Shown: one piece after another, positions 1 through 52,106 of the stretch
How positions within the stretch are numbered: the first letter of the stretch is position 1
Layout of the letters: each line of letters begins with the position of its first letter
Origin: a virus
DNA: 52,106 nt
Reading direction: 5' to 3' (one strand)
IMG/VR virus record: IMGVR_UViG_3300009008_000053
Location: 1 to 52,106 of that record
The notes under the pieces: model-generated
Seen by the model: the letters and a program-made list of their open reading frames with translations, nothing else
Told to the model about the DNA's origin: nothing
Database searches by the model: none
Program-made: the position numbers and the translations under genes

Positions 1-500
1 TCCAATTCCGAGTCAAACCAGGGCTTGGGGATTTCCTCAAACGTCTTCCTGCTGATGAGTGACACCGCGAGGCTAATAAACGTAAGCTTATTCGTCTGAA
101 AGTCCTTCCGAATGTTATCGGGAGGGAACCAAAAGATCGGCTTCATCCTGTTCTGTGGAGTAGCCCCTGGTTGGATATTCTTGGGTGATCGATTCACAAC
201 GTGAGTCGCCGCAAAATCGGCTTTCGCCTCAAATAACCTGTCTAGAACCCCTTCCTTGAGGACTTGATCATCATCCACCCAGAATGAGTAGTCGGCCCAA
301 GTCCTTTTCACGAACTCTTCTGCTAGCCACTGTCTAGCTTTGTCTACAGTCTTCTCATGCGAAAAGATGAGTTCGAAACGCTTTATGTATTTACTATTCT
401 GGACTTCTCTGAGGATGGTTTCTACACACTTCGAAACAACCATCCCCCTAGAGGGGATTAACACGACCACACCGTATTTGTCTTTTGCACCCTTAGCCAT
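1..500 (-). CDS. Glycosyltransferase, GT-A type (partial, C-terminus beyond the left edge)
   Basis: Reading from an ATG at 500 down to the window edge gives 166 residues without a stop. The N-terminus GVVVLIPSRG is the first beta strand of GT-A (family 2-like) glycosyltransferases, and WVDDDQ at about residues 75-80 is the metal and nucleotide-sugar binding DxD motif. AGGAGAAGTT precedes the start, and the gene lies 8 bases downstream of the Mre11-Rad50 fusion, so the two are probably co-transcribed leftward. Such phage enzymes modify DNA bases, virion proteins or host surface glycans; the acceptor cannot be told from this fragment. Confidence 0.75.
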   Translation of the reverse strand, partial: MAKGAKDKYGVVVLIPSRGMVVSKCVETILREVQNSKYIKRFELIFSHEKTVDKARQWLAEEFVKRTWADYSFWVDDDQVLKEGVLDRLFEAKADFAATHVVNRSPKNIQPGATPQNRMKPIFWFPPDNIRKDFQTNKLTFISLAVSLISRKTFEEIPKPWFDSEL

Positions 501-508
501 AACTTCTC

Positions 509-3500
509 CTAACCTAACTGGCTTGCGCCGTTTTTCTTTGTGATACTGATCTCGTGATCGGCAATATCGTGTAGATCTCCCACATGGGAAATAATGAAAA
601 TATTGTCGAACATTCTCTTTATTTTATTGAACAGGTGTCTCATGGACTGGAGGTTGTCCTTGTCTAGAGAACCAAATCCCTCGTCAATTACCCATATCGT
701 AGGCTTGGGCAGGCGGCTGATCTTGATCAGTGCGGCTCTCAGTGCTAAGGAGGTTAACATCTTCTCCATACCTGAGGCAACATCGATCAGCCTCTCTTCC
801 CCATCTTCATAGGATAAGTAGACTTGCAGTGCCTTCTTATCAGTGACATCTGGGGTGATGAATACGCTGAAATCCACGATCCCAGACAGGATGTTATTAA
901 CTTCCATGTTAATCGAGGGTAGACTGTTGAGGATCGCCTGATACGGAATGCCATCCCTATGAGTGGCTTTCGCGTACACAGCCAGGGTGTCCCTGCGAGA
1001 GTTAAGGACATCGATACTGTTCAACAAGTCTATATGAGTTTCGAGTTGGCCCTCTATTGTCTTCTTTCTAACTTGCAGATCGATTAGATTTTCTTCGATA
1101 GAAGACAGCTCTCCGTTCTTACGGGCGATACCCTCTTCGATGCCCTCTATACTTTCACGGAGTTTGGTGTTTTGCTCGATGTTCTCCTTATTGCTGTCGT
1201 ACTTGTCAATAGCCTTGGTCCTCTCAGCTATGGACGTATGAAATCCAGTGATCTCACCTTCTAGGCTTCTAATTTCCTCCATGTACCCGACTTTACTTTC
1301 CATCAGAGAACTAATTAGATCGACCGATGCGTTGTAGAATCCAACCTGGAGTACAGCATCTTCCCAATCGATTTCGTCAAGATCAGTCTGAAGGTTTTGG
1401 TGTCTGGTCTGCTCTACGAGTAGTTCTTTTCTTTTTTCCTCTAAACGCTCTTTGTTCTCCCTTGCCTTTGAATATAGGGGGCAGATATTACATACCCCCT
1501 CCGAAAAGGGAATGTCTTCGTCTTTTTCTTCTAAAAGAGAAAGTATCTCCTGGATAGACTCTATCTTAGTCCAGTTTTCCTTGCTATCTTCCAGTAATTT
1601 GTTGTTCCTGCTGATGGTCTGCTGATGGGCATCGACATCGATGTTATCCCTAATCTCAGTCTGCTCCCTAAGCTGCTTTTCGGTGTCCTCCAGATTACGC
1701 TTTACGGATGATAAATTCCCAGACAGTCTAACAACTTCGTTCGTGTCTCGCGAACGATTCTTTTCTGCAAGTTCCCTAAAGTTAGGTTCAAAAGTAAACT
1801 CTGGCTTTAGCCTAGCAGCGAGGTTGCTTTTGTGTTTCTCGTTCAAATCAATGTCTGTTAGGAGAAGATCCTTGGCGGTGAGGAAATCTTCAATACTGTC
1901 CGACACGTTCGAAAGTACCTCAGCACTCCCCTCTACTTCTCCTTCTAACATAAGGTTTGACTCAGTTATTCTGATTTCCTGGCTAATTCCGTTAAGCTCG
2001 TCCTTAGCCAGATTGTATTTCTCTTCCAGGAAGTCCAGCCCCAGGAACCTAATCAGTGTGTCCTTGCGATCCGTGGCCTGAGTGTTGATGAAAGCTTCGA
2101 TGTCGCCTTGTGCGGAGAACGACGTCAGTAGGAAATCATTGACGCTTCCAAAGTAGCTCTCGATGATTTTGTCGGTTTCCTTCTTATCGACTCCGTTTAG
2201 GGCCACCCACTTCCCATCTTTCATTACCTCAAAATCAACAGATCCCGTGGCACGAGTTACCTTCGGACCACTGGTAATCTTCAGCTTGACATTGATCAGT
2301 CTAGCTTTACGCTTGATCCTGTACAGCTTCTCGTGAAGATTTAGAAACACAGTGGACGAACACGAGCGAGTCCCCTTCCGAATAATCTCGCGGACATTCT
2401 TAGTCCTGGACACACTACCATACACAGAATACAGGAAGCTCTCCACCAATGCACTCTTTCCAGTGGCGTTGGGAGCAAAGATCCCCGTGATCCCCTTCTC
2501 ATCGAAATCCAGTCTGTTGCCCTTCCCGTAGGAGAACAGGTTATCAAATTCTAGATACGCGGGGCTCCATATGTTGTTGGCATTGACGTGGGGCTCTATT
2601 CTCTGGTTTAAATCGTTGTCGTAAACAATCAGATCGGAGATCTGATCTTCGTTTAAGTTTTCGGATTGGCCGATAGACTGAAGAGAAGTCCCCACAAACT
2701 CGTTAAGGTCAAAGCCTTCGGTGCCAATACTTCCAGTTTCCAGAGAAAGGTCGTCATCGGGAGGAATACTGATGACCGTAAGGGAAGAAGGGTTATACTT
2801 TTCCCTTAGGGCGCTTTGAATCTCTCCGAACTTTTCTCCAGTGATGTCGTTTGATTCCATCTGCCACAGTACCCTAAGGTCCAAGTGCTTGGCTTCGAAA
2901 TCTAGATCTGGAAGCTCCGTCCCTTCCTTCAAACGGATAGTGTGATACACATGGTCGTTTTCAATCTGAATGAAACGTTTAGTTAGAGTGTCGGTATCCC
3001 ATAGGAGATACCCCTTCTCCTTTTCTTCCCCGAAGTTCTGCTGGATAAGGGAACCTGAGTACGCACGGGTGGCGTTCCCGTCAAGGTCCTGGCGAGTGTG
3101 GATGTCGCCAAGCATTACAATATCGTAGTCTTTGAAATGCTTTGCTGTGTAGTCACCTCTGGTGAAAACGAACCCATCCTTGGTACGGGATCCCTCCAAC
3201 ATGCCATGGGCTACGGCAACTACACAGTGCATGTTATCGAAAGGACGGTCGGCTTCAACATCAAATACATGGTCTAGGTGCGCAAGATGATGGAAATCTA
3301 CTCTAATATCTTCCTTGTAGACTGAAGTTGGAGTATCAATTAGGTGTACATGGGGGAATACACCCTTAATTTCAAACACAGGGGTAAGAGCATCTATTTT
3401 TTCAGTGTTTTTAACATTGAAGTCGTGGTTGCCTGGAAGAACATACGTTTCAGCAATAAGTCCTAGCCCTTCAAAAAATTCGTTAACCAAGATCATAAGT

Positions 3501-3664
3501 TCTGGAGTAAGATCAGTTTTGGAATGTACTACATCCCCTGCTGCTATGATGAGATCAGGTTTTTCTTCCCTGAGGGATGTAAACAACTTTTTAAACACCT
3601 GACGATATTCGTCATGTCTGGATGAAAGTCGTATGTGAATGTCTGCCAGATGCGCTATTTTCAC
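509..3664 (-). CDS. Mre11-Rad50 (SbcD-SbcC, T4 gp47-gp46) single-chain recombination nuclease
   Basis: 1051 residues combine two proteins that are normally separate. Residues 1 to about 250 are a calcineurin-like phosphoesterase: HLADIH, AAGDVVHSK near 44, LPGNHD near 78, then later histidines. From about 370 there is an SMC-type ATPase: Walker A APNATGKS near 398, a long charged region of coiled-coil character with a zinc-hook CNIC near 726, and Walker B PTIWVIDEGFGSLD near 990. The family resects double-strand ends for recombination-dependent replication; T4 uses gp46 and gp47. ATG at 3664 follows a good Shine-Dalgarno. The zinc hook implies dimerisation as in bacterial SbcC. Confidence 0.9.
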   Translation of the reverse strand: MKIAHLADIHIRLSSRHDEYRQVFKKLFTSLREEKPDLIIAAGDVVHSKTDLTPELMILVNEFFEGLGLIAETYVLPGNHDFNVKNTEKIDALTPVFEIKGVFPHVHLIDTPTSVYKEDIRVDFHHLAHLDHVFDVEADRPFDNMHCVVAVAHGMLEGSRTKDGFVFTRGDYTAKHFKDYDIVMLGDIHTRQDLDGNATRAYSGSLIQQNFGEEKEKGYLLWDTDTLTKRFIQIENDHVYHTIRLKEGTELPDLDFEAKHLDLRVLWQMESNDITGEKFGEIQSALREKYNPSSLTVISIPPDDDLSLETGSIGTEGFDLNEFVGTSLQSIGQSENLNEDQISDLIVYDNDLNQRIEPHVNANNIWSPAYLEFDNLFSYGKGNRLDFDEKGITGIFAPNATGKSALVESFLYSVYGSVSRTKNVREIIRKGTRSCSSTVFLNLHEKLYRIKRKARLINVKLKITSGPKVTRATGSVDFEVMKDGKWVALNGVDKKETDKIIESYFGSVNDFLLTSFSAQGDIEAFINTQATDRKDTLIRFLGLDFLEEKYNLAKDELNGISQEIRITESNLMLEGEVEGSAEVLSNVSDSIEDFLTAKDLLLTDIDLNEKHKSNLAARLKPEFTFEPNFRELAEKNRSRDTNEVVRLSGNLSSVKRNLEDTEKQLREQTEIRDNIDVDAHQQTISRNNKLLEDSKENWTKIESIQEILSLLEEKDEDIPFSEGVCNICPLYSKARENKERLEEKRKELLVEQTRHQNLQTDLDEIDWEDAVLQVGFYNASVDLISSLMESKVGYMEEIRSLEGEITGFHTSIAERTKAIDKYDSNKENIEQNTKLRESIEGIEEGIARKNGELSSIEENLIDLQVRKKTIEGQLETHIDLLNSIDVLNSRRDTLAVYAKATHRDGIPYQAILNSLPSINMEVNNILSGIVDFSVFITPDVTDKKALQVYLSYEDGEERLIDVASGMEKMLTSLALRAALIKISRLPKPTIWVIDEGFGSLDKDNLQSMRHLFNKIKRMFDNIFIISHVGDLHDIADHEISITKKNGASQLG

Positions 3665-3810
3665 TTTTTCTCCTTTTAATTTTATTTACTAAAATAATAA
3701 CTTTTTGTTTTTTTTATTATTGAAAAACAAAAAAAAGAAAAATCTTCTTTTAAAACGTTTTTAAAAAATTTTAAAATAAAAGTATATTTTTGGTAAATAG
3801 AGGGATGGTC
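3665..3810. promoter_or_regulatory. Very AT-rich divergent intergenic region
   Basis: About 145 bases of long A and T runs separate the leftward nuclease gene from the rightward sigma gene, so it should hold divergent promoters. I see no TTGACA/TATAAT pair. TATATTTTTGGTAAATA at 3783-3799 is the only stretch resembling a T4 late TATAAATA element, and only loosely. An imperfect inverted repeat of T and A runs lies around 3700-3740. The Shine-Dalgarno AGGAGAAAAAG of the nuclease gene lies at its left end. Confidence 0.5.
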
Positions 3811-4515
3811 ATGGCTGCAAAAAAGAATCGAATTTATTTTAATAAGGACACTGAAAATGCTGTCGTTAAGTACAACACCTTAGAGAAAAGTCCTGAACGA
3901 AGAAGATTGTACACTACTAGTATAAGGGGTCCTCTTCGTCAGTTAATAGAAGCCGTGATACACAGATACAAGTATTATAACACAGGGATAGAGTTTAGGA
4001 CATTGGTGGATGACTGTGAGGGGTTTCTCATTCTTCAGTTTCCGAAAGTAAACATCGAAAAAGGAAAGGTTTTCTCCTATCTTACCGTAGTACTTAGAAA
4101 TTACCTTACCGCCCAATCGAAACGTAACCAAAAAAACAACCAGCGAACGACAGATATCGACGATGATTGGTATGTCAACGATAACCTAGAAGTCAACTAT
4201 GAGTTGAGAGAAAAAAGCAAAGATGTGATCGATCTTTTGGTTAATTCGCATGACACGTCACTATTTATTACTGAACTAGTTGAGACAGTCCAAGACAGAA
4301 TAGCTATGGGATATCCCCCCTATACTCCTAAAGATATAACGGTTTTTGAAGCTTTGGTGTTGGTTCTAGAGCACAAGGATATCTTAGAGATTCTGACGAA
4401 GAAATATCTCCTGTATATTCTAAGAGAGATAACTGGATACAAAACCAAAGCTATCAGTTCCTCTCTTAAAAAACTACACGAGGATTATCATGACCTTAAA
4501 GAAAAACATCTCTAA
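3811..4515 (+). CDS. Late-transcription sigma factor, T4 gp55-like
   Basis: The protein is 234 residues from ATG 3811, chosen because AGAGGG sits 6 bases upstream; an in-frame TTG at 3790 and ATG at 3805 have no usable site. It resembles divergent phage sigma factors of the gp55 group: a helical, basic protein with a segment like sigma region 2 (FLILQFPKVNIEKGKVFSYL, then VVLRNYLTAQSKRNQK), matching the conserved pattern in which the polypeptide passes into a region contacting RNA polymerase and the late promoter. gp55 has no region 4 and needs a partner; a candidate is at 30866. It heads the structural gene block, as expected for a late regulator. Confidence 0.65.
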   Translation: MAAKKNRIYFNKDTENAVVKYNTLEKSPERRRLYTTSIRGPLRQLIEAVIHRYKYYNTGIEFRTLVDDCEGFLILQFPKVNIEKGKVFSYLTVVLRNYLTAQSKRNQKNNQRTTDIDDDWYVNDNLEVNYELREKSKDVIDLLVNSHDTSLFITELVETVQDRIAMGYPPYTPKDITVFEALVLVLEHKDILEILTKKYLLYILREITGYKTKAISSSLKKLHEDYHDLKEKHL

Positions 4516-4846
4516 TATGGATCAAAAGCAACTTTTGGAGTACCTCGATTCTCTCCACAGGAACATCGAGATAGAGAGAAAGTTAGCCATTGACGCTGCT
4601 GAGATCCTACTGCGTGGGGACTTGACGAATCTCGATGCCGATACTGAATTAGTTCTGGCGGGGAAGACGGCTGCAGATTTCCTTAAGGAAGCTGGTGCCG
4701 CTTCATCCAGAATGTTAAAGATAGCTGAGATTAAGATGAAGCTGGTCCTAGACGGAAGTAAGAAGACAGAAGAAAAGCCAGCTTTATTGACAGAAGATGA
4801 TAAGAAAGTAATCGTCAACGAAGTTATTGAACAGCAGGCTGAATAG
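4490..4846 (+). CDS. Hypothetical helical protein, 118 aa
   Basis: ATG 4490 follows GAGG by 6 bases inside the end of the sigma gene, so translation is probably coupled. The predicted protein is almost entirely helical and charged (MDQKQLLEYLDSLHRNIEI, later KTEEKPALLTEDDKKVI), with no motif I recognise. A second ATG at 4517 has no ribosome site. Its position between the late sigma factor and the baseplate hub gene is compatible with a small regulator or assembly factor, but nothing in the sequence decides this. Confidence 0.7.
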   Translation: MTLKKNISNMDQKQLLEYLDSLHRNIEIERKLAIDAAEILLRGDLTNLDADTELVLAGKTAADFLKEAGAASSRMLKIAEIKMKLVLDGSKKTEEKPALLTEDDKKVIVNEVIEQQAE

Positions 4847-4847
4847 T

Positions 4848-5696
4848 ATGCCCAGAAGAAACATGGATCACGTAATCGATTCGTCTAGGGTTATCACTGA
4901 TATGGTATCGGATTTCATGTCAGACCAAAAGGACCCATACAAGCCCACGTTGGTTCTATATAAGGGAACTGTCGTCGATAACGATGACGAAGAGAACAGA
5001 GGAAGAATTAAGATTAGGCTACTCCATTTCGATGACGGAGTATCCGATGACCATTTAGACTGGTACACTCCTATCAGTAATACGGTAGTACTATACTTAC
5101 CCTCTAAAGGTGACACAGTGTATACCCTATACGAGGATATAAAGAATAGGAGAGGTGGTTCGTGGCTACACTCTCTCATCAAAAAGGATGAATGGCCAGA
5201 ACATGTTACGGATCAAAAAGTTCTGATAAGAGTAAAGGGGTCGGACAACACGGCGTGGTACATGGAAGCCGATGAGTCTACTACTAAGCTTATATCGAAT
5301 CAGACTTTTATTGGGAATGAAAACATGGATCTAAGAACATACATTAATTCCCATTTAGAAGAAATGAACGAACAAATAAAAGCTATGGCCTATCGAATCG
5401 AAACAATCGTGGCAGCGAATACAGCAGCAATTAACGCTGTTGTTCCCGTTGTTGCGGCGTCCGTAGGAGCTTCTGGAGGGGGGTCTGGGTCTGGACATAC
5501 TCATGCGGTCCTTCCCGCAGGTGGCGCTACTGGCCCTCCCGTAACTCCTCCGAGTAGTTCTATACCATCAGGAGGAATAGGGAAACTACCGCTTCCAAAT
5601 CTGAACAGTTTAATATCTGAGATGAACAGTAGAGTAGAGGAACTTAAAGAAAAATTGGATCTATTTCTAAGCGATAACGGAGAACCCTATGCCTAG
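4848..5696 (+). CDS. Baseplate hub or spike OB-fold protein, gp5 N-terminal-like
   Basis: 282 residues from ATG 4848. Residues of about 20-110 fit the OB fold found at the N-terminus of T4 gp5 and VgrG: GTVVDNDDEENRGRIKIRL, then DWYTPISNTVVLYLPSKGD. There is no lysozyme domain. A helical stretch near 165-200 leads into a Gly/Ser/Pro-rich linker containing GGGSGSGHTH and a C-terminal coiled-coil-like helix. It probably forms part of the central hub under the tail tube. A TTG 21 bases upstream is in frame but lacks a site. Its stop overlaps the next start. Confidence 0.7.
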   Translation: MPRRNMDHVIDSSRVITDMVSDFMSDQKDPYKPTLVLYKGTVVDNDDEENRGRIKIRLLHFDDGVSDDHLDWYTPISNTVVLYLPSKGDTVYTLYEDIKNRRGGSWLHSLIKKDEWPEHVTDQKVLIRVKGSDNTAWYMEADESTTKLISNQTFIGNENMDLRTYINSHLEEMNEQIKAMAYRIETIVAANTAAINAVVPVVAASVGASGGGSGSGHTHAVLPAGGATGPPVTPPSSSIPSGGIGKLPLPNLNSLISEMNSRVEELKEKLDLFLSDNGEPYA

Positions 5697-6048
5697 TCCT
5701 ATATCTGGTGGTAGCATAACAAGTGGTGGCGTAGTGACAGTTGTAGCGACCGCGACCCCAGGAACAGTAGTACATGTTGCAACACCGCTTTCGACTGTAT
5801 GGGATGAGGTATACTTGTATGCGTATAGTACGGCGGGAGCCGCCGCCGCATCTGTGGGAACTGATTTAACCATAGAATGGGGTGGAGTGGATGCGTCTAA
5901 TCAGATGGTCATAAACATCGAGCCATCCAACGGACCCTTCCTTGTTGCGGCAGGGTTGCTTATTAACAACGCAAACGTCATTAGAGCGTATGCTGAAACG
6001 GCAAATGTGATCAACATCCACGGGATGGTATATCGCGATGGCGAATAA
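5689..6048 (+). CDS. Small beta-rich virion protein, 119 aa
   Basis: The ATG overlaps the end of the OB-fold gene by 8 bases. The sequence is hydrophobic and rich in Gly, Ala, Val and Thr with alternating polarity (GGVVTVVATATPG, later NVIRAYAETANVINIHG), typical of a beta-sandwich decoration, fibre-tip or spike protein. It contains one DASN motif shared with several neighbouring tail proteins. I do not recognise a family. Position between hub and fibre genes suggests a baseplate or tail component. Confidence 0.6.
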   Translation: MPSPISGGSITSGGVVTVVATATPGTVVHVATPLSTVWDEVYLYAYSTAGAAAASVGTDLTIEWGGVDASNQMVINIEPSNGPFLVAAGLLINNANVIRAYAETANVINIHGMVYRDGE

Positions 6049-7834
6049 AGATCTTCGAAGCTTTGTTCACTACCTTTGGGGAGAAGTTAGAAAACTACTC
6101 TCTAGAATTTCCGCTGTGTATACTGGCAGTGATAACCACTACGGTAATACCTTCGACGTGATAGACTTTACCACTGAACTTACAGATCCCGATCATCTTG
6201 AGGGAAGAATATTTTGGGACGACGAACATAAAGCTCTCTCCGTATATAACGACAAAAACGACGTAACCATGAATCTCGGCCAGGAAACATGGATGCGAGT
6301 TGTTAATAAATCTGGGTCAGACATTCCTGATGGGAAGGTCATATACATTGATGGGGGACAGGCCCACCTTCCTACCATCAATTTAGCAAAAGCGGATGCT
6401 TCTAACACAGCAGTTGTATTCGGGTTTACTACACACAATATCTCAAACAATAACACGGGGTATGTTACTAATTTTGGTACTCTCCATGGCTTGGACACCT
6501 CAAACTATTCTGATGGAGACACCTTGTGGCTATCAGATACTATGGCAGGTGAACATACTGGTACGGTTCCTATAGCCCCTAGCCATAGAGTTCCTTTAGG
6601 GTGGGTTCTTAACGCGCACCAGAATGAGGGCATGATTTTTGTTAAGCCCGCCTGTTCTCACGAGATTAGCGACAACGCTGATGTGAACGGAACTCTCCCT
6701 GTTAGTGGGTCTATTCTCACGTGGGACGCCACCAATGAGTATTATGATGCCACTAATATAAACAATGCTATATCAGCAGCGGACATCACGGAGTTCTCTG
6801 ACAACCAACTTAAAATATACGATGCAGATGATAACACCAGAAACATCACATTTGATGCGTCGAACATAACAACGGGGAATACACACACTATTGCAATGGC
6901 CGATGGGTACGTAAATTTACAAACCCTTATGGGTTTGACTCCTAGCGGTGTTGTGGTCACCGATGCTAGTGGATTTCTAGACATGAGTTCTACGATTAGT
7001 CTTGCTGAACTTGGATACCTGAATGGGGTTTCATCGTCCATCCAAACTCAGATTAACACTAAAGTTACCATTGGTGGTGGGTCGTGGCTTGGTGGTCGTG
7101 CAACATATACAGATTCTCTAGAGCGACTTTTCGAATCCGCAACTACCTCTACAGAGCTTGGGTACGTATCTGGTGTGACGAGTTCTATCCAAACTCAATT
7201 TAATAATATAACGGGGGATATTAGCAACAATTATGCTGCCAAGGACGCCGCTTTTGCTGGAGATAAGGTAGTTGTAAGTCAAAGCGATGGCGAGATTGCG
7301 GAAGCTACCACTACAAAAAATGAAGTAGAATATTTACAAAATACCCATTCTAACTCCCATTTAAAGACTATTGATGGCAGTAATATGGGGTGGTATGATA
7401 CCAGCGAAGGCCAGGGGGGATACACATTCCCAGGCCACCAATGTTTCTACCAGGATGTGCATCTATATGATACTGGTACGGGAGTTCTTGCGGGTCAATT
7501 ACTGCGATGGAGCGAAGATGCTGCTCATCGCCCAGGTGGGAAAGTTGTAAAGAAAAACACAGCAGCAGGAGATAGGTGGCCTTGTGGTGTAGCCTTAGAG
7601 GATGGTAGTAACGGTGACGCAATAAAAATGTGTGTACACGGGTATGTTGACGTTAGGTCAACTAATAATTCCACTGGAATGGGGTTATATTATCAAGTAG
7701 ACAACGGCGGGTCACCAGAAAAGGTTGAATTTGGAGGTGCCACTCAACAAGTTGGGATATCTGTAACGGTTTCGGGTACTGGTGGATACTCTGCTGGGTG
7801 GGTACGATTAAACTTTAACCCGAATATGAGGTAA
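6038..7834 (+). CDS. Tail fibre or baseplate-associated structural protein, 598 aa
   Basis: The start overlaps the previous gene by 11 bases. The N-terminal 60 residues (LRSFVHYLWGEVRKLLSRI) are helical and probably attach to the baseplate. The middle has a segment common to phage tail fibres (NKSGSDIPDGKVIYIDGG, near 89-106). A tandem fibre-type repeat follows: ELGYLNGVSSSIQTQINTK and ELGYVSGVTSSIQTQFNN, about 50 residues apart, typical of trimeric fibre shafts. Four [DE]A[ST]N motifs occur. The C-terminal 150 residues are Gly- and Tyr-rich beta and may form the tip. Confidence 0.7.
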   Translation: MANKDLRSFVHYLWGEVRKLLSRISAVYTGSDNHYGNTFDVIDFTTELTDPDHLEGRIFWDDEHKALSVYNDKNDVTMNLGQETWMRVVNKSGSDIPDGKVIYIDGGQAHLPTINLAKADASNTAVVFGFTTHNISNNNTGYVTNFGTLHGLDTSNYSDGDTLWLSDTMAGEHTGTVPIAPSHRVPLGWVLNAHQNEGMIFVKPACSHEISDNADVNGTLPVSGSILTWDATNEYYDATNINNAISAADITEFSDNQLKIYDADDNTRNITFDASNITTGNTHTIAMADGYVNLQTLMGLTPSGVVVTDASGFLDMSSTISLAELGYLNGVSSSIQTQINTKVTIGGGSWLGGRATYTDSLERLFESATTSTELGYVSGVTSSIQTQFNNITGDISNNYAAKDAAFAGDKVVVSQSDGEIAEATTTKNEVEYLQNTHSNSHLKTIDGSNMGWYDTSEGQGGYTFPGHQCFYQDVHLYDTGTGVLAGQLLRWSEDAAHRPGGKVVKKNTAAGDRWPCGVALEDGSNGDAIKMCVHGYVDVRSTNNSTGMGLYYQVDNGGSPEKVEFGGATQQVGISVTVSGTGGYSAGWVRLNFNPNMR

Positions 7835-7838
7835 GAAT

Positions 7839-8018
7839 ATGGCAGGCGAAGTTGAGCTTAATGCTCTTTTAACGTTAGTTCAAAATGCACTTGAGGGGAA
7901 AAGAATAGACAATGTTAGTTGGGACCCTCTAAATCAAAGATTTACAATTGGACTTAACACGAGAGTTACATTTTTTGTGGGAATAGAAGACATGATTATT
8001 TCTATTATGGAGGCGTAG
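7839..8018 (+). CDS. Small hypothetical protein, 59 aa
   Basis: ATG 7839 to TAG 8018 encodes 59 residues starting MAGEVELNALLTLVQNALEG and ending VGIEDMIISIMEA. It fills the only gap between the fibre gene and the gp25 gene, in the same orientation, with 4 bases before it and 1 base after it. The gp25 ribosome site GGAGGCGTAGG lies in its last codons. No family is recognised; it is probably a small baseplate or fibre-associated protein. Confidence 0.65.
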   Translation: MAGEVELNALLTLVQNALEGKRIDNVSWDPLNQRFTIGLNTRVTFFVGIEDMIISIMEA

Positions 8019-8019
8019 G

Positions 8020-8409
8020 ATGCCTGAAGTACAGAAAACCGTACTACATAAGAAAAAGAACTTTCTAACTTGGCCTTTAACAGATGGACTAAAGTTAGAG
8101 GATGATTACACAGTAATAATTAAAAATAAACTAAAGATGTTGTTGGCTACCATGTTCAACGAGCGTGGAGGGAACCTGTTCTATGGGACGGGCCTATGGA
8201 CCCACGTGTTCAGTCAGTTCACTGATGCAGAGCTTATGCAGGTGGAAACGGATGTGTCTAGGGCAGTTCGAACATGGCTTCCAGAGATAGAGATAAAAGA
8301 GATCGGTGCCGATGTTGCGGATTTAGACTCAAATCAGATAACTATCAGTATCTATTACTCGTTACCTTCCTTCAATGATGAAGAAGACGTTTTAATCATA
8401 GGAGTATAA
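8020..8409 (+). CDS. Baseplate wedge protein, gp25 (GPW/gp25 family)
   Basis: 129 residues, the usual size of T4 gp25 (132). The family pattern is visible: a segment near 28-65 (YTVIIKNKLKMLLATMFNERGG) carries the conserved start of gp25/gpW domains, followed by helix and closing strands ending near LPEIEIKEI and NQITISIYYSL. gp25 anchors the sheath to the wedge and sits next to gp6, which is exactly the neighbour here (2-base spacing). The ribosome site is GGAGGCG. Confidence 0.85.
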   Translation: MPEVQKTVLHKKKNFLTWPLTDGLKLEDDYTVIIKNKLKMLLATMFNERGGNLFYGTGLWTHVFSQFTDAELMQVETDVSRAVRTWLPEIEIKEIGADVADLDSNQITISIYYSLPSFNDEEDVLIIGV

Positions 8410-8410
8410 A

Positions 8411-10261
8411 ATGTCACTCAATAACAAAATAGACTACACTGGAAGAGATTTTGCTTCTTTGAAGGAAGATATCCGAACGTATCTCAGGCAAAAGTACCCA
8501 GATTTTTCATCTAACCTTGATGATGAAAACTCGATAGCGTCGGTTCTTCTAGACCTTAATGCGTTGGCTGTGGATAACTTAAACTTTTACATTGACAAAC
8601 AGTTCAATGAGATGTTCATTACGACAGCCCAAGAGACAGACAAGATTTATAGACTGGCTCATATGTATGGATACTCGCCTAGGAAAAAGGCTCCTGCTAG
8701 AGGACACGTTACTATGTCTATTAGCATAAGTGACTCTTTGTGGACAAACGGGGCCAAGGCTCTTAAGACCAACCTTCCTAGAATAGACATCTACAACTCT
8801 TATTTTAGCATTATAGACGATGATGGGAACGACGTTAGATACAGGTTTTTGAGAGAGGTTGATTGGAATGACAAGACATCATCTTTTTTTGTTGATGATG
8901 ACGGAACGGAGGTTTCTTCTAGGGCCGCGAACTCGATCACATGGACCCATGAGATAGGGGGGTCTGGCGTGCACACGATTTCTGCTCGTGTTCCTGTAGA
9001 GGGGTCATACTTCTCTACTATGGTTTTAGGTCCGTTTAGAGGACAGGCGTTTGAAACTATTAACCTATACGACGACGATTTCCATCGAGTGTTTTCAGCT
9101 CACACGGATTGGGATAGTGGGACAGAGCATTATACAGGAAATGCGTTCGCCGATATGTGGTTTGAAGTAGATTACATGGTAAACCCTTACGGATTTGTAA
9201 GAAAAGATTCCGTACATAGTGGAAAAACCCGAATTCAAACAAGGCGTAGGTTCATTACCAGAAACACATCGTACGGCACTCAGTTAGTGTTTGGATATCA
9301 AGACAGGGATGTTTTAGGGATGACCGATAAGGCCGATCTTCCTACACATCCTCTCTATGGTGGTGCATCCCTGGGTGATCCGTATTGGCCTCTGGGTAAG
9401 CGTCCCGATGCAGGTACGGAAATCATGTGTATCTACCTTACATCTAAGGGTAACAAAACTAACATTAAGGAAAATGCTTTAAGCGATTCCAATGTAACTC
9501 TAGCTTATCATCTGTCTCCTGATGACACCGATATCCACACACCCACTGTGGTAGAATCTACGGCGATGGCGGGCGGTATGGATGACGAGACTGTTGAAGA
9601 GATTCGACACAACGTACACTCTGTGTTTTTAAATCAGGAGAGAGCTGTCACGGCGGATGATTACATTAGTATTCTTAAGAGGATCCCCGCCGATTGGGGA
9701 GTTCCTATCTTTAAAGCTGGGGCGGCGGTTAGGGACGTAACGATCTTTAAAGATCCGTCTTCGATTACTATGACGGGGAGTTCTTTTACGCATAAGGAAA
9801 TCGATCTGTACGTTGTTAAACTAGGATCTGACGGTAAACTGGACCAGATTACTAGCACAGAAGAACAGCAATCGGTGTCTAATTACATTGATCACTACAG
9901 AATGCTGACAGACACAGTATACTTTAGACGACCAGAGATCATTGACATCAATGTTGAATATATACTGTCGGTATACGGCAACCATCAGGTTTCTTCTACA
10001 GTTAACGGCGTTAATGAGGCTTTGGCTGAATTTTTCCACCCTACAAATTGGGAGTTCGGACAACCTATCGTATACGATGATATCGTAAAATTGCTTATGC
10101 TAGTACCAGGAGTAAGGAACATGGTTTCCTTTATTGTGTATGAAGATGGGGACGTAGACAAAACTAATCTGTTGAGTAACAGGGAAGATATAACCAATAT
10201 CACTATGATCTACCCCCATCAGATCTATCAAATTAATCAGATTACTGGAGATGTACGATAA
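8411..10261 (+). CDS. Baseplate wedge protein gp6 (BaseplateJ family)
   Basis: 616 residues against 660 in T4 gp6. The N-terminus DYTGRDFASLKEDIRTYLR, followed by ASVLLDLNALAVDNLNFYID and then ETDKIYRLAHMYGYSPRK, is the diagnostic start of BaseplateJ/gp6 proteins. The middle has VEEIRHNVHSVFLNQERAVT, the conserved domain after which the C-terminal repeats follow. gp6 dimers form the inner baseplate ring. An AGGAG site precedes the ATG, and the stop overlaps the next start (TAATG). Confidence 0.9.
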   Translation: MSLNNKIDYTGRDFASLKEDIRTYLRQKYPDFSSNLDDENSIASVLLDLNALAVDNLNFYIDKQFNEMFITTAQETDKIYRLAHMYGYSPRKKAPARGHVTMSISISDSLWTNGAKALKTNLPRIDIYNSYFSIIDDDGNDVRYRFLREVDWNDKTSSFFVDDDGTEVSSRAANSITWTHEIGGSGVHTISARVPVEGSYFSTMVLGPFRGQAFETINLYDDDFHRVFSAHTDWDSGTEHYTGNAFADMWFEVDYMVNPYGFVRKDSVHSGKTRIQTRRRFITRNTSYGTQLVFGYQDRDVLGMTDKADLPTHPLYGGASLGDPYWPLGKRPDAGTEIMCIYLTSKGNKTNIKENALSDSNVTLAYHLSPDDTDIHTPTVVESTAMAGGMDDETVEEIRHNVHSVFLNQERAVTADDYISILKRIPADWGVPIFKAGAAVRDVTIFKDPSSITMTGSSFTHKEIDLYVVKLGSDGKLDQITSTEEQQSVSNYIDHYRMLTDTVYFRRPEIIDINVEYILSVYGNHQVSSTVNGVNEALAEFFHPTNWEFGQPIVYDDIVKLLMLVPGVRNMVSFIVYEDGDVDKTNLLSNREDITNITMIYPHQIYQINQITGDVR

Positions 10262-13200
10262 TGATCGAGAAGCGAAATCCAGAAAATCTCTTAGACGCAC
10301 TGCATGAGAAGAGAAATAGTTATTCTGTGCTACCCACAAAGAATGTGTATAGAGTGGGCCATACTAGAATGAACATTATTTCAGAGCTTGCGTCAACTAT
10401 TCCTAACAAGCATGTACACGGGGCTGGAGAGTACGGCCATCTTTTCTTGTCTGCTGGGTTTCCTTCGTTTGGTAGTCTATACCCCTATAGTTCTTCGTTT
10501 ACAACGTACAACCCCGTACAGAGAACTCTTGTAACGTCTACAGAGAGGAACATCACTAACACTGCTGGGGTAAACACCGTGTGTATCGCTGGTGGTCAAG
10601 CTAGGGATAGGATTATCCTTGTCGACACGAATTATTCGGACGTGTCTAACGTTGCTTATGGGCTAGGCGGAGTTATCGTTGAGGCTGACACTAATCTGAG
10701 TCCTTTAGGGCTGGACTTTTCCTGGGAATCTCCGAATAGAGAGTATTGGCAGGATACTGACGACGACTACCGACCGTATGTGCCCGTTGTTTATTTTAAT
10801 TTCCCTCAGTCTGCATCGTTCTCTCCCCTATACACGTCTGGTAATGATCGCCCACATTTGTACGATACTAGGATAAACATGTATTCTGGTGCTCACTTCT
10901 ACAAAGAGGCGTTTGGCGTTAAGGTGTTCGTTAAGGTGTATAACAAGGATATTACTAGAAAAAGAGAATACCCCCATCAAAGTGCAGTTGTTGACCAAAA
11001 CGATTCTGTACTTATGTACCATGAGCTTGAGTTGATAGACTCTTATGCTGGGCTTAAAGACTCCGAGACCCCTAAGGTTGGGATGCTGAGATACGACTCT
11101 CCTTCTCTTAAGAGTCGTAGGTTTAATCCTGGGGCGACCGATACTCTGACATTACGTTTGGGTGATTACTATACTAATGGGGAAGTATGGGATTCTCTAT
11201 ATGGGGGGAAAGTAAAAATAGGAGACCTCGATATCGATGTTATTGTTACGGTAGATGAGCGTACGAGTCGTCTTCAGCCCGAGGTAATAGGGGCAACGAA
11301 GGATGCTCAATTAAGCGGTGCGTTTAACACTGAAAAGATCGACTATCTACAGAAACAAAACATCGACCAATACACGGTGTTTCAGCAGTTTGATCCCTCT
11401 TCATTCGCCTATTTTGCGAAAAAGGGTTCTTCCGTATTTGGTGTCCCCACGAGCGATGATCTACCCGTAGGAGCTAACGATTTTCCTCTAACGGGATCGA
11501 CGCTTATTTCAGACGTGTACCCCAAGCACATACCCAATGGAGTGTCCGCGAATAAGAAAACGGCAATGAGCTACACCCAGCTTAGGCTGGATACCTCTAA
11601 TGCTACAGCGTCGATCATACCGCCGCCTTTTATTTACAGTCATCAAATAACTCATTGGGTGTATTGTTCTGCGGAAGAAGATGATGCGTCTAATTTTGAA
11701 TTTAGAATCAGCGTAGATCGGGGACCGTCCAAGCTTTCTGATGGACGCAGGTATGGGTCTGAAGAACATTGTATACTTGCCCCCGCTTTACAATCGGAGA
11801 TGTTTGTACTTTTTGGATGGAGATCCCCCCTTATTGAAAGGTCTTCAGACTATTATACTAGCGGTGGGGTTACTGGTACTAACCTTCTCCATAGAGCGCC
11901 CTCCCGCTTTTTTACCGTCCACAATCCGTTTGTCGCTAGTCCAACTGATGATTTCTGGTTCCCAACCCCGAAAGAAATGGCGCAGATTCTACACGGGGAA
12001 TCCCTGTCCCATTGGGAAGACGGAGTACTGTCTCCCTATGACGCGTCCAATGATTATTACTTTAAAGATTCGGGATCTGGCGCTCACGATTACCATAACG
12101 CGAACGATGTCTTGCATTGGGCGTATAAGATGGGCTTATGGTCTCATTTCCCTGATAGTGGTTCCGATGGTTGGGGAGACTGTCTTAACAACCAGTATGC
12201 TTCTTTCAACATTGACACAAGTAAGTACCAGGATGATGCCACCAACCTAACTAGGTACTACTATAAGGACTACCTTTGGATCCCATCAGTGTATACAGTG
12301 TACAATCCTTCAAGTCCTACGTTGACTAAGCAGTACCATCATCTTAAGGGTCCTGCGTGGAATAGAGTGTTCAACCAAAGAACTGATGGGGAGTCGACGC
12401 TTGAACGCTTGACTTTTTCTATCAGGAATACACATCAAGAGGATTCGGGAGCTGTGTACACTGATGATACTCATGAGATTTCAGATACTGTTCTTCCCAT
12501 TGAAGACATCTTGTATATATACTGGAATGAGTCTTCTAATGTATACTCTATGGAATACGACGAAGATAATGACATGTTTAAAATACACATCAAATTTGGC
12601 CAGGGCGGATGTGGATGGGAAACGGGAGGAACCCCTGTTACCCCTCGTGCTAGCTACGGTACTGGTGGAAATGTAGACCCCACCAACATTGTGAATTTTT
12701 GTTCGAATGTAGAAGCTAGCAACTTAATACTCCACCACAGTCCGATGTCGGGTATCCCTGTCTACATGAAATCGGATATTAAGGTCCTTCCCGACATCAA
12801 GAAAATCGTCTTCGAAGAGAATCAGCAAGATAGTAGGGTGATCGTAGAGGATTTCATAAGAGGAAACTGGACAATCTCACAAAATGGGTATAGTGTTTCG
12901 GCAAGACCCGTCATGGCCGAGGTATTTGGCGTAGCGGAAGCAACCCTCGCCAACCTAGAAATAGACGAACTATTTAACCCAAACAGTTTTTTCTATGGGT
13001 TTTCTAGAGCCACTGGATACTACAACAATTCAGGATTTTCTTGGTACTTCCTATTGTGGCAACTCTACCTCTACACGTATTACAAGAGTAGCATCTGGAG
13101 TAACCTATCTGATTTCTATAGGCTCTTGGAGGGGCATGGCGAAGTTACTGATGAAGACTACGGGTATTACTTCCACAAAAACTCTACCGCTTACTCATCC

Positions 13201-13326
13201 AGTCAGGCACAAGACCTGATCGATGACGTAAATTCTCTAGGGGACGCGAAAAGGCTTGTCTTCAGAACCCTCCATTCCCTGGCTCTTTTCTTTGCCCGTC
13301 ACTCTGAGTGGACGGGGAACTGGTAA
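10261..13326 (+). CDS. Large baseplate or tail protein, possible positional equivalent of T4 gp7
   Basis: 1021 residues, directly after the gp6-like gene with a TAATG overlap. T4 gp7 also follows gp6 and has 1032 residues, so position and size agree; I see no sequence motif proving it. The protein is rich in Tyr, Ser, Asn and Asp with long beta-type loops, and carries four [DE]A[ST]N motifs (near 11685, 12039, 12232 and 12712). The N-terminus (NPENLLDALHEKRNSYSVLP) is helical and the last 150 residues (from WYFLLWQLYLYTYYKSS) are aromatic and helical. It most likely links the wedge to peripheral fibres. Confidence 0.6.
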   Translation: MIEKRNPENLLDALHEKRNSYSVLPTKNVYRVGHTRMNIISELASTIPNKHVHGAGEYGHLFLSAGFPSFGSLYPYSSSFTTYNPVQRTLVTSTERNITNTAGVNTVCIAGGQARDRIILVDTNYSDVSNVAYGLGGVIVEADTNLSPLGLDFSWESPNREYWQDTDDDYRPYVPVVYFNFPQSASFSPLYTSGNDRPHLYDTRINMYSGAHFYKEAFGVKVFVKVYNKDITRKREYPHQSAVVDQNDSVLMYHELELIDSYAGLKDSETPKVGMLRYDSPSLKSRRFNPGATDTLTLRLGDYYTNGEVWDSLYGGKVKIGDLDIDVIVTVDERTSRLQPEVIGATKDAQLSGAFNTEKIDYLQKQNIDQYTVFQQFDPSSFAYFAKKGSSVFGVPTSDDLPVGANDFPLTGSTLISDVYPKHIPNGVSANKKTAMSYTQLRLDTSNATASIIPPPFIYSHQITHWVYCSAEEDDASNFEFRISVDRGPSKLSDGRRYGSEEHCILAPALQSEMFVLFGWRSPLIERSSDYYTSGGVTGTNLLHRAPSRFFTVHNPFVASPTDDFWFPTPKEMAQILHGESLSHWEDGVLSPYDASNDYYFKDSGSGAHDYHNANDVLHWAYKMGLWSHFPDSGSDGWGDCLNNQYASFNIDTSKYQDDATNLTRYYYKDYLWIPSVYTVYNPSSPTLTKQYHHLKGPAWNRVFNQRTDGESTLERLTFSIRNTHQEDSGAVYTDDTHEISDTVLPIEDILYIYWNESSNVYSMEYDEDNDMFKIHIKFGQGGCGWETGGTPVTPRASYGTGGNVDPTNIVNFCSNVEASNLILHHSPMSGIPVYMKSDIKVLPDIKKIVFEENQQDSRVIVEDFIRGNWTISQNGYSVSARPVMAEVFGVAEATLANLEIDELFNPNSFFYGFSRATGYYNNSGFSWYFLLWQLYLYTYYKSSIWSNLSDFYRLLEGHGEVTDEDYGYYFHKNSTAYSSSQAQDLIDDVNSLGDAKRLVFRTLHSLALFFARHSEWTGNW

Positions 13327-13340
13327 ACGAAGGAACATAA

Positions 13341-16300
13341 ATGAGTACTCCTTATCAGAGACATCTTAAAGATGATATAACCAGAGACGTTTCTAACATT
13401 CTGTGGGGACTGGTCCCCGAGTTAGTTAGAAAACTAGACGCTACCGAGTATGGTGGGTCAAATCTGCTTGAGAAGATCGTGGAAGCATATGCCATCCAGT
13501 TTGACACTCTTAAGAGGTCGATCGATATGGCTATCGAGGCTCGTCATACTTCTTATGTCAATTATCTTAGGAATCACATCCACGCCTTTACTGGTGAACT
13601 GTACTCGTTTATTACCAATGATCTGGGACTTGAGATTACCCCCGAGATGCTTGGTAGCACGGAATACCAAGAGGACATCTCAAACGTGTGGAGAAACGAC
13701 TATGAGAGGGAACAGTGGGATATTATCCTGCAGAACATCCCCTATTTCTTTAGGCACCGTGGTACTCTAGAAGGTGTTAAGTCTTTAGGTAGGATTTTTG
13801 GTATTTCTTCGGCAGGTCAGGGGGATCTCCCCTTTAATCCGTCCAACCCGTACATGAACATGCACAGGAACTGGTGGACGAATTATTCAACAGCCGAGTC
13901 TCGATTCAGTATGCCCGACGAAAGGTTCCTACAGGATAAAGTTGCATCTGGCGGGGGGATTAGTGAAACTGATTCAAGTGGATCATGGAGTTACCCTAAG
14001 TGGCTGAAGTGGGCTGGAATTTCTGCGCTTGACAGGTTTAATAGTACGTACATAAGCCACATGGATGTTGCAGAGCGCGGGTACTACACTAATATATTCC
14101 TTCCGTATCAAAAGTCTACCCATAATCAACTACAGTGGATCAACGATGTAACCGAGAATTTGGGACATTTTGAAGGAACGACTACTGAGGGCGGGCAGTT
14201 CGTCCCAGGGTTCTATGGGTTGGTGGCAAGGGATTCTAGTGTTAGCTCGTTGTATGAGGAGATCCATACCAACTCTGCTATGCATCGCCATATGACTTCT
14301 GTTGAAGCTGCAAGCATGTACGATGATGATCACGGTGCTTTTACTATTCAGGCTTCGTTCATCCCCAGACTTACTATGGGCAGGGCGGGCAATTGGACGA
14401 TGGTTCGTGATGCCAATCCTTCGTATACGCAGTACCTTATTGATGGAGACCCTAACGATTACTTATATCATGACGCCACGAATAGTGGCACCGAGATCGC
14501 GTACCAAAAGATGCTGCATATGTATCCGATTTTTACCAAGGGTACATACTCTACTGAGGCATCGGATCTAGCATATAAAACCGACTTTGGAACGGGTGGC
14601 TTAGATATTGGCCTATTCCTGATTATGCCCGAAGCTCAGTATACGTTTGATATTTTTGCTGATGCTAGCAATATGGATAACGCATGGGATACCTGGGATT
14701 TATTTTTTGGAATAAGCGGCGGTGGTTATCAGTATACTAGTCCTAGTTGTCCCGACTGGTGGGAATTTAGAGACGAGTTGTACTATAACGATGCGGGGGC
14801 TGGCCGTAGAGCCACTAACTGGAACTATTTGGATCTGATTTCTATCGGACCTGAGGTTCCTATGCCATTTGATGATGTAGGCGGAGGTGGTTCTTGGAAG
14901 ACGGAGATGTATGATCAAAATGGACTCGCCCTTGATCCGTCCACTCCTGTTCCAGATTTTAGCACATCGACGCCAACGTATTCTTCTAGTCAGGAGTACT
15001 GGGGGGCTAAGAAGTGGACATATGGGAACCCAGCTTCTAGTGAAAAGATGTATGGTGGTGGGTTTGTAGTTTGCGCTACTTTAAATGACGGAACGGAAGT
15101 ATTTGCTAGATGCCCGTATCAAGCGATTATTAGATCGTTCCAAACTGAGGACACGATTGATTACGGCCATCCAACCTACGATAAGCAGAATTCGGTTACA
15201 GCAAAAACGGCGTGGCATTATTCCGATGACGCGTCGGATTGGCAGTGGAAGCATCGTTATACGAGTGGTGGCGCAACTGTATACCCCATGTTTTATGAAA
15301 CAGATGAAGGACTAACTAACAGGGGAGACGGTGAAGAGAAGCACGATGTGGGGGATATAACTAAGGGTGTTGGTGGCAAACAGGAGAAACTGCTTGGAAC
15401 CGATCTGTCTTCAGTTTATCCCAACTCTACTCATGATATGGGAAGAAAGAATTACACTGTTGTTACTAACGATGGTGGAAGTGGGTATAACACGGGTGAT
15501 GGGTCTAACGTTAAAACTTGTGGGCTCCCATCTCCCTTTGGTTTATACACCGCAAATAGAAAGATTACAGTTGTACTGGATAACACAGCAGCGGGCGACA
15601 GCCCTTCAAATGCCCAGGTTCGTTGGTATCTAAACGGTATTCGTATTTGGTTCGCTGATTATAGATTTAGTCAGTGGTCGGGAGGTAGTGTTGTAAGTGC
15701 TGCTTCGGACTTTACCTCTGATGGGATAAGAAACACGGACACTAGTACGATCCTTGGTGTTAACCATGTTCCTCATCACTATAGTAATCTGTCTACTGTT
15801 GACCACTTAGGTCCTAACAAGGATAAGCAGTGGTGGTTCTCTGATGGAAGCAACCAAGATTTCTGGGGACTTACGGTTGAAGCGTCCAACATGTTTGAGT
15901 ATGTGCAGAAACACCGTAGATTTGAGGACCTTCGCGAAGTGGTCCTCTGGAAAGTGGCTCTGGATAAGGATAACACTCTTGACATCAACAAAAAGGCTAT
16001 TATCGGTGGCCCCAGGAAGGGGTCCCTATACGGGGATCCTGCTCTTCTAAATGAGGTAAGCAATAAGCTTTCTGTTTACTATCCGTTTATGTCTGATACT
16101 AGAACTTCGGATCAAGTCCCTAAGGGGGACGCGTCCAACAACATGTATCTGTATGATTATTCTGGAAATGGGTTGGCCTTATACAAAGAGGCTTCCAATA
16201 CTGTAATTGGCGGATCTGAGGCGGATCACCACGTGTGGAACACGCAGTACAAATCGGATGCTATAACTTACGCTGGCCATCTATCACACTCTGATTGGGG

Positions 16301-19300
16301 TCGAGGGGGTATCCTACAGGGAGAGTTCGATTCAGATTGGTACACGAGGATGGCTGAAACTCAGTCTGCAGGTCAATTTTTAGAGGGAGTATGGAGATCT
16401 CCATCGAACTCTGACATCCCCGAATTTATGGCAGACGACAACGGAAATCTTAAAGATATTTTCTGGTCGCATCGTGCGATCCGTCCCGTTAGTGAACTTA
16501 AGAAAGCGGCTCTTATCGGGGCTAATCACGCTAAATATGGCCGTGCTGCGAAAGCTGAATGGATGCAGCGTTCTCGTCACTTGGAACCGTCTGGGTACAC
16601 CGATGATGGGAGAGAGGTTTATACCGTCGATGCCAATGGTGAGAACGAGAACCTATTCGGGAGTACGCATTATCCAGCCAACAGAGACTATTACCAGTCC
16701 CTTCCATCTAACGCGTGGTGGTCTGCTAGAAAGGGTGTGGGTACCTACGACTTAGCGATGTCCGATCAGGGCTATCTGAGAAACCTTTTCTTCCAGACTA
16801 CCAAGCCTGATCCGTGGAATTACCTTCTTAAATACGTCAATCAGGGTCTTTCTTTCCCTATGCATAACGCCCTCATAGGCGACATGGGAGTAGCTACTGG
16901 TGGTGACATGCACAGTGGATCAGATTCTCCTGTTGTGTACTACCCCAATTTGATCCTAGAAGAAAGCCACAGGATTGCCACAACCCCTGTAATCTGGACT
17001 TATGGGGGAGTAACAAAAGGGCAATACGGTGACCTTGAAAACATGTTAGTCACTAGTCGTGGATGGTTACCCAGGTCTGCCAAGAAGAGTTGGGGACCGT
17101 ACCCGTCTAACGAGTGGATGAACACCCACATGTCTCAGGCGATCGACGCTAATCAGTTTGGGTCCCCACATATCCATCTCAAGAAATTAACAGAAGATGA
17201 CATGGTAAGCGGTGCTGATGTTGTATTTATCCCGTACGTTGACCTTCTCACGAATAGCGCGTTTATTAGAGTGAAGAGTGTGGATTTCTCTATTAACGAT
17301 ATGGTGATCGCCATAACTCATACTAAGGCTAACAAGAATAACATTTGGGTTTCTCGTGACGGTGGAGCTACATGGAATTACATAGGTGAGATTCCTTCTA
17401 TTGTTAATTTGATTAGTAATGAGCTGCTGGACACTCACGTGCATCCAATCGGACAATTTGGATTGGATTACTGGACTTATAGTTTGTCTGAGAATTCGGT
17501 GTTTAACAGGGTGGACTTTACGAGCCACAACGCTTACGGAAAAATAGGGTTTGCCGATAATGAGGGTGCTGGTGATTTCACCCTGTACGAGGGATGGGGA
17601 TCTGGATATGCTGACAAGCATCTTGAAGAACTCAAGTGGGCAGAAAACTCCACTCAGATCAGGGACTCTAAGCATTCTCTGATGGATGTCGGCTACGGTG
17701 GCGGCATGGTTATCATGGATGCATCCAACGTTGGTAGTTTCGTTCAGGTTGACGAAAGAATGTCGGATAGCACAGATGAGTTCATCATCTCCTTTGGTGG
17801 GGCAGGTATGCCCTATAGTCAGGATTATTTCTACTTTTTCTGGACTTCGGATTCAGGAAACACTCACAGGTATGAAATGTCTAACGGGTGGGGTGATCCC
17901 AGGACTACTAGATCGATCAACGCTCACGGAAGCAGAATGGGCGGCAGTTCTTTCTATGGCTCTAGGCACATGAGTGACGAGTACGCTCAGATGGCGTCTA
18001 ACGGGAACACTACTCTCTATAGTACCCCTGGGTATGGGATGGGCATCCCTAGAAACATGGGTATTGACGCCCCCAATTTTATCTATGATGATTACATCGC
18101 CAACCCTGAATCCGTTGACTATGACGCGTATGTGGCTAGGGGAGTGATTAGTGGTAGCGACAATCAGTACCATGATGGGGCTTACCCTATCTTTGGGTAC
18201 TTCTCTGACGCGGAGGTTAGCTCCTACTACTTCTTAGACTACTCATCACTATATGGGTCGAGATTTGGAGACACTGGATCTGTAAACGGACCCATAGCCG
18301 TTCATTGGGAAAGCGGTTTCACGACGATATCTGGAGTATTTACCCCCGCCATATTCCGTGGGGACAGTGGATACACGCAGGGAAGATTCCAGATGGTTAG
18401 GTATAGGGAGCGAGATGACGCTTCGAACTGGTTATACTCCGACATCGATACCTCTAGTGTTTCTGGGAGTTCCATCTATTACAACTACGGTCTGAATTAC
18501 CCGATGACTCTTGTGGGCATGCATGGAAGTTATGATGAGTCTGTCTTAAAAAATAAGGGCGGATCTGCTGATGCTACTAATGTTTACTATCTGGACTCTA
18601 AGACGTACGACCACAAGGACTTTATTCCTACCATGCTCGGACGAGATTCCAAGGTTATAAATGCTAATCAGGACGACGCCTTTATGAACATGGCGTCATT
18701 TATCAGGTTTGATGCTGGGTATCCGTCGAATGATGGTCTTGATAGATCAGCTACGGGGTATCAGGGCAACTTCTCTCAGTATCCGTATCTATGGAATCAG
18801 TGGACTCGCCCCGTTAACTTAGTTGGTGGGTACAACTCTCGTTGGGCTAAGATTAAGAAAGCTATGCGATATCTTGCAGCGGGAACTGAGTATGTTCCTA
18901 TTGAGGTTATCTATGACCCATGGACTTTCTATGCGGATAACGTTGAATCTGGATATCTAGCGGGTTATGGTGGTGGATGGGACAACGTTAACTTTAAGGA
19001 GCGCCCAGCTGGTGCTTGGGAAATGATGCAGCACTCACTGTCTGCACCTTCTCCAGATAAGCTTAAGATTTTAGATGTACAGGATCTTCTCCAGCCCACT
19101 ATCCGTGATTCAGAAGCTTGGTGGAAGAGTCAGTCTGCTTTACAGTATGCCCTTACTCAGTCCATCATGTCTGACATGGGATCCCCCCGTGCTGTTATGT
19201 ACAGAATTGCTTCCAGAACTGTTGATAGCGTTAACGCGTCGACCTTAGGACGTAAAGTATATGGGTTGAGGTTGATTCCCTTTGCTGCAGATGGAACTCC

Positions 19301-22300
19301 TGGTTGGAACAGCAACAACGTTGACTATGGGCTCTACAAAGACTACATGGAAGAGTTTGACGCTCCTACAGCTAGGATCTTTACTGCTTCTGCGTACGAT
19401 TCCAGTAACCGTGCCATTTATAATCTTGGTGGTGTTCCTAACACATTCTCTCTTGGTAACGGAGGATACTCGGCCAAATACGATGGTGGTCAGGGTAAAA
19501 CCACCACATTCTTAACGGATGGTATTGGTAATAGATTTGACAACAACTACTTCTCTATCGAAGAATGCCTAACCTACAATTCTTTCGATGAGTCGGGTCT
19601 TAAGGACTCAAGTTCTCCTTTCTGGGGTGGGTACAAGGGGATGAAGAGAGTTTCCCTTAGCCAAGCTGTATGGTACGACCATGACGGTGGAGTATCCATG
19701 GATAACTACAGGTCAGGGATGGCCTATTTGTCAGTATCCAATCCCCCAGATGAGGGTGCCGATGCTACAAACTTGGGTACTGCTTGGCTCCCTGTTCCTG
19801 GCCCTGCTGGATACGGGCATAATGATGAAGTAGCATCATGGACCGATGACGGATCTCCCGCCCAGCGCATCTTTGGGCAGATGGTGTTCGTGGCGTTAGG
19901 TGAAAGTGAAACGGGAGATCCGTCTGATGTTGGTGAATGGTTGTATTATGTTGGTGGTAGTGACAACCTGACTAACCTTGAGATTATTAAATTCGGTGCT
20001 ATGCAGGGTGTATTTAGTTCTAACTTCTATAACAGTAAGTTTGGAAAGCATAGTGACGTTTTGACGGATAAGGACACGTACGTTAAGCAGCCGTCTAATG
20101 CATGGTGGCTAACAGGAACTCATACAGCTAAGCATAATTTAGGATACTCATCCAGTTCTGATTTTGATGTTAACCAGTTCCTTGGTGACCCGTTCTTCCA
20201 GTACTCTACCATGAACGCTCCGTCTAATCTATTCCCTTATGCTAACAGTGGATTCATTGGGACTAGCATTGGGCTGGGTTGGAAGACGGATGACGATGCG
20301 GGCGCTACGGACTATACAGCGGCTGCTGGTACTGATCAGTATCCTATCGATTATTCGGATTCCTACGGTTATAACCTCTTGTTTAAAGACGGAGATTCGG
20401 CTAATGTTGGTCAGTCTAGATACCACGAGTTAGAGGGTCCGACTAATGGTGTTTTCCGTTTCCAGATCAAAGATTACTACGGTAAGTTTAGGATGGTATG
20501 GGACTCGTCCCGTAAATCTGGTACTGATGTATCGAATTGGGCTAGAATCATGAACAATGCTTTAGAGCCTGAGCACGGGTACGATGGGACTACCCATGGG
20601 TGTATTCCTGGATACTTCTCTCCCGACTACACTGATGACGCTAAGAGAGCGCTAGCTAATAAAGATCATATGCACAAAAGCGGTCTGTTTGACCACTGTA
20701 CAGTAGTGGCCAATGACGGTACAGGAAAGAAGATGTATGTCTTCGGTGGGAATACCAACGAGAATGGACATTACGATATTGAGTGGACCGATCCTTCTTC
20801 TTATTACCAGTGGAAAGACCAGCCCGCCATGACTGACAAGGGCAAGAACATTGAGATCTGGCCGTTTGGTGATAACGACACTGGATGGGGCATGAGAGCG
20901 ATTGCTGGTATCGGCGCGTCTTCTTCCCGCCAGATGTACATTATGGACTTCCAGGATAATAGTTGGAGACTTGGGTCTTATATGCCAGCAGCTCAGCAGA
21001 AGATTGGCGCAGCTAGAGTACCCATTATTTGGCGTTCACGTGGTCCTGCGTCTAGTATCGGTACCCTAGCGGAACCTTCACAATCTAGTGGAACCAATAG
21101 CTACGTTGGGTTTAGCGGAAATAACTATCTTCCCGTAAATATGGGAGTTGAGAGTGGAATTCTGGAAGATAAGGAGTACTTCTATAGGGGATTTGCCTAT
21201 CTGACGGGCGGTTCAAGTCCTGTAAGGATCCCTTGTACGGATGTTTCTTCTGGATTTACGTCAGAACACTCTGACTATGATGATTATGGGCCTTGGGAAG
21301 CAGATGCTTTCGAACAGCCTGTAAAGTGGTATATTGCCTCAAACAACATAGGGGAGAATCATCCCTCATTTCTGAATTACTTGGGTTATGGACCTGCTTT
21401 CCATGCGCATAGGCTTTCTGATAATCACTTCGATTTCGGAAAGTGGCGTTGGGGTCAGGATCCCAAGGATTATATGACTTCCCCCATGAGGAGGATCAGG
21501 GTCTTTGTAGACACGCAGATAAATTATGATAGTGGGCTTGACGCTCAAGATAACATTGTAAATGATTACTTCGATCCGAATGTTCTAACCCTTACATCAG
21601 ATACCACCCACACGTATTTTGATACGTGGCAAAAGGTAGGATGGGGCAACGACATGCTTCTTCCTCCCAACCCCACTCAGGAATGGGCTGGATGGAAGGA
21701 CGGAACTGCTGGATACCGTGGTATGAGTTGTTGTGTTATCCCCGCCGAGGATGTTAGCAACACCATCTTGAAGAACAAGGAAATCGGAGATTGGATTATC
21801 GCTGCGGGTGGATTCTCTGACGGAATCTTTACTCCTGAAACGGGAAACACTAGGTGGCGTGACCTTAATGATGATCTCAAAACCCGACGTGATATCGCTA
21901 ACGAGATCAATAAGAATTTGGGGACTACTCTAAACAGGAAGATCTTTGCTTATAGGACAGCCCATGACTCTTGGGTTACACTACCCATAGAACTGCCCAC
22001 TCCCCAGATTTGGGGTAATGTAGTGTGGAGCAGCAATTTGAATAGTCTTGTTTTCCATAACGGTAAACAGGATGTGAGAACTAAGGGAGGAATCCCTAGG
22101 CTTATCACCCAACCAGATGACATCCTAGAGTCCAATGCTGATGACATGGACATCGATTTAATCAACGATAGGTTCTACAATAGAGGTAATCTAGGTAACT
22201 TCGCTTGGGCAGGGCTTTACAAGAACTGGAGAGAAGAAGATAGGTGGGATAACCAGTCTGATTCTTATGGTCCTTCGAACTCTATCCTATCTCTGATGTT

Positions 22301-25073
22301 TACCCAGCCGACTTTATCCATGAGTTGGAACCCCCTGTCCCAGATCCGCTTTAAGGACGGGGAGAGGGCGGGAGCCTACGCAGACTATATGAAGTCGATG
22401 TGGGATTCTGTAAGGTCCATGGTAAACAGGAAGCTTGGTATTTCCACCGCAACTGGATGGAATGAGGTTGGTGGCGTAGAGACTGACCACTACTATGGTC
22501 AGGAGATCGCGTACCCGCATCTGTTAGGAACTGGAGATATGCACTGGTGGGGATACCCTTGTGTGCATGACTGGAGAGCGGGACAGAGATACCGTGCTCT
22601 GGTTGCCCCTCCCCCTAGCAACTACATGGATGAAAGTCTAACTAACGTTCTTTCAGACCCGTCTCAATCGTTGATGTACCAAGTAGATTCCGACATGCAC
22701 CTGTGGCCTTGGATCATGCCCCATAAGGCAGCCATGCGTATGCCGTACATGATGGCAGGGTACAAATACATCTATAGTAGGTCCTATAACGGGCATAGTG
22801 ATGACTCATTGATGAATCAGTCTAGTTCGTTCACCATAGTCCAGGGGTATGATACAGTCAATAACTGGTCGGGTACTCTTCCGTTCATGAAAGTGTACGA
22901 CGTTCTAGGTGCTCTTCGCGAGTACTCTGAGAGTTCCGTAACTACGCTAAATCAGGCGTATGGCAGATTCTTTGATTACATAATCCCCACTCTAATGAAT
23001 GGGCCGTTTTTGTCTAATATTGCTACTATCCTAAGCCCTGGGTCTTTAGTTTATCCCATTAATGGAGAGGGTGCAGGGAACAAATGGAAATCTGATGTTT
23101 ACTCTCCTTGGCACGAAGTTTGGGATCGTTCAGGCCAGCTTGGTAGATCTGTCCGAGAGTTCGGCGGCGTTTCTTATGATGCCTGGATTGGGTACATGCA
23201 CGGTGGTGGGGAATCCTATAGTGGGGGATTCGAAGCGAACAGAGAGTCCTCTGAATTCTGGTACCCGCGTGGATACGATCTGGCTCCTAGTGAGAGGACT
23301 GTATATGGGTCCCTAGGAAAGAATCTGTTCAAAACTACCCAGGGCTATGACCTTCATGAAGGCCTATTTGACGGTTTCCCAGGTTCCCGATCCCATACTG
23401 AATCTACGATTACTCCCTATTCTTATATTAGGAATGATAAACATAATTCTGATATTGAGAATCCCGTGATGTTGCAGAATGTCCATACCTTTACAGACAT
23501 GGTGAACTACAACGCTATTGTATCGACAGGGTACATGGGTGCATTCTGGTCGGCTATCGAGGATATCGTAGCGTCGATTCCCGATGATCCCGAGGACGCA
23601 GACTCTGCTCAGCTTAAGAGGTTCTTCGGAACTACGAATAAGGTTGACTACGACTCTCGTGGTATACTATCCTTCTCTGACGTATGGGACTACAACAAGT
23701 TCAGTACGCTTAACGGAGGATTACACAGTGTGACACCTAGCACTCCTAGGTTCATCTTCCAGGTTTCCAAGAAGATCTTCAATGAAGGAAGAATGTTCGA
23801 ACTTCACTTCACGGACGTTGGACGCAGGAACCTGTTGAATAACACCCATCATGCCATGCACTTCGTGGGGCATAACGGATTCTACGTAACTGGCGTGTAC
23901 AACGAGGATCAGGACATTCTTGAGTGGAGCAACGGTGGTAAGGACGTCTTTGACATCAACGGAGACAACCCGAAGAACATCAAGGACAATCTAGACATTA
24001 CTTCCGTGAGCTTCGATCGTAATATCCATGATCAGCAAGAGTACGGTGTGTTAACCTTTGCGGAGAACGAGTTTGCTGCTCTTTATGCAATTGGAGAACA
24101 GGGAAGTGGGTTCCACTACGCGTATTATAAGGCAACTGGAGATTTCGATCCTGGTGATTCAGAGAACTGGCATACGGTTGGTATCGAAAACCTAGAATAT
24201 GCCATCAACGACAGTGCTGTTATTAAGTCCGATGCTGACAAGGTGACAGCCTGGATGTGTGGTAACTCTGGTGTTATCATCAAGAGTGAATGGGATGGCG
24301 GATTCGAAGAAAGTCAGATCGTCAATATCGATCCTTTTCACATACTTAATACAGGATCCTCGGTTACTTCCGAGAACCTTAATTCTGTGTTTTTCATTGG
24401 ACGCGATCTTGCTAGAGCCGAAAATGAAGCTGGGGTATACGGATGGGCTGCTGGAGACAACGGTGTTATTCTCCGTACAACAGATGGTGGAGAAACTTGG
24501 ATCAGGACTATTGTAGACTCTTCGATCAGTACATGTAAGAAAGTTGTGTTCTACAACACAGAAGATGGATTTGTGGTTACGGATAAGGGAATCTGGAAAA
24601 CCTCTAACGGAGGAAAGACTTGGGCTGTTGACAAAAACTCTCTGGGGATCGCAGTAACGGAATCCTGGAAAGACATCATAGCGTTGCCCGAAACTTACAG
24701 GCTGCATAAGCAGTCGCTGTTCCCAAAGGTAATTGCTGTATCCGACGTTGTTGACACTGAAGCTGCTAAATGGGAAGACACCCCTGGTTTATCCAGGTAT
24801 CATCATAAATCGACCGTTGCTGTGGGTGGTGCACCTATTAAGGTAGATGTGGGTCCTGGAGAAATTAAGGGTACGCCCATTAGTGGGGAGCCCAACACTA
24901 GATGGCCAACTGAAACTGGACGCCCAGGCGTTGATGGGCGCGGAACCATGCTGTCGAAGGAAGGGTCTCGTGGTGCAACATCAGACAGAAGATTGGGGTA
25001 TACTTTCTATCCGTCGAATAACTTTAGTTTACACCTATATGATCCGTCTAGGCATTTAAGAGAGGACGTGTAA
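13341..25073 (+). CDS. Giant baseplate or tail-fibre protein, 3910 aa, with LamG-, Asp-box- and Kelch-like segments
   Basis: One uninterrupted reading frame of 11.7 kb with AAGGA before its ATG. The first 160 residues resemble phage tail protein I (P2 gpI-like): helices ending in FFRHRGTLEGVKSLGRIFGI, which attach such proteins to the baseplate. Then comes a very long aromatic, Gly/Asn/Asp-rich beta region. Recognisable parts: a LamG-like region ending near 900 (RWYLNGIRIWFADY, LREVVLWKVALD); Asp boxes SRDGGATW near 1335, TDGGETW near 3715 and SNGGKTW near 3755, as in sialidase-type propellers; and Kelch-like strands MYVFGGN near 2465 and IIAAGGF near 2820. Nine [DE]A[ST]N motifs occur. It lacks the helical repeats of a tape measure; receptor or glycan binding is the likely role. 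Confidence 0.75.
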   Translation: MSTPYQRHLKDDITRDVSNILWGLVPELVRKLDATEYGGSNLLEKIVEAYAIQFDTLKRSIDMAIEARHTSYVNYLRNHIHAFTGELYSFITNDLGLEITPEMLGSTEYQEDISNVWRNDYEREQWDIILQNIPYFFRHRGTLEGVKSLGRIFGISSAGQGDLPFNPSNPYMNMHRNWWTNYSTAESRFSMPDERFLQDKVASGGGISETDSSGSWSYPKWLKWAGISALDRFNSTYISHMDVAERGYYTNIFLPYQKSTHNQLQWINDVTENLGHFEGTTTEGGQFVPGFYGLVARDSSVSSLYEEIHTNSAMHRHMTSVEAASMYDDDHGAFTIQASFIPRLTMGRAGNWTMVRDANPSYTQYLIDGDPNDYLYHDATNSGTEIAYQKMLHMYPIFTKGTYSTEASDLAYKTDFGTGGLDIGLFLIMPEAQYTFDIFADASNMDNAWDTWDLFFGISGGGYQYTSPSCPDWWEFRDELYYNDAGAGRRATNWNYLDLISIGPEVPMPFDDVGGGGSWKTEMYDQNGLALDPSTPVPDFSTSTPTYSSSQEYWGAKKWTYGNPASSEKMYGGGFVVCATLNDGTEVFARCPYQAIIRSFQTEDTIDYGHPTYDKQNSVTAKTAWHYSDDASDWQWKHRYTSGGATVYPMFYETDEGLTNRGDGEEKHDVGDITKGVGGKQEKLLGTDLSSVYPNSTHDMGRKNYTVVTNDGGSGYNTGDGSNVKTCGLPSPFGLYTANRKITVVLDNTAAGDSPSNAQVRWYLNGIRIWFADYRFSQWSGGSVVSAASDFTSDGIRNTDTSTILGVNHVPHHYSNLSTVDHLGPNKDKQWWFSDGSNQDFWGLTVEASNMFEYVQKHRRFEDLREVVLWKVALDKDNTLDINKKAIIGGPRKGSLYGDPALLNEVSNKLSVYYPFMSDTRTSDQVPKGDASNNMYLYDYSGNGLALYKEASNTVIGGSEADHHVWNTQYKSDAITYAGHLSHSDWGRGGILQGEFDSDWYTRMAETQSAGQFLEGVWRSPSNSDIPEFMADDNGNLKDIFWSHRAIRPVSELKKAALIGANHAKYGRAAKAEWMQRSRHLEPSGYTDDGREVYTVDANGENENLFGSTHYPANRDYYQSLPSNAWWSARKGVGTYDLAMSDQGYLRNLFFQTTKPDPWNYLLKYVNQGLSFPMHNALIGDMGVATGGDMHSGSDSPVVYYPNLILEESHRIATTPVIWTYGGVTKGQYGDLENMLVTSRGWLPRSAKKSWGPYPSNEWMNTHMSQAIDANQFGSPHIHLKKLTEDDMVSGADVVFIPYVDLLTNSAFIRVKSVDFSINDMVIAITHTKANKNNIWVSRDGGATWNYIGEIPSIVNLISNELLDTHVHPIGQFGLDYWTYSLSENSVFNRVDFTSHNAYGKIGFADNEGAGDFTLYEGWGSGYADKHLEELKWAENSTQIRDSKHSLMDVGYGGGMVIMDASNVGSFVQVDERMSDSTDEFIISFGGAGMPYSQDYFYFFWTSDSGNTHRYEMSNGWGDPRTTRSINAHGSRMGGSSFYGSRHMSDEYAQMASNGNTTLYSTPGYGMGIPRNMGIDAPNFIYDDYIANPESVDYDAYVARGVISGSDNQYHDGAYPIFGYFSDAEVSSYYFLDYSSLYGSRFGDTGSVNGPIAVHWESGFTTISGVFTPAIFRGDSGYTQGRFQMVRYRERDDASNWLYSDIDTSSVSGSSIYYNYGLNYPMTLVGMHGSYDESVLKNKGGSADATNVYYLDSKTYDHKDFIPTMLGRDSKVINANQDDAFMNMASFIRFDAGYPSNDGLDRSATGYQGNFSQYPYLWNQWTRPVNLVGGYNSRWAKIKKAMRYLAAGTEYVPIEVIYDPWTFYADNVESGYLAGYGGGWDNVNFKERPAGAWEMMQHSLSAPSPDKLKILDVQDLLQPTIRDSEAWWKSQSALQYALTQSIMSDMGSPRAVMYRIASRTVDSVNASTLGRKVYGLRLIPFAADGTPGWNSNNVDYGLYKDYMEEFDAPTARIFTASAYDSSNRAIYNLGGVPNTFSLGNGGYSAKYDGGQGKTTTFLTDGIGNRFDNNYFSIEECLTYNSFDESGLKDSSSPFWGGYKGMKRVSLSQAVWYDHDGGVSMDNYRSGMAYLSVSNPPDEGADATNLGTAWLPVPGPAGYGHNDEVASWTDDGSPAQRIFGQMVFVALGESETGDPSDVGEWLYYVGGSDNLTNLEIIKFGAMQGVFSSNFYNSKFGKHSDVLTDKDTYVKQPSNAWWLTGTHTAKHNLGYSSSSDFDVNQFLGDPFFQYSTMNAPSNLFPYANSGFIGTSIGLGWKTDDDAGATDYTAAAGTDQYPIDYSDSYGYNLLFKDGDSANVGQSRYHELEGPTNGVFRFQIKDYYGKFRMVWDSSRKSGTDVSNWARIMNNALEPEHGYDGTTHGCIPGYFSPDYTDDAKRALANKDHMHKSGLFDHCTVVANDGTGKKMYVFGGNTNENGHYDIEWTDPSSYYQWKDQPAMTDKGKNIEIWPFGDNDTGWGMRAIAGIGASSSRQMYIMDFQDNSWRLGSYMPAAQQKIGAARVPIIWRSRGPASSIGTLAEPSQSSGTNSYVGFSGNNYLPVNMGVESGILEDKEYFYRGFAYLTGGSSPVRIPCTDVSSGFTSEHSDYDDYGPWEADAFEQPVKWYIASNNIGENHPSFLNYLGYGPAFHAHRLSDNHFDFGKWRWGQDPKDYMTSPMRRIRVFVDTQINYDSGLDAQDNIVNDYFDPNVLTLTSDTTHTYFDTWQKVGWGNDMLLPPNPTQEWAGWKDGTAGYRGMSCCVIPAEDVSNTILKNKEIGDWIIAAGGFSDGIFTPETGNTRWRDLNDDLKTRRDIANEINKNLGTTLNRKIFAYRTAHDSWVTLPIELPTPQIWGNVVWSSNLNSLVFHNGKQDVRTKGGIPRLITQPDDILESNADDMDIDLINDRFYNRGNLGNFAWAGLYKNWREEDRWDNQSDSYGPSNSILSLMFTQPTLSMSWNPLSQIRFKDGERAGAYADYMKSMWDSVRSMVNRKLGISTATGWNEVGGVETDHYYGQEIAYPHLLGTGDMHWWGYPCVHDWRAGQRYRALVAPPPSNYMDESLTNVLSDPSQSLMYQVDSDMHLWPWIMPHKAAMRMPYMMAGYKYIYSRSYNGHSDDSLMNQSSSFTIVQGYDTVNNWSGTLPFMKVYDVLGALREYSESSVTTLNQAYGRFFDYIIPTLMNGPFLSNIATILSPGSLVYPINGEGAGNKWKSDVYSPWHEVWDRSGQLGRSVREFGGVSYDAWIGYMHGGGESYSGGFEANRESSEFWYPRGYDLAPSERTVYGSLGKNLFKTTQGYDLHEGLFDGFPGSRSHTESTITPYSYIRNDKHNSDIENPVMLQNVHTFTDMVNYNAIVSTGYMGAFWSAIEDIVASIPDDPEDADSAQLKRFFGTTNKVDYDSRGILSFSDVWDYNKFSTLNGGLHSVTPSTPRFIFQVSKKIFNEGRMFELHFTDVGRRNLLNNTHHAMHFVGHNGFYVTGVYNEDQDILEWSNGGKDVFDINGDNPKNIKDNLDITSVSFDRNIHDQQEYGVLTFAENEFAALYAIGEQGSGFHYAYYKATGDFDPGDSENWHTVGIENLEYAINDSAVIKSDADKVTAWMCGNSGVIIKSEWDGGFEESQIVNIDPFHILNTGSSVTSENLNSVFFIGRDLARAENEAGVYGWAAGDNGVILRTTDGGETWIRTIVDSSISTCKKVVFYNTEDGFVVTDKGIWKTSNGGKTWAVDKNSLGIAVTESWKDIIALPETYRLHKQSLFPKVIAVSDVVDTEAAKWEDTPGLSRYHHKSTVAVGGAPIKVDVGPGEIKGTPISGEPNTRWPTETGRPGVDGRGTMLSKEGSRGATSDRRLGYTFYPSNNFSLHLYDPSRHLREDV

Positions 25074-27604
25074 TGCCCTATCATCAGAATCCAATTGACC
25101 CGTTTGGGCATGACAAACAAAGTAGGGTTGTGCATTTCCCCGTAGACGCCACGATGGGCCACATCAGAACCCCCGATGCGTCTGCACCATTTCCGTGGAC
25201 TCATGGTGCAACGTCTACTGATGATCACCCTATCTTAGATAACTGGCCCGAACCTTGGAAAACTCACCGATGGAGTAGGTTTCCTGCAACTCCCAATATT
25301 GTGTTTCCGTCTAATGTGTGGAATCACGTAGCTAATGTTGATGGTGCATCGCCTGTTGGATCCTGGGGCGATGGTGCTGGTCAGACGTTTGATATAGATT
25401 CTACTGTTACATCCTGGGTGGCGGAAATATGGGTGTGGCCTTCATACACGTCGGAAACTAAGACTTTGGCCCTATTCCACATGGGTCCATTTCTCTCTAA
25501 TTGGACACCAACTTCTATGGACCATTACCCCCATAACGCTACGGGAGACTTTATCGAAGTGTACCTTAGCATTTTTCAGGGGGCGAAGACAATTAAGTGG
25601 ATTCAGCATCACGGCGCTCCTGGTAACTTGATATCTGACGGTGGAGTTGCTAATAGTTACAGATCTAAAGGGGACTACGGACATTCGTACACTTTTGATG
25701 CTAGTCAACAGTTGGTGGATGAACAGTGGAATCACATCGTTTTAGAGTGGCATTACGGTGGTACTGAAGACGATCTTGCTGGGCTCACTGCTAGTGATTG
25801 GGAAGATTATTGGACGAATTATGACCCAACGTGTAGAGTATTCGCGGGTCCAGCAGGGTCTTACCCTGCCGAGGTACCACGTGGGATTAAGTGGTCCTAC
25901 GCTCAAAGGCACTCTATTCCTGCTCTCATCGATGATCCAGTAGCTGAGGATTACAATTTACGTGATTCAACTAACCCTGAGTCGGGGGATTCTTATACTG
26001 CTTATTCTTCTGGTGGGATTAATTATGAAGCCTCTAATCGATTTCCGTATGGGCTACTGGAATCTCAGGTGTCGTACTTGGGTGGTAACACTACTAGTGC
26101 AGACTACAACAAGACGACTGGATGGAAAGCAACGGGAGCTATGTGGTATGGTAGTGGTGCCTCTTATGATGGGGCTACTGGCATTGTTGACTATTCTGGG
26201 TTTACCCGTGCGGACTATAACTTTAAGGGATATATGACGGAATTCCGTTTATGGAAGAATATCAGGTATTCATACGGTGGTTATTACCCCAATAGCCCTC
26301 AGACTTCCCATTTCTTGGCTTCGGGTAGTCTTCTTGGGGATTGGGATCTTGATAATGATTTCCGAAGGTTGACGGGTGATGAGGATGGATTAGTTGCCTA
26401 TTACCCCATGAATGAAGGTACTGGGGATTTCTTATATGACCGTAGTAAGATGAATAACCTCCCTGCTGTTCTTAGGTATACTCCTAAGACTACAGACCCG
26501 TATCCGTTTGATGAGAATGAACTTGCTGCGAATAACGTAAAATGGGGAACTCCTCCCGAAGGGCTTAACTTCACTGTTGATACTGATTCAGTGTTCATTA
26601 AACAGAACAACATGAAAGCTTTCATAGCGGAGGATGCCACGAATAAAGTGTACGCATCCGACACGGTTAACTTTGGGGAAATGTGGGACACTGTTGTAGA
26701 ACCAGGAGTTACTCCTTTCTCATTCATGGGTGCAAATCAGGGCATTACTCCACCACAGGTCGGCGATGATCTTCTCGTTAACTGGAGTGTTGACCCCTCT
26801 TGCTTGAAGAGAGATATGATCCAAACTATGTCTAATGTTGTGACGGTGGCGATTCCTCACTACACTGAGGATTTCCAAGATTACCTGGAAATTAACTTGG
26901 GGGACGGGTTTGCCCCTGACCCTCCTGGTGATCCAGACGGTGGTGGCAAACCCGAGGAAACGTTTATGTCTGAAATGGAGATAGACGGTCTTCTTGCTGG
27001 TGACTCTGATGACGATTACATATACTTTCAGTGGGACGAGACTAACGGTGCAACATATGAGATAACTAAAAATACTAAAACCTATTGGTTTGACTCCGAT
27101 AACAAGGAGCGATTCGAAAACATCTTTGATGCTTACGCTGTAGGGTCTAATAACAGAATCTCTTCTGTGAATTTTGATGCGTACCAGCTTATCTTATTCG
27201 TAAAGTGGATGGACACTGTTAATGCTATTGGAAAGTGGGACATGTTTCACACAGCGAATATCGCTTCGAATATTATAGAGATGAGGACGAGATTAACATC
27301 AAATTCGATGGATAACGAAAATGAGTATACAGGTCCTGTGGATTACAGTGAGATTGAGCTTAACGAGATCACGCCTACCTTTAGTGGAGACGGTACTGCT
27401 GGTGACCCCCATATCCTACAGATAGCCTTTAACTCAGAGTACAATAAAACTAACATGCTAGCTAATATTACGAATGCTAAGCTATGGGTGATAAGGACGC
27501 GTCCTTCGTTTGATCCAGACAATGCAACCGATTCGTTTGTGAGAAAGAGTGTTGTTAGAGGATCATCTCCAAGTACAAGATCCTCTTTCATTAGGAGACA
27601 GTAA
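25073..27604 (+). CDS. LamG-like adhesion protein of the tail, 843 aa
   Basis: ATG overlaps the stop of the giant gene (TAATG). Residues of about 75-480 look like a concanavalin/LamG jelly roll: VAEIWVWPSYTSETKTLALF, DEQWNHIVLEWHYGG, YMTEFRLWKNIRY, and the closing AYYPMNEGTGDFLYDRS typical of LamG-3 domains. A linker rich in Pro, Gly and Asp near 620 (PDPPGDPDGGG) leads to a C-terminal beta domain. Such domains bind carbohydrate. It probably forms a tail fibre or receptor-binding unit with the giant protein upstream, whose LamG-like region resembles it. Confidence 0.65.
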   Translation: MPYHQNPIDPFGHDKQSRVVHFPVDATMGHIRTPDASAPFPWTHGATSTDDHPILDNWPEPWKTHRWSRFPATPNIVFPSNVWNHVANVDGASPVGSWGDGAGQTFDIDSTVTSWVAEIWVWPSYTSETKTLALFHMGPFLSNWTPTSMDHYPHNATGDFIEVYLSIFQGAKTIKWIQHHGAPGNLISDGGVANSYRSKGDYGHSYTFDASQQLVDEQWNHIVLEWHYGGTEDDLAGLTASDWEDYWTNYDPTCRVFAGPAGSYPAEVPRGIKWSYAQRHSIPALIDDPVAEDYNLRDSTNPESGDSYTAYSSGGINYEASNRFPYGLLESQVSYLGGNTTSADYNKTTGWKATGAMWYGSGASYDGATGIVDYSGFTRADYNFKGYMTEFRLWKNIRYSYGGYYPNSPQTSHFLASGSLLGDWDLDNDFRRLTGDEDGLVAYYPMNEGTGDFLYDRSKMNNLPAVLRYTPKTTDPYPFDENELAANNVKWGTPPEGLNFTVDTDSVFIKQNNMKAFIAEDATNKVYASDTVNFGEMWDTVVEPGVTPFSFMGANQGITPPQVGDDLLVNWSVDPSCLKRDMIQTMSNVVTVAIPHYTEDFQDYLEINLGDGFAPDPPGDPDGGGKPEETFMSEMEIDGLLAGDSDDDYIYFQWDETNGATYEITKNTKTYWFDSDNKERFENIFDAYAVGSNNRISSVNFDAYQLILFVKWMDTVNAIGKWDMFHTANIASNIIEMRTRLTSNSMDNENEYTGPVDYSEIELNEITPTFSGDGTAGDPHILQIAFNSEYNKTNMLANITNAKLWVIRTRPSFDPDNATDSFVRKSVVRGSSPSTRSSFIRRQ

Positions 27605-28314
27605 TGGAACAGGTACAAGGAACATTAATCAGCAAAGATTTCATAAACTTGTTACTGAAATACGCTGTCCCTGCCACATCTCAGCTAGTAATTGTGGATT
27701 CTTTTACGGGGGACATACTATACCCCTATGACGCGTCTTCTTATTTGGGTAACGCTGAATTAGGGTTTGTTAATGTGGATGGGGCTTTTGTTTATGGCGG
27801 CCAATACATTTTTACTCCCATAGAGAAGCATAGTGTTACCCAATTATTCAGTGATTACAGTACTGCATTTGACGGGGACACCCGATTCACATGTAGTGTG
27901 ATTGATGGTTTGGTGGGTTCTCTAAAAGAGGACGATTCACATAAGGTAAAACTGTCGAAGATGTTTGACCCTTCTGATCCTTCTGATGGTGGGTGGAAAA
28001 TGGAGGTTGTACAAATAGACGCTTCGAATGATCCTTCTGGTCCCCCCATAGTTCACGACATTACTCCTTTATATCAGGTAGGTGGGGCAGGAAAATGGTG
28101 GTTCGGAGATTTTTACTATGACGAGGAAACGGGAGATGTTAACTTCACTCTAAAGATAAAGACGGTGCTGCCTTATGGTGTTCACGCTGGGTACGGGGGT
28201 CCAACGGTCTACTTCAGGTTCACGTGGGATTTTGCAATAAGAGACAGAGTAGAAAAACTTAAGTCATCTAAGGAGAGAGCAGGAGTGTTTATTAGCGGTT
28301 TACCTAGACTATAG
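27604..28314 (+). CDS. Tail-associated hypothetical protein, 236 aa
   Basis: TAATG overlap with the LamG-like gene places it last in the tail operon. The sequence is beta-rich with Tyr and Phe, contains QIDASNDPSG (the DASN motif found across this operon), and ends in a basic helix (RDRVEKLKSSKERAG). No family is recognised. A fibre cap, adaptor or chaperone would fit the position. Confidence 0.6.
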   Translation: MEQVQGTLISKDFINLLLKYAVPATSQLVIVDSFTGDILYPYDASSYLGNAELGFVNVDGAFVYGGQYIFTPIEKHSVTQLFSDYSTAFDGDTRFTCSVIDGLVGSLKEDDSHKVKLSKMFDPSDPSDGGWKMEVVQIDASNDPSGPPIVHDITPLYQVGGAGKWWFGDFYYDEETGDVNFTLKIKTVLPYGVHAGYGGPTVYFRFTWDFAIRDRVEKLKSSKERAGVFISGLPRL

Positions 28315-28345
28315 GAATGTGGTTGAATACCTTAGGAGGTTGGAT

Positions 28346-28900
28346 ATGGGTAGGAGAACTGTAGGACTGGACCTATCCACGAGAAAAATTGGGTTAGTTG
28401 CTTTAGAGGATGATTCAGTATTCTGGTGGGGGTACCTTAATTTAGAATCGGCTAAGATCGGAAAGGATCCTCTCGACAGGATTCTTGCGGTCGAAGCTTG
28501 GTTGGACGAGATCGACAGAGATTTTAACATATTTGACGACGATGTTGAGATTGTAGTTGAAGCTCCTTTGTTCATAACTCAGCACGGAAAAACTAACGCC
28601 AACACGATCGCAAAACTTATTGCGTTTAACTGGATGGTTATGTTATCCTTATACAAGATGACGGACATCCGCCCAGAACATGTTAATGTAAATTCCGCTA
28701 GGAGGGTAGTATTCGGGTCCCTCCCTAAAGGGACGGATAAAAAAGAGTACGCAAAATTAAAAGTTTTTGGAATAATTGATGGATTAGATTCCATCCCTAA
28801 GAAGTATCAAGATGATGTTTCTGATGCTTATGTTGTGGCGAGGTCAAAATATGAAACCAACAAAATCACAGTTGCTGGACTCGATACTGGGAAAACCTAA
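28346..28900 (+). CDS. RuvC-like Holliday junction resolvase or RNase H-fold nuclease
   Basis: 184 residues from ATG 28346, with AGGAGG 6 bases upstream; a longer frame from GTG 28319 has no site. The RuvC pattern is complete: VGLDLSTRKIG with D9, IVVEAP with E72, and QDDVSDAYVVA with D156, D157 and D160 near the end, giving the acidic catalytic set of RuvC-type enzymes. Phages use these nucleases to resolve branched DNA before packaging. It overlaps the primase gene by 50 bases, so both are probably made from one message. Confidence 0.75.
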   Translation: MGRRTVGLDLSTRKIGLVALEDDSVFWWGYLNLESAKIGKDPLDRILAVEAWLDEIDRDFNIFDDDVEIVVEAPLFITQHGKTNANTIAKLIAFNWMVMLSLYKMTDIRPEHVNVNSARRVVFGSLPKGTDKKEYAKLKVFGIIDGLDSIPKKYQDDVSDAYVVARSKYETNKITVAGLDTGKT

Positions 28901-29765
28901 AAGAGGGATAACCTCCGCCAAGGGAGAGAGGGAATACAACTGCCCTTTCTGTGATGGGGGCCGACGTAAGTACAAGCTAGGAGTTAACCTAACTATTAAC
29001 GCCGCCCATTGTTGGCTGTGTGAGTGGAAGGGTTCCGTTTATAAGCTGTTCAAAGTTTTGGACGTAGCAGATGAGCTAATCAAGGAGTACTACGATTGGT
29101 CAGGGTACGTAGTTTCGGATATACTCCCCGAGCACGATGTGGCTTTGCCAGATGGGTATCTTCCTTTGTTTTCCCTTCAGGAAGACGGTTTTATTAGAAC
29201 TAAGGTTATGAAATACCTTGCCAAGCGCCATCTTGACATGGACGACATAAAAAGATACAGAATAGGGTGGGATACCGATGAATTCAGAATCGTTGTCCCG
29301 TCTTATGATTTTAACGGCGACTTAAACTACTATGTCGCTCGTAGTTTTTTAGTGGATGTGGACGATCGTTTTAAATACAAGAATCCCCACATTTCAAAGA
29401 ACGAAGTTATCTTCAATGAATTGTTTGTCGATTGGAACACCACCGTCGTACTGGTAGAAGGGGTTTTCGATCACTTGGTAACTCCTAACTCCATACCTCT
29501 GCTAGGTAAGGAAGTTCACGATCTTTTGATTAAGAAACTACTGGAGAACGGATCGAGAGTAATTCTGATGTTTGACGGAGATTCGGAGGGGCAACTTGCC
29601 TCCAAGAAAGCCTACCGCAAGTTAACTAGGTACGGTATCCTCCCGAAATTAGTCGAACTCACCAACAACGATGACCCTTCCAAGCTTGGGAGAGACGAAG
29701 TTAGGAAACGTCTTTTGTTGGCTTCGAAACCATTATTCAGGGACACTTTGTTTCCGAAAAAATAA
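28851..29765 (+). CDS. DnaG-type DNA primase (short form)
   Basis: 304 residues from ATG 28851 with GAGG 7 bases upstream. Residues 31-57 form a four-cysteine zinc ribbon (C31, C34, C54, C57: NCPFCDGG and HCWLCEWKG). The Toprim part shows VVLVEGVFDHL near 200-215 and ILMFDGDSEGQ near 240, holding the glutamate and DxD metal residues. It lacks the C-terminal helicase-binding domain of bacterial DnaG, so it is a minimal primase; no replicative helicase is in this window. It makes RNA primers for the phage polymerase. Confidence 0.85.
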   Translation: MKPTKSQLLDSILGKPKRGITSAKGEREYNCPFCDGGRRKYKLGVNLTINAAHCWLCEWKGSVYKLFKVLDVADELIKEYYDWSGYVVSDILPEHDVALPDGYLPLFSLQEDGFIRTKVMKYLAKRHLDMDDIKRYRIGWDTDEFRIVVPSYDFNGDLNYYVARSFLVDVDDRFKYKNPHISKNEVIFNELFVDWNTTVVLVEGVFDHLVTPNSIPLLGKEVHDLLIKKLLENGSRVILMFDGDSEGQLASKKAYRKLTRYGILPKLVELTNNDDPSKLGRDEVRKRLLLASKPLFRDTLFPKK

Positions 29766-29771
29766 AAATAC

Positions 29772-29801
29772 TTGACACGCGCACACTACATGTGATATAC
29801 T
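29772..29801 (+). promoter_or_regulatory. Sigma70-type promoter of the deaminase operon
   Basis: TTGACA at 29772-29777 and TATACT at 29796-29801 with an 18-base spacer, about 24 bases before the deaminase start. The -35 box is perfect and the -10 box differs at one position. Confidence 0.8.
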
Positions 29802-29830
29802 TTTTCTAGGCAAAAAGGAGAAATGTGTAC

Positions 29831-30328
29831 ATGGACAGGCTTTCTTGGGACGAGTATTTCATGGCGATGGCGGTTTCTGCCTCTCTTAGGAGTGTAGTTA
29901 AAACTACTAAGGTGGGGGCGGTAATCGTTAACTCTGATCGTCAAATTATTTCCACGGGCTATAACGGTCCTCTTTCTGGTTGGCCTCACTTCAGAGTGGG
30001 AGTTAGCCAATCGCTAGAGGAACACGCTGAGAGAAACGCAATTTATTTTGCGGCTGCAAGTCGTGGTGGGGTGGCGGGTTCCACCCTCTATACCACGGTT
30101 ACTCCCTGCATCCATTGCGCAAGAGCAATTCTTCAGTCAGGGATCAAGCGTGTTGTTACGTTGTCTACTTCCGCTAAGGATAAAACAGAGAATCCAGATG
30201 GGATGGCGCTTTTAAACGACGCTAATTACCAGGATAAGATTAGACTTGCGGTGTTGGACGAGTCCGAACTAAAAGAGAAGGTATGGAAACTAATATCAGA
30301 AAGAGGATGGGACATGCCCACAAGCTAA
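29831..30328 (+). CDS. dCMP deaminase (zinc cytidine/deoxycytidylate deaminase family)
   Basis: 165 residues from ATG 29831; GTG 29825 in the same frame is the alternative, since AAGGAG at 29815-29820 is close to both. The zinc site is clear: H65-A66-E67 in EEHAERNA and P92-C93-x-x-C96 in TPCIHCARA. SWDEYFMAMA at the start and TGYNGPLSGWPHF are typical of deoxycytidylate deaminases. The enzyme converts dCMP to dUMP, feeding thymidylate synthesis during DNA replication. It has its own promoter. Confidence 0.88.
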   Translation: MDRLSWDEYFMAMAVSASLRSVVKTTKVGAVIVNSDRQIISTGYNGPLSGWPHFRVGVSQSLEEHAERNAIYFAAASRGGVAGSTLYTTVTPCIHCARAILQSGIKRVVTLSTSAKDKTENPDGMALLNDANYQDKIRLAVLDESELKEKVWKLISERGWDMPTS

Positions 30329-30453
30329 TACTAAGGGTGTACGCAAAAGGGATTGAATCGAGTAGAGAAGAACTAATTAGACTTAGGAAAAAGACTAAAA
30401 ACGAGTTTTTTGAAAAGTGGATCGACAAAAGGTTACAGGAGATAAAACGATGA
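30283..30453 (+). CDS. Small basic protein, 56 aa
   Basis: The frame starts inside the deaminase gene after AGAGAAGG and ends TGA 30453, sharing ATGA with the next gene, an arrangement typical of coupled phage genes. The product (METNIRKRMGHAHKLILRVY at the N-terminus, FFEKWIDKRLQEIKR at the C-terminus) is helical and strongly basic, so nucleic-acid binding is possible. It also carries the ribosome site CAGGAG for the following gene. No family is recognised. Confidence 0.55.
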   Translation: METNIRKRMGHAHKLILRVYAKGIESSREELIRLRKKTKNEFFEKWIDKRLQEIKR

Positions 30454-30881
30454 AACACGCTTGGTTTTGGGGGTTTATGGGGTTGGCGTTTATACTGGCA
30501 ATTTCTAGACCCGTAATTACAGAGACAAATCAAACTATTGACGTAATGGGGATAGAAATACATGGACAGACTTTCGAACCGATTGTTACAGAAGCGATCG
30601 TCACGGCGTACAGCCCAGACTCAGCTTCATGTTGGCCTTTCAACGATGGTAAGACTTCAACGGGACGGGATGCGCTTCGCCGAGGCGTTGCAGCAGATCC
30701 CAAGAGAATCCCCTATGGATCTATTGTCGAGATTGAGGGTATTATATACGAAGTTGACGACACGGGCTCAGCGATGAAAAGGGCTGAAGAGATCCATATA
30801 GATCTCAGGTTTCCGACCCATGAAGAAGCAGTTAATTTTGGCGTCAAAAAGATGAAGGTTCGTGTATGGAAGAAAATGTAA
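30450..30881 (+). CDS. 3D-domain (double-psi beta-barrel) cell-wall protein with N-terminal membrane anchor
   Basis: 143 residues from ATG 30450, chosen because AGGAG lies 8 bases upstream. Residues 4-19 form a hydrophobic segment (WFWGFMGLAFILAI), a signal anchor. The rest fits the 3D domain named after three aspartates, as in MltA and Bacillus resuscitation-factor-like proteins: TAYSP, GVAADPKRIPYGS, YEVDDTGSAMK with D103 and D104, and HIDLRF with D118. The fold acts on peptidoglycan, usually as a lytic transglycosylase. With the amidase at 31735 and the holin candidate at 32809 it probably forms the lysis set. Confidence 0.75.
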   Translation: MKHAWFWGFMGLAFILAISRPVITETNQTIDVMGIEIHGQTFEPIVTEAIVTAYSPDSASCWPFNDGKTSTGRDALRRGVAADPKRIPYGSIVEIEGIIYEVDDTGSAMKRAEEIHIDLRFPTHEEAVNFGVKKMKVRVWKKM

Positions 30882-31171
30882 AGGGCCACAGTGCCTTTGA
30901 CGGTGCCAGGATCGGGTCCAGTATCTTTGCAGATGTGGATCCGAGAAGTGTACAAAGTATCGATGTTGAAGAAGCACTTGATTCTTTGACTTGGTTAGAG
31001 ATCATAGTTCTAATGAAAGAGATGGAGGGGTACCGAGGTAACGAGATCGCGGACTACATCAGAAAAGCGATGCCTGATTACCCCAATAACACTTACTCGA
31101 AACAGAGAGTGAACGCTATAAAGCGGAGTATAAGAAAGAAGTTTCTAAGATGTTCTAGACTGGAGGAATAG
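30866..31171 (+). CDS. Small protein resembling sigma region 4 / helix-turn-helix
   Basis: 101 residues, overlapping the previous gene by 16 bases, with AAGG 8 bases before ATG. The second half follows the region-4 pattern: LDSLTWLEIIVLMKEMEGYR, then GNEIADYIRKAM, then SKQRVNAIKRSIRKKF, which is a short helix, the helix pair of an HTH, and a basic final helix as in 'L..L...E..V....EGY...EIA...' of sigma factors. The resemblance is by eye. If real, it could complement the region-4-less gp55-like factor, in the role T4 gives to gp33. Confidence 0.45.
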   Translation: MEENVKGHSAFDGARIGSSIFADVDPRSVQSIDVEEALDSLTWLEIIVLMKEMEGYRGNEIADYIRKAMPDYPNNTYSKQRVNAIKRSIRKKFLRCSRLEE

Positions 31172-31172
31172 C

Positions 31173-31748
31173 ATGGAACTTGAGGTGATTTACGCTCAAT
31201 GCCCGTATTGCAGATCGGTAATAGATCTGGATGAAGGGAACATCCCTCCTAGACTAATTCAAGAGTGGAAACTTAAGCAGAGAGATACGAAGTTCCTCGA
31301 TGAGACTACTCATTCCATTTCGTGTTATAACTGTAAGAATGTGATAACCTTAAGATGGTCCGATATACCTTTCCCTCACATCGATGATCAGAGGCGAAAG
31401 GTCAAGGTTAAGGAAAGATTGGACATCGTTACCAGAGAAATCTCTGATTTCGTGAAAAACGATTGGGAAGATTTACTGCATAGTGATGCCATTCCCGATT
31501 ACGTGTCGGATGAAGAGGATTTTAATGGATTGTTGAAAAGACTTGACACGTACCCATATAGTGAAGTATTGTGGCGAGAAGCTTTGATACTACTTAAAAT
31601 AAAGAAACAGTGTGAAAGTCTGGTTTTTTCCAGCGATTTAGCAGAGAGTGTAGCCAATGGCGTGGATGTTAAATTGGACAAGATTTTTAGTGGACTTCTT
31701 AAAGTTGAAGAAGCCCTCCATGGAGACGAAGACGATGAAGAAATTTGA
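31173..31748 (+). CDS. Zinc-ribbon hypothetical protein, 191 aa
   Basis: GGAGG 8 bases before ATG. Two CxxC pairs (C10/C13 in CPYCRS and C51/C54 in CYNCKN) about 40 residues apart form a treble-clef-like zinc ribbon. The remaining 130 residues are helical and acidic, ending GDEDDEEI. No enzyme motif is present. The downstream amidase starts inside its 3' end, so the two are co-translated. A transcription or replication accessory role is possible, but nothing here proves it. Confidence 0.65.
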   Translation: MELEVIYAQCPYCRSVIDLDEGNIPPRLIQEWKLKQRDTKFLDETTHSISCYNCKNVITLRWSDIPFPHIDDQRRKVKVKERLDIVTREISDFVKNDWEDLLHSDAIPDYVSDEEDFNGLLKRLDTYPYSEVLWREALILLKIKKQCESLVFSSDLAESVANGVDVKLDKIFSGLLKVEEALHGDEDDEEI

Positions 31749-32160
31749 ACATAGGTATCCTGATGGAATAGTTCTCCATCATTCTGCGTCTTCATGGGCT
31801 GGGGTTAACACTGAGGTTATTCGTGAGTGGCATTTGAGTCGTGGGTTTGCTGATATTGGTTACCACTTTGTAATTACTAAAGAAGGCGTCATCGAAGAGG
31901 GAAGACCACTTAAGTACAAGGGAGCACACTGTAAAGCTCAACAGAAGAATCACACTTCCATTGGGGTCTGTTTGGTGGGTGACTCTACTAAAGATGGATT
32001 TAAGCCCATTCAGAGAAAAGCTTTGGTATACCTGATTGGGTACCTAGAAGCCAGATACGGTCAGGTATTTAAAATTTCTCAGCATAGCGATTGGGAGCCC
32101 AACAAGCCATACTGTGCGGGATTTACCGCCGAACAATTTGAAGGACTAAGAGATGTCTGA
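31735..32160 (+). CDS. N-acetylmuramoyl-L-alanine amidase (T7 lysozyme / PGRP family endolysin)
   Basis: 141 residues from ATG 31735 with GGAG 9 bases upstream; an ATG 15 bases earlier has no site. The T7 lysozyme pattern is present: LHHSAS (H15/H16), IREWHLSRGFADIGYHFVI with Y43, TSIGVCLVGD, and HSDWEPNKPYC with H117, K124 and C127. These give the zinc ligands and catalytic Tyr/Lys. The enzyme cuts the bond between muramic acid and the peptide stem at lysis. There is no signal peptide, so a holin is needed. Confidence 0.9.
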   Translation: MKKFEHRYPDGIVLHHSASSWAGVNTEVIREWHLSRGFADIGYHFVITKEGVIEEGRPLKYKGAHCKAQQKNHTSIGVCLVGDSTKDGFKPIQRKALVYLIGYLEARYGQVFKISQHSDWEPNKPYCAGFTAEQFEGLRDV

Positions 32161-32575
32161 TTTTGGAAACTGGAATAACTTAAGAACTTATAATACCTTC
32201 ACTGGTGGTGCTGGTTGGGGCTTCATAGGGGACAGAGAAGTTGCTTTGTCTGGGATCGTTCCTGGCGTCACTCCCAATAACTCTCAATGGTACTATCAGA
32301 CGATATACCGTCAGATTGGGACTTTGATTGACGAAATTTGGCGGCTACAAACACTTCTTGCTCCCGTGGCGGGCAAATACCCCGTAAATGGGGGTGAGCC
32401 GTCGAACGTACAGTATCCATCAAACATTAGTGATGATGTGATTACTCACTGGTTTGGATCTCAGAACGGAGATAACTATCCTGACCCCAGCTTGTATCCG
32501 AACGCCATTGTCTACAAGACGGTATTTGAAAACCTAGCTCACATCTTTGATAGGCTGGATGCGGCTGGAATCTAA
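32153..32575 (+). CDS. Hypothetical protein, 140 aa
   Basis: The ATG overlaps the amidase stop by 8 bases, with AAGGA upstream. The sequence (FGNWNNLRTYNTFTGGAG at the N-terminus, NSQWYYQTIYRQIGTLIDEI in the middle) is aromatic and without a recognised domain. It could be a small virion protein or lysis accessory. It is the last gene before the structured, non-coding 32576-32808 region. Confidence 0.6.
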   Translation: MSDFGNWNNLRTYNTFTGGAGWGFIGDREVALSGIVPGVTPNNSQWYYQTIYRQIGTLIDEIWRLQTLLAPVAGKYPVNGGEPSNVQYPSNISDDVITHWFGSQNGDNYPDPSLYPNAIVYKTVFENLAHIFDRLDAAGI

Positions 32576-32579
32576 AGCC

Positions 32580-32619
32580 CTCACCCCTTTAGAGGACAGA
32601 AGCGAAGCGGTAGGGTGAG
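32580..32619 (+). ncRNA. Stem-loop in the 5' leader upstream of a 16-codon frame
   Basis: CTCACCC at 32580-32586 pairs with GGGTGAG at 32613-32619, enclosing 26 bases that contain the smaller GC-GAA-GC turn. There is no T tract after it, so it is not a simple terminator. It sits about 20 bases before a strong ribosome site and may be a leader structure or end-protecting stem. Confidence 0.4.
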
Positions 32620-32639
32620 AGTAACAAAGGAGGGCCAAG

Positions 32640-32690
32640 ATGCTCGTCTTTGATTTTATGATAGGTCTGAATCTTCTAGACCTATTTTGA
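32640..32690 (+). CDS. Possible 16-aa leader peptide
   Basis: ATG 32640 to TGA 32690 encodes MLVFDFMIGLNLLDLF after an excellent AAAGGAGGG site. The peptide is hydrophobic. It ends 26 bases before the 20-bp palindrome. It may be a real micropeptide, a leader, or chance. Confidence 0.35.
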   Translation: MLVFDFMIGLNLLDLF

Positions 32691-32715
32691 ATGTCTGGTG
32701 GCTGAAAGACTAGAC

Positions 32716-32735
32716 TAGTTCAAACGTTTGAACTA
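32716..32735. promoter_or_regulatory. 20-bp perfect palindrome next to a promoter (operator candidate)
   Basis: TAGTTCAAACGTTTGAACTA reads identically on both strands and abuts the -35 box at 32736. A dimeric regulator could bind here; the winged-helix protein at 45198 is one candidate. It is not followed by a T tract. Confidence 0.55.
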
Positions 32736-32764
32736 TTTACTTAAGGTACTCGAAAGGGTACAAT
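32736..32764 (+). promoter_or_regulatory. Promoter of the holin-candidate operon
   Basis: TTTACT at 32736-32741 and TACAAT at 32759-32764 with a 17-base spacer. The expected start point, near 32771, lies inside the following terminator hairpin. Confidence 0.55.
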
Positions 32765-32765
32765 G

Positions 32766-32792
32766 GGGGATCCTTTAGGGGATCCCCTTTTT
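32766..32792 (+). terminator. Intrinsic terminator overlapping the promoter start point
   Basis: GGGGATCC (32766-32773) pairs with GGATCCCC (32780-32787) around TTTAGG, followed by TTTTT. It would stop transcripts arriving from upstream. Confidence 0.8.
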
Positions 32793-32808
32793 AATCCTAG
32801 GAGGAAAA

Positions 32809-33096
32809 ATGGATACAGTAGTAACTCCCGAAGGTATTCAACAGATAGTGACTTGGTACCAGCTTCTTGCTGCCGTACTAGTCCTTCCTGTTGTTACTGA
32901 CTGGATTAAGAAATTGTCATTCATTAAGACTAGTTGGTATTCAGCAATTCCGCTAGTACTTGGTGCGGTGTCAAACGTGATCCTAGCTTTATCTCAGGGT
33001 ACCGATCTTTGGACCGCTCTTGCGGTTGGATTGGGTCTTGGTGCTACGGCTAGTGGAACAAGAAACTTTGTTACAAAGTCGATTCTAAATCGTTAA
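32809..33096 (+). CDS. Holin candidate, small two-helix membrane protein
   Basis: 95 residues after AGGAGG. Two hydrophobic segments are visible: about 17-30 (YQLLAAVLVLPVVTDWI) and about 46-62 (IPLVLGAVSNVILALS), with a third Gly/Ala-rich stretch (ALAVGLGLGATASG) and a basic C-terminus. Size, topology and closeness to the amidase and 3D-domain protein fit a holin, which opens the inner membrane for the endolysin. Small membrane proteins share little sequence, so this is by context. Own promoter and terminator separate it from the amidase operon. Confidence 0.55.
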   Translation: MDTVVTPEGIQQIVTWYQLLAAVLVLPVVTDWIKKLSFIKTSWYSAIPLVLGAVSNVILALSQGTDLWTALAVGLGLGATASGTRNFVTKSILNR

Positions 33097-33114
33097 CGAT
33101 AGGAGAAATACAGT

Positions 33115-33333
33115 ATGCTTCAATTCACAGTTGTACAGGTAGACAATGGGTACATTTTGCAGTTCCCCCCTGCAGGTCCGAATCAGCAGGGACATGCTTT
33201 GGTGTACGCCTCTTTGCCCCAGGTGCTTCAGCAGCTAGAGGAAATGTTCCTTCAGTCTGAAGAGTCTAAGAACGCCGCTGCCGCAGCGCTTGCTGAGGCC
33301 CAGGCCGAAACTGAGGCCGCTACTCAAGAGTAA
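33115..33333 (+). CDS. Hypothetical protein, 72 aa
   Basis: AGGAG 9 bases before ATG. The first half is beta-like (MLQFTVVQVDNGYILQFPP) and the second an Ala/Glu-rich helix ending ALAEAQAETEAATQE, likely a coiled coil. It shares the short transcript with the holin candidate and is closed by the promoter-terminator composite at 33340-33397. A holin accessory or antiholin is possible but unsupported. Confidence 0.6.
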   Translation: MLQFTVVQVDNGYILQFPPAGPNQQGHALVYASLPQVLQQLEEMFLQSEESKNAAAAALAEAQAETEAATQE

Positions 33334-33339
33334 AAATGG

Positions 33340-33369
33340 TTTACTAGAGAAGCAGTCTTGTGTTATAAT
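33340..33369 (+). promoter_or_regulatory. Promoter of the DNA polymerase operon
   Basis: TTTACT at 33340-33345 and TATAAT at 33364-33369, 18-base spacer. The -35 box is the same TTTACT as at 32736. The expected start near 33376 falls in the 5' arm of the terminator hairpin that follows. Confidence 0.65.
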
Positions 33370-33397
33370 GGGGAGTCCCTAGGGACTCCCCGTTTTT
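33370..33397 (+). terminator. Intrinsic terminator overlapping the polymerase promoter start point
   Basis: GGGGAGTCCC (33370-33379) is complementary to GGGACTCCCC (33382-33391), followed by GTTTTT. It closes the holin-candidate transcript. Confidence 0.82.
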
Positions 33398-33415
33398 GTA
33401 TATGGAGGTTATTTG

Positions 33416-35752
33416 ATGAATGAAACTTACGAGTTCGGGAGTACACTCCTGAATAGGTTGTATCCGTTTTCCGAGGGGATGGTGTCGAAAGACATCCGAA
33501 TCAAAGTTACGGATAAAGAAGAGTATAACTTAGACAAGATCAAGATGCTAGTCCAGTCCATTTTGGACGAATTCGGCCTTTGGCATCGTACCGAGTTAGT
33601 TGAAGACAACGCAGATCTCACTCTTTCTGCCCATACTCTTATGGGTCTTCTGAAGGATTGGGACGCTTCATACGCGGACGTAGAAAAGCAGATCCAGGGT
33701 TTTATTGATTCGAAGCAGCCACCCCGAGTTATCCTGGCCGAAAGTATCGCGGATCTCAAGGAGATCATCCGACACTGTAAGCGCCGTCCATTTGCCTGGG
33801 ATACCGAAACCGTGGATCTCAAGGATCTGACCCTTCTTATGGCGTCATTCACGATTAGGACGAGCAGCGGGTACCTTAACTACGTCATCCCCGTACATCA
33901 CAAAGACTCCATGCTCCCTGTGGAGAAGAGCCTTAAAGCCATCCGCAAGATCCTCTTTGAATCCAATAAAACTCGTATGGCGCATAACGTCAAGTTCGAC
34001 TCTCACGTAATTAAGCATAATCTGGGTGATTTCCCTCCTTTCTATTCTCCAGAGGGGAAGCTCATCCAGTACGATACTATGATGGCCTACTACACGGTGT
34101 TCAACCGCTCTGTCCCCCTAGGACTTAAGGCTCTCTCCCAGGCTCTGTTCCATTCTGGGGACTATGAAGCCGAACTCTACCAGATCCTAAAGGCAAAGTT
34201 TAAGAAGAAGGCCGACTGGAAGTTCGATGTTATTCCCTTGAGTGTCTTCTACAAATATGCTGGTCTGGACAGCTATTACACCTACCGTCTAATGGAGACT
34301 ATCAACCCGATCCTTAAGAAGGTCCATGGCGGGAAATCCAACAAGCTGTTCAAGAAGCACATCATGCCCGTTTTGGAGTGTATCACCAAGATGGAAGACA
34401 ACCGCATGTGCATCGACTTGGATTGGGCCAACGCGTATAACCTCCAACTGGAATCCTTTAAGGACTCGATAGAAGCGGGGATTTGTGATGAAGAGGTCAT
34501 CAAGGAGAACTTTGACAAGTTCAATATCGGTAGCACCAAGGATCTACAGCGTCTATTTTTCGATGTACTTGACACAAAGACGCGTAAGAAGACAAAGACA
34601 GGCTTTTCGACAGATGCTGGCACCATGGAACTCATTGCCAAAGAGCATGGCCCCGCCGCCAGCATCGCTGGTCGTTTAGTGTCATACCGAAAAGCCAAAA
34701 AGATCCAGGATTATCTGAATGCGTTCATCAACAATGTGAACAAGGAAAAACTCCTGATGCCTTCTTTCGCTCCCCACGGGACAGTATCGGGGAGGTTGGC
34801 TTCATTCGGTGACTTTAACGCTCAGAACTTCCCTAGGGATAAGGTGGGTGTAAAGCGGTCTGTGATCTCCAGATTCGGGGACGATGGGTGTATCGTTAAC
34901 GTGGACTACGCTACCCTGGAGTTTAGAGTTGCTGCCGCTTTGAGCAAAGACAAGTATTTGTACGAAATCCTTAAGGACCCGAAAGCAGATCTCCATACGG
35001 CTACTGCGGCCCTTATCTTCAGCAAGGATGCGGACGACGTTACCAAGGAAGAGAGATATGTCGCCAAGACTATTAACTTCAGCATCATCTTCGGTGCTGG
35101 TCATAAGAAGATAGCGTGGATGGTTAACTCTTCTGGGAAGCTGGAAGATGAGTTAACTACGGATGCCGCCAAGGTGATCCTGGAGGACTACAAGAAGACC
35201 TACAGTGGTCTAGTTAAGGCGATGACGGAAGCGCAGGGATTCGCGGATCGTAAGGGGTACACTCCTACTCACTTTGGCCGTGTTCGCCTTTTCCCAGAGC
35301 TTCTGAATCCTAGGCTTGGACAGTGGGACAGGTACAAGTATCTCCGTGAGGCATACAGCATGGTGGTCCAGTCCCTTGCCGTGGACATCGGCTTTACCGC
35401 TCTCAAGCAGCTTACTCGTATTTTCGAGAAGGAAGGGTACAAGAGCAAGATCATCAATCAGGTCCATGACTCTCTGGTGTTTGACATTCATTTGGATGAA
35501 TTCGATAAGGTTATCCCTACGATCCGAAAGGTGATGGAAGAGACAGCCGTCCCCGACATCATCAATCTTCCCATTCCCATCGATGTGGAGTTTGGGTCTT
35601 CATACGAGGATCTCGCCGTTTACGAAGATGATATGGACATAAACGGAGTGCGGGAGACAGTTAAGAAGATGAGACTGGAGGTGTTTAGGCAGTCCATGGA
35701 CATCGATGAGTACGCAGAGAGTGTCATCTCCGTTGATTTCGAAAATACTTAA
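33416..35752 (+). CDS. DNA polymerase, family A, with 3'-5' exonuclease domain
   Basis: 778 residues from ATG 33416; GGAGG lies 7 bases upstream, and an in-frame TTG 3 bases earlier is unlikely. The exonuclease domain begins near 125 with FAWDTETVDL (the DxE pair) and later YAGLDSYYTYR. Polymerase motifs are complete: motif A NVDYATLEFRVAAAL near 497, motif B RYVAKTINFSIIFGAG near 545, motif C NQVHDSLVF near 681. Motif B aligns with the O-helix of E. coli Pol I: the residue matching F762 is Phe and that matching Y766 is Phe rather than Tyr. It is the replicative polymerase of the phage. Confidence 0.95.
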   Translation: MNETYEFGSTLLNRLYPFSEGMVSKDIRIKVTDKEEYNLDKIKMLVQSILDEFGLWHRTELVEDNADLTLSAHTLMGLLKDWDASYADVEKQIQGFIDSKQPPRVILAESIADLKEIIRHCKRRPFAWDTETVDLKDLTLLMASFTIRTSSGYLNYVIPVHHKDSMLPVEKSLKAIRKILFESNKTRMAHNVKFDSHVIKHNLGDFPPFYSPEGKLIQYDTMMAYYTVFNRSVPLGLKALSQALFHSGDYEAELYQILKAKFKKKADWKFDVIPLSVFYKYAGLDSYYTYRLMETINPILKKVHGGKSNKLFKKHIMPVLECITKMEDNRMCIDLDWANAYNLQLESFKDSIEAGICDEEVIKENFDKFNIGSTKDLQRLFFDVLDTKTRKKTKTGFSTDAGTMELIAKEHGPAASIAGRLVSYRKAKKIQDYLNAFINNVNKEKLLMPSFAPHGTVSGRLASFGDFNAQNFPRDKVGVKRSVISRFGDDGCIVNVDYATLEFRVAAALSKDKYLYEILKDPKADLHTATAALIFSKDADDVTKEERYVAKTINFSIIFGAGHKKIAWMVNSSGKLEDELTTDAAKVILEDYKKTYSGLVKAMTEAQGFADRKGYTPTHFGRVRLFPELLNPRLGQWDRYKYLREAYSMVVQSLAVDIGFTALKQLTRIFEKEGYKSKIINQVHDSLVFDIHLDEFDKVIPTIRKVMEETAVPDIINLPIPIDVEFGSSYEDLAVYEDDMDINGVRETVKKMRLEVFRQSMDIDEYAESVISVDFENT

Positions 35753-35790
35753 TAAAAACGGTTCTATTATTTTAAGTTCAAGGAGATGGG

Positions 35791-37578
35791 ATGACTGTAA
35801 GAGATCGTATTCTAAGACTATTTGCTATCCTGAATGGTAGGGGGGTCCTGGAAGAGGGACCCATGCCAAGCATGGCAGATAAAATGAGCGCGAGAACGAT
35901 GCCCGACCCACGCCAGGACACTTCTGGTGGTGGGTCTTCGCGTATTACGAAGAAAAAACCCGAACGCAAGAAAGAAAAGACGGCGAAGGGTCAAGGTAAA
36001 GTCTTCGTAAAGAACGTGAAGTCTGGAAACGTGTATGCGGTGGGTGCCGAATCAGCTAGAAAAGGCATTGCATCGGGGATGTACACGAAGCCTTCCGATA
36101 GGGAAGTCGTGCAGTCCAAACGGGACAAGAAGACCCAAGCTCCTGCTGCAGAAAGAGAGCCCACCGCAGCACCCGAGCAACAGCCTCAGGATGAAAAACC
36201 GCGCCAGCCGACCACTCCTAGAGGTAAAGTGTCCGCTTCCATGGCAGCTGGGATGGAAGAGGTAAAGGGGAATGTTGGTAAGGGGTTGACTCCCAACAAG
36301 ACGTTGGGAGATAACTCTAGTATGAAACCTGATGCTATAGCAAAATCATCCAAATTCATACGAGAGTTTAACCCCATGGAATCGGATGTTATTCTGGGGG
36401 ATGATAACTACACGAAAGCGGTATTGAAACAACTTAAACAAGGAAGAAATCTACTGGCATACTCTGACTCCAAAGGAGACATGGTTAGGGCAGATAGCCC
36501 CGTCAATCAGATGTATTACATGACCAGAAATTTGGGATCCTTGATAGAATCTTTAAAAGATCCGTCTAAATGGGAAAATGAGGGTACCTATGCAGGTGCT
36601 GCCCATTTTGCGGAACAATTTGGGAGTATACTGGGATCGTTATCTGAGGACGCTACTTCTGAACAGAGGACCGCCGCCGCCGACCAAATGTTTCAGGCGT
36701 ACGCAACCGCTCTTAAGATGTCAAATGAAGATCAGTGGTCTAACTCTCTCTTTAAGAATTTTGGGGAGTTTTTTGAACATAACTTTGAGTTGATGAAGGG
36801 GGAAGAAAACTACCTTCCGTCTGCTGGTAACTTTGAGGTAGGGGATAAGGTAAGAGTGTTTAGAGATGGTCAAGGGCAAATTCTGAGACTTGAACATGGG
36901 TCCTTTAAATCCGATAAATCTGCTGTGAAAGATAGTAAGATTAGGTTTGGTGGAGCCGCTCCAAGTGTTCGTGGAGAAGTTTTTGCTGTTACTTTTTTTG
37001 GAGAGGATGAAGAAAAAGACACTAAAATAAAGCAAGATTTGTATACTCTGTACAGCCATAAGACTATGGACGGTGAAGACCATCTTAAAGCTATGGTTTC
37101 TCTTGTTAAGAAAAACTTCGGATCCAAAGCAGCGAAACAAGTACTTGACACTAGGGCAGAGGTTTTGGCTAACAACGAGTTTAAGTTTGCAGACAAACTT
37201 AAAGAAATAGATGATTACATCAAAGCTTGCAAACACCCTGATTCTAAGAAGAATCTGAGGTTCTTTCAGGATAAACTTAATAGACATATCACTAACTATT
37301 CGTCTACAGAAGCCGTTTTTAACAGAGCTGAGTCAGCCGATTTTGCTACAGAAATAATGGTGTTCAACAGGAACAAGAACGAGTTGTCTAGGGGGGAAAG
37401 GGTGGGCGTTGATAAATATAGTAGGCACTCTAAGTTCTCCACCGTAAAATTGAAGAAGATGGGTGCAACCTGTGAAGATTTAGCAGACCCTAAAAAAGCC
37501 GCTAAATTTTTTGATATACAGGGGACTAACGCTCTCCCCCATTATAATACAAAAATAACGGATTACGCAAAGGGGTAG
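35791..37578 (+). CDS. Hypothetical, possible internal virion protein, 595 aa
   Basis: AAGGAG 6 bases before ATG. The N-terminus is a short amphipathic helix (VRDRILRLFAILNGRG) followed by VLEE-GPMPSMADKM, which contains L-x-E-G, a motif cut by T4-type prohead protease. Residues 40-160 are basic, Pro/Gln/Lys-rich and probably disordered. The rest is helical and soluble without a recognised domain. The gene lies between the polymerase and the adenylyltransferase-ligase. An internal head protein injected with DNA is one possibility; the evidence is weak. Confidence 0.55.
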   Translation: MTVRDRILRLFAILNGRGVLEEGPMPSMADKMSARTMPDPRQDTSGGGSSRITKKKPERKKEKTAKGQGKVFVKNVKSGNVYAVGAESARKGIASGMYTKPSDREVVQSKRDKKTQAPAAEREPTAAPEQQPQDEKPRQPTTPRGKVSASMAAGMEEVKGNVGKGLTPNKTLGDNSSMKPDAIAKSSKFIREFNPMESDVILGDDNYTKAVLKQLKQGRNLLAYSDSKGDMVRADSPVNQMYYMTRNLGSLIESLKDPSKWENEGTYAGAAHFAEQFGSILGSLSEDATSEQRTAAADQMFQAYATALKMSNEDQWSNSLFKNFGEFFEHNFELMKGEENYLPSAGNFEVGDKVRVFRDGQGQILRLEHGSFKSDKSAVKDSKIRFGGAAPSVRGEVFAVTFFGEDEEKDTKIKQDLYTLYSHKTMDGEDHLKAMVSLVKKNFGSKAAKQVLDTRAEVLANNEFKFADKLKEIDDYIKACKHPDSKKNLRFFQDKLNRHITNYSSTEAVFNRAESADFATEIMVFNRNKNELSRGERVGVDKYSRHSKFSTVKLKKMGATCEDLADPKKAAKFFDIQGTNALPHYNTKITDYAKG

Positions 37579-37579
37579 C

Positions 37580-39691
37580 ATGGGTAAAAAAATCGGAGTA
37601 ACCATAGGCCGATACCAACCCTTTCACAAGGGCCATGAAGCCATCGTAAGAAAACTCTCCAAAGAGTACGATCGTGTGTATGTGTTTGTGGCTGGGAACA
37701 AGATGAGCAAGGGCAACCCTCTTCCCTTCGCCTTTAGAAAGAAGATCATCAACCTGTCTATGAAAGGTGCTTCCAACGTCAAGTTTCTGATGGCAGTCAT
37801 GGTGGACGATGACGGTAGGATGCGCGGTACGGGGTACCTCCCAGATCTTATTAAAAGGCTCAAAATAAAGCCCGACGATCGAGTAGATATCCTAGTAGGG
37901 AATGACAGGTATCAGAACTATTTCTCCATCATAGAAAAAGAGAAAATGCAACTAAACGTTCCCCTCAATGTTAGCGTGAAGAAGATGCCTAACGTCAGCG
38001 TGGACAACGACACTAGTGGGAGGATTTCAGGTACCGAGGTAAGATCCCTCATCATCGGCGGTAATAAAGACGAAGCAAGAAAGAGGATGAGCAGCAATCT
38101 TGGGTCCAAGTTTGATGAATTCTACGACAAGATGCGAAACTACATGGGTAGGTATTATCGTCTACATGAATCGTCTTTCTATCTTACGGAGGCCGAAGGA
38201 CTGGCTTCTCTTAAGGGGATCTCTCACATCGAGGATCTTAGTCCGTTCGCTTTCTTGAAGTTCCTGGAGAAGTGGCACAACACCGAGATCGACGGCGGGT
38301 TGGAGATCAGCGAAAAAGTAGACGGTTCCGCTCAGATCTCCTTTGGCGTGTCCAAGGGGAAGGTGTACGCGAAGTCCAAGTACGGTAAGCCCATCTTTTC
38401 CAGTTCAGGGTGGCCGAAGACTCACGTGTATGACGCGTTAAGGAACGCCCATTACGCTTTAGAGTCTGTGCGAAAGGGAATCCTACAGTTATACCTCGTT
38501 CCGAACACCAAGAACCCAGATGGGTACGACATTAAGGTGTCCAAAAAACCATCTAGAGGGGCTATTTTCCCTCAGTACTTTACTGAAGTCCTATGGACGA
38601 GGGTGCCTAACTCCATCGAGTATGGTGATAACATCCTAATGATCTACGGTATTAAGGTAGAGGGTGGGCATATTTCCTCTTCGGGATTTGAGAAGAAGGT
38701 GATCGACAAGCTTATTGAGCTAACGGGAAAAAGAACTACCGCAAAGGGAGCTAAGTGGAGGATGGAAGGAAAGATCATCCTCAGCAAGAGTCAGTTTGAA
38801 ATCGCGACGAAGGTAGAATACAAGAAGCTACGCGATATCTTGAAGGATATCAAGGCCCAGGAGGTCCTTCTAAAGCAAGCTCGTACCCCCGAACAGAAGA
38901 AAGCTAGAGCTAAACTCTTAGCGAAGATCAACAAGATCCAGCAAGCCCTAAAGAAGAAGTTCATATCCTCTCTTAGATCGAGCACCCCCACATATGGGCC
39001 AGAGGATTCCTTTATCGAGGGTATCGTGATCAAGGATCTAGAATCTGGAGCTATGATAAAGGTGGTAGACAAGGACATGTTTACCGCCGTGAATCGTTAT
39101 TTCTGGCATTATAGAGAGTTAATGGGCAAGGGTGGATTCGTAGGTAGTGAATGGCAAGTCGGTATTGGGACGCAATTGAAGTACGATATAGCAGAGCAAG
39201 TATTCGCCACCCCTGCCCTTAAAACACCTTCGGCACCTACTTACATAAAGAACAGAGTGACGAAGTACACTATACCCCCCGAGTTGAAGTCCCCCAATGC
39301 TAGGTTTAACTGGTTGTTATACGAGTTCATCAGAAAAGAGACAGCGGGTGGGAAAAAATCGGGCACGATGATGAGTGCCGAGATGGCCAACATTGTAAGG
39401 CTTGCGATTAAGAAGATCGAGAAGCTTCGATCCGAGTGGGAAAGAGATAAGCTTGGTACACTCACCAAAGCTGTCGAAGATTCCGAAACGGGTAAGGTTA
39501 TCAAGACCGTAAAAATGCCCCAAGAGGTCATAAAGAAAACGGACAAGGCTTTTGTATTGACCCTAGAAGAAATGAACAAACTGGTGAACCGAATAGAAAA
39601 GTTCACTCGCATGGTGAAGACCCAAGAGGCTAAGAAGGTTATCTGTTTGAAATTGTTCTTGGGTAAATCCGTTAACAAGATAAAGGTGTAA
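37580..39691 (+). CDS. Adenylyltransferase (NMNAT-like) fused to an ATP-dependent nucleic acid ligase
   Basis: 703 residues after AAGGGG. Domain 1 (1 to about 185) is a nucleotidyltransferase of the HxGH class: GRYQPFHKGHEA at 10-21 and the ISxTxxR-type ISGTEVR near 148. NMN adenylyltransferases and FAD synthetases share these. Domain 2 (about 230-560) is a covalent nucleotidyltransferase: motif I EKVDGSAQIS near 243 with the AMP-accepting lysine, a IYGIKVEGG strand, motif IV EGIVIKD near 478 and motif V AMIKVVDK near 492. That fits RNA or DNA ligase. The linker contains YLTEAEG, a possible prohead protease site. I infer NAD synthesis or repair joined to strand sealing. Confidence 0.8.
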   Translation: MGKKIGVTIGRYQPFHKGHEAIVRKLSKEYDRVYVFVAGNKMSKGNPLPFAFRKKIINLSMKGASNVKFLMAVMVDDDGRMRGTGYLPDLIKRLKIKPDDRVDILVGNDRYQNYFSIIEKEKMQLNVPLNVSVKKMPNVSVDNDTSGRISGTEVRSLIIGGNKDEARKRMSSNLGSKFDEFYDKMRNYMGRYYRLHESSFYLTEAEGLASLKGISHIEDLSPFAFLKFLEKWHNTEIDGGLEISEKVDGSAQISFGVSKGKVYAKSKYGKPIFSSSGWPKTHVYDALRNAHYALESVRKGILQLYLVPNTKNPDGYDIKVSKKPSRGAIFPQYFTEVLWTRVPNSIEYGDNILMIYGIKVEGGHISSSGFEKKVIDKLIELTGKRTTAKGAKWRMEGKIILSKSQFEIATKVEYKKLRDILKDIKAQEVLLKQARTPEQKKARAKLLAKINKIQQALKKKFISSLRSSTPTYGPEDSFIEGIVIKDLESGAMIKVVDKDMFTAVNRYFWHYRELMGKGGFVGSEWQVGIGTQLKYDIAEQVFATPALKTPSAPTYIKNRVTKYTIPPELKSPNARFNWLLYEFIRKETAGGKKSGTMMSAEMANIVRLAIKKIEKLRSEWERDKLGTLTKAVEDSETGKVIKTVKMPQEVIKKTDKAFVLTLEEMNKLVNRIEKFTRMVKTQEAKKVICLKLFLGKSVNKIKV

Positions 39692-39692
39692 A

Positions 39693-40151
39693 ATGAAGAG
39701 ATCCGAACTTAGAAAGATGATTGAAGAAGAGGTAACTCTTCTTACTGAGGCAGTAAAAGACCCTCTTGTTGTTGCTTTTGAGAAAGACATGAACATTTGG
39801 CCTCTTACGATCCGTTTTAGTATGGACCCCATGGAAACATCTGGTAGACCCGTAGTTATTACTGAAGTATTTGTTGATACCAATAAGGGTGCAGGCGGTA
39901 TGCCTAAAACTGTAGTAGTATTTCGAAAGCTGTTACATGCCGCTCGTACTAGCCAAAAGGTTCCTGCACCAAATAAAAAAAGATACGGTACTGGTCTTGC
40001 ATCAGTTTTGGATCTTGCATTGGTAGAAAGGATGATGAAGTCTTTGAAAGCTAAAAAAACTAAAGGGCCACTTGGGAATTTCGGTTATCGTGTTTTGGTG
40101 CGTAGTACAGAAGAGCTTTCAGCTATTTACAAAAAGTTGAGTAGTTATTAA
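39693..40151 (+). CDS. Small protein with putative capsid-targeting leader, 152 aa
   Basis: The N-terminus MKRSELRKMIEEEVTLLTE is an amphipathic helix ending L-T-E before A20, matching the (L/I)-x-E/A site cut by T4 prohead protease from internal proteins. The gene at 40579 has the same leader with the same cut position, while the mature parts differ. The mature part is basic (PNKKRYGTGLASVL, KSLKAKKTKG) as in DNA-condensing or injected internal proteins. Family not recognised; its role after injection is unknown. Confidence 0.6.
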   Translation: MKRSELRKMIEEEVTLLTEAVKDPLVVAFEKDMNIWPLTIRFSMDPMETSGRPVVITEVFVDTNKGAGGMPKTVVVFRKLLHAARTSQKVPAPNKKRYGTGLASVLDLALVERMMKSLKAKKTKGPLGNFGYRVLVRSTEELSAIYKKLSSY

Positions 40152-40163
40152 AAAGGAGTTTTT

Positions 40164-40577
40164 ATGGGAAGGGCTAAGTTATTTTCAACGTTTATCAGGT
40201 GGGGCGATCTGCCTTTCGTGTTAGAGACTCTACAGGGTCTAAGAAACAGCGGAGTAAAAGACAAGGTGTTCGTTCTTCAGAATCTCAGGAACGATGAGCA
40301 GCTTATCGTGACTTTTAACATCGAAGAGGATTCTAACTCTCTGAGAAACGAGCTTCCAGCGGGATCAATTCCCGTCCACAGGAAGAAAGAAGTGAACACG
40401 TTGTACAGCATCAACGCTCTCAACGAAGTGATCAAGTCGTTTAACGATGGGGTGGTGGACCCCACGATGGACATCCCGTGGGAACACTACTCTAACAGCT
40501 TCCTCATCATCAGAAGTGGGAAGTTGAGTATCATCCCCACCAAGCTCAATAGAGTGGTAGATTTAGAGGAGATGTAA
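40164..40577 (+). CDS. Hypothetical protein, 137 aa
   Basis: AAGGAG precedes ATG. The sequence is a mixed alpha/beta globular protein (VLETLQGLRNSGVKDKVFVL, NALNEVIKSFNDGVVDP, SNSFLIIRSGKLSIIPTK). It lacks the leader found on both neighbours (39693 and 40579) although it sits between them, so it is probably not packaged by the same route. No family recognised. Confidence 0.6.
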   Translation: MGRAKLFSTFIRWGDLPFVLETLQGLRNSGVKDKVFVLQNLRNDEQLIVTFNIEEDSNSLRNELPAGSIPVHRKKEVNTLYSINALNEVIKSFNDGVVDPTMDIPWEHYSNSFLIIRSGKLSIIPTKLNRVVDLEEM

Positions 40578-40578
40578 C

Positions 40579-41001
40579 ATGAAGAAATCTGAACTTAGAA
40601 AAATGATACAAGAAGAACTGGCTTTGATTAAAGAGGCGAGTCCCATTGAGAGAGCAATAGCTAAACACCCCCCTAAATGGCCTGTGGAAGCAGTAATATC
40701 ATTTAGCGAGTTAATAGGTATAGCGAAGGGAGTCTATAATACAAGTTTATTTTTCATGAAGAGTGGGTCTGGGAGTGACCATGATTTAGTTGATTATATA
40801 AGAAAGATAGTTAAGAAAAAATACTCTCATCCTAAATTCCCACGAATAGACGGATACCGTGGAGCCTTAATAACAGATGACAAATTTCTCAAGAGAGTTC
40901 CTAATCTTAAGAAAAAAAGCAAAGGTTCGGGGCTGTTATCTGTAGTTAAATTAAGAAACGAAAAGGACCTAATGACGTATCTTAAGAAATTAGGTCTTTA
41001 A
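40579..41001 (+). CDS. Small protein with putative capsid-targeting leader, 140 aa
   Basis: MKKSELRKMIQEELALIKE followed by A20 gives I-K-E/A, a T4-type prohead cleavage site at the same position as in the protein at 39693. The mature part is strongly basic, with runs such as IRKIVKKKYSHPKFPR and PNLKKKSKGSG. I read it as a second internal head protein, co-packaged with DNA. GAGGAG lies upstream of ATG. No family is recognised. Confidence 0.6.
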   Translation: MKKSELRKMIQEELALIKEASPIERAIAKHPPKWPVEAVISFSELIGIAKGVYNTSLFFMKSGSGSDHDLVDYIRKIVKKKYSHPKFPRIDGYRGALITDDKFLKRVPNLKKKSKGSGLLSVVKLRNEKDLMTYLKKLGL

Positions 41002-41012
41002 GGAGATATAAC

Positions 41013-41447
41013 ATGGCAGACATGAACCAAGTGATTTTTAACTTTGGTAACTTCAAGATTCGTGGGTCCCTGATGTCCCCGCCGAGACGTGGTGTTTCCA
41101 GTGGGGAGATGAAGTCCAACAAGCTGTACTACTTTCAGGTGAAGGTGGAGTCTACTATCAAGATGCGGAAAAAGGGAGAAAACGTCCTTCAGAAGCTTCT
41201 TGATGGGAAAGAAGTGACTCTGCAGTACGACGGTAAGGACCTATCTGGTGTAGTGGTGGAGGTTAAGGCCACCGAGGTTATCGATCAGTGGTACCTTGGA
41301 CTCAAGATCCGTTTAAGCGAGATGGTGGACGAGGCCGATGAGAACTTCCCCACCCAGGAACCCGACGAGCCCGAGCGCGACGAGGAAGATCTCGAAAAGA
41401 TGGTCGTCGCTAGGCCGAGGTTGCACGGGTCGGGGGCGCTAGAATGA
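41013..41447 (+). CDS. Hypothetical protein with acidic tail, 144 aa
   Basis: AAGGAG precedes ATG. The first 105 residues look like a small beta domain (QVIFNFGNFKIRG, YYFQVKVESTIKM, VTLQYDGKDLSGVVVEV). An acidic linker (DEADENFPTQEPDEPERDEE) and a short basic end follow. Acidic tails of this kind occur in single-strand DNA binding proteins and DNA mimics, but no specific family match is visible. The next gene starts in its stop (ATGA). Confidence 0.6.
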   Translation: MADMNQVIFNFGNFKIRGSLMSPPRRGVSSGEMKSNKLYYFQVKVESTIKMRKKGENVLQKLLDGKEVTLQYDGKDLSGVVVEVKATEVIDQWYLGLKIRLSEMVDEADENFPTQEPDEPERDEEDLEKMVVARPRLHGSGALE

Positions 41448-41896
41448 AGCTTCAAAAGGGAAGGTACTATTATGTCACTTACACGGATCATACTAAGAAA
41501 CCTAGAGTGACTCATGTGATGTACTTTTTAGGTATGGGCTCCATAAAAGGCCATCCTGTTTTGCGGTTCCAGAAGGACAATCAGATCAACATTATCGACA
41601 AAGAAGCAATCCTCAGTGTTCGCGAGGCTAAGCCCGATAAAACGCGGGGCGGTTGGAGAAAAGGTAGGGAATTGAGGCTGGAAGCTTCCTATAAAGGGAA
41701 TATGGGTGTGATGGAGGTTTTTCAGTTTTATAAGTTGGCTTCGAAGCAAGAAAAAGCGATGTTTGACAGGCTTGTGAACAAAAACAAACACAAAGAAGCT
41801 TGGCGCTTAGTCCAGAAAGTGACGGGTACCAAGCTTCAAGGTGCTCAGTTTGAGAGCATGGAACTAGTTCGTTGGGTAATGGAAGAGAGTGACTAA
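41444..41896 (+). CDS. Hypothetical protein, 150 aa
   Basis: ATGA overlap with the preceding gene. The first 65 residues are beta-type (GRYYYVTYTDHTKKPRV, HPVLRFQKDNQINIID), followed by a helical part with KQEKAMFDRLVNKNKHKEAW. No family recognised. The stop overlaps the start of the heparinase-like gene (TAATG), so the two are translationally coupled. Confidence 0.6.
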   Translation: MKLQKGRYYYVTYTDHTKKPRVTHVMYFLGMGSIKGHPVLRFQKDNQINIIDKEAILSVREAKPDKTRGGWRKGRELRLEASYKGNMGVMEVFQFYKLASKQEKAMFDRLVNKNKHKEAWRLVQKVTGTKLQGAQFESMELVRWVMEESD

Positions 41897-44250
41897 TGAA
41901 ATCGAAAGTGATCCACATAGTTGGGCTGTTTTTAGTGTTTATGATGATGATGTTCGTGGTAGACACGGTTGCTAAGGAGTTTGTTGATCATCCCAGGTTG
42001 TTCCTTACTCCCGAGCGCATCGAAAGGATCCAGACTCAGCATATTACCACCGATTCTTATGACTGGCAAAGAACTTTGGCTTGCGCAAGCAGATCGGACA
42101 TCGATGGTGCCGTAGCCAAGGCCATGCTGTATAGGGTAAACGGTGACATGGTTGCTGCTCACGCTGCCGTGGTTACTCTCCAAGGATACATGGACGGTCC
42201 TTTTCCCAACATTGGTTTTAACAACGCAGGACCATTCTTCAACAAGTGGGCTCTGTGCTACGACTGGCTCAGTGGGTACGCTCCTTTCGAAGCTATAAAA
42301 CCCGCTATCCGAGACTGGATTAATCGAATCGAACAGAACGATTGGGATTACTACACCAACGCTCCCTATATGAACGGCCATCAAAAGGCTATTTGGGGTG
42401 CTCCCCTTTGGGGGATGGCGACGGCTGGTGAAGACACTACTTCGCTAAGGTACCTGGACAGTGGGGACCGCAGGTGGGATCGCACGAAATACCTATTCGG
42501 TTTTGGACCCGACTATCTTGCTACGTGGAAGGACGGGATTCTCCCCTCTGGACACGACTATGGATCGGGGACGGTGAAAAACTCTCTGATCTACATGGAA
42601 GCCGCTAAGACTTCTTATGGAGCTACTACATGGGAAGACGCCACTTACGTCCAGAATTACCTTACGGGTTTCCTCCACCAGTATTACTACGCTCCCGATT
42701 ACTTTCACAGGTCTGAGCACGGACACAACGCTCAAAAGAAGAACGGCTATTTCGCTACCGAAGCTCTAGCAGCTTTGATAGTGGCCGACCACTTTCCCGA
42801 CAGCGACGAATCCAAGATGGTACAGTGGTGGTTCAACAATGCAGAAGGGGCGCTTCGTTACCCCTCCAAGAGCTATCGCTATTTCTCCTATTGGGCTCTC
42901 ATCTTTAGGGATCTGGAGAGAGAAGAGATCGACCCAGGACTCCACCTAACCAACAGTTATCTGGTGGAGTGGCCTGGGATCTATTTGTACCGATCCGATT
43001 ATAGCGCCGAGCTACCGCCCACTCTGTTCTGGACATTTAGAGCGGGAAATCAGATCTGGTTTAATCAGAATCATTATGACAATGGGAATATCTTCATAGC
43101 TTGGAAGGGGAGCAACCTTCTGATCGACGCTGGTATCTACGACGGTGGCGGCGGTAACAATATCCTGAATTACAGCAATCAGACCATCGGACACAACAGC
43201 ATCTTGGTTAAGGATCCCTTGGAAGAGTGCGGGTGGAATCCTATCGATCAGGAACGTTGTGATTACTACGAAAATTCGGGTGGTCAGAGGCTAGGGTGGC
43301 GTTACACTCCAGACGATTCCCCCATCGACGGCGTAGTTCCTGATCCCATACCAAACACCTTCCCCAAGCACTTACACGATGCAGCGGATATTGTAGAGTT
43401 GGAAGAGACAGATAGGTATACCTATATCCTCTCTGATATCACCAACTCCTACGCCAACCCACGATGGGAAGAAATCTACAGCATACGCGATCTGAATAAA
43501 CTCAGGTATCGTCCTAAGGTGGACGTAGTAGAAAGGGAGGTATTGTTCGTTGATAATCTGTTTGTCGTGTTCGACAGGATCGTAGCGACGGACCCGACTT
43601 TCGACAAGTATATAACCCATCATTCGATTTGGGAACCCATCTTGAATGAGGAAGACGAGGCGTTAGTAACGGGGGACAACGGACAGCTTTGGATTTCCGT
43701 ACTGTCCCCGAATAACTTCACGGTAGAAAAGATTGGGGGTGAAGGATACGAGTATTACGTGAACGGAACCAATTGGGATCCATTCCCCAACAGCCATAAC
43801 GATCTTGGTGGTAACTGGAGATTGGAGTATCATCTAACCGATCAACTACAGGAGGGTAACTTCTTACATGTCTTACAACCAGGAGATTTGGACAGCGAAA
43901 AGAAGGAGGTGATCGAGGTTCTTAGTTCTCCCGAGAGATTTATGGTCATGGTGAATAACACTATGGTTGGTTTTTCGAAAAACCGTGAATCCGTCACGAA
44001 TGCGGCCTACATGTCATACGGACAGGAGGACCACATAGTAGTTGACTTGATTCCAAATACATCGTATTCAGTCTATAACAATGGCAACCTCATCGACACC
44101 CAAACCTCAACCGAAAGCGGTGTCATAGCCTTCACGAGTTCAAAAGGGGGGTATTGGCTCGTGGTAGAATCCTCTAAAATACAAGGGAGGTCCCCAGCCC
44201 TCGCCACGCTGCTAGGGATCATCGGGGGCTGGGCTTATTTAGGTTACTAA
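41896..44250 (+). CDS. Exported heparinase II/III-like polysaccharide lyase
   Basis: 784 residues. Residues 1-26 form a signal peptide (VIHIVGLFLVFMMMMFVVDT then VAK). Residues of about 30-370 look like the helical toroid of heparinase II/III and alginate lyases (FFNKWALCYDWLSGYAPFEA). The central domain has the Hepar_II_III pattern NQNHYDNGNIFIAWKGSNLL, IDAGIYDGGGG and IGHNSILVKD, followed by a beta C-terminal part. The last 20 residues (PALATLLGIIGGWAYLGY) are hydrophobic and could be a membrane anchor. Such enzymes cut uronic-acid polysaccharides. A phage lyase with a signal peptide would act outside the host cell or in its envelope rather than on the virion. An intrinsic terminator follows. 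Confidence 0.7.
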   Translation: MKSKVIHIVGLFLVFMMMMFVVDTVAKEFVDHPRLFLTPERIERIQTQHITTDSYDWQRTLACASRSDIDGAVAKAMLYRVNGDMVAAHAAVVTLQGYMDGPFPNIGFNNAGPFFNKWALCYDWLSGYAPFEAIKPAIRDWINRIEQNDWDYYTNAPYMNGHQKAIWGAPLWGMATAGEDTTSLRYLDSGDRRWDRTKYLFGFGPDYLATWKDGILPSGHDYGSGTVKNSLIYMEAAKTSYGATTWEDATYVQNYLTGFLHQYYYAPDYFHRSEHGHNAQKKNGYFATEALAALIVADHFPDSDESKMVQWWFNNAEGALRYPSKSYRYFSYWALIFRDLEREEIDPGLHLTNSYLVEWPGIYLYRSDYSAELPPTLFWTFRAGNQIWFNQNHYDNGNIFIAWKGSNLLIDAGIYDGGGGNNILNYSNQTIGHNSILVKDPLEECGWNPIDQERCDYYENSGGQRLGWRYTPDDSPIDGVVPDPIPNTFPKHLHDAADIVELEETDRYTYILSDITNSYANPRWEEIYSIRDLNKLRYRPKVDVVEREVLFVDNLFVVFDRIVATDPTFDKYITHHSIWEPILNEEDEALVTGDNGQLWISVLSPNNFTVEKIGGEGYEYYVNGTNWDPFPNSHNDLGGNWRLEYHLTDQLQEGNFLHVLQPGDLDSEKKEVIEVLSSPERFMVMVNNTMVGFSKNRESVTNAAYMSYGQEDHIVVDLIPNTSYSVYNNGNLIDTQTSTESGVIAFTSSKGGYWLVVESSKIQGRSPALATLLGIIGGWAYLGY

Positions 44251-44267
44251 ATCCATACGACATTAAC

Positions 44268-44293
44268 AGCCCTGCCCTTTAGGTGGGGCTTTT
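44268..44293 (+). terminator. Intrinsic terminator after the heparinase-like gene
   Basis: AGCCCTGCC (44268-44276) pairs with GGTGGGGCT (44282-44290) with two wobble pairs around CTTTA, then TTT. Confidence 0.7.
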
Positions 44294-44325
44294 CCGTATT
44301 TTCGAGAACGCAAGTATAAAACTCA

Positions 44326-44354
44326 TTGACTCCAAGTTGTAGGTGTGGTATAAT
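44326..44354 (+). promoter_or_regulatory. Sigma70-type promoter before the metallophosphoesterase
   Basis: TTGACT at 44326-44331 and TATAAT at 44349-44354, 17-base spacer, with GTGTGG directly before the -10 box (an extended -10 TGn). The same GTGG-TATAAT context recurs at 48414, 48488 and 50631. Confidence 0.85.
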
Positions 44355-44375
44355 TGGGTATCTTAAGGAGGAATC

Positions 44376-45122
44376 ATGGCTGGAAAGGTTTTAATTACTG
44401 GTGATACTCATGGTGATTTTAGCAGGTTTCAGAACATCGATCCTTTAGGGATCGATAGGGATGACGTTGTTATCATCGCTGGTGATTTTGGGGGGATTTG
44501 GGATCAAGAAGAGACCGCCCGCGAGCGCCTGCTCCTTGATCGTGTCCGTGAACGTCCGTGGACCACGGCTTTTGTCTGTGGGAATCACGAGAATTTCGAT
44601 CGCCTTGATACTCTTCCTGTTGAGGAAAAGTGGGGCGGTAAGGTTGGGCGCGTAAACGAGTCCATTTTTCATCTGAAGCGTGGGGAGATCTACACTATCG
44701 GTGGGCAGAAGATTTTCTGCTTCGGTGGTGCTGCTTCGATTGATAAGATGTGGAGGACTGAGGGTGTTTCTTGGTGGCCTCAGGAGATTCCGTCTGTTGC
44801 TGAGATGGATTATGCTCTGGAGAACCTCGAAAAGCATGGTAATAAGGTGGATCTCGTGATTACCCACACCATGCCCCATGAGGCTGTTCAGGAGTTTGAG
44901 GAATCTGGTTTGTCCCCCCAGGGTTTTGAGGCTATGGCTTTGAAGATGCATGAGCCTACACCGAAATTCCTTTCCGAGATACTGGATAGGGTTGATTTCG
45001 GCGCTTGGTTCTGTGGCCATTTTCACGTAGATACGCCTTTCTTAGGTGGGTCAATTCAGTGTCTCTATGAGATGGTGGTAGACACTACTGTTTATCAGGA
45101 TCGTAAGCGTAAGAGGGGTTGA
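44376..45122 (+). CDS. Calcineurin-like metallophosphoesterase
   Basis: 248 residues after AAGGAGG. All family motifs are present: GDTHG (D10, H12), GDFGG (D37), GNHEN (N70, H71), a later VITHTMPH near 165, and GHFH near 215. The family hydrolyses phosphomono- or diesters with two metals; substrates range from proteins to nucleotides and RNA ends, and cannot be told here. It has its own strong early-type promoter. With the cyclic-phosphate receiver protein three genes later it may take part in RNA-end processing; this is inference. Confidence 0.85.
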   Translation: MAGKVLITGDTHGDFSRFQNIDPLGIDRDDVVIIAGDFGGIWDQEETARERLLLDRVRERPWTTAFVCGNHENFDRLDTLPVEEKWGGKVGRVNESIFHLKRGEIYTIGGQKIFCFGGAASIDKMWRTEGVSWWPQEIPSVAEMDYALENLEKHGNKVDLVITHTMPHEAVQEFEESGLSPQGFEAMALKMHEPTPKFLSEILDRVDFGAWFCGHFHVDTPFLGGSIQCLYEMVVDTTVYQDRKRKRG

Positions 45123-45148
45123 CTTAAATCCCTCTTACGTGTTATAAT
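45119..45148 (+). promoter_or_regulatory. Promoter overlapping the phosphoesterase stop codon
   Basis: TTGACT at 45119-45124 contains the TGA stop; TATAAT is at 45143-45148, 18-base spacer. The transcript leader before the next gene contains a small GGCC-TGC-GGGCC hairpin near 45167. Confidence 0.8.
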
Positions 45149-45197
45149 TTTTCCGAAGCTAGAAACGGCCTGCGGGCCACAAAAAAGAGGTTTTGAT

Positions 45198-45485
45198 ATG
45201 AGTGAAAAAGTCAAGGTTACTGAGTTTGAGAAGCAGGTTCTCACTGCCGTTAAGGACATCAACGATGAGATTGGAACTCAGGCTTGCGCAGGCGCACAGC
45301 CCAAAGAGGTTGCCGATGTTTTGGGTGTGTCTGTTTATCGCGTGAATGGCTCGATCTCCGTCCTTTTGAAGAAGGATCTGGTGGAATCTTATAAGATCAA
45401 GCCCGAAAAGAGAGCTTTCCGCGTTGTTCAGGTGACTGACGAGGGTTGCTATGTGATGGATTGGAAGAGCGATACGAAGGGGTAG
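45198..45485 (+). CDS. Winged-helix DNA-binding protein, 95 aa
   Basis: AGAGG 8 bases before ATG. The pattern is a winged helix-turn-helix: EFEKQVLTAVKDI, then AQPKEVADVLGVSVYRVNGS (turn and recognition helix), ISVLLKKDLVESYKI and a wing RAFRVVQVTDEG. This resembles MarR/ArsR-type regulators, which bind palindromic operators as dimers. The 20-bp palindrome at 32716 is a candidate site. It is the first gene of its transcript, which suggests an early regulator. Confidence 0.7.
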   Translation: MSEKVKVTEFEKQVLTAVKDINDEIGTQACAGAQPKEVADVLGVSVYRVNGSISVLLKKDLVESYKIKPEKRAFRVVQVTDEGCYVMDWKSDTKG

Positions 45486-45487
45486 TT

Positions 45488-45985
45488 ATGCCGTCTGATG
45501 CTGAAATTCTTGATGAAATCGAAACTAAAGCTAAAAATCACGATTGGTGGTACATGTTTTCGGATGATCACCGCGTTTATCGTGCAGGCGAAAGGTCTGC
45601 TGACGATTTGATCCTTCAGTTGGTTTCGATTCCCTTTAAGGAAGGAAAGCGGATTTGGGATGACCACTGCCCATGGTCTACTCCTGAGAAGGCCAAGGAG
45701 AACAAGTTGGTGGCGGCTGTACCCTTCCATCTTATCTTCAAGCATCGTCCTGCTACTCACTGTATCGGTTCTGATCGGTACCCTTGTACGGTCATCAATA
45801 TGAGCAAAAACGGACATAAGCTTTCTTACCAGCATGACGTTATGGAGAATGGTCAGCCCGTGTTCAATGATCTTGCTGAAATTCGCTATGCGTATTGGTC
45901 CGAGAAGAGGCAGGTGTATTTGAACGCCCGATCTGCTCGTGTTCGTATCGGGTATAGGGACTACTACATGGACCCGCACTTTTAG
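45488..45985 (+). CDS. Hypothetical protein, 165 aa
   Basis: ATG 45488 lies two bases after the preceding stop, with AAGGGG upstream. Rich in aromatic and charged residues (NHDWWYMFSDDHRVYRAGER, KHRPATHCIGSDRYPCTVIN). No domain is recognised. It belongs to the early-type operon from 45198 to 46680. Confidence 0.6.
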   Translation: MPSDAEILDEIETKAKNHDWWYMFSDDHRVYRAGERSADDLILQLVSIPFKEGKRIWDDHCPWSTPEKAKENKLVAAVPFHLIFKHRPATHCIGSDRYPCTVINMSKNGHKLSYQHDVMENGQPVFNDLAEIRYAYWSEKRQVYLNARSARVRIGYRDYYMDPHF

Positions 45986-45993
45986 GAGGAAGT

Positions 45994-46176
45994 ATGACTA
46001 AAGAATCGGCTGCCCTTTCTAATTGGGCTGACATGATTGAGCATAGGATGGAGAACGATCCAGGTAAGCCGCCTCTAACTCTCGATGAGTTCAGGACTCT
46101 GGTTCAAAATCTTCGTTTCGTGGCCGAGAAGATCGACACCACATACGAAAAGCACATGGACGGGTACAGACGATGA
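45994..46176 (+). CDS. Small hypothetical protein, 60 aa
   Basis: AGGAGGAAGT directly precedes ATG. The product is helical and charged (NWADMIEHRMENDPG, DEFRTLVQNLRFVAEKIDT). It shares ATGA with the next gene, so translation is coupled to the cyclic-phosphate receiver protein, a hint that they work together. Confidence 0.6.
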   Translation: MTKESAALSNWADMIEHRMENDPGKPPLTLDEFRTLVQNLRFVAEKIDTTYEKHMDGYRR

Positions 46177-46472
46177 CTCACTTTTTCTTGGACGATATAC
46201 GTACCCCTAAGGGTGATTGGGTGGTAGCGCGTACGTACCGTGAAGCGATAGACGTGATCTCCAAGTCCCCTAAGTTCCCCGTGTGGAGCTTGGATCACGA
46301 CCTAGGGAGTCACAAGAGTGGGTACGACTTTTTGGTCCACATTGCTCTCCAGCACCCAGACAAGCTTCCTGATAGGATCATCGTTCATAGCTCTAACGTG
46401 GTAGCTTCCGAGCGTATAGTTGCGATGGCCGAATGGCTTAAGATTGACGTTTCGAGAGGAAAGGTAGAATAA
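46173..46472 (+). CDS. Cyclic-phosphate processing receiver (cREC-type) domain protein
   Basis: 99 residues forming a compact receiver-like fold: FFLDDIRTP with D7/D8, then RTYREAIDVI, VWSLDHDLGSHKSGYDFL and IIVHSSN. The LDDxR, DHDLG and HSxN signatures are those of the cREC family, described from comparative genomics as receiver-derived enzymes handling cyclic phosphates and found in phages and conflict systems. ATGA overlap with the 60-residue protein. A role in repairing or trimming cleaved RNA ends fits, as inference. Confidence 0.7.
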   Translation: MTHFFLDDIRTPKGDWVVARTYREAIDVISKSPKFPVWSLDHDLGSHKSGYDFLVHIALQHPDKLPDRIIVHSSNVVASERIVAMAEWLKIDVSRGKVE

Positions 46473-46473
46473 C

Positions 46474-46680
46474 ATGGTGTTTGGACGTTTTTGGTTAAGA
46501 GGTGGACAGTACATCGAGGTTCGTGCGGAAGATTTCCGTGTAATTGGTGAAGGTGGTGGGTATTTTGTTTCGGTGGTGAACCCTATCCTAGGATCGGGGA
46601 TTGTTGAACGAGAGATGGTCCTGAAGCACGTTTCGGCCTACGACCTTCAGACCAAGGAAAACAAGGAAAAACGTAACTGA
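46474..46680 (+). CDS. Small hypothetical protein, 68 aa
   Basis: The ATG follows the previous stop after one base. Beta-rich start (RFWLRGGQYIEVRAEDFRVI) and charged end (DLQTKENKEKRN). No family recognised; last protein of this operon before a short basic one. Confidence 0.55.
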   Translation: MVFGRFWLRGGQYIEVRAEDFRVIGEGGGYFVSVVNPILGSGIVEREMVLKHVSAYDLQTKENKEKRN

Positions 46681-46691
46681 GGAGAATGTGT

Positions 46692-46817
46692 ATGGCTAGT
46701 GACAAGGACACTACTTATAGTGGAGGACACAAGAAAAAGACTCGTCAGGGAGCTTCCCGCAACACCAAGTGGGGGAAAAAGAAGCCCTACAAGGGTCAAG
46801 GTGGTAGGAAGAGGTGA
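46692..46817 (+). CDS. Very basic small protein, 41 aa
   Basis: GAGGAG lies upstream of ATG 46692. The product MASDKDTTYSGGHKKKTRQG, ending KKPYKGQGGRKR, is Lys/Arg/Gly-rich and unfolded in character, like a nucleic-acid or ribosome-binding tail. Its last bases GTGA contain the start of the next gene. It is a real coding candidate because of site, spacing and overlap. Confidence 0.6.
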   Translation: MASDKDTTYSGGHKKKTRQGASRNTKWGKKKPYKGQGGRKR

Positions 46818-48001
46818 ATAGACGGAACTTTTTAGTTTTGTCTATTTTAGCGCTGTTGGGGTGCCGTATGAGATCAGTAGGTCCGAGTAAGAAGACCATG
46901 GCCCGTGGAAAGTCGATCGATCCCCTAAGGATCGTTCGCGTCTACAACGATAAGATGAATCAATGGCCATACGACTCTACGGAATACTGGACTCACGATA
47001 ACAAGGCCGAAATCCGAAAGACCTTTGACGACGGACTCCTAAAGCTCACTGGTGCGTCCACGGTACAGGAGGCTTGGTTAGCCCTTCTTCCAGGATACGT
47101 TGACGGACAAAAGTTTGTGTTCAAGCACAACATGAACTGCTACGACACGGAAGAGCCCCTGACATCGAGATCGATGTCAGGGGTTGTTGTAGATTCCCTA
47201 CACGAGAATCTGGGAGTCGCCCACGACAAAATCAAGATTCTGGACGTGGTTAGAAGGTGGCCCAACGGGTATAGAGCAGATTGGGCCGCACAATACCCTC
47301 AAGTGGAGATGGTTCGCCAAGAGAGCAGTTCCGTGATCACGGGAGGATGGTACGAAGACGAGCAGATCGTTTTCTTCGATGGGAATGTGCCAGATCACAG
47401 AATACCGAACTATTTATTTGAAGCGGACCATATGATAAACTTATACCTCGTCAAAAGCCACAACGGCTACATAACGGGGGCGATGAAGAATCATTACGGT
47501 TCTCAGGAAAAGCCGAGTGAGTTACACGGTAATGGAGTGTGGAGAAGACCCAGGTGTATAGCGTACATCGGGTCCCATCACTTCTTCAGAGACAGGGAGC
47601 GACTTCAAGTCGGTGAGGGTTTTTTCCTTTCCCAGATAGACGAGAATGACATCTACACCCCCCTGTTGAATAGCGATTTTTTCCCAACGGGACGGCTCAA
47701 CAGCCTGTTTTTGTCAACGAACCCCGTTGTGTGTGATCGAGTGGTGCATGATTTCGTAAACGCGGAGAGATCCTACTTAGGATTATACGAGGAATCGATT
47801 GAGTTCCTGGAAATCGCGACCACAGAGTTTGCCAGTGCATTTGGGAACGCTCCGATAGACGTTCCTGAAATAGTAGGTGGGACGTTTACTCCAAAGGACT
47901 TTAGCTATCCTATCTACGACTACATTTCTTATGAGTATAAGAAGCCAAAACCCGAGAACGAACTTCCGAATTTCGAGGTTACGAAACCACCAAGGAGATA
48001 A
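46814..48001 (+). CDS. DUF362-like lipoprotein with twin-arginine-type signal
   Basis: 395 residues from GTG 46814, which overlaps the previous stop; choosing ATG 46869 would lose the signal. The N-terminus MNRRNFLVLSILALLGC has RRNFL as in Tat signals and a lipobox LLGC, so the mature protein should be lipid-anchored. The middle has NLYLVKSHNGYITGAMKNHY, resembling the DUF362 core (vn.P.lK.H....tGa.KN..G), and HHFFRDRE later. DUF362 proteins are usually envelope or redox-associated and of unknown function. A phage copy could modify the infected cell surface. Confidence 0.6.
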   Translation: MNRRNFLVLSILALLGCRMRSVGPSKKTMARGKSIDPLRIVRVYNDKMNQWPYDSTEYWTHDNKAEIRKTFDDGLLKLTGASTVQEAWLALLPGYVDGQKFVFKHNMNCYDTEEPLTSRSMSGVVVDSLHENLGVAHDKIKILDVVRRWPNGYRADWAAQYPQVEMVRQESSSVITGGWYEDEQIVFFDGNVPDHRIPNYLFEADHMINLYLVKSHNGYITGAMKNHYGSQEKPSELHGNGVWRRPRCIAYIGSHHFFRDRERLQVGEGFFLSQIDENDIYTPLLNSDFFPTGRLNSLFLSTNPVVCDRVVHDFVNAERSYLGLYEESIEFLEIATTEFASAFGNAPIDVPEIVGGTFTPKDFSYPIYDYISYEYKKPKPENELPNFEVTKPPRR

Positions 48002-48002
48002 G

Positions 48003-48248
48003 ATGTTAATTCGATGCACAAAAACTAGCGGCGAAGAGGTTCTGTTGAACCTGAACTTTATCGTTTCCGTTGAAGTCATTAACAACAAGACTGTCATTAC
48101 TGATGCGAATGACAAACATTGGTCCGTATACACTAGCCTCAAGAATCTACAGGCTATGATAGCTGATGCCACGACTGCGGCACCGATTTATGTGCAAGCA
48201 GGCACGGTAGAAAAGCCAAAGCCCAAAAAAGAGAAAGCGGCAACGTAA
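48003..48248 (+). CDS. Small FlbD-like protein, 81 aa
   Basis: AAGGAG lies before ATG 48003. The N-terminal 55 residues (MLIRCTKTSGEEVLLNLNFI, VSVEVINNKTVIT) follow the pattern of FlbD and related small beta proteins (MI.v..lnG.e..lN..lIe.ve...dt.i.l), with a Lys/Pro-rich tail (EKPKPKKEKAAT). The resemblance is weak. A strong terminator follows. Confidence 0.5.
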   Translation: MLIRCTKTSGEEVLLNLNFIVSVEVINNKTVITDANDKHWSVYTSLKNLQAMIADATTAAPIYVQAGTVEKPKPKKEKAAT

Positions 48249-48277
48249 GAGATTCCCATTAAGGGATGCAGAACCCG

Positions 48278-48309
48278 AAGGGGGGATCTCGAAAGAGGTT
48301 CCCCCTTTT
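48278..48309 (+). terminator. Intrinsic terminator with GAAA tetraloop
   Basis: AAGGGGGGATCTC and GAGGTTCCCCCTT pair over 13 positions (two wobbles) around GAAA, followed by TT. It separates the protein operon from the RNA region. Confidence 0.85.
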
Positions 48310-48389
48310 CTGTCTGTGGTACTACCCGTTGGGGTACTCTCGGAAGACCATACGACGGGGAGTAGAAGGCACCATACAAACGTACGGGG

Positions 48390-48419
48390 TTGACATGGTG
48401 GGCTTAGGTGTGGTATAAT
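48390..48419 (+). promoter_or_regulatory. Promoter P1 of the RNA region
   Basis: TTGACA at 48390-48395, TATAAT at 48414-48419, 18-base spacer, GTGTGG before the -10 box. Both boxes are perfect. Confidence 0.9.
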
Positions 48420-48463
48420 GGTTTCAGATCGAGAGAGAAACAGCCACGTGAACATAAAACAGA

Positions 48464-48493
48464 TTGACAGAAGACGGTTCGACGTGGTATAAT
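48464..48493 (+). promoter_or_regulatory. Promoter P2 of the RNA region
   Basis: TTGACA at 48464-48469, TATAAT at 48488-48493, 18-base spacer, CGTGG before the -10 box. Two perfect promoters 74 bases apart suggest very high transcription of the RNA cluster. Confidence 0.9.
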
Positions 48494-48628
48494 TAAGGGG
48501 TCTTGAGAAAATAGCTTCAAGGAGGTTTCTCATGACCACGTGACGGGGAAAAGCCCGTCGAAATTCGCGGCGTGGTGCAACAGCATCGGGACTGCTTGGT
48601 TGGTGGGGACCAGCACATTCGGTTTTGA
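48494..48628 (+). ncRNA. Structured leader RNA with a three-codon frame
   Basis: Downstream of P2: GAGAAA (48505-48510) pairs with TTTCTC (48526-48531) around a perfect AAGGAGG; then ATG ACC ACG TGA at 48532-48543. ACCACG (48535-48540) pairs with CGTGGT (48571-48576), enclosing GACGGG/CCCGTC (48542-48547 with 48554-48559). Further short stems lie near 48580-48620. No longer protein starts here, so it is a leader or ncRNA before the first tRNA. Class unknown. Confidence 0.45.
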
Positions 48629-48700
48629 GCGGGTATAGCTCAACGGTGAGAGCAGGCGGCTTATATCCGTCCGACCCTAGTTCAACTCTAGGTACCCGTA
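48629..48700 (+). tRNA. tRNA-Ile (anticodon UAU)
   Basis: Acceptor GCGGGTA/TACCCGT, D-stem GCTC/GAGC, anticodon arm GGCGG-CTTATAT-CCGTC, T-arm CCTAG-TTCAACT-CTAGG, discriminator A. Reads AUA, a codon often poorly served by hosts. CCA is not encoded. Confidence 0.85.
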
Positions 48701-49193
48701 CCTTTTCCCATGGGAGTGGGACTGCTGTTTGGTCGGTACAGCATAAACAATCGATCGCGGAAAGTGGGCAAAGTCGCGTTACTAAATCGTTCATCCTGGT
48801 GCTGGTACTAGCTAAGAGCACTAATTAACAAAACGGGATTGAGTTCCTGGTCTTAGCTTAGGGGGAGTAACGATTGCTTCTAGACTTTCGTCTTCCTCGT
48901 TTTTGGGTCACAAAAAGTGGCCGATCGTTTAAAGCCGAAGTGCACTACGATTGGCAGAGGGAGCGTTACCCTCGTGATCCACCTGAAGTAGGAGATGTGA
49001 GTTCAAGTCTCACTTAAGGTGGCTGCTGTAAACTGGAAAAATGTCGGTTCAATTCCGACTTAAGGCAGTCATTCGTATCGTCTAATGGATAAGACACCTA
49101 CACATTTTGTTTCGGGGGTGAACTAGATTCGATCTCTGTGAACAAAGGTTTGCGGGGAGACTTGGGAGCATTGCCCAACACCTCCAAAATTTT
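48701..49193 (+). ncRNA. 490-base stretch of tRNA-like and other structured pieces, no complete canonical tRNA
   Basis: I see a TGCTGT/ACAGCA hairpin near 48722; T-arms GTGAG-TTCAAGT-CTCAC (48997-49013) and GTCGG-TTCAATT-CCGAC (49043-49059), both followed by TTAAGG; a canonical D-arm GTCT-AATGGATA-AGAC at 49080-49095; and two 5-bp hairpins with loop AGCGTTA (48957-48973) and AGCATTG (49162-49178). The latter are followed by GTGATCC and CACCTCC, which pair with GGGTCAC (48905) and GGGGGTG (49114) at tRNA distance. No coding frame of note. Confidence 0.5.
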
Positions 49194-49276
49194 GCCAGCA
49201 CGGCGACGAGGGCGAGTCGCGGCAGACTGTAAATCTGTTCCCGATGGGTGAGTAGGTTCGAATCCTTCTGCTGGCA
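49194..49276 (+). tRNA. tRNA-Tyr (anticodon GUA)
   Basis: Acceptor GCCAGCA/TGCTGGC, D-stem GCGA/TCGC, anticodon arm GCAGA-CTGTAAA-TCTGT, long variable arm (class II, correct for Tyr), T-arm GTAGG-TTCGAAT-CCTTC, discriminator A. Confidence 0.93.
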
Positions 49277-49286
49277 CCGATTTTTG

Positions 49287-49356
49287 GCACGGAACGCTAA
49301 CGGTATGCGGCTTGATTCTCAGTCAAGTGTTAGCGGGTTCGATTCCCGTCCGTGCT
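49287..49356 (+). tRNA. tRNA-Glu (anticodon CUC)
   Basis: Acceptor GCACGGA/TCCGTGC, short D-stem CGC/GCG, anticodon arm CTTGA-TTCTCAG-TCAAG, T-arm GCGGG-TTCGATT-CCCGT. Discriminator T is unusual for Glu. Confidence 0.85.
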
Positions 49357-49418
49357 TCCTAGGTGGTGTCACGACTTATCGTGGCTTAAATGGATCCTGT
49401 GGGTTCGGCCATCGGTTT

Positions 49419-49494
49419 GCGGTGTTAGCTTAGTCTGGTCTAAAGCGCTTGCCTGTCGAGCAAGAGATCGCGAGTTCGAATCTCGTACACTGCG
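49419..49494 (+). tRNA. tRNA-Asp (anticodon GUC)
   Basis: Acceptor GCGGTGT/ACACTGC, D-stem GCTT/AAGC, anticodon arm CTTGC-CTGTCGA-GCAAG, T-arm GCGAG-TTCGAAT-CTCGT, discriminator G as expected for Asp. Confidence 0.93.
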
Positions 49495-49502
49495 CCTAGT
49501 TT

Positions 49503-49576
49503 GCCCCTGTAGCTCAGCGGAAGAGAGCAATCGGTTTCTACCCGATAGGTCGAGCGTTCGAATCGTTCCAGGGGTG
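49503..49576 (+). tRNA. tRNA-Arg (anticodon UCU)
   Basis: Acceptor GCCCCTG/CAGGGGT, D-stem GCTC/GAGC, anticodon arm ATCGG-TTTCTAC-CCGAT, T-arm GAGCG-TTCGAAT-CGTTC, discriminator G. Reads AGA, a common phage tRNA. Confidence 0.92.
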
Positions 49577-49580
49577 CCTA

Positions 49581-49650
49581 GCGTCACATGGCTGAAAATG
49601 ACGCCCTCACGGCCTGTGGGGTGGTGTTAGAGCACCAAGCAAAAGCCATG
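49581..49650 (+). ncRNA. Pseudoknot RNA, copy 1
   Basis: P1 GCGTCA (49581-49586) with TGACGC (49599-49604). The loop strand CATGGCT (49587-49593) pairs with AGCCATG (49644-49650), giving an H-type pseudoknot. Between them lie hairpins CCTCAC/GTGGGG and TGGTG/CACCA, then an A-rich linker. Copy 2 follows at once with the same plan and compensatory base changes. Confidence 0.7.
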
Positions 49651-49656
49651 CGTTTA

Positions 49657-49729
49657 GCGTTAATCGGCTGAAAGTAACGTCCCTCCATCTGCGGGGGTGA
49701 GGGGGAACCCCTTCGTAAAAAAAGCCGAT
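49657..49729 (+). ncRNA. Pseudoknot RNA, copy 2
   Basis: P1 GCGTTA (49657-49662) with TAACGT (49675-49680). ATCGGCT (49663-49669) pairs with AGCCGAT (49723-49729). Inner hairpins CCCTC/GGGGG and GAGGGG with CCCTTC, then an A-rich linker. GGCTGAAA is shared with copy 1. It ends 5 bases before tRNA-Thr. Confidence 0.7.
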
Positions 49730-49734
49730 GTTTA

Positions 49735-49809
49735 GCCTCGCTAGCTTAAATGGACTAAAGCGACTGTCTTGTAAACAGTTAGATTTCGGTTCGAATCCGA
49801 AGTGAGGCT
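49735..49809 (+). tRNA. tRNA-Thr (anticodon UGU)
   Basis: Acceptor GCCTCGC/GTGAGGC, D-stem GCTT/AAGC, anticodon arm ACTGT-CTTGTAA-ACAGT, T-arm TTCGG-TTCGAAT-CCGAA, discriminator T. Confidence 0.93.
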
Positions 49810-50036
49810 CCTCGTTATCGACAGTGTGTAGCTTAAGTGTAAAGTCCCCACGTTGGAGTGGGGGGATACTATAGCGTCGTCGCTGGTCGCACGATTGATA
49901 ACGGATCTCATGGCCACTTGATGGGGGAAAGGCTTAATTACCCTAGTACCCTGGAAGCTGCAGACTCTTAATCAAATAGGTAGCCCTCCGCAACGACGAT
50001 TGGGTTCATTGATGAGTCAAGTCGCGTGAGATTTTT
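49810..50036 (+). ncRNA. 227-base structured gap between tRNA-Thr and tRNA-Lys
   Basis: CGTTATC (49813-49819) pairs perfectly with GATAACG (49897-49903) and encloses a tRNA-like D-arm (TA-GCTT-AAGTGTA-AAGT) and the hairpin CCCCAC-GTTGGA-GTGGGG, an anticodon-arm-like stem with a 6-base loop holding UGG. The rest includes CTCTTAA (as in tRNA-Lys loops) without a matching stem. No T-loop and no coding frame. It may be a degenerate tRNA plus unknown RNA. Confidence 0.4.
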
Positions 50037-50110
50037 GCACCTGTAACTCAATTAGGTAGAGTAGCGCCCTCTTAAGGCGAACGTTCGGGGTTCGATTCCC
50101 TGCAGGTGTA
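50037..50110 (+). tRNA. tRNA-Lys (anticodon CUU)
   Basis: Acceptor GCACCTG/CAGGTGT, D-stem ACTC/GAGT, anticodon arm GCGCC-CTCTTAA-GGCGA, T-arm CGGGG-TTCGATT-CCCTG, discriminator A. Confidence 0.9.
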
Positions 50111-50120
50111 CTTAAAATGT

Positions 50121-50191
50121 GGGCTCCTAGCTCAAGGGGGAGAGCCCTATCAAGCTGGTAGAAGATCCAGGTTCGACCCCTGGGGAGTTCC
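50121..50191 (+). tRNA. tRNA with shortened anticodon arm (identity undetermined)
   Basis: Acceptor GGGCTCC/GGAGTTC, D-arm GCTC-AAGGGGGA-GAGC and T-arm CCAGG-TTCGACC-CCTGG are canonical. The anticodon arm CTATCAAGCTGGTAG has 15 bases instead of 17: either 5-bp stems with a 5-base loop AAGCT, or 4-bp stems with loop CAAGCTG lacking U33. It may be a pseudogene or a deliberately altered tRNA. Confidence 0.7.
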
Positions 50192-50202
50192 ACCTAACAT
50201 TC

Positions 50203-50274
50203 GGGCGATTGGCGTAACTGGTAACGCATAAGCTTTGCAAGCTTGAGTAAGGAGTTCGATTCTCCTATCGTCCA
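50203..50274 (+). tRNA. tRNA-Ala (anticodon UGC)
   Basis: Acceptor GGGCGAT/ATCGTCC, D-stem GCGT/ACGC, anticodon arm TAAGC-TTTGCAA-GCTTG, T-arm AGGAG-TTCGATT-CTCCT, discriminator A. The D-loop AACTGGTA recurs in tRNA-Lys at 51626. Confidence 0.92.
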
Positions 50275-50287
50275 CCTAAAACATTGT

Positions 50288-50410
50288 CGTTTCAAGCAGT
50301 TTTCTCCAGATTCTTTAGTTAGAGAAGTAATTTGTGAAAGTAACATGGTATACCTTTGTCCTAACCATCACAAAGAGCTAGACAAAGGTAAACTTGATTT
50401 AAGCGAGTGA
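50288..50410 (+). pseudogene. HNH endonuclease C-terminal remnant 1
   Basis: An open stretch of about 40 codons ends TGA 50410 inside the next tRNA. It encodes RFKQFSPDSLVREV followed by NMVYLCPNHHKELDKGKL, the LCPNxH end of HNH homing endonucleases. The N-terminal catalytic part is missing, so it is a decayed fragment. It also contains a 10-bp inverted repeat, TACCTTTGTC and GACAAAGGTA. Confidence 0.6.
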
Positions 50411-50486
50411 AGTCTACTTGGTATGACATCAGGCTTCCAACCTGACGGGGTAAAACCCATTGCGCGTTCGAATCGCGTCACTCGCT
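50403..50486 (+). tRNA. tRNA-Gly (anticodon UCC) with class II variable arm
   Basis: Acceptor GCGAGTG/CACTCGC, D-stem GTC/GAC, anticodon arm TCAGG-CTTCCAA-CCTGA, T-arm GCGCG-TTCGAAT-CGCGT, discriminator T as in tRNA-Gly. The variable region of 16 bases folds GGG-GTAAAA-CCC, unexpected for Gly. It overlaps the end of the HNH remnant. Confidence 0.85.
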
Positions 50487-50495
50487 CCGATTTTT

Positions 50496-50585
50496 ATCGC
50501 GGTACCCGAGTTTGGTCTAAGGGAGGGACCTGCAAAGTCCTCTGGAGAGAGATCTCTTTCGTGGGTTCAAATCCCACCCGCGATT
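50496..50585 (+). tRNA. tRNA-Cys (anticodon GCA) with class II variable arm
   Basis: Acceptor ATCGCGG/CCGCGAT, D-stem CCC/GGG with a Ser/Leu-type D-loop, anticodon arm GGGAC-CTGCAAA-GTCCT, T-arm GTGGG-TTCAAAT-CCCAC, discriminator T as in tRNA-Cys. The 19-base variable region containing AGAGATCTCT forms an extra arm, unusual for Cys. Confidence 0.85.
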
Positions 50586-50606
50586 CTTACGTAAACGTAA
50601 AATGGA

Positions 50607-50636
50607 TTGACCGAAGATCCTGAGATGTGGTATAAT
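50607..50636 (+). promoter_or_regulatory. Promoter inside the tRNA cluster
   Basis: TTGACC at 50607-50612 and TATAAT at 50631-50636, 18-base spacer, ATGTGG before the -10 box, as at the other early-type promoters. It drives the small genes that follow and probably the distal tRNAs. Confidence 0.85.
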
Positions 50637-50668
50637 AATTCTGTCACTGAAACGAAAGGGTTGACGAA

Positions 50669-50923
50669 ATGGGCGAGTTTAGGGTTAATGGTCGGCGTGG
50701 TATGGTGCCGATGCATGAAATGGGTCACGACGACGTTGGGATTTTTGATGGTGGGACGGATGAATCAGAGGAATGGATCGTCATGCGGCGTAACGGTGGG
50801 GTTATTTGCATCGATCCCAATGGGAGGATCGGGATCTGGGCTTCTGAGATGTCAAAGTCGTTGACTGATCCTGTTAGGATTCTTCCCAAGGGAACTAAGA
50901 TCGCGGTGGAGTTTGAGGTATAG
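50669..50923 (+). CDS. Hypothetical protein, 84 aa
   Basis: The first gene after the 50607 promoter, with AAAGGG about 10 bases before ATG. The product (MGEFRVNGRRGMVPMHEMGH, EEWIVMRRNGGVICIDPNGR) looks like a small beta protein. No family recognised. It is one of three tiny genes embedded between tRNA blocks. Confidence 0.6.
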   Translation: MGEFRVNGRRGMVPMHEMGHDDVGIFDGGTDESEEWIVMRRNGGVICIDPNGRIGIWASEMSKSLTDPVRILPKGTKIAVEFEV

Positions 50924-50927
50924 CAGT

Positions 50928-51080
50928 TTGGCGCAAACGGACAAGGCTTTGGCCCGATGTCTTCTCACGGACAACGAATTCTGGTTTGTTAGCTATAAGC
51001 ATGTCATGGACCAGATTCGTCAAATAGGGGTGGGCAGCGCGTGGTTTGCGCTTTTTGATCAGGAGGTGAATCATGGGTGA
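50928..51080 (+). CDS. Possible small protein with TTG start, 50 aa
   Basis: TTG 50928 to TGA 51080, with GAGG 9 bases upstream. The product contains QTDKALARCLLTDNEFWFVS and IRQIGVGSAWFALFDQEVN, a plausible globular composition. It fills the gap exactly and overlaps the next ATG by 8 bases. No ATG or GTG start upstream; the call rests on spacing and overlap. Confidence 0.45.
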   Translation: MAQTDKALARCLLTDNEFWFVSYKHVMDQIRQIGVGSAWFALFDQEVNHG

Positions 51081-51228
51081 CGTTGGGCAGGACAATGTTC
51101 GGGTTAGAGATCCCTGGCCCGTGGTTTGCAAGGGGTGTGGTAAGACTTTCATGTTCGATCCCAGAAACGTTAAGTATTACGAGTGTTGTTCTACGGAGTG
51201 TGTCTGGGAGTACGTGGAAAATAGTTGA
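51073..51228 (+). CDS. Small zinc-ribbon protein, 51 aa
   Basis: AGGAGG lies 7 bases before ATG 51073. Cysteines at 19, 22, 38, 39 and 43 (VVCKGCGKTF and YYECCSTECVWEYV) form a zinc ribbon of the kind used for nucleic-acid or protein contacts. The frame overlaps the TTG-start frame before it. Function unknown. Confidence 0.7.
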   Translation: MGDVGQDNVRVRDPWPVVCKGCGKTFMFDPRNVKYYECCSTECVWEYVENS

Positions 51229-51238
51229 GGGGACTATT

Positions 51239-51289
51239 ATGGGAGGACTGCCGAGCCTTCATCTTCTCATCGAGAGAAAGGCGATATAA
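51239..51289 (+). CDS. Possible 16-aa peptide
   Basis: MGGLPSLHLLIERKAI follows GAGGGG by 7 bases, directly after the zinc-ribbon gene. It is too short to judge; the ribosome site is the only support. Confidence 0.25.
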   Translation: MGGLPSLHLLIERKAI

Positions 51290-51388
51290 ACAGGATCGAC
51301 AAAAGCCTGGAAGCGGCAACTTCTGGGGAATAAATCGATCGTCTTTGCCGAGAAAAGCGGGGATACCTCGCCGTCTTTCTCTTTCTTT

Positions 51389-51464
51389 CTACGCGTAGCT
51401 TAGTACGGCCTAAAGCACCTACCTTGGGCGTAGGGGACCGCAGGTTCAAATCCTGCCGCGTAGA
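51389..51464 (+). tRNA. tRNA-Pro (anticodon UGG)
   Basis: Acceptor CTACGCG/CGCGTAG with C1-G72 as in bacterial tRNA-Pro, D-stem GCTT/AAGC, anticodon arm CCTAC-CTTGGGC-GTAGG, T-arm GCAGG-TTCAAAT-CCTGC, discriminator A. Confidence 0.93.
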
Positions 51465-51467
51465 CCT

Positions 51468-51529
51468 TGGAGTTCCCTGTGGTGGGGAAGTAGGGATCAA
51501 ATAGACCAAAAGTCCATGGTCGGCTCCAT
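51468..51529 (+). ncRNA. 62-base tRNA-shaped RNA with non-canonical T-loop
   Basis: TGGAGTT (51468-51474) pairs with GGCTCCA (51522-51528, two wobbles). Directly before it lies the stem GACCA/TGGTC (51504-51508 with 51517-51521) in T-arm position, with the 8-base loop AAAGTCCA. The middle has only one arm, CCCT...AGGG. Not a standard tRNA. Confidence 0.4.
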
Positions 51530-51533
51530 TTTT

Positions 51534-51618
51534 GGCCTTGTGGTGGAATGGGATACACTACGGTCTTAAAAACCGTCGCTCAAAAATGAGATTGAGGGTT
51601 CGAATCCCTCCGAGGCTA
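51534..51618 (+). tRNA. tRNA-Leu (anticodon UAA)
   Basis: Acceptor GGCCTTG/CGAGGCT, D-stem GTG/CAC, anticodon arm ACGGT-CTTAAAA-ACCGT, extra arm CTCA-AAAA-TGAG (class II, correct for Leu), T-arm GAGGG-TTCGAAT-CCCTC, discriminator A. Confidence 0.9.
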
Positions 51619-51625
51619 CCTTTTT

Positions 51626-51697
51626 GGGAGTATGATGTAACTGGTAACATATGGGACTTTTAATCCCTCATTCAGAGTTCGATCCTCTGTGCTCCCA
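51626..51697 (+). tRNA. tRNA-Lys (anticodon UUU)
   Basis: Acceptor GGGAGTA/TGCTCCC, D-stem ATGT/ACAT, anticodon arm TGGGA-CTTTTAA-TCCCT, T-arm CAGAG-TTCGATC-CTCTG, discriminator A. Followed at once by HNH remnant 2. Confidence 0.92.
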
Positions 51698-51698
51698 C

Positions 51699-51821
51699 CT
51701 AACAGACATTAAAGATTTCCCAGAGACTGCACTTTTGGGAGAAGTCAACTCACCAGACAATTTGGTTTTATTATGCCCTAACTGTCATTGGCTTTTTGAT
51801 AGAGGAAAACTAAAAATTTAA
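51699..51821 (+). pseudogene. HNH endonuclease C-terminal remnant 2
   Basis: About 40 open codons ending TAA 51821, one base before tRNA-Asn. Encodes IKDFPETALLGEVNSPDNLV then LLCPNCHWLFDRGKLKI, the zinc/HNH end of a homing endonuclease (CPNCH, DRGK). It aligns with remnant 1 over the whole length. No start codon or catalytic N-terminus is present. Confidence 0.65.
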
Positions 51822-51902
51822 TCAAGGGTCGCTAAGTGGTATAGCATCAGGTTGTTAACCTGACGAGGAAACTCATCGCGGGTTCGATCCCCGCCCCTTG
51901 AT
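51822..51902 (+). tRNA. tRNA-Asn (anticodon GUU) with class II variable arm
   Basis: Acceptor TCAAGGG/CCCTTGA, D-stem GCT/AGC, anticodon arm TCAGG-TTGTTAA-CCTGA, T-arm GCGGG-TTCGATC-CCCGC. The 14-base variable region forms GAG-GAAA-CTC, unexpected for Asn. The body resembles the tRNA-Gly at 50403. Confidence 0.82.
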
Positions 51903-51907
51903 CCTAT

Positions 51908-51988
51908 GCGCCAATGGTGGAATAGTAGACACGCCACTCTTAGGAAGTGGTGCCGAAAGGTGTGAGGGTGCGAATCCTTCTTGGCGTA
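51908..51988 (+). tRNA. tRNA-Leu (anticodon UAG)
   Basis: Acceptor GCGCCAA/TTGGCGT, D-stem GTG/CAC, anticodon arm CCACT-CTTAGGA-AGTGG, short extra arm, T-stem GAGGG/CCTTC. The T-loop reads TGCGAAT, so the usual T55 is G. Confidence 0.85.
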
Positions 51989-51994
51989 CTTTAT

Positions 51995-52067
51995 GGCTCC
52001 CTACCCCAACGGCAGAGGGAGTGCTTTCAAAAAGCATCGAGTCTGGGTTCGAATCCCAGGGGAGCTA
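51995..52067 (+). tRNA. tRNA with Leu anticodon CAA but class I body
   Basis: Acceptor GGCTCCC/GGGAGCT, D-stem CCC/GGG, anticodon arm GTGCT-TTCAAAA-AGCAT, 5-base variable loop, T-arm CTGGG-TTCGAAT-CCCAG, discriminator A. Leu tRNAs normally have a long extra arm; this one does not. Confidence 0.8.
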
Positions 52068-52075
52068 CCTTTTAT

Positions 52076-52106
52076 GGCGCTGATGACTAATGGCTGGTCG
52101 CGAGAC
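52076..52106 (+). tRNA. Possible 5' part of another tRNA at the window edge
   Basis: GAC-TAATGGCTG-GTC has the form of a D-arm with the conserved GG, preceded by seven bases that could be an acceptor strand. The rest is outside the window. Confidence 0.35.

Follow-up and report, generated by a model that had tools for sequence, protein, structure and literature searches.

Phages RB49 and phi1, and later other T4-type phages, are said to carry composite promoter/terminator cassettes, the promoter-early stem-loops (PeSLs), in work attributed to Arbiol in 2010 and Comeau in 2014. A PeSL combines a stem-loop terminator with a strong sigma70 promoter in a compact intergenic unit placed between small operons; PeSLs occur as near-identical copies within one genome and act as recombination points. 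A further known element, the SAS/ESAS of cluster K mycobacteriophages, consists of a conserved sequence associated with starts, located at ribosome sites and preceded by paired repeats. When we measured promoter–terminator neighbour pairs in RB49, the stem started 64–81 nt before the end of the −10 box in 13 of the 21 listed pairs; these 13, which we take to be PeSLs, have the order hairpin, T tract and then promoter, with no overlap. In the staphylococcal phage Kayvirus 515A1 the early promoter p98 lies directly 3′ of terminator t97 (PMC7698491).

Here we describe two elements, E1 and E2, found in a 52,106-nt stretch of viral DNA that was analysed as a whole (the window). The elements and the genes around them are as follows.

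31657–32160, + strand: amidase/endolysin gene (phrog_822, 3.7e-33), in the block that E1 would end
32153–32575, + strand: 140-aa ORF without a family match, the last full-size gene 5′ of E1
32736–32764, + strand: predicted E1 promoter; −35 box TTTACT at 32736–32741, −10 box TACAAT at 32759–32764, spacer of 17 nt
32765–32792, + strand: predicted E1 terminator; hairpin at 32765–32788 with 10 bp and a 4-nt loop, T5 tract at 32788–32792
32809–33096, + strand: holin-like gene (phrog_1299, 4.7e-6), the first gene 3′ of E1; GGAGG at 32800–32804
33115–33333, + strand: 72-aa ORF between the holin gene and E2
33340–33369, + strand: predicted E2 promoter; −35 box TTTACT at 33340–33345, −10 box TATAAT at 33364–33369, spacer of 18 nt
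33367–33397, + strand: predicted E2 terminator; hairpin of 9–12 bp, T5 tract at 33393–33397
33413–35752, + strand: family A DNA polymerase gene, the first gene 3′ of E2; ATG at 33416 with GGAGG just ahead

The original prediction placed a TTTACT/TAnAAT promoter, followed by a GC-rich hairpin and a T tract, at 32736–32792 and at 33340–33397, and both composites are indeed there. The 5′ arm of E1 begins with the base right after the −10 box. In E2 the hexamer belongs to an extended −10 (TGTTATAAT), with TG one base ahead of it, and the hairpin, which is the longest palindrome listed for the window, has its core at 33370–33391 and spans 33367–33394 when the A-T/G-T ends are counted. The two hexamers taken together match the consensus at 9 of 12 positions in E1 and at 10 of 12 (plus the TG extension) in E2, the −35 box alone matching at four of six in each. 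Both elements have the defining feature of an intrinsic terminator, a stable GC-rich hairpin directly against the U tract, with five Ts each. Judging by spacing, the +1 position would be near A32770 in E1 and near G33375 in E2. A start seven bases past the −10 box falls inside the 5′ arm, as had been proposed, although not in the middle of it: the position is in the apical part, at pair 7 of 10 in E1 and pair 7 of 9 in E2.

All genes in this neighbourhood are on the + strand. E1 borders the lysin block and the holin gene and E2 borders the holin unit and the DNA polymerase gene; a holin unit of ∼0.6 kb is flanked by the two elements, with lysis/tail genes on one side and replication genes on the other. 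Each element occupies a short same-strand gap, and a GGAGG ribosome site with a gene start follows ∼40 nt past the predicted +1. A 16-codon ORF at 32640–32690, which we read by eye as MLVFDFMIGLNLLDLF, is located just 5′ of E1; its ribosome site is strong, and its second half is a stable hairpin followed by TTTT (z −2.9). A perfect 20-bp palindrome, TAGTTCAAACGTTTGAACTA, at 32716–32735 adjoins the E1 −35 box, with its centre at about −44 from the predicted start. This palindrome has no second copy in the window at up to three mismatches; an activator or a repressor of the holin unit may bind there.

By sequence and energy E1 and E2 resemble PeSLs in that each holds both a stem-loop terminator and a sigma70-type promoter within a single short intergenic element. 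They differ from PeSLs as measured in RB49 in that the order is reversed, with the promoter first and the hairpin over the start point, and they differ from the repeated PeSL copies in that, within these 52 kb of genome, neither E1 nor E2 is a direct repeat of the other. They may well work like PeSLs, yet they depart from them in ordering and in repeats, and we do not file them as members. The idea of a promoter/terminator composite is not new in itself, PeSLs being the precedent; it is the overlapping register that sets E1 and E2 apart from the measured RB49 pairs. The boundary in Kayvirus 515A1 is similar in that terminator and promoter are packed together, and late transcription reportedly runs through this terminator (PMC7698491); it differs in having the promoter 3′ of the terminator, and the available part of that article does not describe a shared arm (PMC7698491). 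In the literature searched we found no description of a phage promoter with its start inside a terminator arm, though one may yet exist in print.

In readthrough RNA the hairpin against the U tract has an energy of −15.8 kcal/mol in E1 and −18.6 kcal/mol in E2, while in RNA begun 5, 6, 7, 8 or 9 nt past the −10 box the most stable hairpin in contact with the U tract has −2.5 kcal/mol in both. We think it likely that each of E1 and E2 marks an operon boundary by means of an intrinsic terminator built partly from the same bases as a sigma70-type promoter, and that it stops arriving polymerase and releases its own. Polymerase coming from upstream would transcribe the whole hairpin and terminate at the U tract. 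Polymerase that uses the element's own promoter would start inside the 5′ arm, and its RNA, being without most of that arm, would form no terminator and would read into the next gene. E1 would then close the tail/lysin block and open the short holin unit, and E2 would close the holin unit and open the DNA polymerase block. We infer here, from the sequence, the use of the promoters, the position of the starts, the termination and the net insulation. In whole-leader folds of RNA started at E1, the 3′ arm, GGGGATCCCC, being a short palindrome in its own right, leaves a weak 4-bp hairpin next to the U tract; some early termination is therefore possible. The claim that readthrough RNA terminates and locally started RNA escapes agrees with the observed geometry, energies, gene context and recurrence (see below), with the reserve that escape from E1 may be incomplete.

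Two more composites in the window combine the same kinds of signals in other arrangements.

44268–44354, + strand: tandem pair, a terminator hairpin and then a TTGACT-N17-TATAAT promoter
45103–45152, + strand: related composite in another register, an 18-bp terminator-like hairpin with TTGACT (−35) in the loop and TATAAT (−10) merging with the T tract (MFE −23.0, z −6.5)

The first of these shows the PeSL order as in RB49, terminator and then promoter. In the second the tail, TATAATTTTT, is both −10 box and T tract; an upstream stop codon is inside the hairpin loop. The phage appears to lay stop and start signals over one another in several registers; in each, all or most of the 5′ arm precedes the start point. 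Strong promoters at 44326, 48390, 48464 and 50607 have the form TTGAC-N-...-TGGTATAAT, with an extended −10, unlike the TTTACT pair, and possibly constitute a separate expression class. Elsewhere in the window, 17 tRNA genes are arrayed at 48629–52069, at the right end of the record, and a 1051-aa ORF on the minus strand (509–3664) has SbcD-like N-terminal and SbcC-like C-terminal family matches; a long ORF of Microcystis phage Mel-JY01 is similar to it.

The alternative that survives best is that E1 and E2 are ordinary terminators and that the promoter-like hexamers ahead of them are coincidental. This would be in keeping with −35 boxes that match at only four of six positions and with the regional scan, where promoter-like sites were in no excess (19 observed versus 25.3 expected). 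The layout of E1 and E2 is nonetheless real and non-random. A search of the 52-kb window with TTTACTN{16,19}TANAAT gave exactly two matches, E1 and E2; shuffled sequences gave a mean of 0.21, and two or more matches in one of 100 shuffles. E1 and E2 are also the top two terminator-like sites by strength in a scan of 25–42 kb. We defined strong terminators by at least 6 bp, at least four GC pairs and a T tract, promoter-like sites by nine of 12 consensus bases, and an overlap by a −10 end at −3 to +5 nt from the 5′ arm of a strong terminator. Two of the nine strong terminators of the window showed an overlap, and these two were E1 and E2, which share the −35 hexamer as well; given 67 promoter-like sites on both strands, ∼0.05 overlaps are expected (Poisson P about 0.001, by post hoc arithmetic). 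None of 167 strong terminators across 80 polA phage loci, a set not selected for overlap, had one. Individual genomes gave 2/56 in Syn9 (one convincing), 1/38 in Mel-JY01, 0/30 in T5 (100 kb scanned) and 3/55 in RB49 (none judged convincing); at RB49 site 3179, on the minus strand, the overlap was of another type, with the −10 box inside the loop. Many terminator calls in these comparison sets are probably chance hairpins within genes, which dilutes a comparison that is itself post hoc.

Close relatives of the phage were found neither by a near-DNA search nor by single-protein scans nor by a polymerase-alignment scan (best 80 loci kept, best segments 24–33% identical), and a search with the holin protein in phages gave no match. 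We therefore searched for the layout itself in other sequences. The pattern TATAATGGGGN{8,30}CCCCNTTTT had at least 120 matches in IMG/VR, and a version with a scrambled −10 motif likewise had at least 120, those listed being a non-random sample in each case; removal of redundancy at >85% identity reduced the 120 listed to 76 for the real −10 motif and to 70 for the scrambled one. Among the matches listed, 28 of the 76 non-redundant cases had TTGACA, with at least five of six bases matching, at 16–18 nt; the spacing showed a sharp peak at 17 nt (21 matches), and positions offset as a control gave ∼3%. With the scrambled −10 a TTGACA-like −35 box was seen in 5 of 70 matches listed (Fisher P 2e-5 versus the real −10). 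This control is conservative, several of its matches reading TATAATATGGGG, which is the real motif moved by 2 nt. The remaining matches without a −35 box are probably, for the most part, terminators with a chance TATAAT. Parallel elements in other phages that carry full TTGACA boxes speak against coincidence, as does the finding of two overlaps among nine strong terminators here versus none among 167 at the polA loci, and we judge coincidence to be unlikely.

A second pattern, TTGACAN{16,18}TATAATGGGGN{8,30}CCCC, in which the T tract was not required, was found in 74 viral and 67 bacterial/archaeal stretches, both counts apparently complete. In 41 of the 74 viral stretches, versus two of the 67 others, the arms were joined in a hairpin with a T tract after it (P 9e-13 before redundancy removal); the 41 were reduced to 15 when those with >80% identity were dropped. 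One of the two bacterial/archaeal positives, L419, is a short contig binned as uncultured Lewinella that has four Syn9-like ORFs, and is probably viral, that is, mis-binned phage DNA. Contigs with at least three Syn9-like ORFs accounted for 20 of the 28 promoter-bearing cases and five of the 36 cases without a −35 box (both among the matches listed), and for three of the 80 polymerase loci. The carriers of the layout thus appear to be mostly T4-like cyanophage contigs.

Among the matches listed, an ORF ended within 40 nt before the −10 box in 24 of the 28 promoter-bearing cases and an ORF started within 60 nt past the predicted +1 in 21 (both in 18); the same counts for the 36 cases without a −35 box were 24 and 22 (both in 16). 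With such similar counts, the two groups are not told apart by boundary position alone. ORF starts at 16–23 nt cluster mainly in the promoter-bearing set. A single candidate out of 15 viral stretches, L004, was plausible as a true TTTACT composite; its neighbour genes are on the other strand and we rejected it as a coincidence. One marine viral family (L009, L010, L011, L015 and L016) has TTTACT...TATAATGGGGGG with a long hairpin and no T tract.

The Syn9 composite, which begins at 168317 right after psbD (gene end at 168316), exemplifies the T4-like cyanophage composites. They share with E1 and E2 the sequence of TATAAT, 0–2 nt, a G-run hairpin and a T tract, as well as the context, with a gene end just 5′ and a gene start ∼20 nt past the predicted +1. 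They differ in having a TTGACA-like −35 box and in belonging to another phage group. We found no description of them in the literature searched.

E1 and E2 could also be sites of regulated escape or attenuation, where the choice of start site or an antiterminator sets the passage of RNA, making each a switch and not a fixed insulator. A G-rich stretch right after the −10 box, as E1 and E2 have, is linked to supercoiling- and ppGpp-sensitive promoters, and the residual 4-bp hairpin in E1 RNA and the structured mini-ORF region upstream of E1 would suit such a switch too. We consider it very unlikely, since neither a regulator nor an alternative hairpin nor a conserved leader was found; the leaders that would begin at the predicted starts are no more stably folded than shuffled sequences.

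Covariation of the arms bears on whether the hairpin acts as RNA. Past the four outermost pairs, 31 non-redundant promoter-bearing hairpins contain A-T, T-A, C-G and G-C pairs in similar numbers. The native arms pair with a mean of −11.3 kcal/mol, and none of 2000 re-pairings of the 31 hairpins was as stable (best −9.1). Such a pattern speaks for pairing in RNA more than for a palindrome that a protein binds. The presence of a −35 box made no significant difference to the length, arm length, stability or residual energy of the hairpins (P 0.08–0.24), which thus offer no independent evidence of an arm length fitted to the start site. That the hairpins are DNA operators, palindromes over −10/+1 bound by a regulator with the T tract incidental, is hardly tenable: E2 is a perfect 22-bp DNA palindrome and the separate 20-bp palindrome adjoins the −35 box of E1, but the palindromes of E1 and E2 are unlike in sequence, and the parallel elements vary their arms yet keep pairing, with T tracts after them, as expected of an RNA structure and not of one binding site.

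Beyond the reading of E1 and E2 as operon boundaries stands a broader one, which we hold with evenly balanced confidence: that a start inside the stem makes a distinct, repeatedly used viral operon boundary of ∼60 bp, in which the start cuts the 5′ arm so that arriving polymerase is stopped and the element's own is released, frequent in T4-like cyanophages, shared by this phage of a different kind and almost never seen in bacterial chromosomes. Use of the layout in cyanophages is apparently wide. The model predicts exact 5′ and 3′ ends, which can be checked against existing RNA data from cyanophage infections. If it is true, annotation that calls promoters and terminators separately would be misled by such elements, and gene circuits would gain a small part. 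Terminators would not be simple stop signs, the same letters meaning stop or go depending on where the RNA started, and a very compact insulator of this kind would explain how operons are kept separate without spacers in tightly packed phage genomes.

Follow-up and report, generated by a model that had tools for sequence, protein, structure and literature searches.

Two small proteins that an uncultivated T4-like phage encodes at positions 39693-40151 and 40579-41001 of the window (the whole 52,106-base virus record IMGVR_UViG_3300009008_000053, which is probably a fragment) share a 19-residue N-terminal leader that we read, with a probability of about 0.8, as a capsid-targeting propeptide that would be cut by an S77 protease, with the cargo released in the head and probably delivered with the DNA. 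A helical N-terminus, MK(K/R)SELRxxIxEE, would bind the prohead core or scaffold and carry the cargo into the prohead, and during head maturation the gp21-type (S77) protease would cut past the Glu of (L/I)-x-E (LTE-A and IKE-A in the window, with the hyphen here and below marking the cut), setting the mature cargo free inside the head. The cargo would then remain with the DNA and, like the T4 internal proteins, probably pass into the next host cell together with that DNA. The sequences strongly suggest targeting and cleavage, we infer the full course of packaging, cleavage and injection, and by analogy ejection and effector function of the cargos are plausible.

The features of the window on which this reading draws are as follows, all on the + strand.

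8411..10261, +, baseplate wedge protein (gp6 / Baseplate_J, PF04865)
37580..39691, +, gene for a cytidylyltransferase-like protein with a ligase-like C-terminus, upstream of leader 1; its YLTE-A is one of 8 [LI]xE
39693-40151, +, leader 1 ORF, 152 aa, starts MKRSELRKMIEEEVTLLTE and then A
39693..39749, +, leader 1, residues 1-19, MKRSELRKMIEEEVTLLTE, predicted cut after E19 (LTE-A), profile E 1e-6
39750..40151, +, cargo 1, 133 aa, net charge +12, without known family
40164..40577, +, gene for a leaderless 137-aa protein, flanked by the two leader genes, with homologs in leader-bearing records
40579-41001, +, leader 2 ORF, 140 aa, starts MKKSELRKMIQEELALIKE and then A
40579..40635, +, leader 2, residues 1-19, MKKSELRKMIQEELALIKE, predicted cut after E19 (IKE-A), profile E 2e-7
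40636..41001, +, cargo 2, 121 aa, net charge +14, weak similarity to cargo 1

Residues 1-19 of the two ORFs are identical at 13 of 19 positions (68%). A leader profile built solely from other phages matched both window frames with the E values given above and none of the remaining 1425 reading-frame segments of the window, where the next best had an E value of 6.6; since it picks both frames and no others, the pair is not a product of chance. Coordinates, identity and profile thus agree with the first-pass annotation, which had described two proteins with a common 19-residue leader ending in (L/I)-x-E before Ala-20. That annotation had also pointed to L-x-E sites in a 595-residue protein (after residue 22) and in the linker of the ligase fusion (YLTE-A). 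The two leader sites stand, and the other two are at chance level: [LI]xE occurs about once per 90 residues in window proteins, with 5 instances in the 595-aa protein and 8 in the ligase fusion, and 8 of the 32 proteins of the window have it inside residues 9-26, a number that takes in the two with leaders. Being at background density, these two sites were rejected as processing sites.

Beyond the leader, cargo 1 has no Pfam or PHROG match, and cargo 2 has no Pfam match and a sole PHROG match at E 0.16. No full-length relatives of either window protein were found in viral contigs, and a search of the first protein against phages returned chance matches only. AlphaFold single-sequence models of the two proteins (mean pLDDT 36 and 44) were too poor to use.

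To find further leaders, we used a degenerate DNA pattern corresponding to leader residues 1-13, which carries about 51 bits and for which practically no chance matches are expected. The pattern occurs at 27 loci in viral contigs, and many of these hold short ORFs in tandem that start with MKKSELRxIIxEEI or near it and whose leader ends in (L/I)xE, the endings in the tandem arrays including LNE, LTE, INE and LKE. In this way the suggested search for more MK(K/R)SELRKMI starts has shown that what seemed peculiar to two proteins is a widespread module. Counted by profile, single records carry 14 (G001), 15 (G011), 11 (G012), 11 (G013) and 10 leaders (G015, of 292 kb). Among 84,980 bacterial and archaeal genomes the same pattern gave only two matches, both on contigs of less than 4 kb, and one of these contigs has three leader-type starts consecutively and is for that reason probably phage DNA. 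In tblastn searches the leader alone was too short a query to help, except for LR756508. No paper describing the leader was found in open-access texts, which omit most subscription papers.

By cargo, the 85 non-redundant leader proteins make up 84 clusters, and when all 85 are aligned over their full length the consensus is legible over 19 residues and then blank; the leader is the sole part common to the family. Compared with Pfam, PHROGs and PADLOC, the cargos gave scattered single matches and almost none could be named; these scans assigned a function confidently to none of them. The weak PADLOC matches were treated as chance. No Pfam, PHROG or PADLOC model describes the leader, because none was matched by several members.

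The end of the leader is where the comparison with T4 becomes specific. Within ten residues past the EE of the leader, [LIVMF]xE is present in 74 of 86 anchored leaders and [LI]xE in 68 of 86; the frequency of [LIVMF]xE in equal-size cargo windows is 14%, and when the leaders' ten residues past EE were shuffled, a mean of 30 and a maximum of 45 had the motif, as against the 74 observed. P3 of the site is mostly L or I, and leader length ranges from 16 to 22 with the Glu still at the boundary. Information content is 3.6 bits at this Glu (which is fixed by construction), 0.4 at the next position and about zero after that, and A, G or S comes next after the Glu in 50% of leaders versus 18% in cargo. 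As a guard against circularity, we considered leaders picked by the DNA pattern alone, which stops before the site, and 18 of these 21 have it (shuffle mean 8.5, maximum 16 in 5000). Approximately 14% of leaders are without a site near the expected position, and the hydrophobic spacing could be due in part to an amphipathic helix alone. Judged from these alignments, leader conservation stops exactly at a motif of the kind cleaved by T4 gp21-type (S77) proteases.

An S77 protease scores above the Pfam cut-off in 8 of the 27 type-1 leader records, many of which are short, and in 6 of the 10 that are at least 38 kb. It is also encoded by LR756508, a 484-kb uncultured phage, and by 10 of 12 large records that carry a second leader, described below. 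None of 16 random viral records of at least 38 kb has S77; this control is not perfectly clean, because one of its records (G040) has a weak leader-like match (E 4e-5), whose neighbour genes look like phage baseplate genes. The S77 prohead protease of the related phages is homologous to T4 gp21, with a match of the G015 protease to the T4 gp21 structure 5jbl at E 1.8e-18 and a match to PHROG 207 at E 3.5e-58. Two of these genes have peculiarities of their own. In LR756508.1 the S77 protease (L056:6481-8205, about 156480-158204) has an intein-like LAGLIDADG insert right after GELDHPD, and in G011 (L037, L048) three TGA codons interrupt the protease frame, one or more of them where relatives have Trp, and TGA is probably translated as an amino acid in this phage.

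In the leader phages terL is followed in order by portal, a 280-300-aa protein, a core-position protein, protease, leader array, a gp22-like acidic protein and capsid protein, and PHROGs back the assignments of terminase, portal, protease and capsid; the T4 order for comparison is 20-67-68-21-22-23. In G015 no more than 10 kb separates 8 of the 10 leaders from the protease (P 2e-8), and in some records leaders are also found among tail genes (L049). The same type of site recurs in other head proteins of these phages. In an alignment of capsid proteins, hydrophobic-x-Glu falls on T4 gp23 Glu65, the known cleavage site, in 7 of 7 leader-group phages, and RM378 is offset. The core-position protein, located between portal and protease where T4 has gp67/gp68, has a leader-like start ending in xxE at the putative cut, and the mature start xxTGxxxGYxTPxAF, which is conserved in most core-position proteins, begins just past the Glu. 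The proteases themselves have (L/I/V)xE-(S/G) near residues 14-25.

On the window, a 52-kb fragment, neither S77 nor head genes were found, and for this reason our reading of the window rests on its relatives. The first-pass annotation had likened the leader to the T4 capsid-targeting leader removed by gp21 and had proposed that the prohead protease be identified elsewhere in the genome. The likeness has strong support in the relatives, from the conservation boundary, S77, the arrays in head operons and the sites in capsid, core and protease proteins; the protease was located in the large relatives, with no match on the window, and we infer that it is encoded by the absent part of the window phage genome.

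A second leader, M(E/K)(N/D)F(N/D)LKK(Y/F)L(A/V)E...(L/I)xE, is present on at least 120 stretches. Of its non-redundant examples, 126 of 132 end in the motif, and they comprise 90 cargo clusters. In one protein (L053:10425-10946) the two stand in series, the second leader before the first. Because two unrelated leaders have the same ending and both occur in S77 phages, a common processing step is favoured. In G005 (L053:9373-13503), tandem ORFs bear the second leader MENFNLKKYLAE(S/G)(K/R)LLKE, and one has the first leader too. The cultured Flavobacterium phage immuto has both leader types (L058:4736-6036, L062:4251-6311), and one of its leader proteins is annotated as a cob(I)alamin adenosyltransferase. 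The mature starts predicted for immuto are Asn25 of QQO92112.1 (ILKE-NSN), Gly26 of QQO92111.1 (LLKE-GSD) and Ala60 of its capsid protein QQO92122.1 (VSE-AN).

The alternative that we take most seriously, while considering it unlikely, accepts that the leader targets the prohead and is cut, and holds that the cargos are assembly or DNA-condensing parts that are kept or degraded and not delivered effectors. The arrays do lie among scaffold and capsid genes, the conserved protein in the gp67/gp68 position has a leader of the same kind, and both window cargos are basic, which fits DNA binding. With 84 cargo clusters per 85 proteins, however, turnover is far above what is usual for assembly parts, and cargo charge is not consistently basic. 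The claim that the cargo is basic is correct for the two window cargos (+12 and +14) and fails for the family, where 50 of 85 cargos are net positive with a mean charge of +0.8 per 100 aa.

Improbable, in our view, is that the leader is an uncut helical docking tag for some other partner in phage or host, such as a polymerase, a chaperone or a nuclear shell, with LxE as a by-product of an amphipathic helix. The leader is predicted to be helical (in a poor model), and leaders also occur outside head operons, those of the window included. On the other hand, a mere docking helix would not account well for a Glu that holds the boundary while length varies from 16 to 22, with A/G/S enriched right after it, nor for the strong association with S77, the same site in capsid protein and protease, and a second, unrelated leader with the same end motif.

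The first-pass annotation had called the two window proteins unrelated outside the leader, and this is not established. With the leader removed, cargo 1 and cargo 2 give a Smith-Waterman score of 53, equalled by 12 of 5000 shuffles, and BLASTP finds 13/32 identities at E 0.001 (a single comparison), the similarity centring on KKxxGxGLxSV. Because of this weak similarity, the two cargos may be diverged, old paralogs. That the window pair are simply tandem duplicates with least-diverged N-termini and no common leader function, for which this same similarity would speak, is very improbable, because the leader is found on 83 other cargos, nearly all mutually unrelated, and a profile built with no window sequence picks out both window leaders and nothing else in the window.

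The best reading of the leader is a capsid-targeting propeptide that resembles those of the T4 internal proteins, in a far more expanded system. In T4, gp21 cleaves at L/I-X-E and the capsid targeting sequence is 10-19 aa, with the first ten residues of IPIII enough for targeting (PMC9026906). From the T4 record we read the propeptide of IPII and IPIII as MKTYQEFIAE-A, and that of IPI as 19 residues ending in ITE-A. Like IPI, IPII and IPIII (and Alt), the leader proteins would have a short N-terminal propeptide on divergent cargos with (L/I)-x-E before Ala, of similar length (10-19 residues in T4, 19 aa in the window and 16-22 in the family), and large related leader-phage genomes encode the S77 protease and a major capsid protein that shares the cleavage motif. 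The leader, however, is not alignable with MKTYQEFIAE, and the leader profile has no match in the T4 genome; the second leader family (MENFNLKKYLAE) resembles MKTYQEFIAE more than the first does, by eye only. Leader phages also differ from T4 in having up to 15 copies per record where T4 has 3, in having leader genes mostly arrayed inside the head operon where the T4 genes are scattered, and in having cargos without recognisable relatives.

Two other systems are comparable in part. DarB of phage P1 has an N-terminal capsid targeting signal, and there too an N-terminal stretch suffices to bring a foreign protein into the head (PMC9024508). The P1 signal differs in that it is not common to dozens of cargos, belongs to another head and protease family, and has no T4-type LxE cleavage shown for it. 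In the giant phages phiKZ, 201phi2-1 and SPN3US, many head proteins are cut after Glu by a gp21-related protease, and ejection proteins are packaged in the head. This is a likeness in Glu-cut, ejected head proteins; the differences are that the phiKZ motif is S/A-x-E, that no single short repeated leader has been described, and that these belong to another phage group.

We lean, with some reserve, to a broader view in which uncultivated T4-like phages, huge ones included, have a general protein-injection system with an interchangeable head-targeting leader and arrays of up to about 15 fast-changing cargos per genome. If this is true, there are at least two independent leader families, the unknown cargo families brought in at the start of infection number well over a hundred, and the leader is a simple marker for finding them. 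The 13-residue signature would then flag unknown small genes whose products travel in the virion and reach the host ahead of the rest, and it is among such early arrivals that counter-defence and takeover functions are expected. The T4 internal-protein idea, with its handful of cargos, would extend to aquatic and huge phages across a broad group, and the leader would offer a new tag for loading proteins into phage heads.

The window belongs to the leader-phage group because its baseplate wedge and 137-aa protein have homologs there. Homologs of the baseplate wedge are present in G015, G017, G022, LR756508, Flavobacterium phage immuto and Microcystis phage Mel-JY01, and absent from T4 and RM378. 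The 137-aa protein has homologs of about 39% identity in four leader-bearing records (L063, L027, L018 and L006), which adjoin exonuclease-, ssDNA-binding protein- and recombinase-like genes, by our judgement. The window leader genes adjoin replication-type genes, outside any head operon.

Several neighbouring genes deserve mention. Large cytidylyltransferase-like proteins of three related phages (L059:6248-8167, L067 and L068) have other short starts with early LxE-like sites; the cytidylyltransferase-like protein of the window (37580-39691) has no such start. At 41896-44250 the window encodes a 784-aa protein that resembles heparinase II/III and has a hydrophobic N-terminus like a signal sequence; it may be a phage polysaccharide lyase. 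At 46814-48001 it encodes a DUF362 protein with a lipoprotein-like N-terminus (LALLGC). An array of 17 predicted tRNA genes occupies the right end (48629-52069).

Follow-up and report, generated by a model that had tools for sequence, protein, structure and literature searches.

The window analysed here is the whole virus record of 52,106 bases, which belongs to an unclassified tailed phage with a contractile tail. The phage genes identified in it include baseplate wedge, family A DNA polymerase, primase and SbcCD-like genes; the genome is incomplete, and the window stops at position 52106. Seventeen tRNA genes on the plus strand form an array from about 48.6 kb to the window end. Judged by eye, most of the tRNA genes between 48600 and 52106 stop at an encoded CC and lack the A that completes CCA.

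Within this array, tRNA-Arg(UCU) (49503-49578, plus strand) and tRNA-Thr(UGU) (49735-49811, plus strand) are separated by 156 nt, and this spacer is occupied almost wholly by two copies of one module. Many of the other spacers in the array are just a few nucleotides long. The sequence-only reading that drew attention to the locus had placed the module between tRNA-Arg and tRNA-Thr, and both flanking tRNA calls proved correct. Upstream of the array, a consensus scan identified a sigma-70-type promoter with an extended -10 element (TTGACA-18-TATAAT) at 48464-48493 on the plus strand, with 12 of 12 consensus matches and a TG ahead of the -10 box. A similar promoter lies at 48390-48419, also upstream of the array, and repeat families D6 and D11 add to the evidence. 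Two promoters with perfect hexamers precede the spacer on its own strand. Similar promoters with an 18-nt spacer and an extended -10 (TGGTATAAT) occur three times before and within the array, at 48390-48419, 48464-48493 and 50607-50636.

The array holds further elements besides its tRNA genes. A 76-nt tmRNA-like element at 49114-49189 (plus strand) matches the full RF00023 model with 25.5 bits (E 1.2e-7; cut-off 47), a match that was not reproduced on searching 48940-49200 alone. The whole mRNA-like part and the pseudoknots are absent from this element. Its acceptor stem, GGGGGUG/CACCUCC, carries a G3-U70 type pair, its D loop is tmRNA-like, and its long stem has an AAAG cap where an anticodon would be. 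With a fold z of -2.4, the element resembles a stand-alone tRNA-like domain. Two tandem pieces of about 45-50 nt at 48979-49022 and 49021-49070 (plus strand) consist of an acceptor stem plus a T arm whose T loop is normal, and the D and anticodon arms are missing. They match tRNA weakly, at 14.6 and 13.4 bits, and their fold z-scores are -2.1 and -3.2. Similar C-terminal fragments of HNH endonucleases (HNH_2; ...LCPNxHxxxDxGKL) are encoded in two tRNA spacers at 50277-50410 and 51700-51821 (plus strand), directly 3' of tRNA genes and with the N-terminal part absent. Finally, the 225-nt spacer at 49812-50036 (plus strand) has no tRNA call and no Rfam match; its segment 49821-49885 folds well (z -2.8), and additional structure may lie beyond 49885.

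Architecture of the tandem module

Each copy of the module follows the order 5'-S1(6)-S2(7)-GAAAR-S1'(6)-hairpin(17)-hairpin(16)-linker(6 or 9, A-rich)-S2'(7). Copy 1 spans 49581-49650 and copy 2 spans 49657-49729, both on the plus strand. In copy 1, the S1 hairpin (49581-49604) pairs GCGTCA (49581-49586) with TGACGC (49599-49604) around a loop that consists of the S2 5' strand and GAAAA. S2 (49587-49650) forms the pseudoknot by pairing CATGGCT (49587-49593) with AGCCATG (49644-49650). Between the two helices lie a 17-nt hairpin 1 (49605-49621), a 16-nt hairpin 2 (49622-49637) and the linker AGCAAA (49638-49643), which is read directly from the sequence and runs up to the S2 3' strand.

Copy 2 repeats this arrangement. 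Its S1 hairpin (49657-49680) pairs GCGTTA (49657-49662) with TAACGT (49675-49680), the loop being the S2 5' strand and GAAAG, and its S2 (49663-49729) pairs ATCGGCT (49663-49669) with AGCCGAT (49723-49729). The 17-nt hairpin 1 (49681-49697) is followed by a 16-nt hairpin 2 (49698-49713), for which two registers are possible, with either a GGAA tetraloop or a GAA triloop. The A-rich linker, CGTAAAAAA (49714-49722), is 3 nt longer than that of copy 1. All of the P1 (here S1) and 7-bp pseudoknot helices proposed in the sequence-only reading are present at their positions in both copies, and the two inner hairpins and A-rich linker that it described are likewise seen in each, with the copies in register.

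The six nucleotides between the copies, CGTTTA (49651-49656), are the sole clear single-stranded joint (CGUUUA in the RNA), and GTTTA occurs again 3' of copy 2. S1 of copy 1 starts 2 nt past the CC with which the tRNA-Arg gene ends, and S2 of copy 2 ends 5 nt short of tRNA-Thr. Because the copies fit so tightly between these two edges, the spacer is nearly all structure.

S1 and S2 abut in both copies (L1 = 0 nt), and L2 is 5 nt in both. This L2 is tight across a 7-bp S2, and one pair may be frayed. On general pseudoknot principles, this geometry would suit stacking of S1 and S2 along an uninterrupted 5' strand while GAAAR spans the shallow groove of S2. The adenine-rich 3' linker resembles that of other pseudoknots with A-minor contacts.

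Covariation between the copies

The two copies align without gaps from S1 through hairpin 2; the linker alone differs, by 3 nt, and the shorter linker was filled out with N to fix the alignment register. Overall identity is 56%, with differences in 31 of the 70 aligned columns. The elements kept between the copies are the unpaired GAAA, the GGCT of S2, the initial CC of hairpin 1 (allowing a 1-base offset) and the AAAAGCC end.

Pairing survives this divergence almost entirely, as copy 2 retains 22 of the 23 pairs. Standard pairs fill 97.8% of the pair cells, compared with 39-54% when the 3' strands are shifted by 1-3 columns. Seven pairs have changed on both sides: one in S1, three in S2, one in hairpin 1 and two in hairpin 2. 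The H-type topology, in which a hairpin loop pairs with a downstream strand, is supported by covariation in both of its helices, with double changes in 3 of the 7 pairs of S2 and 1 of the 6 pairs of S1. When the 19 paired-column substitutions were placed randomly, at least 22 of 23 pairs were kept in 0 of 200,000 trials (mean 11.5); when the sites were fixed and the new letters drawn at random, the observed 22 of 23 was reached in 5 of 200,000. The tool's own shuffles, which have little resolution with two sequences only, gave 5 of 500. The earlier argument that compensatory change betrays a real structure is therefore borne out by the double changes, the retained pairs and the simulation.

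The paired cells also indicate the strand. They contain five G·U pairs on the plus strand versus a single A-C, which would be G·U if read on the minus strand. This points to a structure formed by tRNA-strand RNA and not to a DNA-level palindrome.

Nested minimum-free-energy folding, which is unable to display S1 and S2 simultaneously, did not predict S1, and the z-scores were weak (-1.1 and -1.5). The structural support therefore comes from covariation and not from folding energy. Moreover, a single S1/S2 arrangement of this type is not rare by chance in 52 kb, so the evidence lies in the tandem, in-register pair with its shared core. On these grounds, we regard it as virtually certain that the pseudoknot module is a real RNA structure. 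Because the module is compact and backed by internal covariation within one genome, the fold is already specific enough for testing.

Comparison with RNA families and search for relatives

No Rfam family matches the spacer at the gathering cut-off. With the threshold relaxed to E<=10, there was no tRNA or tmRNA match across 49560-49760 and no ribozyme, riboswitch or STAXI match in the spacer, and neither GOLLD nor ROOL was matched there. The spacer has no terminator-like site within it, and no gene or expression platform for a riboswitch lies downstream in it. The view that the module has no match to a known class is thus supported at both thresholds. The accompanying suggestion of tRNA mimicry is not: no such mimicry is visible in either copy, in keeping with the silent tRNA and tmRNA models.

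The best weak Rfam match, found in both copies, was to Chlorobi-1 RNA (RF01696), at 13.7 and 12.4 bits against a gathering cut-off of 50 bits. The likeness lies in two neighbouring hairpins with an A-rich stretch and then AGC after them. At the Chlorobium phaeovibrioides locus, however, the 3' AAAAGCGGC strand pairs with AGCCGC just 3' of it and is followed by a T run, forming a Rho-independent terminator. The final GCGGC of the Chlorobium RNA thus lies in the terminator, whereas the corresponding strand in the window pairs upstream and has no T run after it. With its A-rich GCGGC strand taken up in a terminator and no pseudoknot seen upstream of its hairpins, the Chlorobium RNA shows a likeness that is superficial; with scores below the cut-off and the A-rich tail a terminator arm in Chlorobium, homology was rejected.

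Four exact-pattern scans of IMG/VR, BLAST against a phage collection and model searches of about 110 phage records yielded no convincing relative. The exact pattern GCGTNANNNGGCTGAAANNNACG gave 21 matches in IMG/VR, 0 of them with S2. Patterns combining the core with AAAAGCC, or with an S1 variant, returned no relative among the matches listed, and a complete scan with the core and hairpin constraints gave 84 matches and no relative. After filtering, both GC-rich helices were found only in the window copies among the matches listed, the remainder being AT-rich or partial chance matches. Two IMG/VR contigs, L046 (around 476-570) and L136, both carry GGGAAG-GGGCT-GAAAAGCT-CTTCCC...AAAAAGCCC, which could form a pseudoknot of comparable topology; it lacks the hairpins and is not matched by our covariance model (R1).

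Model R1, built from both copies, recovered the two window copies as a positive control and found no third copy in the window. Searched against 50 + 50 records of baseplate-protein and polymerase kin, it gave no convincing match. A hit in phage FLC9 (19.5 bits) is antisense to an annotated gene and one in record G071 (16.4 bits) does not form hairpin 1; both are chance-like and were set aside. BLAST of the spacer against phages returned short stretches only. The best, of 27-28 nt with an E of 0.5, comes from Pseudomonas phage LP14 and does not include the pseudoknot. In that phage (record L263), a 27-nt intergenic stretch at 401-427 is near-identical to the copy junction (AGCAAAAGCCATGC.TTAGCGTTAAT).

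The phage itself is similarly isolated. A single-protein search with the DNA polymerase found no phage kin, the closest polymerases and baseplate proteins, from distant contigs, are about 25-30% identical in alignments, and two large phage proteins have no match at all. Building a covariance model from both copies had been proposed as a check on the module; it produced no homologue, which by that reading's own criterion would count against it, but this absence is weak evidence because the collections contain hardly any relatives of the phage and records very close to the window may have been outside the reach of the searches. The module is an orphan, present twice in a single incomplete phage genome.

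Proposed expression and function

To account for the locus, we consider the spacer a small non-coding RNA gene, made of tandem diverged copies of an H-type pseudoknot that carries two hairpins in its long loop. Taken as a whole, this explanation stands at about an even chance, and its parts differ in strength. Weighing against it are the restriction to two copies in an incomplete genome with no homologue found in the searches above, the unremarkable folding energy and the tight loop geometry. Transcription from the upstream promoters would carry the spacer together with the tRNA genes, and such co-transcription is very probable. Processing of the tRNA-Arg 3' end and an RNase P cut at tRNA-Thr, whose expected site would define the 3' end of the spacer RNA, would then free an RNA of about 156 nt, and a further cut at the unpaired GUUUA linker could yield two units of about 75 nt. 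Release as a discrete stable RNA appears probable on this arrangement. Because pseudoknots leave almost no unpaired ends, the RNA would be expected to resist exonucleases and to persist in the cell.

Once free, the RNA might bind a host protein and so act in trans, either as a decoy or, like an antitoxin, as an antagonist of a defence protein that binds or cleaves RNA. This role as a protein decoy is the function we favour, tentatively and at less than even odds, by analogy with known systems. We consider it rather unlikely that the spacer represents a novel class of phage RNA in which two pseudoknot units lie inside a tRNA operon, use tRNA maturation for their release and disable an RNA-binding defence protein of the host.

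The structure fits the spacer exactly between the mature tRNA ends, as would a cis-acting processing or spacing element that insulates the tRNAs from misfolding or halts exonucleases trimming the tRNA-Arg 3' end, the freed RNA itself being roleless. Many array spacers, however, manage with a few nucleotides, R1 finds no third copy in the window, and an element of this kind has no need for two copies with a conserved GGCTGAAA and linker. We therefore judge it unlikely.

In a more specific form of the decoy function, the phage RNA would mimic type III antitoxins of the ToxI/CptI/TenpI kind, and its excised units would be bound by a host endoribonuclease toxin and would block it. Type III antitoxins are tandem H-type pseudoknots, and CptI has an extremely short L1 (PMC5086642), which the L1 of 0 nt in both copies recalls. 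Phage PhiTE, according to the report on it, evaded ToxIN through RNA-based mimicry (PMC3475682), a precedent for the strategy. Tandem H-type units and an adenine-rich long loop are shared with ToxI, CptI and the PhiTE pseudo-ToxI. Unlike ToxI and CptI, the module measures about 76 nt per unit, its long loop bears two additional hairpins, there are two units only, and no toxin gene or terminator lies nearby; it also lacks an Rfam match. To our knowledge, this 76-nt period and the hairpins differ from known type III antitoxins. Where a type III antitoxin is followed by a toxin gene behind a Rho-independent terminator, here a tRNA gene follows copy 2, and no toxin family was found among the phage proteins scanned in the window, which ends at 52106. 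For a mimic, a neighbouring toxin gene is not expected, and its absence does not exclude one. On balance, this specific form is distinctly unlikely.

Conserved unpaired A-rich strands in compact pseudoknots are common in aptamers and ribozymes, and the module is a compact pseudoknot with a conserved unpaired GAAA and an A-rich strand, which would suit a new class of small ribozyme, cutting within the tRNA transcript, or of aptamer, sensing a ligand there. Against this stand the empty Rfam ribozyme and riboswitch searches at E<=10 and the lack of an expression platform or gene after the module, and we consider such an activity very unlikely. An HDV-like fold, which has the same P1/P2 topology, was rejected on inspection, because P3 is missing and the linker offers no consistent catalytic C. 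That the spacer is the relic of a tRNA-like or tmRNA-derived element in decay, or a plain duplication without function, is nearly excluded: reduced tRNA-like pieces do occur in the array, such as the tmRNA-like domain at 49114-49189, but the spacer has no tRNA or tmRNA match, and 22 of 23 pairs kept at 56% identity, with seven double changes, are not expected from neutral decay.

Comparison with known systems

Non-tRNA stable RNAs in phage tRNA clusters have been recognised since T4, and we know of no established role for them. A structured RNA in a phage tRNA cluster is in this sense already known, and there is a modest probability that the small non-coding RNA gene proposed here represents a new class of RNA. 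In T4, RNA C and RNA D (rnaC and rnaD; species 1 and species 2 RNAs) form a tandem pair of stable non-tRNA RNAs directly after tRNA-Arg, as here. These RNAs, however, are 119 and 139 nt long, contain no S1/S2 module in their helix lists and gave no R1 match in T4. Identity with them was rejected on the helix listing and the model search of T4: the genomic place is shared and the RNAs differ.

The STAXI motif is a pseudoknot found in tandem, with at least two repeats (PMC2864571). Tandem repetition is also seen here, in two copies, and is by itself insufficient to define STAXI, which is linked to DNA-handling genes, whereas the present module lies in a tRNA array. GOLLD and ROOL are structured phage RNAs of unknown function that often lie by tRNA islands (PMC12286853); they are far larger than the module described here and have other folds. 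Phage tRNAs themselves are described as counteracting host defences that target tRNA (PMC10264068, PMC11555353). If the module blocks a host defence, phage tRNA arrays would be linked to RNA-based counter-defence beyond their tRNAs.
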